Below are positions 1-36,432 of a stretch of DNA of 36,432 bases, in pieces; the stretch's first letter is position 1, and the number at the start of each line of letters is the position of its first letter. The position numbers and the translations under genes are program-made. The stretch comes from Candidatus Thorarchaeota archaeon (GTDB lineage: Archaea > Asgardarchaeota > Thorarchaeia > Thorarchaeales > Thorarchaeaceae): assembly GCA_004524595.1 (NCBI GenBank), contig SDOA01000030.1, positions 1 to 36,432 on the forward strand, given 5' to 3'. The notes under the pieces are model-generated. The model made no database searches. It was not told the DNA's origin and saw only the letters and a program-made list of their open reading frames with translations.

Positions 1-408
1 AGGCTTGAAAATGAGGGTAAAGGTACAACCGCTGCAAAGGCCCAAGATTTTAGAGCCTTCTTTGACTCTGTGATGATGTGTCACTTTGCTATTGTTCCTC
101 CTCAGAAAATAGTCAAATTGCTGAATCTCGCGAGTGGGCGTTCGTACAGTCTTCAGGATATTCTGAAGATTGGCACTCGTTCTGTTACGATGAAGCGCAT
201 ATTCAATTTACGTGCCGGACTTGATTTTAAGAGTGAGAGATTACCAAAACCCCTTCTAATCCCTCAAGCAGATAGTGTGACTGATGATTTTGTCCCAAAT
301 TTGGATGTCCAGCTCAAAGAGTATTATGAATATAGAAAGTGGGACCAATCTACAGGAAAACCCACTGAAGAAGCTCTTCGCGAATTAGGTCTTGATTATA
401 ACTATTGA
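1..408 (+). CDS. Aldehyde:ferredoxin oxidoreductase, C-terminal fragment
   Basis: This is the 3' end of a gene that begins left of the window; the reading frame is open from base 1. The last ~135 residues look like the C-terminal domain of tungsten-containing aldehyde:ferredoxin oxidoreductases: an 'RIFNLRAGL' segment followed by 'LPKPLL', then 'LKEYYEYRKWD' and 'GKPTEEALRELGL', which is the usual family ending. Enzymes of this family oxidise aldehydes to carboxylic acids and pass electrons to ferredoxin in the cytoplasm, using a tungstopterin cofactor and a 4Fe-4S cluster. The cofactor-binding domains are outside the window, so the subfamily (AOR, FOR, GAPOR) cannot be decided. The stop codon directly abuts the stop of the convergent SCP2-domain gene. 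Confidence 0.85.
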   Translation, partial: RLENEGKGTTAAKAQDFRAFFDSVMMCHFAIVPPQKIVKLLNLASGRSYSLQDILKIGTRSVTMKRIFNLRAGLDFKSERLPKPLLIPQADSVTDDFVPNLDVQLKEYYEYRKWDQSTGKPTEEALRELGLDYNY

Positions 409-765
409 CTACGCTTTCAAAAGATGCTGTAATTTCATGAGATCTTTAGCTGGACCATCCGCTTTGATTTTCCCTGTCATGAACGCTCGCATTGCAGAAA
501 GGTCACCACCTAGGATATCGATTATCGTTTTACTATCTGTTGTCACCTTCATTGAAGGACTATCACAAGTTCCTTTCTGAACAGTCCCTTTTCCATCCTC
601 AAATATTATTATGATATCGAGTTCGATGTCTTGGAATGACATTAGAAGACTTTTCGAGTAGTTAGTGAATCTTCTAGCTATCTTTGGGTCCTCTGCACGC
701 TCAATCATCTTTTCAATGGCTAATAGAAGATCTTCTTCGCTGACCATCTCTCTATCCCACTTCAA
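409..765 (-). CDS. SCP2 sterol-binding domain protein
   Basis: A 118-residue single-domain protein. The pattern of a short helical start, a beta sheet ('DIELDIIIIFEDGKGTVQKG'), then 'MKVTTDSKTIIDILGGDLSAMRAFMTGKIKADGPAKDLMKL' fits the SCP2 fold: a 'G..(S)A...GKIK..GD' loop before the last helix is typical. SCP2 domains bind lipids or hydrophobic ligands in a tunnel; the ligand here is unknown. The open frame begins with TTG at 765; an ATG at 747 is an equally possible start and would trim only six residues. It is convergent with the oxidoreductase gene with no spacer. Cytosolic; no signal peptide or membrane segment. Confidence 0.75.
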   Translation of the reverse strand: MKWDREMVSEEDLLLAIEKMIERAEDPKIARRFTNYSKSLLMSFQDIELDIIIIFEDGKGTVQKGTCDSPSMKVTTDSKTIIDILGGDLSAMRAFMTGKIKADGPAKDLMKLQHLLKA

Positions 766-861
766 ACTCGAATCTCATAATAAACATCATCCTAGAAAAG
801 TCTACCGAGAAATCCGCCTCTTCCGTTAGCTTATTCCGTAGAATAAATTCGGAATTATTGG

Positions 862-1797
862 GTGTTGATCTTACAGACTCCTTCGGATACAATCATTCAG
901 TTTACGCTCTTCTATGGTTTCATCCTCCTTGGATATCTATTTGCCAAAATATCAGGTAAAGGAAAATCAGTGAATAAGTATCTGACTTTGTTATTGGTCA
1001 ACCTCCTCATCCCTCTTCTGTTCATTAATACCCTCCTAAGTGCCTCGTCAGATGCTATCTCCGAAATTCCTCTAATTATTATCTTGACCGTTCTTGTTCA
1101 TATGCTAGGTCCTGCATTTCTATATCTCCGCTTGAGGGGTCGTGCTATTGAAGACTCAGTTAAGGGTACATTCTATATTTGTGTGACTTTCAACAATGCA
1201 TTGTTCATCCCACTACCTCTTGTTCTAATGTTCATTGGAGCTTCTGGAGTTCCGATAGTGATTATTTTCTCATTGACTCAAATGATGTTGCTTGCAACCT
1301 TTGGATCCTTCATGGGCGCTGCCTATGGTGGTAAGACCAATAGCTACCGAGAAACTGTGAAGAACGCTCTTATCTTCCCTCCCTTTCTAGCCGCAGTCAT
1401 CTCAGGAATTCTATTTGCTTTCGGAGTACGTTTGCCAGAGGATATTGCTAATGTCCTTTCCTATTCCGGGATGCTGACTACATATCTAGCCCTCATATCC
1501 GTTGGTCTTGGAATAGGAATTCGTTTCTCTCTTGTTGATGTACGATCAGCTTTGACTGTAATAGGTATTAGACAATTACTCATACCCCTCATCATGATGC
1601 CCATCATTCTTCTTTCTGGGCTGTCACAGTTGCCTGCATCAATTCTCATCCTTGAGGCGTTGATGCCTCCTGCTGTGCTTACTGTTGTGTATGCAACGAG
1701 CTTTGACCTAGATGCTGAGAAAGCGGCTACCATTGTTACAGTTGGTACACTCTTTCTGCTTCCAATAATTCCCTTGATCCCCCTCTTATTTGGTTGA
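862..1797 (+). CDS. AEC family (auxin efflux carrier-like) transporter
   Basis: A 311-residue integral membrane protein with about ten hydrophobic segments in two sets of five, the layout of the AEC/BASS-like carriers. Recognisable pieces are the early 'FAKISGKGKSVNKYLTLLL' loop, 'TFNNALFIPLPLV' in the middle, and the late 'ALMPPAVLTVVYA' segment, which resembles the conserved 'P.A....A..' helix of this family. AEC proteins export or import small organic anions; the substrate cannot be read from sequence. Translation starts at GTG (862) or TTG (865). It is monocistronic, with a short spacer before the next gene. Confidence 0.75.
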   Translation: MLILQTPSDTIIQFTLFYGFILLGYLFAKISGKGKSVNKYLTLLLVNLLIPLLFINTLLSASSDAISEIPLIIILTVLVHMLGPAFLYLRLRGRAIEDSVKGTFYICVTFNNALFIPLPLVLMFIGASGVPIVIIFSLTQMMLLATFGSFMGAAYGGKTNSYRETVKNALIFPPFLAAVISGILFAFGVRLPEDIANVLSYSGMLTTYLALISVGLGIGIRFSLVDVRSALTVIGIRQLLIPLIMMPIILLSGLSQLPASILILEALMPPAVLTVVYATSFDLDAEKAATIVTVGTLFLLPIIPLIPLLFG

Positions 1798-1861
1798 TTG
1801 AATGTTCAAACTGAAGGCATATATTGACAGTAAATCGAGTACAGCCTGAGTTGTATCTGTA

Positions 1862-2176
1862 ATGAGCGACCGAGAATCAGACAAGGATCCTGCAGAAATT
1901 AGAGAATCACTTGATGACCTTGTTCAGAAACTTGAGCAGGGTGCTGGCTCAAGTGCTAGTTGGAATGAATCAATCTCTGAAAATATTGAAAAGTGGGAGC
2001 AGACCAAGCAGCAGATTCAGGAACGTCAGAAAGCGCTCAAACAACTTGTAACTGATAAGAAAGCTGGTTTGATAGGTTTTGATGAGTTCAACGAGAAATA
2101 TCGTCAATTACAGGATGAGCTAGTAGAGCTGGAAAAAATTGTCTACAATATGAAGCTTGGGACTGATGTGCAATAG
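1862..2176 (+). CDS. Small acidic coiled-coil protein, function unknown
   Basis: A 104-residue soluble protein that I do not recognise. It is rich in Glu, Gln, Lys and Asp, and residues ~12-35 and ~45-98 have heptad-like spacing of hydrophobics, so two helical or coiled-coil segments joined by a Gly/Ser-rich link are likely. No Cys, no metal motif and no membrane segment. It starts at ATG 1862, with a possible TATA element ('CATATATTG') about 40 bases upstream, and it ends 10 bases before the convergent metal-binding protein gene. Could be a structural or adaptor protein. Confidence 0.55.
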   Translation: MSDRESDKDPAEIRESLDDLVQKLEQGAGSSASWNESISENIEKWEQTKQQIQERQKALKQLVTDKKAGLIGFDEFNEKYRQLQDELVELEKIVYNMKLGTDVQ

Positions 2177-2186
2177 GAAAAAGGTA

Positions 2187-3257
2187 CTATTCTGCACGCG
2201 CTCTCTGTATGAGTAATACGCTTTCAATTGTAACAATAAGTCCAAGAACTGATGCAAGGGCTATTAATCCGAGATTCACAGTATCACTCACTATTGCACC
2301 TGATCTACCCTCAATTCCTGATATAAGTGCTCCAAGATTGTATGACATCATAGAGAAATAATCTAGATGTTCATAGAACACAGTCTTCCACCAAATTAGG
2401 GTGCCTCCGTAATCTGCTTGGATCTGATATGCAAACTCACCACCTGCTTGGACTTGTGCTATATCAGAACCTAGTATCAGTGAAACTGATCCATTTCGTA
2501 ATGCATTTTGAACTTCTAGTAATTTAGCTCCAGAGAGAGTAATCTCTTCTACCTGAAGGACTGCGTCACATTGTATGCCAAAAGCTTCGGCTACATATGC
2601 CTCGGCTGGGGCAACAACAATTGCTCGCATGGATGAAAACCCATGTTCCTCATCAAGGACCGCAATAAGCGATTGGAGCGCGTTCATCTTCTCTACGAAG
2701 GCATCAAAATTCTCATCCCACGATTCAGTGAGTGTTGAATTGAGCATTTTTAAAGCAGACCGTGTTGCATTAACAATTGCTAACGCATTTCTGGGTAAAA
2801 GCCAATATGCATGGGGATTCCCATCATGGTCATGTCCCTCATCCTCGTCATGTATTTCAATATCTCCTGGTAGTGGCGAGTAAGATGCTCCATAGTCTTC
2901 ATAATTTTCCCATGCCCCTTCTGAATGGAATGTAATGAATGGCGTTGCTGTCTGCTCTGCTAAATCCTTTTCCCACTGAAAATGACCTGTGAGCACTAGT
3001 AGATCTGCTGCATTTGCGGCAGCTAAAATCTCTAAATTCATTTCGAACGAATGCGGGTTGGTCTCTTGATTCAAGAGTGTTGTGACCGTGACTAGGTCTC
3101 CTCCTATATCCCTCACAATTCCTGCCATTGATGGAACCGACACAGCAACTTCATGAAATGGTTGAGTTTGTGCACTGGCCTCAATTGTTACACCGCTCAT
3201 TACCAGAGGGAGCATTAGCAATAGCATGGGAATAATTACTAATCTTCTATGTTTCAA
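2187..3257 (-). CDS. Metal ABC transporter substrate-binding protein (ZnuA/TroA family)
   Basis: A 356-residue cluster A-I solute-binding protein that captures Zn2+, Mn2+ or a related metal outside the cell for the ABC importer encoded divergently. Residues 1-30 are a signal peptide and residues ~327-350 are a C-terminal membrane anchor, as expected for a cell without an outer membrane. The first two metal-ligand histidines are recognisable in 'ETNPHSFEM' (H69) and 'GNPHAYW' (H149). Between them is the His/Asp-rich loop (~134-149) typical of zinc-binding members. The third ligand histidine, normally in an 'H-x-A-x-x-Y' motif, is replaced here ('VVAPAEAYVAEAFG', A216-Y221). It starts at TTG 3257 and shares a ~120-base divergent control region with the NikR-like regulator. 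Confidence 0.85.
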   Translation of the reverse strand: MKHRRLVIIPMLLLMLPLVMSGVTIEASAQTQPFHEVAVSVPSMAGIVRDIGGDLVTVTTLLNQETNPHSFEMNLEILAAANAADLLVLTGHFQWEKDLAEQTATPFITFHSEGAWENYEDYGASYSPLPGDIEIHDEDEGHDHDGNPHAYWLLPRNALAIVNATRSALKMLNSTLTESWDENFDAFVEKMNALQSLIAVLDEEHGFSSMRAIVVAPAEAYVAEAFGIQCDAVLQVEEITLSGAKLLEVQNALRNGSVSLILGSDIAQVQAGGEFAYQIQADYGGTLIWWKTVFYEHLDYFSMMSYNLGALISGIEGRSGAIVSDTVNLGLIALASVLGLIVTIESVLLIQRARAE

Positions 3258-3315
3258 ATCAATCGCACCAGAATTGTTGTTCTATCCATTCAGACTTGAC
3301 TGTGCTCCTTCTGAA

Positions 3316-3348
3316 ATGTTATTAAGGATTATGAAATAGTTACTAACT
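3316..3348 (+). promoter_or_regulatory. Putative promoter and operator of the nikR-like/metal transporter operon
   Basis: A TATA-like run 'GTTATTAAGG' lies at 3318-3327. Twenty bases further on is a perfect 11-base palindrome, AGTTA-C-TAACT (3338-3348), about where transcription would begin, 30 bases before the ATG of the regulator gene. A ribbon-helix-helix regulator binding here would block the promoter. The palindrome is short, so chance is possible; this is an inference from position. Confidence 0.3.
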
Positions 3349-3377
3349 CGATTACACATTGAAATAGGTGGAGAAAA

Positions 3378-3770
3378 ATGCCGATTGTTGCGGTGTCTAT
3401 GTCTGAATCTGACTTTGAGGAGTTGGAGAATCTGAGAAATGAAGGTAAGTTCTCGAATAGATCAGAGGTCGTCAGACATGCAGTCCAGTCCTTATTGTCC
3501 GAATATCATTCGCTTGAACATGCAGAAGGAACCATTACTGCGGTTATTACAGCTCTTTACTACAAAAAAGGACACGGTCATACTATTAGTGCAGTACAGC
3601 ACGAGTTCAGAGAACATATCACTGCTACAGTTCACGCGCATACAAATGAAGGAAATTGTACAGAGGTAATGATAATAAAAGCAGATGCTGAACTCGTTAG
3701 AGATTTCGTGAAAAAATTGAGGTCGCAGAAAAAGGTCTTGAGAGCGTTCTGGAATATTGTAGGCGGTTAA
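3378..3770 (+). CDS. NikR-like nickel-responsive ribbon-helix-helix regulator
   Basis: A 130-residue metal-dependent repressor. Residues 1-45 form the ribbon-helix-helix DNA-binding domain ('FSNRSEVVRHAVQSLL'). Residues ~50-130 form the ACT-like tetramerisation and metal domain. All four nickel ligands of the E. coli NikR site are present with the right spacing: H75, H86, H88 and C94 (H-x10-H-x-H-x5-C). The start is ATG 3378 behind a clear GGTGGA site. It lies five bases ahead of the ABC ATPase gene and divergent from the binding-protein gene, so it presumably controls both. A NikR regulator beside a zinc/manganese-type importer is noteworthy: the metal transported may be nickel, or the regulator may sense zinc or another metal. 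Confidence 0.85.
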   Translation: MPIVAVSMSESDFEELENLRNEGKFSNRSEVVRHAVQSLLSEYHSLEHAEGTITAVITALYYKKGHGHTISAVQHEFREHITATVHAHTNEGNCTEVMIIKADAELVRDFVKKLRSQKKVLRAFWNIVGG

Positions 3771-3775
3771 TATTA

Positions 3776-4579
3776 ATGGAAACTACGCTATTATTGGAAG
3801 CCCAAGATTTGGCAGTACGATATCCGAACGGTGAGCTAGCATTGCATAATGTCACCTTCGGAATCAAGTCACCAAGTTTCATGGCAATAATTGGTCCCAA
3901 TGGATCTGGAAAATCCACCCTAGTCAAAACTTCTCTCGGTTTGATAAAACCCTCAAGGGGGACAATTCGAGTCCATGGATATGATTCAGTTAAGCAGGCT
4001 GGAAAAATCCGTAAAATTGTTCGATATGTGCCACAAAGAGATCGTATAGAACTTTCAATACCGATGAAAGTAAAAGACATCGTGCTGATGGGGCGGCTCT
4101 TGAAAAAACTCCCTCCACGTTTTGCATCGAAAAAAGACATTGCGGCTGCAAAGGAAGCACTTCAACAGGTGAATATGGAGGAGTTGTGGGAACGGCCGTT
4201 CCCTGAACTATCTGGGGGCCAAAGACAGAGAGTATTAGTAGCACGAGCTCTGGCAAGTGAGGGCTCAATCCTCATACTTGACGAACCACTTACAGGTACA
4301 GACATAGAGAGCCAAGACCTCATTGTGGATGCATTAGGTAGATATCATAAGGAAAATGATGTGAGTATAATAATGGTCACACATGATCTAAATCCTATTC
4401 ATACTTTAGTTCAAGATGTTCTTCTTCTAAAGAACACAGTAATTGGAATTGGTGAACCTTGTTCAATAATGGATCCGGAACTAATCAAGACTGTTTATGG
4501 TCCTACTGCAAGAATCGTAGAACATTCCGGTCATAGATACTGTATGACTCAAGATTCGGGGATTGATCGTCATGATTGA
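3776..4579 (+). CDS. Metal ABC transporter ATP-binding protein (ZnuC-like)
   Basis: A 267-residue ATPase that powers metal import through the permease encoded next. It has Walker A 'GPNGSGKST' at 40-48, the ABC signature 'LSGGQRQR' at 145-152, Walker B 'LILDEP' at ~166-171 and the switch histidine H203. The Q-loop region 'RYVPQRDRIELSIPMKVKDIV' is typical of the Mn/Zn/Fe-chelate ATPases. It sits five bases after the nikR-like gene and its 3' end overlaps the 5' end of the permease gene, indicating one operon. Confidence 0.88.
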   Translation: METTLLLEAQDLAVRYPNGELALHNVTFGIKSPSFMAIIGPNGSGKSTLVKTSLGLIKPSRGTIRVHGYDSVKQAGKIRKIVRYVPQRDRIELSIPMKVKDIVLMGRLLKKLPPRFASKKDIAAAKEALQQVNMEELWERPFPELSGGQRQRVLVARALASEGSILILDEPLTGTDIESQDLIVDALGRYHKENDVSIIMVTHDLNPIHTLVQDVLLLKNTVIGIGEPCSIMDPELIKTVYGPTARIVEHSGHRYCMTQDSGIDRHD

Positions 4580-5522
4580 CATTATTCATGTGATTATTGA
4601 AAGTCCCTTCCTCCAGAGAGCCTTACTAGGCGCATTATTAATTGCTGTAATTGCTGCAGCAAGTGGAACATTTCTCGTCTTTCGCGGTCTCTCTTTTATG
4701 GCATCAGGTGTTGCTCATGCTGCTCTTGGTGGGACCGCACTCGGTATTTTCCTCCAAGATAGCGGTCTAGTACCATGGTTTGATCCTGTACTGGGTGCAT
4801 TACTCTTTAGTGTTCTAGTAGCAGTATTTACTGGATACGCTGGTGAGTCTGGGATAACTCAGAAAATGGAGGTTGCTGTAGGTGTATCCTTTGCTCTATC
4901 CATGAGTCTCGCAGTCTTTCTGATGTACTATATTCCACCCTATAGAGTTCCACAAATCTGGGGTTATCTGATAGGTGACATCTTACTTCTAACTGATTTT
5001 GACATCATATTGTTAGGAAGTACAACTATCTTACTTGTTTTCATTACATTGCTATTTAACAAAGAATTTGTCTATGTCAGTGTAGATATGGAGGGCTCTA
5101 CAGCCCACGGAATGAACGCACGTGCATATCACTATCTGATGCTTATCGTGTCTTCTCTGGCTATCGCTTTTGCCACTAAGGCTGTCGGTGCAATTCTTGT
5201 CTATGCAATTATGGTTGCTCCCGCTGCTGCATCAAATGAGATTGTAAAGTCAGTACGAGGTGTTATCTTCTCAGTATTTCTAATTGCGCTGATTGCAGAG
5301 CTTGTCGGAATTGGTACTTCCTTCGTTGTATTTGTATCCCCAAGTGCTATTGCAGGAATACTCGCAGCGCTATCATATGTGCTCGCACTTCAGATTAAGC
5401 GAGTACGAGATCGTGTCCATATAGAACTCGATGAAATAAACCAAAAATCCACTGATGTCGCCATGGCCTTTGATCGTTCAACAATGGCATATCAAGAAGA
5501 CAGGCATAACCATGAACACTAG
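4572..5522 (+). CDS. Metal ABC transporter permease (ZnuB/ABC-3 family)
   Basis: A 316-residue membrane permease of the ABC-3 family with about eight hydrophobic segments. Characteristic pieces are 'FLVFRGLSFMASGVAHAALGGTALGIFL' near the start and 'ATKAVGAILVYAIMVAPAAASNEIVKSVRG' in the second half. It conducts the metal across the membrane. The frame is open from TTG 4563, but GGGGA at 4558-4562 is correctly spaced for the ATG at 4572, so I choose that start; it still overlaps the ATPase stop by eight bases, suggesting coupled translation. The hydrophilic C-terminus carries a His/Glu-rich end ('DRHNHEH'), a possible metal-sensing or loading tail. Confidence 0.85.
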   Translation: MIDIIHVIIESPFLQRALLGALLIAVIAAASGTFLVFRGLSFMASGVAHAALGGTALGIFLQDSGLVPWFDPVLGALLFSVLVAVFTGYAGESGITQKMEVAVGVSFALSMSLAVFLMYYIPPYRVPQIWGYLIGDILLLTDFDIILLGSTTILLVFITLLFNKEFVYVSVDMEGSTAHGMNARAYHYLMLIVSSLAIAFATKAVGAILVYAIMVAPAAASNEIVKSVRGVIFSVFLIALIAELVGIGTSFVVFVSPSAIAGILAALSYVLALQIKRVRDRVHIELDEINQKSTDVAMAFDRSTMAYQEDRHNHEH

Positions 5523-5615
5523 GTAGCCATATTATGATTCTTGGCATTTTCTCTAGTTGGTAGGAAGAGAACAGGATTCATTCTCCAATGAGGACGACCT
5601 TGATTCTGTCGGTAT

Positions 5616-5624
5616 GTTTAAGAG
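5616..5624 (+). promoter_or_regulatory. TATA box upstream of small membrane protein gene
   Basis: 'GTTTAAGAG' at 5616-5624 matches an archaeal TATA element and lies about 30 bases before the GTG start at 5655, which predicts a nearly leaderless transcript. Confidence 0.4.
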
Positions 5625-5654
5625 TAAATCATAAACCCTCGATTTTCAAGGTCG

Positions 5655-6065
5655 GTGTTAACAACAGTGAGCGATGAGTTCCCAGAAAGAAACGAGATGC
5701 TGCGGTCAACGATAATCACAATTTTTCTCACAGTTGTGTTCTTGATAATTGGACTTGCTTTATGGGCATGGTCCTCTCCTGACATCATTGAAACAAGCCC
5801 TATTGGTGCGCTCAACAATTTTAATCCATTTGTGACAGTCCTAATTGAAGCATTGTCAATGCTTTGCGTATTCATCTTTTTCTCAGTCACTGTTATTAAT
5901 CTGAGATTATTCATTAGCCAAGTTAGAGCTGGATGGTTTGAAATTGTCACAACATTCATTATTGTGACTGCAATCTCGTGGCTCATGTTTGGATCCGCGG
6001 TTGGTGGTGTGACTGCAATATTCTCATTAGGCTTTATTGTCTATCTATATCTTTTGCAGGAATAA
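5655..6065 (+). CDS. Small four-helix membrane protein, function unknown
   Basis: A 136-residue protein with four predicted membrane segments (~19-42, 60-83, 93-110 and 113-134) and a short acidic N-terminus. I do not recognise a family. Translation probably begins at GTG 5655; the ATG at 5697 is a possible alternative that would remove the acidic leader. It stands alone between the metal transporter and the exosome superoperon. No catalytic or metal motif is evident. Confidence 0.55.
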   Translation: MLTTVSDEFPERNEMLRSTIITIFLTVVFLIIGLALWAWSSPDIIETSPIGALNNFNPFVTVLIEALSMLCVFIFFSVTVINLRLFISQVRAGWFEIVTTFIIVTAISWLMFGSAVGGVTAIFSLGFIVYLYLLQE

Positions 6066-6128
6066 TTCAAGAGGAACTATTATAGTTCGTTTAGACTGAC
6101 AATCAAGATTTGGCGGATGTAACAGAAG

Positions 6129-6138
6129 CTTTAAGTGG
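6129..6138 (+). promoter_or_regulatory. Putative promoter and ~130-base leader of the psmA-exosome operon
   Basis: 'CTTTAAGTGG' at 6129-6138 is a plausible TATA box in the 223-base gap before psmA. Transcription from ~6160 would give a ~130-base leader. The leader contains two short dyads: CAATT...AATTG (around 6200-6220) and CTCGT...ACGAG (around 6235-6260). I tested this gap for tRNA, SRP RNA, RNase P RNA and C/D-box features by eye and found no convincing match. The leader ends in a strong GGAGGT ribosome-binding site ahead of the GTG start of psmA. Confidence 0.35.
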
Positions 6139-6288
6139 TTAGGTCGGAGAGTTGCTATAAGCCTAGTGACAAAAGGACCTATGGCTCACAGGAAAGGGGT
6201 CAATTAACTCTTCGGAATTGTTCAGCTATGCCCTCTCGTAAGGTTCTGACTTCTGACGAGTTTCGATGACTACCTGGAGGTATACATT

Positions 6289-7023
6289 GTGTTTGGAATC
6301 TCTGGTGCTGGCTATGATATGAGTACCAGCATCTTTAGCCCCGATGGAAGAATCTTTGCTGCAGAATATGCAAAGAAAGCTGTAGAATTAGGTGAGACTT
6401 CTATAGGTGTACTCGTCGATGAAGGTGTGATACTTCTTACTGAAAAAAGAGTTCAACCTCTACAAGAACCAGATAGTGTAGAAAAAATCACTAAGATTGA
6501 AGACCATATGGGCGTTGCAACAGCTGGGCTCATGGCTGACGCTCGGAAGCTCATCTATGAAGCAAGAATCAAAGCACAATCCTACTGGTTGACCTTTGAG
6601 GAACCTGTTCCTGCAGAGGTCATTGCTGAGCATATCTGTGACAAGAAAGCAGAGTTTACCCAAGGTGGTGGTGCAAGACCCTATGGTGTAGCAATGATTA
6701 TTGGATCTGCTGATCATGATGGCAGACCAAGATTGTTTGTAACTGACCCTGTAGGTACCTATTGGGGATTTCTAGCTGCAGTAATAGGAAAAGGCACAAC
6801 ACGAGCTGGTGAATTTCTCGAAAAGAATTATTCTCGAGATAAATCCCTCTCAAAGGCAATTGAAATTGGCTTGGGTGCACTTCGTGAAGCGAGTGAAAAA
6901 GATCTTAGTGCAGATACAGTCGAGATTGCTAAGATACCATTAGACACACGAAAATTCCAGAAACTTACTCGGGCAGAGATTGAGAAATATCTTAATCCTC
7001 CAAAATCTGGAACAAAAGCGTAG
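6289..7023 (+). CDS. psmA: Proteasome alpha subunit
   Basis: A 244-residue alpha subunit of the archaeal 20S proteasome, forming the outer heptameric rings that gate access and bind the ATPase. The N-terminal gate region reads 'GAGYDMSTSIFSPDGRIFAAEYA', essentially the alpha-subunit signature, followed by 'KKAVELGETSIGV'. Other conserved parts are 'EKITKIEDHMGVATAGLMADAR' and 'YGVAMIIGSADHDGRPRLFVTDPVGTYW'. The start is GTG 6289, preceded by GGAGGT. It is the first gene of the superoperon, as in many archaea. Confidence 0.97.
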   Translation: MFGISGAGYDMSTSIFSPDGRIFAAEYAKKAVELGETSIGVLVDEGVILLTEKRVQPLQEPDSVEKITKIEDHMGVATAGLMADARKLIYEARIKAQSYWLTFEEPVPAEVIAEHICDKKAEFTQGGGARPYGVAMIIGSADHDGRPRLFVTDPVGTYWGFLAAVIGKGTTRAGEFLEKNYSRDKSLSKAIEIGLGALREASEKDLSADTVEIAKIPLDTRKFQKLTRAEIEKYLNPPKSGTKA

Positions 7024-7037
7024 GAGTTGGAATAATT

Positions 7038-7769
7038 ATGATGGGTGGAGGATCAGGCAGGAAATCTGGTGAAAAATGGGTTGATCTTGATGCAGTTGTT
7101 ATAGGTATCAAAAAGGGACATCTTCGATTTGAAATTCTAGTTGATCCAAATTTAGCATTTGATTATCGAAGAGGTGAAGACATTCCACTTCAAGATATCC
7201 TCAAGTCTTACAAGATCTATGAAGATGCCAAACGTGGCGAGCATGCTACAGAGAATCTTGTCAAGGATGCCTTCGGGTCTGATGATATCTTTGATATTGC
7301 TCCTGAGATTATAAAACAGGGCGAGTTCAAACTCACTCATGAGCAAAGAATTCAACTTGTTGACGAAAAGACAGAAAAAATCATAGAACACATCTCAAAA
7401 CGTGCAATGAATCCTCAGACTGGACATCCACACCCTCCCGATAGAATCAGACAAGCAATGGAGGAAGCTAAGGTACGAGTTGACCCATTCATCAGTGTGG
7501 ATGAGCAAATTCCAACTGTTGTGAAGGCTCTCAGAGTGATCATTCCAATCTCTTTTGAAAGCGTTAAGCTTCAGATTACAATTCCTGCTACCTATGCTGG
7601 AAAAGGATACAATATGGTTGCCACTGCTGGAGTCATCAAATCTGAATCATGGAATCTCGATGGTTCATGGAACGGCTTGGTTGAACTTCCTGCACAAAAG
7701 AGACAGGAGCTCTACGATGAATTGAACAAACTCACTAAAGGTCAAATTAGAATTGAAGTTGTTAGATAA
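7038..7769 (+). CDS. SBDS/Sdo1 ribosome maturation factor
   Basis: A 243-residue homologue of the Shwachman-Bodian-Diamond protein. In eukaryotes SBDS works with EFL1 to release eIF6 from the 60S subunit; the archaeal protein is thought to act similarly on the large subunit. The FYSH domain is at the start ('DLDAVVIGIKKGHLRFEILVDPNLAFDYRRGE'), the middle domain contains 'ISKRAMNPQTGHPHPPDRIRQAMEEA', and the C-terminal ferredoxin-like domain holds 'IPISFESVKLQITIPATYAGK'. Full length. It lies 14 bases after psmA in the classic order. Confidence 0.96.
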   Translation: MMGGGSGRKSGEKWVDLDAVVIGIKKGHLRFEILVDPNLAFDYRRGEDIPLQDILKSYKIYEDAKRGEHATENLVKDAFGSDDIFDIAPEIIKQGEFKLTHEQRIQLVDEKTEKIIEHISKRAMNPQTGHPHPPDRIRQAMEEAKVRVDPFISVDEQIPTVVKALRVIIPISFESVKLQITIPATYAGKGYNMVATAGVIKSESWNLDGSWNGLVELPAQKRQELYDELNKLTKGQIRIEVVR

Positions 7770-7826
7770 TTTATGATTTACAAGCAAAACTGATGATTAA
7801 TAGATAGTATAGAAGGGAATGAATAA

Positions 7827-8744
7827 TTGGCAGTATATTTTCAAAAACGTGAAGTGGTAGTACCAGGCCAATTACTTGCAGAAGGCAGGTACAGGGCTTC
7901 GTACGGAACCTATGATGCGGGTGATAAGATATATTCCTCTCTTGTTGGATTGGCAGAACTCAGAGGTAACACGGTCAAAGTTGTTGCGCTTGAGGGTGCT
8001 TATATTCCAAAGGAAGGAGATCTGGTCATCGGTACAATTACTATAGTGGCAGGAAACAATTGGAAAGTGGATATTGGTGGTCCTTATGGTGCCTCTCTTC
8101 ACGCCAACAATGCATTAAGAAGACCTTACTCTGACAACATATCGGAGTACATGGACATTGGTGACGTAATCTCTGCAGAAGTGCAAGCCTTTGATAGAGT
8201 AAGTGGTCCTTTCCTTACAATGAAGGGACGTGGCTTGCAAGTCTTGGAAGGTGGCATGGTTCTTGATGTCAGTCCTGCAAAGATTCCTCGCATAATTGGT
8301 AGAAGAGGATCCATGATTAATATGATCAATGACCATTTAAGAATCGATTCTATGGTAGGTCAAAATGGTAGGATATGGATTAAGGCACCAGATATAGCAA
8401 CACTACGTCTTGCAATCAAGGCATTCAAAACAATTGAAGAACAAGCACATACTTCGAATCTCACTGATAGAATTAACACAATGCTTGCAGAGGAGATTGC
8501 AAAGATCCGTGGTGCTCCATCCACTGAGAAAAATGACGTGAAAACAAAGAGTACGGTCAAGGATGAAGTGGTAGAAGATGATGAACCATCTCCTGAAATT
8601 GACGAATATACAACTGATGCTGAAGAAGCTGAATCTGAACCTGATGTTGAAATAGTGATAGAATCTGTAGAAGAAGACAGTGAACATGCAGCTGAGGTTG
8701 AAGAAGATGAAGAAACTGTTGAAACAGAGGAAGTGAAAGAGTGA
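7827..8744 (+). CDS. rrp4: Exosome RNA-binding cap subunit Rrp4
   Basis: A 305-residue cap protein of the archaeal exosome, which threads RNA into the Rrp41/Rrp42 ring. An N-terminal beta domain (~1-60) is followed by an S1 RNA-binding domain (~60-135) and a KH domain with 'IIGRRGSMINMI' (~156-167). Archaeal Rrp4 normally ends near residue 230; here there is an extra ~75-residue tail (231-305) of mostly Glu and Asp. The start is TTG 7827. The stop overlaps the start of rrp41. Confidence 0.95.
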   Translation: MAVYFQKREVVVPGQLLAEGRYRASYGTYDAGDKIYSSLVGLAELRGNTVKVVALEGAYIPKEGDLVIGTITIVAGNNWKVDIGGPYGASLHANNALRRPYSDNISEYMDIGDVISAEVQAFDRVSGPFLTMKGRGLQVLEGGMVLDVSPAKIPRIIGRRGSMINMINDHLRIDSMVGQNGRIWIKAPDIATLRLAIKAFKTIEEQAHTSNLTDRINTMLAEEIAKIRGAPSTEKNDVKTKSTVKDEVVEDDEPSPEIDEYTTDAEEAESEPDVEIVIESVEEDSEHAAEVEEDEETVETEEVKE

Positions 8745-9559
8745 TGAGTCCGGAAACAAAGCCCGATTTTCTGATTAGTCCAGAGGGCTTAAGGGTTGAT
8801 GGTCGACGACCCGATGAATTACGACCAATTGAGCTAAAGGTTGGCGTTTTGAAACAGGCTGATGGTTCTGCTTCAATTCGACAAGGTAAAACATACATAA
8901 TAGCTGCTGTCTATGGTCCAAGGGAGTTACACCCAAGACATCTAACATTAAACGATAGAGCATACCTTCGTGTAACCTACAGAATGGCTACATTCTCAGT
9001 ACCTGACAGAAAGAGGCCTGCGCCCTCTCGAAGGGAGAAAGAGATCTCAATGGTCATTGCTAATGCATTAGGTCCTGCTCTCTTTCTTGAGGAGTTTCCG
9101 AGAGCAGTAATTGATGTATTTATTCAGGTCATCCAGGCTGATGGTGGCACACGATGTGCAGCTATCAATGCGGCAGCACTTGCACTTGCAGACGCTGGTA
9201 TTCCAATGAAGACCCTCGTTCCTGCAGTGGCTGTTGGAAAAGCTGATGGTACTCTTATAGTAGACTTGGGTGATGCAGAGGACAAATATGGACAGGGTGA
9301 CATTCCTATGGCAATCCTACCGTCTTCTGAAGAACTAACACTGCTTCAACAAGATGGATTCTTCACGAAGGAAGAATTGATTGAATGTATGCAGATGGGA
9401 ATTGGCGCTTGCAAGTATATTCATGAACTACAAAAGGATGCACTCAAAAAAGCCTATGTCCGAAAAGCTCCTGATGGTGTAGATGACGAAGATGATGATG
9501 ATTTTGAAGATGAACTTGAAACAGACCTCGGTGAGTCTGAACTAATGGAGGATGAGTAA
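8741..9559 (+). CDS. rrp41: Exosome catalytic subunit Rrp41
   Basis: A 272-residue RNase PH-type subunit that carries the phosphorolytic active site of the archaeal exosome, degrading RNA 3'-5' with phosphate or adding A-rich tails in reverse. It shows 'RVDGRRPDELRPIELKVGVL', 'SRREKEISM', 'QADGGTRCAAINAAALALADAGIPM' and the catalytic 'DAEDKYGQGDIPMAILPS' (D181, D187). The last ~30 residues are a strongly acidic extension. The start is GTG 8741 or ATG 8744, overlapping the rrp4 stop, so translation is probably coupled. Confidence 0.96.
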   Translation: MMSPETKPDFLISPEGLRVDGRRPDELRPIELKVGVLKQADGSASIRQGKTYIIAAVYGPRELHPRHLTLNDRAYLRVTYRMATFSVPDRKRPAPSRREKEISMVIANALGPALFLEEFPRAVIDVFIQVIQADGGTRCAAINAAALALADAGIPMKTLVPAVAVGKADGTLIVDLGDAEDKYGQGDIPMAILPSSEELTLLQQDGFFTKEELIECMQMGIGACKYIHELQKDALKKAYVRKAPDGVDDEDDDDFEDELETDLGESELMEDE

Positions 9560-10388
9560 AATGGGTGATTTTAGTGCAGAAACAATCAGTCGTATTGATC
9601 GTGAGTTTATTGCTGATCTCCTCAATAAAGGAGAACGTATTGACGGTCGTGCATTCAATGAATATCGTGAGATTATAATCGAGGCCGATGTTGTACCAGC
9701 AAAAGCTGAAGGGTCAGCTTTAGTCCGTCTTGGGGATACCAGCGTTGTAGCTGGTGTAAAAGTCCTTGTTGGTGAACCATATCCTGATTCTGCTGATGAG
9801 GGCGTTATTATGGTGACTGCTGAGATGTCACCAATTGCATCACCATTATTCGAACTTGGTCCACCAAAAGAAGATGCCATCGAACTTGGAAGAGTTGTTG
9901 ATCGCGGTGTTCGAGAGTCTGAAACTGTGGATGCAAAAGCTCTCTGTATTGAGGAGGGAAAGAAGGTATACACAGTATTTGCTGATGTGTATCCTCTAGA
10001 GTATGATGGAAACCTCATAGATGCCTCCTCTATTGCTGTGAACACTGCTCTCTTGACTACAAGATTTCCTGAGATGGTCATGGAGAACAATCAACTTGTA
10101 GAAACAGGAAAGATAATCGCTCTCCCAATCAAAAATATTGCAGTTGAACATACAATTGCAAAAATTGGCAGACACCTTATCCTAGATCCAATCCTCAAGG
10201 AAGAGTTCGTTCAAGATTGCAGATTAACAATGGCTGTTGATCAGAATGACAACTTTACAGCTCTGCAAAAGGGTGGCGGAATGGGTGCAATGTCAGTCGA
10301 ATTGATTGACCAAGCAATGGGCATGGCTCTTGACCGTGCAAAAGAGATACGAACAATAATTTATGAGTCTGTAAAAAACATTGAATAA
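9552..10388 (+). CDS. rrp42: Exosome non-catalytic ring subunit Rrp42
   Basis: A 278-residue RNase PH-fold partner of Rrp41; the two alternate in the hexameric ring, and Rrp42 helps bind RNA but lacks catalysis. It contains 'LLNKGERIDGRAFNEYREI', 'GSALVRLGDTSVVAGVK', 'RVVDRGVRESETVDAKALCIEEG' and a typical C-terminus without acidic tail. The start is ATG 9552, overlapping the rrp41 stop; ATG 9561 is a possible alternative. Confidence 0.95.
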   Translation: MSKMGDFSAETISRIDREFIADLLNKGERIDGRAFNEYREIIIEADVVPAKAEGSALVRLGDTSVVAGVKVLVGEPYPDSADEGVIMVTAEMSPIASPLFELGPPKEDAIELGRVVDRGVRESETVDAKALCIEEGKKVYTVFADVYPLEYDGNLIDASSIAVNTALLTTRFPEMVMENNQLVETGKIIALPIKNIAVEHTIAKIGRHLILDPILKEEFVQDCRLTMAVDQNDNFTALQKGGGMGAMSVELIDQAMGMALDRAKEIRTIIYESVKNIE

Positions 10389-10527
10389 TGCTAGAATGTG
10401 TGTTCATAGCTAGACTCTGAGCACATTTTCTTTGTTTACCAATAGGTATGCTAATAAGAGAAAAATGTGGGCGACTGATAGGCTCTATAGCCATCTCACA
10501 TTCTGTATGTGAAACAGAAGCCATTAC
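10389..10527 (+). other. 139-base spacer between rrp42 and eL43
   Basis: This is the longest spacer inside the superoperon. A T-rich stretch at ~10424-10438 could be a partial terminator for the exosome genes. I see no convincing RNA gene or small ORF with a ribosome-binding site. The open frame through it (10448-10816) runs antisense-in-frame with eL43 coding sequence and lacks a protein-like composition. Confidence 0.3.
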
Positions 10528-10953
10528 ATGGAGAAGATACAGTTGGCACGAACTAAGAAAGTTGGTAGCACTGGAAGATACGGCGCAAGGTACGGAGCAA
10601 AGCTGCGTCGCAGGGTACTTGATATCGAAAAGAAAGCTAGTGAGCCGAATCGATGTCCTGCATGTGCTACAAGAGCACTTAAACGAGAGGCGGCTGGGCT
10701 TTGGAAATGTACCAAGTGCAATCTTCTCTTTGCTGGTGGAGCATATGTACCATACACTGAAGCAGGAAAGGCAGCTAAAAGAGCCATTGCTCAGAGAGTT
10801 GCTGGTGATTTCTTAGCACTACGAGATGATGATGATATCGAAGATGTTCTTGATTTCCTTCCTAATGTTGAATCAGATAAAGAGGAAGATATAATCGATG
10901 CTGAGACTATTACTGCAACCGAAGAAGATAACTCTGAATCTTTAGAAGATTAA
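10528..10953 (+). CDS. Ribosomal protein eL43 (L37Ae) with acidic C-terminal extension
   Basis: Residues 1-~92 are the zinc-ribbon large-subunit protein L37Ae: a basic start ('TKKVGSTGRYGARYGAKLRRRV') and four zinc cysteines C43, C46, C61 and C64. The family usually ends near residue 90, with '..AGGAYVP.T..G..A.R.I'. Here an extra ~47 residues (95-141) rich in Asp and Glu follow. The start is ATG 10528. It is in the conserved position between rrp42 and the Brix gene; no rpoP (Rpo12) gene follows, unlike in some archaea. Confidence 0.93.
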   Translation: MEKIQLARTKKVGSTGRYGARYGAKLRRRVLDIEKKASEPNRCPACATRALKREAAGLWKCTKCNLLFAGGAYVPYTEAGKAAKRAIAQRVAGDFLALRDDDDIEDVLDFLPNVESDKEEDIIDAETITATEEDNSESLED

Positions 10954-10955
10954 AC

Positions 10956-11543
10956 TTGAGCCGATTTGACTTGCCAAGTCTTCTTATTACAACCTCGCGT
11001 CGTACCTCTAACAGAGTACGAACATTTGCTCGTGATCTCTGGTCTGTACTACCAGGGTCTGAACGTTTCAATCGTGGCAGTATGAGTGTTGAAGAACTGA
11101 TTTCGCGGATACGCCAATCCGGTGCAAAGGGCGCTCTAATTATTTCAATCTGGAAAGGCAATCCTAGAGAGCTGACATTATTATCACCACAAGGTGATGA
11201 AATTTTAAAGATTAGAATTGATAGTGCTCTACTTCGACGCGAAACAAATCAGACATTCAAGGGCAGATTGGATGGAATTGAGAGCATCTGTGTAAAATCC
11301 GGAAGTAGTTCGAAGGTTGTGAAAATTGCAGAAGATTTTGCTTCAATACTTGACCTGTCTATTCAAGAACATCAAAATCCTATAGAACTCGAAACTGAAA
11401 CAAATAAAGTTGCTCTATGGTTTGATGATGTTTCAGGAGGAAAAATTCTTTGGACACATTATGCAACTAGAGATGTAATTGAAATAGGTCCACGGATTAG
11501 GATTTCGACTGTATGGAGAGGCACTGAAAATGAATCTGAGTGA
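10956..11543 (+). CDS. Brix domain protein (archaeal Imp4-like ribosome biogenesis factor)
   Basis: A 195-residue protein with the archaeal Brix/anticodon-binding-like fold. The family signature is visible in 'LLITTSRRTSNRVRTFARDLWSVLPGSERFNRG' near the start. Eukaryotic relatives (Imp4, Rpf1, Brix1) act in rRNA processing; the archaeal protein is expected to bind rRNA during ribosome assembly. The start is TTG 10956, two bases after the eL43 stop. The 3' end overlaps pcc1 by 14 bases. Confidence 0.88.
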   Translation: MSRFDLPSLLITTSRRTSNRVRTFARDLWSVLPGSERFNRGSMSVEELISRIRQSGAKGALIISIWKGNPRELTLLSPQGDEILKIRIDSALLRRETNQTFKGRLDGIESICVKSGSSSKVVKIAEDFASILDLSIQEHQNPIELETETNKVALWFDDVSGGKILWTHYATRDVIEIGPRIRISTVWRGTENESE

Positions 11544-11796
11544 CATCAATGCTTTTGCTATACTTGAAGTTCCATTGAAATCTAAAACGAACGCAACAAT
11601 CCTTTATAATGCGCTACTACCTGAAACTGAGTCTATCTCCTCGGACAGGGCAATTTCGAAAATTTCCCTCAAGGATTCTATTTTAATCGTGCAAATTGAA
11701 GCAAATGATCTGACAGCTCTTCGAGCATCCTTGAATTCCTATACAGCTTGGATTGAAGCATGTATATCAACTCTTGAGTCAGTAGACAAGTCATGA
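11530..11796 (+). CDS. pcc1: KEOPS complex subunit Pcc1
   Basis: An 88-residue dimerisation subunit of KEOPS, the complex that makes N6-threonylcarbamoyladenosine (t6A) at tRNA position 37. Diagnostic pieces are 'ALLPETES', the strand 'ILIVQIEANDLTALRASLNSYTAWI' and the compact length. It is a regular member of the archaeal exosome superoperon. Two further t6A genes, cgi121 and the Sua5/TsaC gene, are elsewhere in this window. Confidence 0.9.
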   Translation: MNLSDINAFAILEVPLKSKTNATILYNALLPETESISSDRAISKISLKDSILIVQIEANDLTALRASLNSYTAWIEACISTLESVDKS

Positions 11797-11871
11797 TGCA
11801 AAGCCTTAAGTCACAAGTCCTTACGCGCAAGCTGAAAAGGCAATTACCATAAATTTGGGAGACAATAGAGA

Positions 11872-12234
11872 ATGACCCAGAATATCCCTCCAGCATTAGA
11901 ACAAGAACTACAAAAGTTCGACACAATGAGAAAGAATCATGAAACCCTTACTACAATGGTGCAAGCTATTCAGACTGAGTTAAGCGAAATAAATGCAACA
12001 CTTGAAGAATTGAAGAAGCAACCTGATGATGTTGTCACATACAAAGCTGTGGGACAGGTCATGTTTAAAGTGGACAAACCCGTTCTTACAGAACAACTTG
12101 ATGATAGGCAAAAAACTCTTGAATTGAGACTTGCATCGAATAAGAAACAACTAGAGAATCTGACAGAAAAACTTCAAGAGCTTCAGAATAAAATTCAGAT
12201 AGAGCTCTCAAAGCAGAACTTACGTCTTCAGTGA
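11872..12234 (+). CDS. pfdB: Prefoldin beta subunit
   Basis: A 120-residue beta subunit of the prefoldin (GimC) chaperone, which hands unfolded proteins to the thermosome. Two long coiled-coil helices (~8-50 and ~75-115) flank a beta hairpin holding 'VVTYKAVGQVMFKVDKP', the conserved prefoldin beta core. It starts at ATG 11872 after a GGGAG site and overlaps the next gene by a few bases, in the usual order of the superoperon. Confidence 0.93.
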   Translation: MTQNIPPALEQELQKFDTMRKNHETLTTMVQAIQTELSEINATLEELKKQPDDVVTYKAVGQVMFKVDKPVLTEQLDDRQKTLELRLASNKKQLENLTEKLQELQNKIQIELSKQNLRLQ

Positions 12235-12239
12235 GAGAA

Positions 12240-12542
12240 ATGAACACCATTATTGATATCGGATTGCCCGATATCTCTGAAGAAGTAATTGAGCTTTTAG
12301 CTGAAGAGTGTGAAGCTCAAATCATCAATTTTATTCGGGAGACAATTTCAGAGAAGAGTATTGAAACTCTCTTTGTCAGCTGTTCTCTCAATCTTATTGA
12401 TGGCCAACTTGATATTGAGATAGACATCGACATCAGCCAGAGTTATGATACCGGCCATAATCTAGATGATTTACTTCAGAAAGCCAGTGATTGTGGTGTA
12501 GATTGGCTTGAGAAACAGCTGATGGAGATGAAAAACAAATGA
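12240..12542 (+). CDS. DUF3194 family protein
   Basis: A ~100-residue protein of the archaeal DUF3194 family, recognised mainly by size, position directly after prefoldin beta, and its layout of an N-terminal helix ('ISEEVIELLAEECEAQIINFI'), a strand with 'LDIEIDIDIS' and a final helix. The function is unknown. The frame is open from GTG 12231, but GTGAG at 12231-12235 is well placed as a ribosome-binding site for ATG 12240. The stop overlaps the DHH gene start (ATGA). Confidence 0.75.
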   Translation: MNTIIDIGLPDISEEVIELLAEECEAQIINFIRETISEKSIETLFVSCSLNLIDGQLDIEIDIDISQSYDTGHNLDDLLQKASDCGVDWLEKQLMEMKNK

Positions 12543-13540
12543 ATCTGAAAACCCTTCTCACATGTTCAGAGAAACCCTTGATTATGGGTCATCAAAATGC
12601 TGATCCTGATGCTGTCTGTGCAATGATTGCGTTCTCTAGACTTTATAAGGTTCTCAATCCTAATGGCAATCCATCCTTGATGGCTGATGACCTAAGTCGG
12701 CTCTCAAATCAAGTACTAGTATATTTTGAGGTGGATGATACAATACTAGAAGAACCCAGAACTAAGTTTGATCTTGTAATTCTCCTAGACACAAATAGTG
12801 TCTTTCAACTTGGTCCTTGTTTCCAAGAAATTCCTTCTGAGCCCAGTAAGACTGTTATTATTGATCATCACGAACCAACATCCGAAGCTGAGAATGTAGC
12901 AGATTATAGAATAGTAAAGAACGATCGATTTTCAACGTGTGAAATTATTGTACAACTCTATAATGAATTAGGTATTCCAATTGATGCTAATACTGCTAAC
13001 CTGTTACTGACAGGAATTCTCTTTGATACAAGACGGTTTCTATATACAGATTTGCAGACTCTACATATCGTGATGGATCTTATCAGGAGTGGAGCTCAGT
13101 ATGAGCGTTGCATTAAATCCCTTCAGATAAAACCAGACCGATCTGAGAGAATCGCACGATTGAAGGCTGCTGGTCGAATGGCTGTTCATCTTTTTGATGA
13201 ATGGGTGGTTGTCAGTTCAACTATAAATGCCTTTGAGGCAAGTGCGTGTCGTAGTCTGGTTGAAATGGGTGCTGACGTGGCTATTATTGGTGGTAGACCA
13301 TCAAAAGATGTGGTCCGACTCAGTTCTAGGAGTACAACTGATTTTTATCATCAGACTGGTATCAATCTTGGCACAGATATCATGGAGCCATTAGGTGAAT
13401 TGATTCAAGGAAAGGGTGGCGGTCATGCTAATGCTGCTGGAGCCAATGGTAGAAAGAATTTGAAAAAGGCTCTTGATAGAGCAGTAGAACTGATAAGACT
13501 GGCGATTGAGAAACAATCCTACTCAAATCCAGGATCATAG
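12539..13540 (+). CDS. DHH/DHHA1 family phosphoesterase
   Basis: A 333-residue protein with an N-terminal DHH domain ('GHQNADPDAVCAM', H18/D22/D24; 'LLDTNS', D84; the 'DHH' motif at 109-111) and a C-terminal DHHA1 domain ending in the substrate-binding 'GKGGGHANAAGA'. These Mn2+-dependent enzymes are nanoRNases, RecJ-like exonucleases or cyclic-dinucleotide phosphodiesterases. At the end of the exosome superoperon, degrading the short oligoribonucleotides left by the exosome is a reasonable inference. Full length. Confidence 0.88.
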   Translation: MNLKTLLTCSEKPLIMGHQNADPDAVCAMIAFSRLYKVLNPNGNPSLMADDLSRLSNQVLVYFEVDDTILEEPRTKFDLVILLDTNSVFQLGPCFQEIPSEPSKTVIIDHHEPTSEAENVADYRIVKNDRFSTCEIIVQLYNELGIPIDANTANLLLTGILFDTRRFLYTDLQTLHIVMDLIRSGAQYERCIKSLQIKPDRSERIARLKAAGRMAVHLFDEWVVVSSTINAFEASACRSLVEMGADVAIIGGRPSKDVVRLSSRSTTDFYHQTGINLGTDIMEPLGELIQGKGGGHANAAGANGRKNLKKALDRAVELIRLAIEKQSYSNPGS

Positions 13541-13552
13541 GAGGATTGATGA

Positions 13553-14395
13553 GTGCCACTAGTGGAAATTAAAGATTTCAGCTTCAAGTACTATGGAGCT
13601 GATTGTTTGGCACTCAAGAAGATAGATCTCACAATCGATGAGGGTGAATATGTTGTCATTACTGGTCCTAGTGGTTGTGGGAAGACCACCCTCTGTCGAA
13701 CAATCAACGCACTTGTTCCTCAATTTCACCGAGGGTATATTGCCGGAAATGTCATCGTTGAAGGTATGAATACACGTGAACACAATGTTGCTGAATATGC
13801 CTCTTTTGTTGGAATGGTCTTTCAACAACCTGAAAATCAACTGGTCACACTAAATGTTGAGAAAGAGATTGCCTTTGGTCCTGAGAATCTTGGTGTTGAA
13901 CCAAAAGAGGTCCGTAGGCGTGTTGAAGAGCTCATAGACTTGCTTGATCTTGAACATCTACGAGGGAAACACCCTCATGAGATGTCTGGGGGCGAACAGC
14001 AACGAGTTGCAATAGCAGCAACATTAGCCCTTAAACCAAAAATACTGGTAGCTGATGAGCCAACATCAAATCTTGATCCCAAGAGTGCGGAGTCTATTCT
14101 CACTATCATATCCAGTCTGAATAAACGCGATCTAACAGTTGTCTTGGTAGAACATAGGCTAGACCTAGTATCAAAGGACGCGAGCAGAGTATTATTAATG
14201 GATGAGGGAAAAATTGTTGCAGATGGAAGTCCACGAGAAGTATTGGTTAAGGACCTCTGTCAGGAAATTGGTGTAGGTGTGCCTAAAGCAACTCTTGTCT
14301 ATAAACGACTATTTAATCGGGGTATCGATTTAGGCCAAGTTCCCCTTACAGGAGACGAACTTGCGAGATTGGTCAAGGGGGTTTCAATGCATTGA
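13553..14395 (+). CDS. ecfA1: ECF transporter ATPase A1 (EcfA/CbiO family)
   Basis: A 280-residue ABC ATPase of an energy-coupling factor transporter. Walker A is 'GPSGCGKTT' (38-46), the Q-loop is 'VGMVFQQPENQLVTLNVEKEIAFGPEN', which is typical of EcfA proteins, the signature is 'MSGGEQQR', and Walker B is 'ILVADEP'. The start is GTG 13553 behind a GGAGG. It overlaps ecfA2. Pairs with ecfA2 as a heterodimer driving vitamin or metal uptake. Confidence 0.9.
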   Translation: MPLVEIKDFSFKYYGADCLALKKIDLTIDEGEYVVITGPSGCGKTTLCRTINALVPQFHRGYIAGNVIVEGMNTREHNVAEYASFVGMVFQQPENQLVTLNVEKEIAFGPENLGVEPKEVRRRVEELIDLLDLEHLRGKHPHEMSGGEQQRVAIAATLALKPKILVADEPTSNLDPKSAESILTIISSLNKRDLTVVLVEHRLDLVSKDASRVLLMDEGKIVADGSPREVLVKDLCQEIGVGVPKATLVYKRLFNRGIDLGQVPLTGDELARLVKGVSMH

Positions 14396-15216
14396 TCATC
14401 ATGGAGAATGTTCATTTTGCATATGATGGATTATATACCGCTCTCTCCGGTGTATCTCTTCAAATTGATGATGGCGAAAGAGTAGCGATTATGGGAACAA
14501 ATGGTGCTGGAAAGACAACTCTTGTTAAACACCTAAATGGTCTACTCCGACCAATCACAGGACGAATAATCCTTGACGGTGTTGATACAAAGCACTACTC
14601 TGTCGCAGAATTAGCCCGAGAAATAGGACTTGTAATGCAAAACCCAGACCATCAATTATTTCTTGATACAGTTGAGAAGGAAATAACCTTTGGACTCAAA
14701 CAACTCGGATTCTCTAATGAAGAGATTCAAGAACGATTTGTTAAAACAGTATCAATCCTTGGGCTTGGTGGACTATGTAATCGTTCACCTTTCGCTCTCT
14801 CTGGCGGTGAACGGAAACGGGTCGCTCTTGCTTCAGTACTAGCTACTGAACCAAGAATACTCGCACTTGATGAACCAACAATTGGCCAAGATGCCCATCA
14901 GAAAGAGAAGTTGGCTGAAATGCTCATGGGCCTCAATGAGAAAGGAAGAACGGTGGTTGTAGTGACTCACGACATCGAGTTTGTCATTGAGAACTTTCCA
15001 AGAACCATAGCAATGGCGGATGGTACTATTATTGCAGACGGTCCGACAAACTTAGTTTTGAGCAATGAGGATGTTCTTCGTCGATGTTCTCTCACTGCTC
15101 CTCAGCTTACACAAGCAGCAAGATCCCTTCATGAACTATTTCCAAATATCTCAGAACGACTTACACTTCTAACGGACTTGGAGCGAGAAATTGTGAGTGC
15201 ACTAGGAGGTGACTAA
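14392..15216 (+). CDS. ecfA2: ECF transporter ATPase A2
   Basis: A 274-residue second ECF ATPase with Walker A 'GTNGAGKTT', Q-loop 'LVMQNPDHQLFLDTVEKEITFGLKQLG', signature 'LSGGERKR' and Walker B 'ILALDEP'. GGGGG at 14377-14381 is spaced correctly for the TTG at 14392, which overlaps the ecfA1 stop; ATG 14401 is less well placed. The stop overlaps the start of the T component. Confidence 0.9.
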   Translation: MIIMENVHFAYDGLYTALSGVSLQIDDGERVAIMGTNGAGKTTLVKHLNGLLRPITGRIILDGVDTKHYSVAELAREIGLVMQNPDHQLFLDTVEKEITFGLKQLGFSNEEIQERFVKTVSILGLGGLCNRSPFALSGGERKRVALASVLATEPRILALDEPTIGQDAHQKEKLAEMLMGLNEKGRTVVVVTHDIEFVIENFPRTIAMADGTIIADGPTNLVLSNEDVLRRCSLTAPQLTQAARSLHELFPNISERLTLLTDLEREIVSALGGD

Positions 15217-15979
15217 TTTAGCATTCCTTGAAGTATTTCAATACACTCGACAGGATTCATCAATTCATCGACTAGATCCTCGTGCAAAGCTTGTGATGAC
15301 GATTGCACTTGCAACGATTTCCTTACTATTCCTAGAAATATTTCCCTTAGTCATACTTCTATTATTTCTCCTTCCTCTGCTATCTGTAGCAAAATCAATG
15401 AAACGTTGGTTAAAGAGTATGAAAGGTCTCTCCATTCTACTTGTTTTCATTCTAATATTCAATACACTTCTCTCAAACGCTCAATATCCTCTAAATCACT
15501 CAATTGCATTGATCCTTAGGTTAATCGCATTAATGACATCCTTTTCCTTATTCTTTCTTACAGTCCATCCTGACGAACTCTCTCAGGCTTTAATTCAAAT
15601 GAGAGTTCGGTTTGAATTTGCATTTGCGATGAGTATGGCAATGAGATATGTCCCCACTCTTGGCCAAGAAGCATATGCGATTATGGACGCTCAAAAAGCC
15701 AGAGGTGTAGAATTAGACAAAGGTAACATTTTGAAACGAATTCGAAATATTGTACCAATAATAGTTCCTCTCATAATTGTATCAATACGCAGAGCTCTAT
15801 CTATAGCTGAGAGTATGGAATCAAGGGGGTTTGGCGCAAGTCAAAATAGAACTTACATGGAAAGACTGTCGTTTAGAAAACGTGACTGGGCTGTAGTTGT
15901 AGTGTCCATATTTTTCATGGTTCTGATGATTTACATCAGATTATTCATCCCTCTTCCATCTTGGAATATTCCCTTCTAA
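15209..15979 (+). CDS. ecfT: ECF transporter transmembrane component T
   Basis: A 256-residue membrane protein with about five helices. 'DSSIHRLDPRAKLVMTIAL' at the start and the cytoplasmic coupling motif 'MDAQKARGVELDKG' plus 'ESMESRGFGAS' are hallmarks of EcfT; the two A-R-G-like motifs are how it grips the ATPases. It links ATP hydrolysis to an S component that binds the substrate. No S component gene lies in the window, so this is probably a shared, group II module. Start GTG 15209 sits inside AGGAGGTG, overlapping ecfA2. Confidence 0.9.
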   Translation: MTNLAFLEVFQYTRQDSSIHRLDPRAKLVMTIALATISLLFLEIFPLVILLLFLLPLLSVAKSMKRWLKSMKGLSILLVFILIFNTLLSNAQYPLNHSIALILRLIALMTSFSLFFLTVHPDELSQALIQMRVRFEFAFAMSMAMRYVPTLGQEAYAIMDAQKARGVELDKGNILKRIRNIVPIIVPLIIVSIRRALSIAESMESRGFGASQNRTYMERLSFRKRDWAVVVVSIFFMVLMIYIRLFIPLPSWNIPF

Positions 15980-16077
15980 AGCTGTTATTTGGTCCTATTT
16001 TTCCGCTTGAGTTTGTCGTGCTATTATTTATCAGAAAGTAACCCGCATAATTATCACATTTGGTGGGTGAGATTCCA

Positions 16078-16644
16078 ATGCAGCTGCCCAAACGAACGAA
16101 GTATGCAGTCAAAGATCTAATGAGCGACCTGAAAAAAATCAGTCCAACTCCTAGTATAATGGAGGAAGTTGGCTCAAAGCTCATATATTATGAGTGGACG
16201 TGTTGTGAGAATCTCCTAAGTTCTGATCATCCAGTGACTACGAATCTTCGTGATTTACTAGATTTTATGGAGAATGAATATGAAAATCAGCTTGTTACTG
16301 GAGAATTATGGCGTGTAGCAGATACCCCTCAATCTGCAATCAATAACTTTCTGAAAGGTCGGTCTAAGGAGTTTCTTGATTACACATTAGATAGATCTCC
16401 CGAATATATTCATGATCTGTTGATGGTAGTAGCAAATGCACGAAAACAAGAAATCAAGCAATACAAACAGCTTGAGAAAAATGTAAGACGGGAAATTAAG
16501 GAAGACTCAGAGAATCCTGAACTCTGGAATAAATTACGGCTTCTCCTCTGGATAACTAAGAACTACAAAGAGGCGGCAGACGCGTTCAAAACTGCCAAAA
16601 GTTTCGGTTGGACTTCCGAACAAAGCAAGCTCGTTGCTCTGTGA
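16078..16644 (+). CDS. Hypothetical protein with TPR-like C-terminus
   Basis: A 188-residue soluble, mostly helical protein that I cannot assign. The last ~50 residues ('SENPELWNKLRLLLWITKNYKEAADAFKTAKSFGW') resemble one tetratricopeptide-type helix pair. The frame is open upstream to TTG 16060, but GGTGGGTGAG at 16062-16071 is a good ribosome-binding site for ATG 16078. A protein-binding role is the most that can be suggested. Confidence 0.55.
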   Translation: MQLPKRTKYAVKDLMSDLKKISPTPSIMEEVGSKLIYYEWTCCENLLSSDHPVTTNLRDLLDFMENEYENQLVTGELWRVADTPQSAINNFLKGRSKEFLDYTLDRSPEYIHDLLMVVANARKQEIKQYKQLEKNVRREIKEDSENPELWNKLRLLLWITKNYKEAADAFKTAKSFGWTSEQSKLVAL

Positions 16645-16706
16645 CCATGATTCTCTCACATAACTGGGAAGATGTATATGTATGCTGTGTATGTGCCACT
16701 TGGGGA

Positions 16707-17666
16707 TTGACGATAAAAACCGAAATCACGACACTTAAACCGAAAGTTCTCAGGAATGCTGTTGGTACCTCTATCAAGGTCAATGTTATTGCAGTCGACA
16801 GTCAACAACTCTATGCAGCTGATAATCAAGGAAATCTTTCTATCTGGAAGAAGACCATGCTAGATTCGCCCATCGTTATCCCTTCACAGACCTCTACACA
16901 AATTGAATCACTACATTCAGATGACAAATATCTCTACACTGGAAGTATTGCTAGTGACAGCGTAATTAGAGTACACAATCAGGACTTGGTTCTTATCAAA
17001 GTGTTAGAAGGACATGTTGGTACAATCTTTGATTTGGCATCAGATGAAAGTGTATTGGCAACTGGGTCTGGTGATGCTACAGTTAAACTTTGGAGGAAAA
17101 ATGATTGGAATCTAATCGGATCTATCGACGCACAGACGCATTTCGTGTTGTGTGTTGCAATAGATCGAAACTTCATCTATGCTGGTGGCATCGATAATTG
17201 CGTCAATGTTTTCAACCGTGATGAGTACAGTCGTATGATGTCTCTTTATGGTCACCATGCGAATGTCTTGTCTCTTGCAACGGATGAAGGATTTGTCTAT
17301 TCTGGGTCCGGAGAGCTGTGGTGGGGTGGACCTGGTTCTCCACGTCCAAGTATATTTGAGAGTGCTATCCGGGTATGGGACAAAAAAGATTGGACCTGTG
17401 TTGCAACTCTCGAAGGGCATACTGATAATATCAATGCAATTAGTGTTGACAGTCAATATGTATACTCTGCATCTGATGATGGAACAGTCAGAGTTTTCTC
17501 AAAATCAGATTGGTCTTTTCAAGTATCAATCGATCCTGGTGTCGGACGAATTCAGGATCTGGTTCATGATGATAGGCATGTCTATTTTGCTTGTGCAGAC
17601 GGAAACATTCGCTATGTTTCAAAAGGAAATATAGCTAATCATTCTAACCCAACTGGTTCGATTTGA
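16707..17666 (+). CDS. WD40-repeat beta-propeller protein
   Basis: A ~319-residue repeat protein with six to seven blades of ~40 residues. Clear WD40 blades include 'LEGHVGTIFDLASDESVLATGSGDATVKLWRK' and 'LEGHTDNINAISVDSQYVYSASDDGTVRVFSK', with GH and W/F-D ends. One blade has a 17-residue Gly/Pro/Ser insertion ('GELWWGGPGSPRP'). No signal peptide, so it is probably an intracellular scaffold. The frame is open from 16608, but the first ~33 residues are unlike a propeller. A TATA-like 'GTATATGTATG' at ~16674-16684 suggests a near-leaderless start at TTG 16707; ATG 16647 is the alternative. The 3' end overlaps the convergent VOC gene by 28 bases. Confidence 0.8.
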   Translation: MTIKTEITTLKPKVLRNAVGTSIKVNVIAVDSQQLYAADNQGNLSIWKKTMLDSPIVIPSQTSTQIESLHSDDKYLYTGSIASDSVIRVHNQDLVLIKVLEGHVGTIFDLASDESVLATGSGDATVKLWRKNDWNLIGSIDAQTHFVLCVAIDRNFIYAGGIDNCVNVFNRDEYSRMMSLYGHHANVLSLATDEGFVYSGSGELWWGGPGSPRPSIFESAIRVWDKKDWTCVATLEGHTDNINAISVDSQYVYSASDDGTVRVFSKSDWSFQVSIDPGVGRIQDLVHDDRHVYFACADGNIRYVSKGNIANHSNPTGSI

Positions 17667-18013
17667 TGAAGGAATGCTTGAAATTCGAGGGCTCTTCCCT
17701 CCGGATCTTCTGCGAAGAATTGGTATATTTGATACCTTTCATTCTCAGATGGTTCTGTCGTTGAAATATGCTTCAATAGGTCATACATGGCATCAACATC
17801 GTTCTTAGTGGGATAAAATAGAGTAATCATTCCTTCTACTTCTGCACTATCTCGATCACAAAAACCTAAGAGTAGATTTCCATGGTTCAGAATCACGCAA
17901 TCAGGTTGTTCCAACCAAACATGCATTCCCAACTCATTCACGTAAAAATCAATAATCCCATCAAGCATTGTCGTTCTGAAAAAAACTATTCCCGCCACTG
18001 TTGACACCAACAC
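17639..18013 (-). CDS. VOC (glyoxalase/bleomycin-resistance) superfamily protein
   Basis: A 124-residue protein with the paired beta-alpha-beta-beta-beta pattern of the vicinal-oxygen-chelate fold. 'FFRTTMLDGIIDFYVNELGMHVW' is the usual start and 'YQFFAEDPEGRALEFQAF' is the usual end with a metal-ligand Glu. The early metal-ligand position is Arg or Thr rather than His, so metal binding is uncertain. Substrate unknown. Start GTG 18013. The 3' end overlaps the WD40 gene on the other strand. Confidence 0.75.
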   Translation of the reverse strand: MLVSTVAGIVFFRTTMLDGIIDFYVNELGMHVWLEQPDCVILNHGNLLLGFCDRDSAEVEGMITLFYPTKNDVDAMYDLLKHISTTEPSENERYQIYQFFAEDPEGRALEFQAFLHQIEPVGLE

Positions 18014-18103
18014 TTTGAATATGATTATGACACCTGATATTTTTTTTGTAGTCTACTCTATGATCAATTTCCTTAGATGCATAAAAACGCATTACCTTGT
18101 TCG

Positions 18104-18140
18104 GTTTTGAGCTCTTTTTACTCGGTAGCTAGCTCAAAAC
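18104..18140. repeat. 10-bp perfect inverted repeat upstream of winged-helix gene
   Basis: GTTTTGAGCT (18104-18113) and AGCTCAAAAC (18131-18140) are perfect reverse complements separated by 17 bases. The repeat lies in the divergent region between the VOC gene and the winged-helix regulator, ~75 bases upstream of the latter. It could be an operator for a dimeric regulator (half-site centres 27 bases apart) or an RNA hairpin. Confidence 0.5.
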
Positions 18141-18213
18141 TTACAATCCTTTCTCACGCACATAGATATTCATTCTATATCTGTCCTATCATAGATTGGA
18201 GGTTGAAAGAAAA

Positions 18214-18516
18214 TTGGCAAGTAGACCCGGACGGACCCCGAAAAGTGCAATGGCGATTCTAGGAACATTAGCTAGTCATGGTCCTATGTGTCCAATGGAA
18301 ATTTGCGAAAAGCTCGACATGGCACCACGAACCGTCAGCTTTGCTCTCAAAAAATTATTAGGAAATAAACTTCTTCGGAAAATCCCGAATTTAACTGATA
18401 TGCGTCGTCCAATGTATCATGTAAACATAGAGGTAGCAAAAGAATTACTTCAGAAGTATAATGATGCTGCTTTGAAAGTTCAGCCCTCTCCATTAGCCTG
18501 GAGACAGAAAGCTTGA
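18214..18516 (+). CDS. Winged helix-turn-helix transcriptional regulator (MarR/ArsR-like)
   Basis: A ~100-residue DNA-binding protein. Helices 'AMAILGTLASHGPMCPMEICEKLDMAPRTVSFALKKLLGNKLLRKIPN' form the HTH, followed by a wing ('TDMRRPMYHVN') and a helix. No ligand domain is present. The frame is open from TTG 18196, but GGAGGT at 18199-18204 points to TTG 18214 as the start (10-base spacing). A TATA-like 'TCTATATCTG' at ~18173-18182 lies just upstream. It probably regulates itself and its neighbours. Confidence 0.75.
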   Translation: MASRPGRTPKSAMAILGTLASHGPMCPMEICEKLDMAPRTVSFALKKLLGNKLLRKIPNLTDMRRPMYHVNIEVAKELLQKYNDAALKVQPSPLAWRQKA

Positions 18517-18547
18517 GGACAGTTCCTCATTGAGGTGACTTCATGTA

Positions 18548-18964
18548 GTGGCTGAAAAGGAAAAACTCCTGGAAAGATTTCAAGAAATAATCAAACAGGA
18601 TTCTACAACTTGTGCTGAACATGGAACTACTGAAGTATCAATAATACTTCATAAAACCGATTGGGTTCGTATCTTTGTAGATCGAGACGCTGCTGATTCC
18701 ACAGCAATAACGATTGATGTAGAAGTCTGTGTTCCTTCTATAGAACCTTCCCGAGTATCCTCTCCTGAAAATAATACCAAAATAATCCACGAAATGAGAC
18801 CACTCTTGGAGACCTTCATCGAGCACATCAAGTATATTCTGAAGCTTGAGGATTCAGGATTCTCAGTTGACTTCATTGAAAATGGTTGTCTTTTATCAGC
18901 TACAAAGATTTTTGAGAACGAACCCGATCCTGAGATTTTCAGGCTTCTATGTCCTCCTCGATAG
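18548..18964 (+). CDS. Hypothetical protein
   Basis: A 138-residue soluble protein I do not recognise. It is an alternating alpha/beta sequence: an N-terminal helix, a beta strand run ('EVSIILHKTDWVRIFVD', 'AITIDVEVCVPS'), a long central helix and a last strand pair. The start is GTG 18548 after GAGGTGA at 18532-18538. It follows the winged-helix gene by 31 bases and may be co-transcribed, making it a possible target or ligand partner of that regulator. Confidence 0.5.
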   Translation: MAEKEKLLERFQEIIKQDSTTCAEHGTTEVSIILHKTDWVRIFVDRDAADSTAITIDVEVCVPSIEPSRVSSPENNTKIIHEMRPLLETFIEHIKYILKLEDSGFSVDFIENGCLLSATKIFENEPDPEIFRLLCPPR

Positions 18965-19030
18965 ATGGAGCAATAGTTTATATTTTCCATCACTCTACAG
19001 GACCATAATCACTTTCCGGTTGGAAAATCC

Positions 19031-20764
19031 ATGAGGGGCAACGTTACAGGATTTGGGTTGTTATTAGTGATAATACTCGGCTTGCTTGTATTCAGTACTG
19101 TTGAGATTGAAGTTGAAAGAAGTTCGCCTAGAGCGATACATCCCTCGTTACTGTATCTTGAATCACAATTCACTGCGCATGATCCTATTGTTATCAGTTC
19201 TAATCAGGACTTTATAGACCAAGAATGGAGTGGCAATGGGAGTGAAGCTAATCCATACCTACTTCAAGACTTGTCCATCGAAAGTGATGACAAATGCATC
19301 AGCATCTCATCCACGGATGTTTACTTTAAGATAGTTGATTGCTACTTCAGTTATGAGAATGAACAGAATCAAGGGATTGGTGTGTCCCTAGAAAATGCTG
19401 ATAACGGATTTATCGAGCAGTGCCACTTTGTAAATCTAATCTATGGAGTATCTGTATCTCACTCAGATAATACCGTCATTGCATTCAACGAGATGGATTC
19501 CGTAGATGTCGCAAGTATCAATCTCTTTGAGTCTGAGGGGTGTGAGGTCCTTAATAACTCGATACGAGATAGTAGAAATTGGGGTATTTCGGCTCGTAGA
19601 GTCATTGATGTGTCCTTTGTGAATAATTCATTCTATAACGAATTCTATGGAATGCAACTTGAGGATTCCGTCAATTGTGTACTTATTAATAATGAATTTG
19701 AGAAAGTGGGTCTATGGATACGCGGAACTGAAAGTGACCATTTTCTATCTAATACGTTCGAAAGCAATACCGTTGAAACTAAACCTATATCAATACTAGA
19801 AAACAGATTTTCAGAAATAATAGATGCGTCATTACATGGTCAATTATTTCTGTTCAATAGTAGTGATTGCATTATCGAGAACGCAATTTTTGACTACCGA
19901 CACGTAGGAGTTTCTCTCGCTCTATGTAATGACTGTATAGTACAAAATCTCAACTCGACCTATTCTCAGATTTGTCTTGTGGAATTACAGCTCTGCATCA
20001 ACACGGAAGTAACAAGATGTAATATCGCTGAATCATACAATGTTGGCTTTAGATTTCTTTACACTTTGAACTGCTCATTGACTGAGTGCAAAACGGGACA
20101 TTCCCCGAGTAATACTGTTTTTGGAATTGAAATGTACAATAATCAGAATACAACTATTGCGTGGAATGTCTTTCAACCTAGTGGTATATATTGCATGGAC
20201 AGTTCTGGCTGCACGATTATGTATAACCATGTTAAGGGTAATGCTGGTGTACAAGGTCCTGGCATTCACCTTTCTAATTCACATAATTGCACCATAAGAG
20301 AGAATGAACTATGCGAGCTGTATACTGGTCTCACCTTTGAATGGGGTTCTTCAAATGTCACCATTTACAATAATCTCATTCATGACAATAGACATTATGG
20401 GATAGAGGTTGGAGAAACATGTGAAGGCTTCAGAATCTACAATAACTCATTCTGGTATAATGACCTTGAACACGCAATAGATAATGGACACACTAATTAC
20501 TGGGACGATGGTATTAGCATTGGCAATCAGTGGGATGACTATAACGGAACTGGAGTCTATGTCATTCCCGGATCCGCAGGATCTGTCGATCATTTTCCTA
20601 GATCAGATCCTTACTATACAAGAACGATTACTATTGTTACTACCACAACATCTACGACTTCAGGGGGAATAACAACTATTAATCCAACCTTACTGTTGAT
20701 GTTTGGGATAGGTAGTATTGGAATAGTGGCCTTTGTCGTCATCATCATTACAAAGAAACGATGA
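19031..20764 (+). CDS. Surface-anchored parallel beta-helix protein (NosD-like)
   Basis: A 577-residue exported protein. Residues 1-~26 are a signal peptide. The motif 'WSGNGSEANPYLLQDLSI' (~65-82) is the standard entry to NosD/PbH1 parallel beta-helix domains. Residues ~85-500 contain many ~22-residue rungs of the type 'NT.I..N.....GI.L..S.NC.I..N'. A Thr/Ser stalk (~530-550) precedes a C-terminal membrane helix and the positive end 'KKR'. Many N-x-S/T sites suggest glycosylation. Probably carbohydrate-binding or an S-layer-associated surface protein; substrate unknown. It is unusually rich in Asn and Cys. Confidence 0.8.
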   Translation: MRGNVTGFGLLLVIILGLLVFSTVEIEVERSSPRAIHPSLLYLESQFTAHDPIVISSNQDFIDQEWSGNGSEANPYLLQDLSIESDDKCISISSTDVYFKIVDCYFSYENEQNQGIGVSLENADNGFIEQCHFVNLIYGVSVSHSDNTVIAFNEMDSVDVASINLFESEGCEVLNNSIRDSRNWGISARRVIDVSFVNNSFYNEFYGMQLEDSVNCVLINNEFEKVGLWIRGTESDHFLSNTFESNTVETKPISILENRFSEIIDASLHGQLFLFNSSDCIIENAIFDYRHVGVSLALCNDCIVQNLNSTYSQICLVELQLCINTEVTRCNIAESYNVGFRFLYTLNCSLTECKTGHSPSNTVFGIEMYNNQNTTIAWNVFQPSGIYCMDSSGCTIMYNHVKGNAGVQGPGIHLSNSHNCTIRENELCELYTGLTFEWGSSNVTIYNNLIHDNRHYGIEVGETCEGFRIYNNSFWYNDLEHAIDNGHTNYWDDGISIGNQWDDYNGTGVYVIPGSAGSVDHFPRSDPYYTRTITIVTTTTSTTSGGITTINPTLLLMFGIGSIGIVAFVVIIITKKR

Positions 20765-20890
20765 CAACTGTTAATCTTGGAAATGAACCAATGCTACTGA
20801 CTCACACCTTACTACGTTAAATTATGCGGCTCAGCATATGGAGAAGATTTACGTATCCATATTTTTAATCAATAATACCCGGTTTAGTAA

Positions 20891-20909
20891 ATTGATAACT
20901 TCTTTATAT
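20891..20909 (+). promoter_or_regulatory. TATA box of hutU
   Basis: 'CTTTATATGG' (20901-20910) is a good archaeal TATA box. It overlaps the most upstream possible ATG of urocanase (20908), which argues that translation begins downstream, at ATG 20950 behind GGTGA (20940-20944). Confidence 0.5.
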
Positions 20910-20949
20910 GGACTTCATCTTAGATTTGATAGTCAAAGTGGTGAAACTT

Positions 20950-22996
20950 ATGCTTGATATTTCGAAAGCAATGAAGATCAAGCTTCCATCTGAGTTGCCC
21001 CCCAATCCCGTGTTTGACCCTAAAATACGTAGAGCTCCAGATCGAGGCTTTAGTCTTAATGAGAAAGAAACCGTAGTTGCAGTCAAGAATGCACTCCGGT
21101 ATGTTCCTAAGATTCTTCACGAAAAACTTGCACCTGAATTCTTGGAGGAACTTCTTTCAAGAGGTCGCATCTATGGATACCGTTATCGTCCACAGGGACC
21201 TATCAAAGCCAAGCCCGTGTCTGAGTATAAAGGGATACTAGAGGCTCGGGCGATTCAACTAATGATTGACAATAATCTTGACTATGATGTCGCACTGTAT
21301 CCCTATGAATTGGTCACTTACGGAGTTACGTACTAGATTTCCTAGTCGAACCGTTTAAAGTGGCCAAGTGTGCCAGAATTGGATGCAATATCAGCTTACC
21401 AAGAAATATCTAGAAAACATGACTGAAGAACAGACTCTTGTTGTGAGTTCTGGGCATCCTGTAGGTCTCTTCCCATCAAAGAGAGATGCCCCACGAGTTC
21501 TGTCAACAAATGGCCTGATGGTGGGAATGTTCGATACTCCTGAGGGATTTCATCATGCCACACAGATAGGAGTGGCCAATTATGCTCAAATGACTGCAGG
21601 CGGTTGGATGTACATCGGACCACAAGGGATAGTACATGGGACATACATTACTCTATTAAATGCAGGCAGACAGTATCTTGGACTACCTGATGATGAGGAT
21701 CTCAAAGGCAAGGTCTTCCTAACATCTGGTCTCGGAGGAATGAGTGGCGCCCAAGCAAAGGCAATTGAGATAGCTGGAGGTATTGGTCTCATTGCTGAAG
21801 TTGATAAAAGCAGGATTGATACACGACACGAACAGGGTTGGTTGAGTAGATTTTCAGCAGATCTTGATGGGATCTTTGAGTGGGTAGATGAATACAGAGA
21901 AACGAAAGAGCCTGTGTCAATTGGTTATTATGGAAACATAGTGGATCTATGGGAATATGTTCTTGATAATAAAATCCCTATTGAGCTTGCCTCTGATCAG
22001 ACCTCATGTCATGATGTCTACGGTGGTGGTTATACTCCACAAGGTGTGACCTTCGAGGAAGGTAGAGACCTGCTCAAGAATGATAGGAATCGTTTCAGAG
22101 AACTTGTAGACGCATCCCTGAGTCGCCAGTTCGAACTCATTGATGCAATGACAAAACGTGGTACTTTCTTCTGGGACTATGGCAATTCCTTCATGAAAGC
22201 TGTATTCGATGCTGGTGCGACACGTATTGCAAAGAATGGAAAAGATACTTCTGAAGGATTCATCTTTCCCTCGTATGTTGAGGATATCATGGGTCCTATC
22301 TGTTTTGATTATGGATATGGCCCATTCCGATGGGTGTGTCTAAGCGGGAAACACGAGGACCTCATTGAGACCGATAAGACTGCAATGTATAAAATTGATC
22401 CTAAACGAAGAGGACAGGACCGTGATAATTACCATTGGATTCAAGATGCTGAAAAGAATAATCTTGTTGTTGGTTCACAAGCAAGAATCCTCTATGCTGA
22501 TGCACAGGGTCGTGTGAACATTGCATTAGCATTTAATGAACTTGTTCGAAATGGAAAAGTTGGTCCAATAATGCTTGGTAGAGACCATCATGATACAGCG
22601 GGGACTGATTCGCCTTTCCGAGAAACCGCGAACATCCATGATGGTAGCAATGTGATGAGTGACATGGCTCATCAATGTTGGTCTGGAAATACAGCTCGTG
22701 GGATGACTATGTGTGTCTTGTCTAATGGTGGAGGTGTCGGAACTGGGAAAGCAATCAATGGTGGATTTGGTCTAGTACTTGATGGATCCAAAAGAGTAGA
22801 TGCAATCATCAAGTCTGCATTAGACTGGGACGTCATGGGTGGTGTCGCGAGACGTGCCTGGGCAAGAAATGATCATGCAATTGAAACGGCTGTAGAATGG
22901 AATAGACGACTAGGAGATAAAGGTCAGATATCAATTCCCTATATTCCGGAAGAGGCCCTTGTTGAGCGTCTGGTTATGAAAAGGTTTGAAGACTAG
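20950..22996 (+). CDS. hutU: Urocanate hydratase, interrupted by a 31-nt intron
   Basis: Urocanase converts urocanate to 4-imidazolone-5-propionate, the second step of histidine breakdown, using tightly bound NAD+. The gene is in two frames: exon 1 20950-21325 and exon 2 21357-22996. Joined they encode 671 residues, the size of the long urocanases that have a ~90-residue N-terminal extension ('ELPPNPVFDPKIRRAPDRGF', 'LRYVPKILHEKLAPEFLEEL'). Exon 1 ends within 'LYPYELVTYGE' and exon 2 resumes with 'SGQVCQNWMQYQLTKKYL', so the interruption is inside the conserved NAD-binding Y-G-x-x-G segment. Exon 2 has 'QMTAGGWMYIGPQGIVHGT', 'LTSGLGGMSGAQ' and 'SDQTSCHD'. No mutations elsewhere suggest decay. 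Start: ATG 20950 fits a GGTGA site; ATG 20908 overlaps the TATA box. The stop shares CTAG with the convergent endonuclease V gene. Confidence 0.92.
21310..21367 (+). promoter_or_regulatory. Bulge-helix-bulge splicing motif in hutU pre-mRNA
   Basis: Exon helix: 21310-21319 pairs with 21358-21367, ten base pairs including one G-U. A 3-nt bulge (TTA, 21355-21357) is on the 3' strand. The central helix is 4 bp, ACGG (21320-21323) with CCGT (21351-21354). A 3-nt bulge (AGT, 21324-21326) is on the 5' strand. The intron helix contains 21329-21330 with 21347-21348 and 21332-21336 with 21342-21346, capped by a 5-nt loop. This is the canonical substrate architecture of the archaeal tRNA splicing endonuclease. 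Confidence 0.85.
21326..21356 (+). other. 31-nt archaeal BHB intron in hutU
   Basis: Cutting each 3-nt bulge after its second base removes 21326-21356. The remaining exons join to read Y-G-E-S-G-Q-V-C-Q-N-W across the junction, in frame on both sides. The intron carries in-frame TAG codons and its length (31) is not a multiple of three, so the unspliced message yields only a ~128-residue fragment. The splice-site choice is inferred from the structure and frame; no RNA evidence is available here. Confidence 0.85.
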
Positions 22997-23682
22997 TCCA
23001 TCTTGGTTTTGAGCAATCTTTTAGACAAAATATGTGCTCTCCGTAAGACCTCAGGATGGCCATCTGTAGAAGAATCTGTGACCACCTTTACTGCTGTTTC
23101 TAAAGAGACCCTATGTCCAATTGAAACATAGATTGGTTTTCTTCCATTGAGCCACAATGCTCTACCAAGCACTTCATCCGCATGAATGATTTCCGCACAA
23201 TTTCCAGAACGAGGTCCTAGATTTCCGAGCAACAATTTCTTCGCAACACCAATTGTCTGAACATTCATCTTAATTCCTAGATATGATGCAAGTCCGAATC
23301 TTCTTGGATGGAGTATTCCATTCCCATCTACTAGTACTATTCCATTAGTCTTGAGATTTTGAACAAGATCAATTAAAATCGGGCCTTCTCGCAGCTGGAA
23401 AAATCCCGGAATGTATTCTGATTCTATCTCTCTGACAACGGTTTCTGAGGTTACTATTTTCTTCAGGCTATTATCAAAAACTATTGCAACTCCTGCAGCC
23501 CGATTTTTGGAATAAGCTACATCAAGACCAATGACTATTGAGCTTGAATAAGAAGGATCATTATATCGTTTAACATACTTTGCAAATCTGTCTTGATCCT
23601 TTGTTAGGCTTGTCAGATTCAATATAATGCCACTCTCAGTCAACCTAATCATATTCACAATGTCCCTTATTGATACTTGCAT
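22993..23682 (-). CDS. nfi: Endonuclease V
   Basis: A 229-residue endonuclease V, which cuts the second phosphodiester 3' of deoxyinosine in DNA, and in some lineages inosine in RNA. The catalytic acids are visible: D54 ('IGLDVAYS'), E99 ('FFQLREGP') and D119 ('VLVDGNGILHPRR'). The strand-separating wedge motif is Y90-I-P ('SEYIPGF'). 'RRFGLASYLGI' and 'TIGVAKKLL' are family signatures. Start ATG 23682; the start of hutH is only 57 bases away on the other strand. The stop lies within the CTAG shared with hutU. Confidence 0.95.
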   Translation of the reverse strand: MQVSIRDIVNMIRLTESGIILNLTSLTKDQDRFAKYVKRYNDPSYSSSIVIGLDVAYSKNRAAGVAIVFDNSLKKIVTSETVVREIESEYIPGFFQLREGPILIDLVQNLKTNGIVLVDGNGILHPRRFGLASYLGIKMNVQTIGVAKKLLLGNLGPRSGNCAEIIHADEVLGRALWLNGRKPIYVSIGHRVSLETAVKVVTDSSTDGHPEVLRRAHILSKRLLKTKMD

Positions 23683-23739
23683 GCTGTTCGATAACTACTA
23701 AAGAGAGCGGTCGTGAAACATTACTCAATGGTGGGCAAA

Positions 23740-25272
23740 ATGACAGTTGCGATTGATGGTGAGAATTTAACAATTAGCGATGTTGTTCAAGTAGCTCGTT
23801 ACAACAAGAAGGTAGAGCTGGCTGCAGCAGCTATTGAAAAAATACAGAAGAGTCGTGATGTTATTGAACGTGCCATTAAAGATGGTCGCACTGTATATGG
23901 TGTAAATACTGGCTTTGGTGAGTTGTCATCTGTATCAATAGGCTCTAAAGATCTTACAAAACTTCAGGTGAACCTTATTCGTAGCCATAGTGCTGGAGTC
24001 GGCGAACCCTTTTCTATTGATGCTGTTCGAGGTATGATGCTTCTTCGAGCAAATGCATTAGCAAAGGGTTACTCTGGAGTTCGACTTGAAGTAATTCAGA
24101 CTCTTATTGAATTACTTAATTCAGGAATCACTCCTATCGTACCACAGCAAGGCTCTGTTGGTTCTAGTGGAGACCTTGCTCCGCTTGCACATATGGCACT
24201 TGTTATGATTGGAGAAGGTGAAGTCTTCCACAATGGAAAGCGAATGGATGGGTTAGAAGCACTGAAGAAAGCTGGTATCAAACCCCTTGAACTGCAAGCA
24301 AAAGAAGGAGTCGCTCTGATAAATGGAACACAACCAATGACCTCGGTAGGAGCGCTAACCGTTCATGACTCATTTTGTACTATCAAGGATGCTATTATTG
24401 CAGCCTCCCTAACGCTAGAAGCGTTACGCGGCACCCGGGCAGCTCTAAACGAGAGAATTCATGCGATACGACCCCATGAAGGACAAAATGATGTAGCGCG
24501 AGCAATGAAGCTTATCTTAGATGACAGTGAGATTAATCAGTCACATGCCAATTGCGGAAAGGTACAGGATGCCTATTCACTTCGTTGTTCTCCTCAAGTA
24601 CTTGGAGCTACATTGGATACAATACGTTATGTTGAGAGTGTGATTGAAACCGAACTCAATTCCGCAACAGATAATCCTCTTGTCTTTTCAGAAGATGGTT
24701 CGGTTCTGTCTGGTGGGAATTTTCATGGTCAACCTATCGCTCTTGCAATGGATTTCCTTGGTATTGCTCTTTCTGAACTTGCGAACATCTCTGAAAGAAG
24801 AATAAATCGACTTGTTAATCCTCATTTGAGTGGTCTGCCTGCATTCTTGACTACTGAGGGTGGCCTTGAATCAGGGATGATGATTGCTCAATATACTGCA
24901 GCAGCTCTTGTTTCTGAAAATAAAATCCTTGCTCATCCGGCCAGCGTAGACTCGATACCCACAAGTGCAGATCAAGAAGATCATGTGAGTATGGGTACAA
25001 TCGCAGCAAGGAAAGCAGCTTCTATACTAGAGAATGTCAAAAATGTGATTGCAATTGAATACATGTGTGCAGCTCAGGCTATTGATTTATTAGCCCCATT
25101 GAAACCCTCTAAGGCACTAGACGCAGTAAAAGGCTGTATTCGTAAAGATGTAGATAAGCTGGAAGATGATCGGCCTCTAAGTCCTGATATTTGTAAGATT
25201 CGCGAGCTGATGAAAAATGGATTACTCCTTGCCGCGATAGAATCAATTGTAGGGGTAATTCTCGAATCTTGA
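23740..25272 (+). CDS. hutH: Histidine ammonia-lyase
   Basis: A 510-residue enzyme that removes ammonia from histidine to give urocanate. Conserved elements are 'VYGVNTGFG' (catalytic Tyr), 'RSHSAGVGEP', 'LINGTQ', 'QDAYSLRCSPQV', 'NFHGQPIALAMD' and 'QEDHVSMG'. The MIO prosthetic-group triad is Ser-Ser-Gly (142-144, in 'GSVGSSGDLAPLAH') rather than the usual Ala-Ser-Gly. The frame is open from GTG 23713, but GGTGGG at 23729-23734 and the usual family beginning favour ATG 23740. It is convergent with hutI, with only two bases between stops. Confidence 0.95.
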   Translation: MTVAIDGENLTISDVVQVARYNKKVELAAAAIEKIQKSRDVIERAIKDGRTVYGVNTGFGELSSVSIGSKDLTKLQVNLIRSHSAGVGEPFSIDAVRGMMLLRANALAKGYSGVRLEVIQTLIELLNSGITPIVPQQGSVGSSGDLAPLAHMALVMIGEGEVFHNGKRMDGLEALKKAGIKPLELQAKEGVALINGTQPMTSVGALTVHDSFCTIKDAIIAASLTLEALRGTRAALNERIHAIRPHEGQNDVARAMKLILDDSEINQSHANCGKVQDAYSLRCSPQVLGATLDTIRYVESVIETELNSATDNPLVFSEDGSVLSGGNFHGQPIALAMDFLGIALSELANISERRINRLVNPHLSGLPAFLTTEGGLESGMMIAQYTAAALVSENKILAHPASVDSIPTSADQEDHVSMGTIAARKAASILENVKNVIAIEYMCAAQAIDLLAPLKPSKALDAVKGCIRKDVDKLEDDRPLSPDICKIRELMKNGLLLAAIESIVGVILES

Positions 25273-25274
25273 GA

Positions 25275-26540
25275 CTATGGTCCTAGTTTAGTGTGGATAA
25301 ACTGCCCTGTTGAAATTACAGTATGAACAAGGTTAGCTCCAAAACGCCATGACAGATACTCAGGATTGGGACAATCAAGAATGAGAATATCTGCTCTTTT
25401 GCCAACCTCGATGCTTCCCAATATTTTACTTCTGTTGATTGCATGAGCCGCATTGATTGTGACTGCCGATAATACCTCTCGAGGATACATCTTCATCTTA
25501 TAACATGCTAGTGCTATAGTGAAAAAGAGTGACTCATTCGCACAATTAGGGTTGAAGTCTGTAGCTAGTGCTACTGGGAGCTCCATATCAATCATTTTTC
25601 GTGCGTTTGCGTAATTGGTATTGAGGCTGAAGGCTGTAGCTGGAAGAAGTGTAGCAATTGTGCCTGCTTTTCTCATTGCTTCAAGCCCATCATCAGAAGC
25701 CATGAGTAGATGGTCTGCTGAGACCGCTCCTAATTCAGCTGCAAGCTCAGCTCCCCCGAGTTGCACAATTTCATCTGCATGAACCTTCAACTTCATTCCA
25801 TTCATCTTTGCGGCTCGCAAAATTGCTCGTGATTGTTCAATATCAAAAACACCCTTTTCACAAAAGACATCACAAAACTCCGCTAATTTGCTATTTGCAA
25901 CAGCAGGTATCATCTCATTAATTATTAGATCTACATAATCTTCAGGTCTTCCTTCAAATTCGGGAGGTATTGCATGAGCTCCAAGGAATGTAGAAATGAG
26001 TTCAACAGGTATCTTTTGGCGGAGCTCTTCAATTGCACCAAGCATCTTGAGTTCACTCTCAGTACTCAAGCCGTATCCGCTCTTTGCTTCGATAGTAGTG
26101 GTTCCATTACTGAGCATGCTTTCAGCGTATGAAAAAGCATTACTACATAATTCCTCTTTTGAAGCTGCCCTTGTTGACTTCAGTGTATTGAGAATCCCTC
26201 CACCCTCTTTGAGAATTTCAAGGTATGTTTTCCCTTTTAACTTCAATGCAAAATCTCTCTCGCGGGACCCGCTAAACGCTAGATGTGTATGGCTATCAAT
26301 AAAGCCTGGAGTCGCTAGCATCCCTGGAAACTCTATTGTAGGTAAATCAGGCGACTCTGTTACCTGTGATATCACCTCATCCGTGGTTCCAACTGCAACG
26401 ATTGTTCCTCCCTCAATAGCAATTGCACCATTTTCTATAATCGAGAGTTCCTTTAGATTCTCTCCTTTCTTCGGCTTATCCGAGTATCCACTAAGTGTAG
26501 CTAGTTGTCCAATATTTGTTAAGAGGATGTCAGGTTTCAT
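25275..26540 (-). CDS. hutI: Imidazolonepropionase
   Basis: A 421-residue amidohydrolase that opens the imidazolone ring to N-formimino-L-glutamate, the third step of histidine degradation. Metal ligands are in 'DSHTHLAFSG' (H-x-H) and 'KVHADE' plus the later 'ATDFNPNCANE' aspartate. 'SGYGLSTESELKMLGAI' and 'GAHAIPPEF' are family-specific. The frame is open from ATG 26570; ATG 26540 is the likelier start because it begins at the usual N-terminus. No formimidoylglutamase or formiminotransferase lies in the window. Confidence 0.95.
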   Translation of the reverse strand: MKPDILLTNIGQLATLSGYSDKPKKGENLKELSIIENGAIAIEGGTIVAVGTTDEVISQVTESPDLPTIEFPGMLATPGFIDSHTHLAFSGSRERDFALKLKGKTYLEILKEGGGILNTLKSTRAASKEELCSNAFSYAESMLSNGTTTIEAKSGYGLSTESELKMLGAIEELRQKIPVELISTFLGAHAIPPEFEGRPEDYVDLIINEMIPAVANSKLAEFCDVFCEKGVFDIEQSRAILRAAKMNGMKLKVHADEIVQLGGAELAAELGAVSADHLLMASDDGLEAMRKAGTIATLLPATAFSLNTNYANARKMIDMELPVALATDFNPNCANESLFFTIALACYKMKMYPREVLSAVTINAAHAINRSKILGSIEVGKRADILILDCPNPEYLSWRFGANLVHTVISTGQFIHTKLGP

Positions 26541-26653
26541 TTCAATCACAATAAAATAAGAGCATGGCAATACATTTACATTACGCTATTTGTAGCGGCA
26601 TTAATTAGGCAGATAGTTTGAAACAAATCAAGTCAAAAACGAGGCATTAGACA

Positions 26654-27235
26654 ATGGACTATCTCATCCTAAGCTGGCAAGAAGTATATAATCTCACTCT
26701 ACAGCTCTCTGAAAAAATTGTTTCAAGTGGTTTCAGCCCCGATATTATTGTAGGAATTGCTAGAGGTGGATGGATTCCTGCAAGAATCCTCTCTGATGTT
26801 TTATACATGGAGAGCCTTCAAAATATTCGGATAGAATATTACACTGATGTGGGAGTGAAAGGCAAAGAACCCAAAATCACTCAACCATTATCTGGTTCGC
26901 TCGCAGGTAAGAAGGTACTTCTTGTTGATGAGGTTGCTGATACTGGTGACAGTCTCTATCAGGCTATTGAACATGTAAATAGCCTTGGAGTGGGCGAACA
27001 GCGATCTGCCGTTCTTCATCTCAAACCAACCTCTCGAATAATTCCTGACTATTACATGGTGGAAACAACAAGCTGGACCGTATATCCCTGGGAGAATCGT
27101 GAGTCGATTATTGCACTTGTCAAGATGTTTAAGGCTGAGAAACCGTCTATGTCTATGAAGCAAATCCGTGATAGATTAGTCTTTGAAGTTGGTTTTGAAC
27201 CAACAGTAGCTGATTACTTCATCAAACGGCTTTAG
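26654..27235 (+). CDS. Phosphoribosyltransferase family protein
   Basis: A 193-residue type I phosphoribosyltransferase. The PRPP-binding motif is 'VLLVDEVADTGDSL' (88-101) and an early 'IVGIARGGWIPARIL' loop binds pyrophosphate. The general shape fits hypoxanthine/xanthine-guanine transferases of archaea, which salvage purine bases onto PRPP. The extra C-terminal ~40 residues may be a helical cap. The base specificity cannot be read. Start ATG 26654. It precedes cgi121 by 18 bases and is likely co-transcribed. Confidence 0.85.
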   Translation: MDYLILSWQEVYNLTLQLSEKIVSSGFSPDIIVGIARGGWIPARILSDVLYMESLQNIRIEYYTDVGVKGKEPKITQPLSGSLAGKKVLLVDEVADTGDSLYQAIEHVNSLGVGEQRSAVLHLKPTSRIIPDYYMVETTSWTVYPWENRESIIALVKMFKAEKPSMSMKQIRDRLVFEVGFEPTVADYFIKRL

Positions 27236-27253
27236 GCACATGAGGTCTACCTA

Positions 27254-27832
27254 TTGATTCAGAAATTGACTTACAATGAAGATGATTATTGTATCGGCCT
27301 ATGTGAAATTTCAAATTCTAATGGATTAGGTATGGATGAACTTCTTGATTTAGCGAAATCATGTTCCAAAGATATCTTGGCGATTCAATTCTTCAATAGT
27401 CGCCTGATTGCTGGTGAGATACATCTATTATCTGCAGCTCAAAATGCTGTAAATGCGTGGCGTGGCAACTACATGATTGCTCGAAGCCTTGATGTTGAAA
27501 TAATCGTCTATGCATCAGCTCAACGTCAGATTCATCAAGCTCTGTCTTTATTGGGCGTGAAAGATGGTCTTACTTCAATCTCTATTGTCATTGTAGACAA
27601 AGAGGAGAAAAAAGTAGTTGGCACCCTTGTTGAAATGATCAATCAAATTGGTGAGGAAATTGACCCTCCGTTCGCTCCCACAGAAGAAAAAATTGATTTT
27701 TTGATGAACATATTCGATATTACTGAATCAGAAATGCAGTATTTCATTGATTCAGATGATATCTCAGACAGAATGCAAGCATTATCAAAATGCATTACTA
27801 GTAGAGTCACTTTAGTTGCCTTAGGAACATGA
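27254..27832 (+). CDS. cgi121: KEOPS complex subunit Cgi121
   Basis: A 192-residue member of the Cgi121/TPRKB family, the KEOPS subunit that binds the tRNA 3' CCA end and allosterically helps Bud32. Diagnostic pieces are 'IQFFNSRLIAGEIHLLSAAQNAVNAW', 'MIARSLDVEIIVYASAQRQIHQAL' and 'LGVK'. It is longer than the usual ~150 residues because of a C-terminal helical extension (~145-192). The start is TTG 27254, spaced 7 bases from GAGGT. Confidence 0.88.
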   Translation: MIQKLTYNEDDYCIGLCEISNSNGLGMDELLDLAKSCSKDILAIQFFNSRLIAGEIHLLSAAQNAVNAWRGNYMIARSLDVEIIVYASAQRQIHQALSLLGVKDGLTSISIVIVDKEEKKVVGTLVEMINQIGEEIDPPFAPTEEKIDFLMNIFDITESEMQYFIDSDDISDRMQALSKCITSRVTLVALGT

Positions 27833-27838
27833 GATACA

Positions 27839-28366
27839 CTAGTACTGATCATCCCTCATTGTCATGATCGAGAGGATATCAGAATCTTCATGAAGAACTG
27901 ATAATCCCGTCCATTCATCAAGAATCTCAACCCAAATGGTACTATCTGGAGAGTCAAGATCTACTCTCCTTGGAATCTGCGAAGCCACTGCAATTACAAC
28001 TTCCATATTCTCCAGATTTGTATGTCGCCTTCTAACCGTAACTCGAAAGCTCTCGTTCTCTGGAATTTTCACTAGCAAGTCCCGTGCTGCATCTTTTATC
28101 ATATCTATATTAGATTTCACGCACCGTTCTATTGGTGTAAAACGAATAGCAAACCTGAATTGATAGGGATTCTCCAGCGCAAATTCCCTAAGCCCATAGA
28201 CTACCTTAAAAGGGTCTAACGAGGTCATGCAGGTTAGCAGCCCTGAGATATGCGTACTGAATATCTCAAGATTTGAATCACCAAGTAGGTCTCCGATAAA
28301 ATATTGAATCTCAGATCTTGCGGCTTGTTCTCTTTCTCGAGGACAACCAACAAGCATGTTAAACAC
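27839..28366 (-). CDS. THUMP domain RNA-binding protein (Tan1/THUMPD1-like)
   Basis: A ~175-residue protein with an N-terminal ferredoxin-like part ('FNMLVGCPREREQAARSEIQYFIGDLLGD') and a THUMP domain ('VKSNIDMIKDAARDLLVKIPENESFRVTVRRRHTNLENMEVVIAVAS'). Eukaryotic Tan1/THUMPD1 carry tRNA to the ac4C acetyltransferase; an equivalent archaeal role is likely. The frame is open from 28432, overlapping the Sua5 gene, but a GAGGGG site after the Sua5 stop suggests GTG 28366 (or ATG 28357). It is co-transcribed with the Sua5/TsaC gene. Confidence 0.82.
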   Translation of the reverse strand: MFNMLVGCPREREQAARSEIQYFIGDLLGDSNLEIFSTHISGLLTCMTSLDPFKVVYGLREFALENPYQFRFAIRFTPIERCVKSNIDMIKDAARDLLVKIPENESFRVTVRRRHTNLENMEVVIAVASQIPRRVDLDSPDSTIWVEILDEWTGLSVLHEDSDILSIMTMRDDQY

Positions 28367-28382
28367 TGACAGACCGCCCCTC

Positions 28383-29087
28383 TCACATATCCGGATAAAT
28401 GATACGACTTGTCCAGAATCTCCGAGCGTCACTATCTACATTAAGCATCTCCTCGAGTTGACTTATCGCTATCGCTCCTTCTCGGTATACTTTGATGTTC
28501 AACACTTCTCCTTCTCCTGCATCTTCAACACCAATAATTGTTGAGTTATTTGATGCAGAAGCTAGCCCTCCATCAATATACAAGTCAACCTCTTGACCAA
28601 GCTGTTCCATTGCTACTGACACATCAAAAGGACTTGCTCCCCCTGTTCTATTTGCACTTGTTCCTACTACCGGTCCACCAATTTTGTTAGCAATCGCTCG
28701 TGGTATGACATGATTTGGAACTCGTATAGCAATCGATCTCCCCCCTATTGTAATATGTTCTGGAATCTCCGGTCGTGCATCAACAATAATTGTTAATGCT
28801 CCCGGCCAAAACAATCGAACAATTATTTTTTCCAGACTTCCAAATTCATGATATGTTTCACACTGACCATAATCATTGAAGAGAAGGGGAACTCCTACCT
28901 TTCTATCCCGTCTCTTGACAGCAACAAGCCGATCCAATGCTTCTGGAATTCTTGGGTCACAACCAAGTCCATAACTAGTATCCGTTGGGTATACAATAAT
29001 CCCTCCAGACTGTACTACCTCTACTGCTCTCGCAATTATATGGTCGTAGTTGTCTAAATCATCAACCTTCATAATTTCAGCTGTCAA
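28383..29087 (-). CDS. Threonylcarbamoyl-AMP synthase (Sua5/YciO/YrdC family)
   Basis: A 234-residue enzyme that makes threonylcarbamoyl-AMP from threonine, bicarbonate and ATP, the donor used by KEOPS for tRNA t6A. It has 'GGIIVYPTDTSYGLGCD', 'LFWPGALTIIVDA', 'SIAIRVPNH', 'VVGTSANRTGG' and 'STIIGVED' in the usual order. It has the YrdC domain and a short C-terminal extension but not the full Sua5 domain, so it is TsaC-like. Start TTG 29087 or ATG 29072. First gene of a two-gene unit with the THUMP protein. Confidence 0.9.
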   Translation of the reverse strand: MTAEIMKVDDLDNYDHIIARAVEVVQSGGIIVYPTDTSYGLGCDPRIPEALDRLVAVKRRDRKVGVPLLFNDYGQCETYHEFGSLEKIIVRLFWPGALTIIVDARPEIPEHITIGGRSIAIRVPNHVIPRAIANKIGGPVVGTSANRTGGASPFDVSVAMEQLGQEVDLYIDGGLASASNNSTIIGVEDAGEGEVLNIKVYREGAIAISQLEEMLNVDSDARRFWTSRIIYPDM

Positions 29088-29128
29088 GTGATTTCATATT
29101 CCATCACCTGCAAACATACATATGTTCC

Positions 29129-30172
29129 TTGCGTTTGAAAATAATACAGGGAGGAATCACTATCTACGGAATAATCTTGGCTGCTGGAAAAGGAGAACGA
29201 ATGAATCCCCTTACCTTGGAGATTCCAAAAGCTCTAGTATCCATCGCAGGGAAGACACTGCTAGAATGGAGCATTGACCGTCTATATTCCGCAGGATGCA
29301 ATAACATTATTGTAGCAACTGGCTGGAAGTCTGATATGATGAGGAAATTCCTTACAACTCTAGATCATCCCGCAACTATTCATCTTATTGAAGTGTCAAA
29401 CTATGAGAAAGGTCCGTTGCAGACATTTGTCACAGCTGCAAACTTGGTTCATGATTCTATTAGTATCTTAAATCCGGTGGACCTTGTAATTTCTTCAAAT
29501 GTTGTTACTTCTATCATATCTCGTCATCCAAAAGATAATCCCTTTGCTGTAACATTGGCTATTGATTATTCTGCTATCCAAGGAAGTGACGTATTTGTTA
29601 ACCGCGATGAGCATATTATTGCAATCAGTAATGAACATGATGGTGAATCTCGGAAAGCAAAAAGTGCGATGTTACTCGCATTCTCTTCAGGTTTTTCTTC
29701 CTATTGTCAAGATATGTTGAAAAATGGTTCTAGTAATATTTTTTCAGTCCTAAACTCAATTATCGAAAGAGAGAATTCTGTATTTGGATTTCCCATAAGC
29801 GAGAAATGGTATGACATAGATACTAAAAAAGACGCATTGAATGTTAATAGACATCTTCTCGAATCCATCTCAATACAAGATTCAACATCTGTTTTTGTTC
29901 CTCCTGGTGATTCAATGGAAATTGGTGACACTCTTTCATTGGGTTCAAGTATTACTCTGGGGAGAGGAGTTCTCTTGAAAGGGCCTTGCCTAATTCAAAA
30001 GAAATCAAAAATTGATGACAATTGCAGTATTGGTCCATATGTTAGTTTATCAGCAATGACGCATATCGGATCCAATTGTCAATTATATGATGCGTCTATC
30101 TTTGGTTCATCAGTGGTAGTTCCTCATAGCAAAATCAATAATGCCATTGTATATCAATCCAAAATATATTGA
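29129..30172 (+). CDS. Sugar/polyol-phosphate nucleotidyltransferase with left-handed beta-helix
   Basis: A ~336-347-residue protein. The nucleotidyltransferase domain (~12-225) starts with the NTP-binding loop 'GIILAAGKGERMNPLT' and 'IPKALVSIAGKTLLEWSIDRL'. The C-terminal ~90 residues have hexapeptide repeats ('LGSSITLGRGVLLKGPCLI', 'IGPYVSLSAMTHIGSNCQL') of the left-handed beta-helix type. The pairing with a CDP-alcohol phosphatidyltransferase suggests it makes a CDP- or UDP-activated precursor (for example CDP-inositol). GGGAGG at 29149-29154 lies inside the frame opened by TTG 29129; the correctly spaced codon is AUC at 29162. Confidence 0.8.
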   Translation: MRLKIIQGGITIYGIILAAGKGERMNPLTLEIPKALVSIAGKTLLEWSIDRLYSAGCNNIIVATGWKSDMMRKFLTTLDHPATIHLIEVSNYEKGPLQTFVTAANLVHDSISILNPVDLVISSNVVTSIISRHPKDNPFAVTLAIDYSAIQGSDVFVNRDEHIIAISNEHDGESRKAKSAMLLAFSSGFSSYCQDMLKNGSSNIFSVLNSIIERENSVFGFPISEKWYDIDTKKDALNVNRHLLESISIQDSTSVFVPPGDSMEIGDTLSLGSSITLGRGVLLKGPCLIQKKSKIDDNCSIGPYVSLSAMTHIGSNCQLYDASIFGSSVVVPHSKINNAIVYQSKIY

Positions 30173-30187
30173 GAGGTGGATTCGCAT

Positions 30188-30796
30188 TTGCCAAGCCGAT
30201 TCAGAGTTCGAGGTAGTTTCAAGGGCATTGTTCTCTTGATAGCTAAACCCTTAGCAAAAGCCGGTTTATCTCCAGACTCTGTGACCTACATCAGCCTTCT
30301 TTTTGCATTCTTTGCATTCCTCTCTTTACCTTTGACTCATTCAACCCTCCTATATGGAATACTTACGTTTATTGCAGGTCTCTTGGATGGTGTTGATGGG
30401 AATATTGCACGACTTACTAACTCTGCCTCAAATTCAGGTGGTCTTACAGACTCTGTAATTGACAAGGTTTCCGAAATGCTCATTCTGGCTGCAATTGCCT
30501 TTGAGTATACAAACTCCCTGCTTCTTAGCTTGCCTGTTTCTATCTGGGTGCTTCTTGCAGTTTTCGGATGGCTAATGACTAGCTATACTAGAGCCAGAGC
30601 TCAGAGCCTAGGAGTTACCGATCTTGATATTGGCATAGGTGGCCGGTCTGAACGATTACTCACTTTAGTTATCTTCTCAGTCTTTGGATTAATCCTTTGG
30701 GGTCTTCTTATTGTTACTATAATGGGTCTTGGGACTGCTGCATATAGATTGTATCATTATCGACTGCAGTTGCGAAGAGAATCCACCTCAAATTGA
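30188..30796 (+). CDS. CDP-alcohol phosphatidyltransferase
   Basis: A ~202-residue membrane enzyme with about six helices that joins a CDP-activated alcohol to a second alcohol. The family signature D-G-x2-A-R-x8-G-x3-D-x3-D is complete ('DGVDGNIARLTNS' ... 'GGLTDSVIDK'). Likely products are an archaetidyl phospholipid, for example archaetidylinositol phosphate, or a phosphodiester solute. The frame opens at GTG 30176; GAGAGGTG (30171-30178) favours TTG 30188. It directly follows the nucleotidyltransferase gene. Confidence 0.88.
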   Translation: MPSRFRVRGSFKGIVLLIAKPLAKAGLSPDSVTYISLLFAFFAFLSLPLTHSTLLYGILTFIAGLLDGVDGNIARLTNSASNSGGLTDSVIDKVSEMLILAAIAFEYTNSLLLSLPVSIWVLLAVFGWLMTSYTRARAQSLGVTDLDIGIGGRSERLLTLVIFSVFGLILWGLLIVTIMGLGTAAYRLYHYRLQLRRESTSN

Positions 30797-30802
30797 TAGA
30801 CC

Positions 30803-30815
30803 ATTATACTTAAGA
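30803..30815 (+). promoter_or_regulatory. TATA box upstream of hypothetical gene
   Basis: 'TTATACTTAAGAG' at ~30805-30815 is a plausible archaeal TATA element, about 50 bases before ATG 30865. Confidence 0.35.
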
Positions 30816-30864
30816 GTCAAACACCAAAGGCCGCTACAAGACCAACAAACGGAGTCATACTTTA

Positions 30865-31284
30865 ATGCCAAAATTTAGAGCAGATCATTATCTCATCGCT
30901 GAATTCGAAGATGTTTCTGATACTAAGAAGATTGGGGAAAATGTCCTCGCTTCATTAAAGGAACTCTCAGAATTGAAGGACCTTGCTATTGTCACAAAAC
31001 GAATGGAGGGTAAATCCTGGTTTGAAATCGTTGGTCGAATCGATATTCCTGCCGGCTCAAAGGCTTTCTGGGCAATGATAAAGAAGGAATTGTCACAGAG
31101 AGAGCCCTATCATCTCTTTATTCGATTTGATATGAATGCTGAAGGCGAAACCATTGGTGATGCCAGGACTAATGTAAAATCGTGGATTGAAGAAAATATA
31201 GCAACAAGAATCAAAAAGAATACTGCAGTGAAGACTTTGAAGGTTCTACAGCCAGATGAAGTCTACTTACCAAAACTTGAGTAA
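30865..31284 (+). CDS. Hypothetical protein
   Basis: A 139-residue soluble alpha/beta protein I do not recognise. It has an N-terminal strand, a charged helix, 'WFEIVGRIDIPAGSKAFWAMIKKELS', a central strand 'HLFIRFDMNAEG' and a helical C-terminus. Starts at ATG 30865 behind a GGAG site. Five bases separate its stop from the convergent FG-GAP gene. No domain can be named. Confidence 0.5.
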   Translation: MPKFRADHYLIAEFEDVSDTKKIGENVLASLKELSELKDLAIVTKRMEGKSWFEIVGRIDIPAGSKAFWAMIKKELSQREPYHLFIRFDMNAEGETIGDARTNVKSWIEENIATRIKKNTAVKTLKVLQPDEVYLPKLE

Positions 31285-31289
31285 TCTGA

Positions 31290-32303
31290 TTATTCATTAA
31301 TAAAATCAAGTATATACAAGTTATTTCCCACAGCTTGCACGATCTCATTTCTCGAATCCCCATCTATATCACCAATTGATATCAGCGACTCGGTGGATTT
31401 TTTCTCGGTCTTGATTACTGCCTCTTCAATAATTCTTCTTCCAACTACAGTTAGTAGTGCGATACTGGAGTTTGCATGACTCACCAATATCTGACCTCGT
31501 GCTGGGCTCAAATTCCAAAACTGTCCCATTCTTATGGCGCTCACTGAATTTGGAGCTTTTATGGAATCAATTCTCTCTAAAGATCCTTTTACAACGCCAT
31601 GTAAATTGAGTCCTCGTTCGTTTGATACAGTCAATATCTCTGAATTCTTATCTTCAGTGATATCTCCTGTTGCTACAAGACTAATCTCTCCACCAATACT
31701 AATTTTTCCTCTCTCATGAAGTCGATCATCTGCATATTGATAGACAAACAAGTACCCTGAATCATCACCAAAGACAAAGCGACTGTAGGGCATCCCAACT
31801 GTCTTCAGAGGTTGTAACGAAAATATTGGTCGTTCCAGTACTTTATGTGCCAATTTATCTAAAGCAACATCATACCAACCATAGCATCGCAGACTGCCAT
31901 CATTTGTTGATACCATTACCTCTGCGCTCTCATCATCAAGAACATTCAATACCGCAATTGCGGTAGGAAGACTTCCTAGTGGTGTTGTGGCTTTGACACT
32001 AATTGTATTATCCATGTAGACAAGAACCCGCATGACATTATCGAGTCCTGCCATGACAAAGTCAAGAACTCCGTCTCCAGTAACATCACCAACACCAATT
32101 GCAGCAAGTGGGGGTAAATTACCAATACTGCATCTTTCATTTAACGGTTCTTTCTCTTCTCTATCAAAATCGTAGACACGTACATCCCCATTGAGTGTTG
32201 TAATAATTAGACTGGCTTTTCCTTCTCCTGAAAGATCCACCGTTTCGACAGATGTGATAACCTCTTTGAAGTTGACTTTTGAAACAACATTAAATTCTGG
32301 CAT
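31290..32303 (-). CDS. FG-GAP/VCBS repeat beta-propeller protein
   Basis: A 337-residue propeller with about six blades. Integrin-like calcium loops of the form 'GD(V/I)TGDG..DF/EI' recur ('GVGDVTGDGVLDFVMAG', 'TGDITEDKNSEILTVS', 'IGDIDGDSRNEIVQAV'). There is no signal peptide or membrane helix, so it appears to be cytosolic, unlike most bacterial FG-GAP proteins. Start ATG 32303 behind GAGG. In eukaryotes, cytosolic FG-GAP propellers occur in BBS1/BBS7-like and ITFG2-like proteins; a relationship is only a possibility. Confidence 0.75.
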   Translation of the reverse strand: MPEFNVVSKVNFKEVITSVETVDLSGEGKASLIITTLNGDVRVYDFDREEKEPLNERCSIGNLPPLAAIGVGDVTGDGVLDFVMAGLDNVMRVLVYMDNTISVKATTPLGSLPTAIAVLNVLDDESAEVMVSTNDGSLRCYGWYDVALDKLAHKVLERPIFSLQPLKTVGMPYSRFVFGDDSGYLFVYQYADDRLHERGKISIGGEISLVATGDITEDKNSEILTVSNERGLNLHGVVKGSLERIDSIKAPNSVSAIRMGQFWNLSPARGQILVSHANSSIALLTVVGRRIIEEAVIKTEKKSTESLISIGDIDGDSRNEIVQAVGNNLYILDFINE

Positions 32304-32357
32304 GTAGTGAGTCCTCTTCTTCCGGTTACCTCTATACCACCGTTGAGGTTTTTGATA

Positions 32358-32368
32358 CCATTTAAGAG
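32358..32368 (+). promoter_or_regulatory. TATA box upstream of Cys-rich hypothetical gene
   Basis: 'CCATTTAAGAG' (32358-32368) lies ~34-40 bases before the first in-frame start codons (GTG 32402, ATG 32408), suggesting a short leader. Confidence 0.35.
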
Positions 32369-32401
32369 TTATTGGATTAGTGATGTTTCATTATAATTGA
32401 T

Positions 32402-32980
32402 GTGTTTATGTTAGCAAATACAGGATTTGATTATATGAGCAAAGAGAATCGGTTGTCAACCCTTAATGAAGACGAGTGGAATCCTAGTCCTATGGAGTTG
32501 TCAAAGGAATTGGGTTTATTCATTGAGGAATTTGAAACATTTACACCAGAACACTTCGCTCAAGTCAATTTTCACCTTCTCAGGAGAGCTGGTTTGACAA
32601 AGTCGAGTCGTAATGAGCTTTGCAGAGTTTCTATCAAGAACAAACACTGTATCAACTGTGAATTTCTTTATGTTGCAAAGAAATGCTTACTCTGGTCTCG
32701 GTTATACAAAATCATCGACTGGGGTATTGTCGAGCGGTCACCACCCTGTATTCGACTTGCTTTTGCTAAGAAAACAATCAAGACTGTAGCAAACTATCTT
32801 GTCCAAGTAAATCTAATTTCACCTCCATTCTATAAAGTACGGGGAGCTCTTTCTTGCAATCTTATGCGTCGATGGGGATATTGTGTTCCTAACGAATACT
32901 GTCGGGCAATGAAGACAAATAACGTTCTAGAATATATTCCTGCACGTGAGCGGGTCAAACTCTCTCGAGAACACAATTGA
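32402..32980 (+). CDS. Cysteine-rich hypothetical protein
   Basis: A 192-residue protein with eight cysteines in the second half: C74-x8-C83-x2-C86-x8-C95, then C116, and C152-x8-C161-x5-C167. The regular spacing suggests a zinc or iron-sulfur site. The N-terminal third is acidic and helical. I do not recognise the family. Start GTG 32402 or ATG 32408; ATG 32435 is possible. It precedes the HD hydrolase gene by ~40 bases. Confidence 0.5.
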   Translation: MFMLANTGFDYMSKENRLSTLNEDEWNPSPMELSKELGLFIEEFETFTPEHFAQVNFHLLRRAGLTKSSRNELCRVSIKNKHCINCEFLYVAKKCLLWSRLYKIIDWGIVERSPPCIRLAFAKKTIKTVANYLVQVNLISPPFYKVRGALSCNLMRRWGYCVPNEYCRAMKTNNVLEYIPARERVKLSREHN

Positions 32981-33021
32981 TTTAATTCTATTAGTTATGT
33001 CTTAAATAGCGTATAGTAGAT

Positions 33022-34551
33022 ATGTACTTGGAGAGTATGAGTTTGATAAATGAGGAAGATGCAGAACTCATCCAGTTCATTCGTCTTACAGGTCTGCGAG
33101 AACATGAAATCAAAGAAGCTCAGCACAATCATAGCATTCAAGAAGACGCCATTCAACAACTGATTCGTGAGCATAATCAACTTATCGAGATGAGCGAGAA
33201 GCATAGCCGACAAAAAGCAATCCAAGATCCCATCTATGGCGCTATTCTCATGGATCCTTGGGAACTCGACGTGATATCAACTTGGGAGATGCTTCGATTG
33301 AGATACGTGATGCAGCTTGGTCCAGCTCATATTGTCTATCCTGGAGCCACACATACACGGTTTCTTCATTGCATTGGAACCAACCATCTTGCTCAGAAAT
33401 CAATTCGTGTAGTGAATTATTGCGAGGATCTTGATAAGGCATGTTTTCTACCAATCTCTGGATTGCTTGACGATTATCAAAAGAAACTATTCAGAGCTGC
33501 TGCGCTTCTTCATGATGTTGGTCATCCTCCAACCTCTCACACAATTGAGTTTGCCCTTAAGCAATGGAGCGGTCTTGACCATCTTGCTCTTGGGGAATAC
33601 CTAATTCTAAATAGCGGTCTAACTGAAATTTTGATTCAGAATGATTTCCAACCTTATGATATTGTGAATATTCTTAGACGGCGGACAAAAAATCCTGTTC
33701 TTATGCTTCTCTCTGATTTTCTTGATCATCCTCTTGACATTGATAAGACCGACTATCTCATTCGTGACGCTCATTTCAGTGGAGTCCAACTTGGTGTATT
33801 TCCCGCTGAACGTGTAATGCTTACGAATCGTGTTGTAAAAGATGATAGCGGCAATTATATTCGTGCCTTCATGCTTAAAGCAATCCACTCTCTTGAGGCA
33901 CTAATCCTTAGTCGTAACTGGATGTTTGCAGATCTCTATCTTCACCATGCAGTAAAACTTGCAGAAGCCCTGTTGTCCAAGGCTACATACTTCAGACTTG
34001 AAGAAGAAGGTTTCTCAAAGAATGAATGCATAGGTTTTTTCACACGTATGACTGATGCAGATCTCTTTCGATGGCTACAGGCTTCTGAGATTGATTTTGT
34101 GCGAGAATATGTTTCACGTATAAGATATAGACGATTATTCAAAGTGGCATTACTTAGACCTCTTGTATCATTTGAGCCAGATGCGAAAAAGCGCCTGATA
34201 TCAATGCTAGATGACATAACGCTATTGATTGAAGCGGAACGTGAAATCTCTGAGAATCCAGGAAGTGTTGTTCTAGATGTAGTTGTTCCTGAATTGGGTG
34301 AGAAAAGACTTAGCAAGATTCCCCTATTAGTGGGTGGAGATCGCGGTTTTGATATTGTACCTTTGGATGAGTCCAAAGACGGGGGTCCTCTGCTGCAGAC
34401 GTTAAAGCAACAAACTCGAACAATTCCCTCAGTCCGAGTGTACTGTGATCCTGATATCGCCAATGATGTACGAAAACGATTCGAAGCAGCTTTTCCTATG
34501 ACTAAGCTGTCTAACCATCGAGAAGAAGAATACGATCTAACAGAGTACTAG
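33022..34551 (+). CDS. HD-domain phosphohydrolase (dNTPase/SAMHD1-like)
   Basis: A 509-residue protein. After an acidic helical leader, the HD core begins with 'HTRFLHCIGTNHLAQK' (H111), contains 'HDVGHPPTSH' (H164-D165) and ends with 'DIDKTDYLIRDAHFSG' (metal-ligand Asp). This is the dGTPase/SAMHD1-type arrangement, so it may hydrolyse dNTPs or a related nucleotide. A C-terminal ~150-residue part is not recognised. A TATA-like 'CTTAAATAGC' (33001-33010) lies close to ATG 33022, so ATG 33037 is an alternative start. The stop overlaps the stop of the RNase III-like gene. Confidence 0.82.
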   Translation: MYLESMSLINEEDAELIQFIRLTGLREHEIKEAQHNHSIQEDAIQQLIREHNQLIEMSEKHSRQKAIQDPIYGAILMDPWELDVISTWEMLRLRYVMQLGPAHIVYPGATHTRFLHCIGTNHLAQKSIRVVNYCEDLDKACFLPISGLLDDYQKKLFRAAALLHDVGHPPTSHTIEFALKQWSGLDHLALGEYLILNSGLTEILIQNDFQPYDIVNILRRRTKNPVLMLLSDFLDHPLDIDKTDYLIRDAHFSGVQLGVFPAERVMLTNRVVKDDSGNYIRAFMLKAIHSLEALILSRNWMFADLYLHHAVKLAEALLSKATYFRLEEEGFSKNECIGFFTRMTDADLFRWLQASEIDFVREYVSRIRYRRLFKVALLRPLVSFEPDAKKRLISMLDDITLLIEAEREISENPGSVVLDVVVPELGEKRLSKIPLLVGGDRGFDIVPLDESKDGGPLLQTLKQQTRTIPSVRVYCDPDIANDVRKRFEAAFPMTKLSNHREEEYDLTEY

Positions 34552-35234
34552 AATAGGTGGTGGATATTCTTCAAGACCTTCTCAAAACCATATTCCATCT
34601 GGATGATACCATAGATTGCTTCTACCAGTGTGCCTTTATCATGCTCAATTTCAGATTTACTGGGAATCTCAGGGTCGAAATGAATCCTCTTTTCATATAA
34701 CCCCCACCTATCACAGAGATTAGCTATGTTTTCATTACTTACAATGTTTGCTTTGCTCTGGGTCAGTCGTCCAACATCAACAACATTAGGTTGCCAGAGG
34801 TGATATAACACCCCCATCGAGATTGCAGCATCTCCAAGTAATGCAATGACTTTAGCTACTTCACTTAATGATATGAGATCCTCAAATCTCTCTAATCCGA
34901 ATACATTGTCCTCTCTCCTGTATTCTGCTTCAATCTCGAGAAACAGATTCTTCGTACTTGGTTGAAACATAGCAACTACCAAGAACTCCTTATTTCGAAT
35001 CTTCAAGCCCAATGTCTTTTCTAAATCTGGTTTCAGCTCATTCCTGATATGCTGGATTCGATCAGTGATCTCTACAATCTGCGTCTTCCATCTATCAATT
35101 TTGTTCAACAGTCTTGTCTTATTCTTAGGCGTGTTATTGCGTGTCTTCTCAATGGTATCCAATAGACACTTTAACTTCTCTTCTATATTGACTGGCGTCC
35201 ATGTGAAACCTTGTCTTGTTTTGATGGGAGTCAA
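34548..35234 (-). CDS. RNase III-like domain protein
   Basis: A 228-residue protein. Residues ~17-70 form a basic coiled-coil helix; residues ~78-220 look like an RNase III domain: 'LVVAMFQPSTKNLF' matches the first helix, 'VIALLGDAAIS' the 'EFLGDAVL' helix, 'LTQSKANIVSNENIANLCDRWGL' the middle, and 'TLVEAIYGIIQMEYGF' the final 'D.FEA..GA.Y.D.G'. Of the four catalytic acids, D135 and E205 are kept; the other two positions are A131 and T202. No double-stranded RNA-binding domain. TTG 35234 follows a GAGGTGA site that overlaps the end of the upstream gene. Confidence 0.65.
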   Translation of the reverse strand: MTPIKTRQGFTWTPVNIEEKLKCLLDTIEKTRNNTPKNKTRLLNKIDRWKTQIVEITDRIQHIRNELKPDLEKTLGLKIRNKEFLVVAMFQPSTKNLFLEIEAEYRREDNVFGLERFEDLISLSEVAKVIALLGDAAISMGVLYHLWQPNVVDVGRLTQSKANIVSNENIANLCDRWGLYEKRIHFDPEIPSKSEIEHDKGTLVEAIYGIIQMEYGFEKVLKNIHHLF

Positions 35235-35245
35235 TCTGGCTCACC

Positions 35246-36019
35246 TCAGAAGTAACTTATCTCTGAATTTGTCGCATCGTATCTGGTGACATGAAAGGCA
35301 GGAATTGAATATTCCGAAGCAATCTTTCCCATTGCCAAGGATATTAACGACGGTCCAAGTGTTAAATCAATTACCATATCATGGATGAAGATATTATCAA
35401 TTACTGCTGCTTCCATGAAGTCTACCGCTCCTTGAAGATGTCCAAACTCATGAGCATCCTCGGTACCGGAAATCTCGTCAGGGACCTCTACCCATTCTGT
35501 TGTCCATCTCCTGAAAGCCTCATCAGGAATGAATCTGTCAACAATCCTAGAAACTCCTCGAGTCCAATGTCGTGCTTCTACAAAGACTAGCAATTTTCTA
35601 GGATTGAAATGAGGGTTATTTGTTAACCACTGAACGAAAGGGCGTTGTTCCTCAGGACGGCTCAGTGACGTAATATACAATAGTGGTTTTGTGATACCTA
35701 ATGCACGACGAACTGAATGAATTGCCCTAGGTTCAAGTTCAAATAGGCGGTACTGCGATTGTTTCCAACTGACGACAATTCCAAGTTCCTCCAATCTTTT
35801 GGTATTATGGTAGAGTTTTGGGCTGGTGATCTCAACTTTTTCAATCTCCTTTTTGCTAGCACCTTCCAGTACCATCTGCGCCTTGGTGTCAGTAGCAATC
35901 TTCTCCCTCAACTCAGCTCCTGTCTTGAGACCTCCCTCAAGTTGGTCCAAGATGATTCTCCGTGCTCGGACAGTTTCAATCTCTTCACGAATGACATCGT
36001 CAAGGCTCTTTTCAAGCAT
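35246..36019 (-). CDS. Winged-helix protein with CARF-like C-terminal domain
   Basis: A 257-residue protein. The first ~100 residues are a winged-helix DNA-binding domain ('RRIILDQLEGGLKTGAELREKI', 'LYHNTKRLEELGIVVSWKQSQYRLFEL'). Residues ~108-257 form a Rossmann-like alpha/beta domain with 'LLYITSLSRPEEQ', 'KLLVFVEA' and 'DMVIDLTLGPSLISLAMGKIASEYSIPAFHV' in the place where CARF domains have 'D.T.GTK.mSla'. CARF domains bind cyclic oligoadenylates or other nucleotides; the assignment here is a tentative inference. It heads a two-gene operon with the RNase III-like gene. Confidence 0.6.
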   Translation of the reverse strand: MLEKSLDDVIREEIETVRARRIILDQLEGGLKTGAELREKIATDTKAQMVLEGASKKEIEKVEITSPKLYHNTKRLEELGIVVSWKQSQYRLFELEPRAIHSVRRALGITKPLLYITSLSRPEEQRPFVQWLTNNPHFNPRKLLVFVEARHWTRGVSRIVDRFIPDEAFRRWTTEWVEVPDEISGTEDAHEFGHLQGAVDFMEAAVIDNIFIHDMVIDLTLGPSLISLAMGKIASEYSIPAFHVTRYDATNSEISYF

Positions 36020-36067
36020 CCTAATTCACCATACGCGGATATATTAGCTAGTAATCTATTGTACTAA

Positions 36068-36078
36068 TCTTTTATACT
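36068..36078 (-). promoter_or_regulatory. TATA box of the CARF-like/RNase III-like operon
   Basis: On the minus strand the run 'AGTATAAAAG' (36069-36078) is a good TATA box, ~50 bases before the ATG at 36019. Confidence 0.45.
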
Positions 36079-36183
36079 TATCTAAGGTAATGTTCCACAA
36101 ACGCCAAAAAATGCTCTGAAATTGCTCCCTTATATATATTGATAAGATACTTTTCGAAGAAAATCGATGCCGTCCGACGAACC

Positions 36184-36191
36184 CTTAAATA
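36184..36191 (+). promoter_or_regulatory. Promoter of the actin gene
   Basis: 'CTTAAATA' (36184-36191) preceded by 'CGAACC' is a strong archaeal TATA/BRE pair. Transcription is predicted from ~36213-36216, giving an ~80-base leader. The region is divergent from the CARF-like operon. Confidence 0.55.
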
Positions 36192-36240
36192 CAATCTGAA
36201 CGAACGAAAGAGTAGTGCGGAGCTTACCAAGTTCCACCAA

Positions 36241-36266
36241 GGCGAGTCCATCTTTCTGGACTTGTC
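36241..36266 (+). other. 10-bp hairpin in the actin mRNA leader
   Basis: GGCGAGTCCA (36241-36250) pairs with TGGACTTGTC (36257-36266), ten pairs including two G-U, around a 6-base loop. It lies 17 bases upstream of the GAGG ribosome-binding site at 36284-36287 and could modulate translation or stability of the actin message. Confidence 0.5.
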
Positions 36267-36295
36267 ACAAAGTAAAAAAAAACGAGGACCGAAAA

Positions 36296-36432
36296 ATGGC
36301 TGAAGACGAGTTTCTTGGCGCAAAGCCGATTGTCATTGACAACGGCACAGGTTTGAGCAAGAACGGATACGCCGGCGAAGATCAGCCACGCAGTGTCTGG
36401 CCTACTCTGATTGGATATCCCCGATATGAATC
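36296..36432 (+). CDS. Asgard actin (Loki-actin-like), N-terminal fragment
   Basis: The first 45 residues of an actin, cut by the window edge. The phosphate-1 loop 'VIDNGTGLSKNGYAGED' and then 'PRSVWPTLIGYPRYE' match the start of eukaryotic and Asgard actins ('DNGSG..K.GFAGDD.PR.VFP...G'). It would bind ATP and polymerise as part of an actin cytoskeleton. ATG 36296 follows GAGG by 8 bases. The C-terminus is outside the window. Confidence 0.92.
   Translation, partial: MAEDEFLGAKPIVIDNGTGLSKNGYAGEDQPRSVWPTLIGYPRYE

Follow-up and report, generated by a model that had tools for sequence, protein, structure and literature searches.

How an intact urocanase could be made from an interrupted gene is the question raised by hutU in a Candidatus Thorarchaeota archaeon (contig SDOA01000030.1). 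We analysed a stretch of 36,432 nucleotides, hereafter the window, in which hutU spans approximately 20950 to 22996 on the plus strand. The upstream part of its frame is closed by a TAG at 21334-21336, and the gene is open again, in a different frame, from 21359.

Short introns in archaeal protein genes have a precedent. PMC2738675 describes the cbf5 pre-mRNA introns of Sulfolobales and Desulfurococcales as 16-44 bp long, bulge-helix-bulge (BHB)-like and cut by EndA, reports that their splicing was shown by experiment, and reads their distribution as one gain followed by two losses. It also mentions introns predicted by others in further archaeal protein genes and states that, as of 2009, no archaeal pre-mRNA splicing had been confirmed outside cbf5.

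A 31-nt insert interrupts the urocanase frame

Excision of 21326-21356 (31 nt), which joins 21325 to 21357, yields a single frame of 671 aa from the ATG at 20950, and its product reads ...YPYELVTYGESGQVCQNWMQY... across the junction. The codon split by the insert is rebuilt from G21325 and the AA that follows the excised stretch, giving the segment Y-G-E-S-G-Q-V-C-Q-N-W. An earlier note on this DNA had placed the frame break at about 21330, proposed that removal of 31 nt would restore the frame, and predicted that cutting after the second base of each bulge would rebuild Y-G-E-x-G-Q-V-C-Q-N-W; we reproduced all of this. The identity of the gene is given by a match to the urocanase 6uek (E 7.1e-182) and to ten further urocanase sequences. 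The best full-length homologues are 87% identical, and the named ones among them belong to Thorarchaeota, in keeping with an Asgard origin of the DNA. One homologue, the urocanase P0022, has 863 aa and exceeds the others by about 190 residues; it matches 79% of the query at 65% identity. Next to hutU lie three genes that we recognised by eye and take to be endonuclease V-like, hutH-like and hutI-like (Table 1).

Table 1. Features of the hutU locus, in coordinates of the window
Feature	Position	Strand	Basis
hutU 5' exon	20950..21325	+	ATG 20950 start inferred from relatives
Exon helix, 5' arm, 10 bp (predicted)	21310..21319	+	pairs with 21358-21367; unconstrained fold
Central 4-bp helix, 5' arm ACGG (predicted)	21320..21323	+	pairs with 21351-21354
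5' bulge AG/U (predicted)	21324..21326	+	predicted cut after 21325; position rule and frame; 2-nt bulge in the minimum-energy fold
Putative BHB-type intron, 31 nt	21326..21356	+	frame repair; rank 1 in the protein-blind scan; same-site inserts in G001, G002, G046 and G033
Intron hairpin, loop AUUUC at 21337-21341 (predicted)	21329..21348	+	predicted fold
Central helix, 3' arm CCGU (predicted)	21351..21354	+	predicted fold
3' bulge UU/A, 3 nt (predicted)	21355..21357	+	predicted cut after 21356; unconstrained fold
Exon helix, 3' arm (predicted)	21358..21367	+	predicted fold
hutU 3' exon	21357..22996	+	open frame, junction repair
Endonuclease V-like gene (presumed)	22993-23682	-	name by recognition; convergent, between hutU and hutH
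hutH-like gene (presumed)	23713..25272	+	open frame; name by recognition
hutI-like gene (presumed)	25275..26570	-	open frame; name by recognition

The insert is predicted to fold as a bulge-helix-bulge

The unconstrained fold of the insert region has an energy of -22.3 kcal/mol (z -4.17), and none of 200 shuffled sequences was equally stable. Most of the BHB anatomy proposed in the earlier note, namely the 10-bp exon helix, the 4-bp helix, the 3-nt 3' bulge and the hairpin, appears in this fold; its 3-nt 5' bulge does not, as U21326-A21350 and U21327-A21349 are paired in the minimum-energy structure and leave a 5' bulge of 2 nt. The textbook arrangement, with a 3-nt 5' bulge AGU at 21324-21326, comes at -21.2 kcal/mol, which is 1.1 kcal/mol worse. 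In that arrangement the window has a complete central helix (4/4 pairs) between two 3-nt bulges. We also scanned 166 nt of the window for BHB-like combinations of cut position and length without using the protein, and the frame-restoring combination ranked first of 747. The claim that structure and protein independently point to the same cut holds. An Rfam scan of the window gave no family at gathering score, and the insert, at 31 nt, shows no ribozyme core of a group I or group II intron.

The most likely explanation by far is that the insert is real and very probably a functional BHB intron: the archaeal tRNA-splicing endonuclease would cut the hutU mRNA after the second base of each bulge, and an RNA ligase, for which RtcB is the probable candidate, would then seal the exons into a message for intact urocanase. 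The frame break, its exact repair, the complementary BHB segments and the similarly built inserts of nine further Asgard genomes can be read from the DNA; cleavage and ligation in the cell we infer.

Inserts of the same build occur at two sites in relatives

A scan of a species collection returned 44 hutU loci, among which L019 (Thorarchaeota SMTZ1-45) and L013 (CSMAG_1051) carry an insert at the same place as the window, and L020 (YT5_051) has a 30-nt, stop-bearing insert at a second site. With the wider surveys, inserts of 29-32 nt were found in ten hutU genes, those of the window and nine other Asgard genomes, five at site 1 (Y-G|E) and five at site 2 (Y-G-Q). Those at site 1 are 31 nt (window, L019, L079) or 32 nt long (L013 and L078, which have the identical insert), and those at site 2 are 30 nt (L075, L076, L077, L199) or 29 nt (L082). 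A hutU match was obtained in 42 of the 47 class genomes: eight carry an insert (G001, G002, G046 and G033 at site 1; G034, G035, G039 and G041 at site 2), 30 are uninterrupted at both sites, in three (G021, G037, G038) the hutU contig starts at or after site 2, and one, G013, has a distant homologue of 37% identity. Across the phylum, where 143 of 227 genomes have a match, G166 adds a 30-nt insert at site 2. Outside the class, four odd-looking genes were fetched as DNA and the rest were judged from the match table; the odd-looking frames of G083, G138 and G137 are interrupted at neither site. Most relatives have hutU without an insert, and relatives either lack the 31 nt or carry an insert at the same site, as the earlier note had predicted. 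Three points go beyond that note: close relatives differ in whether they carry the insert, hutU has a second insertion site, and the BHB is imperfect in some carriers.

Three hutU contigs, L029 (MEHG01000079.1), L031 (JAHQWZ010000056.1) and G038:C276, start at or just after site 2, possibly because assemblies break in a conserved stretch common to strains with and without the intron. In the genome of L073 (G047), positions 64-141 and 440-643 of L017 hold a decayed second hutU 5' region just upstream of the intact gene, with 144 nt that are 85% identical to intact hutU; G047 is an intron-free tree neighbour of the carriers G002 and G046.

The window and its relatives come mostly from metagenome assemblies, so we considered an assembly or sequencing artefact. 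This we regard as the least probable reading of all, because different inserts of the same build stand at the same points in separate deposits (for instance LRSL01000109, DAOVDG010000001, JAEOTX010000078) and because many protein clusters end at these points. A query with the 5' hutU fragment matched 1179 proteins; among the best 120 of them, about 35 stop at site 1 and bear a non-canonical tail, a number favoured by the query itself ending at site 1, and 33 end at site 2, which is free of this bias, while 8 have canonical tails and 43 end elsewhere. The script counted 36 at site 1, from which we removed the doubtful P0201, and the tails of the site-2 fragments P0195 and P0152 are very short. 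Some of the truncated clusters are likely to be the ten genes themselves.

The broken frame, together with an unbroken gene in many relatives, could also be taken to mean that hutU is a decaying pseudogene disabled by the insert. We consider this highly improbable. None of the nine carrier genomes has a second hutU match (E 1e-50) beside the interrupted copy, both exons are conserved, and the ten genes are broken at two points only, in every case by a removable insert. The proteins of the window and its insert-free relative L045 are 87% identical, yet the two genes use different codons for 275 of 531 shared residues. Judged by its DNA, the interrupted copy is under selection.

As an extension of the intron reading, removal could be regulated, so that the intron serves as an on/off switch of histidine breakdown and the unspliced message yields a dead-end short peptide. 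The inserts do stop translation early (the open frame of the window closes at the fourth codon of the insert region), and this is a metabolic gene with two intron sites. As 30 of the 42 matching class genomes read through both sites, such a switch seems unlikely to us.

One cut rule serves all ten genes

Cutting after the second bulge base restores a Glu codon (GAR) at site 1 or a Gln codon (CAR) at site 2 in 10/10 genes. Non-carriers have Glu at site 1 in 51/54 and Gln at site 2 in 54/54. The two split codons align to residues 54 and 131 of 1uwk, which we take to be the Pseudomonas putida urocanase and in which these residues presumably adjoin the NAD site.

The cut rule bears directly on ribosomal bypassing, in which a ribosome would hop over 29-32 nt of unspliced message with the aid of a hairpin. 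T4 gene 60 reportedly combines a short coding gap, a hairpin and an early stop in this way, and hutU has the same three elements; in addition, GGA flanks the gap on either side in L019. However, the insert splits a codon, and matched take-off and landing codons occur only in L019. Whole-codon reading downstream of the gap yields the conserved residue in only 3/10 genes, that is, Glu in two of five site-1 genes (L019, L079) and Gln in one of five site-2 genes (L076), and it meets a stop at the landing point in the window and L199. Bypassing is thus very improbable, on a par with a pseudogene.

The structural support for BHB splicing varies among the genes. In protein-blind scans the frame-restoring cut ranked first in the window, L079, L075, L076 and L077, second in L019 and L082 and fourth in L199; L013 and L078 could not be scored because their central helix has two mismatches (2/4 pairs). 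The helix has 4/4 pairs in the five genes ranked first and 3/4 in L019, L199 and L082, and at site 2 just three exon pairs adjoin it. Free folding does not produce the BHB for L019 and L199 and gives it for L082 only with 32-nt flanks; L013 keeps the hairpin and the exon helix, and in L075, L076 and L077 the central helix runs on into the 3' bulge. Counted from the intron start, the hairpin loop lies at 11 nt in site-1 introns and at 10 nt in site-2 introns; a 5-nt loop stands at that position in eight of the nine rows examined by script, and L019 has it, with the same AUUUC, only in an alternative hairpin.

At site 2, the four 30-nt introns show changes on both sides in 6/16 pairs, a covariation score reached by 0/500 shuffles and a pair count reached by 12/500. 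The changed pairs include C-G to U-A in the central helix, for which the matching exon change, TAC/TAT, is silent. The three rows at site 1 have two such pairs, which is not above shuffles (68/500). Likewise, a model built from four site-2 introns recovered the unseen fifth, that of G034, at E 4.4e-9, whereas the site-1 model gave only E 0.18 on the unseen G002 and G046.

The exons next to the cut also differ between carriers and non-carriers. Carriers have the same synonymous codons ahead of the cut: GTC ACT TAC GGA in 5/5 site-1 carriers and CTC GGC GTC in 5/5 site-2 carriers, each in 0/54 others. The upstream flanks of carriers differ from each other at 0-4 of 6-9 codons, as compared with 52-64% gene-wide, and their downstream flanks show no standout likeness. 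Co-conversion, in which the intron brought its flank along, would account for this likeness, and a constraint on the codons from exon-helix pairing explains it equally well. The pairing energy of the exon flanks separates carriers from non-carriers at site 1 (16 nt, p 0.0026; 32 nt, p 0.0067; 4 vs 54) and, at site 2, with 32 nt (p 0.0018; 5 vs 52) and not with 16 nt (p 0.65; 5 vs 50), in tests that are not independent because the carriers are related.

Genes for the presumed splicing enzymes occur in the class

Endonuclease family PF01974 was found in 47/47 class genomes, with two genes in 41 of them and a single one in the carrier G035, and RtcB in 44/47, including all eight class carriers. 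One endonuclease subunit of G001 has a G-P-G-x-D-H segment, the His of which is Ala in the solved chain 3ajv_B, and the second subunit has no His at that position. From these sequences we read the two genes as a catalytic and a structural subunit of the hetero-oligomeric type, which PMC2738675 links to unusual cleavage motifs. The organism of the window presumably has the same endonuclease and RtcB. A tRNA search with introns disallowed found one gene in 40 loci; with introns of 10-120 nt allowed, nine candidate tRNA genes with predicted introns appeared in the Thorarchaeal genome G036 and none in the other 28 sequences.

Carriers are scattered over the gene tree

In a hutU gene tree of 59 rows, carriers pair with insert-free genes (window with L045, L079 with L048, L062 with L057, L076 with L069; the second member lacks the insert), and each site requires four changes or more. 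A single clade of the five site-1 carriers is rejected (p-AU 3.9e-7), as is one of the four Thorarchaeal site-2 carriers (p-AU 5.7e-41), and a single gain would have to be followed by 12 losses for site 1 and by 10 for site 2. The inserts have the look of a single small family, which our searches met only in hutU and which was gained, transferred or lost several times, with intron gain and transfer of the whole gene not separated from each other.

It is conceivable, though we hold it to be doubtful, that an enzyme-less family of 29-32-nt BHB introns invades hutU repeatedly: tRNA-type splicing would run in reverse and return excised introns to TTAYGGA targets in two codons of the cofactor site. 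Four observations count for this reading: TTAYGGA is the sequence at the cut of both sites; the end of the intron is complementary to the target (CCGU with ACGG, and CCAU with AUGG in L076); a loop AUUUC occurs at both sites; and the carriers are scattered, with distant ones sharing the upstream flank. If re-insertion is true, one Asgard gene records the gain and loss of mRNA introns as they happen.

Relation to known systems

Similar to the cbf5 introns of PMC2738675, the hutU inserts are short, lie in a protein gene, are BHB-like and are present in some species and absent from others. They differ in that hutU encodes a metabolic enzyme, belongs to Asgard archaea and has two sites; a single carrier clade is rejected for each site, whereas cbf5 is explained by one gain, and splicing is deduced for hutU and experimental for cbf5. 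With the BHB introns of archaeal tRNA and rRNA they share the predicted 4-bp central helix between 3-nt bulges and the predicted cut after the second bulge base, but they stand in a protein-coding frame with no tRNA or rRNA around. Our literature search, which lay mostly outside subscription journals, returned no paper on hutU introns or Asgard mRNA introns and no second gene reported later. Within the literature searched, the mechanism is known, being of the crenarchaeal cbf5 type, and the gene, the phylum and the evolutionary pattern are new.

With a second gene, two sites and carriers beside non-carriers, the gain, loss and use of archaeal mRNA introns become testable by comparison. Furthermore, several carriers have public protein records cut short at the intron, so that a histidine pathway that works may be annotated as broken, and the hutU introns are a warning for annotators. 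The Asgard phylum is held to be closest to eukaryotes. The hutU introns nevertheless say nothing on the origin of spliceosomal introns, which work differently.

Search for similar inserts in other genes

In order to find other interrupted genes, we compared open frames from six contigs and 23 short loci by tblastn; the contigs amount to 2.75 Mb, 0.81 Mb of it covered by homologues, and the search covers genes that have a homologue there. In the resulting 845 gene clusters, no gene other than hutU shows a short frame-breaking insert that many genomes support. Screening the six contigs for inserts of 10-200 nt that break a frame gave hutU and a 59-nt candidate in G036. We rejected the candidate: its upstream frame ends in two stops and a GTG opens a new frame, an arrangement that two neighbouring genes share. 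The remaining insertions with in-frame stops, each supported by one to five alignments, resembled gene junctions or antisense frames.

The pattern TTACGGAN{15,32}CCGTNNAA matched 7 times in 12 genomes, as compared with 19 times when read backwards, and three of the seven matches are known hutU introns (G033, G035, G039). Under strict filters, with R1 scoring at most 123 candidates per genome, models R1 and R2 found over the 47 class genomes (E up to 0.5) the hutU of carriers and one place at chance level, in G012 (E 0.185). Finally, at about position 897547 of G036:C1, a stop takes the place of the Gln that relatives show in the LSGGQ region of an ABC-transporter-like frame, which is either a nonsense mutation or a sequence error.
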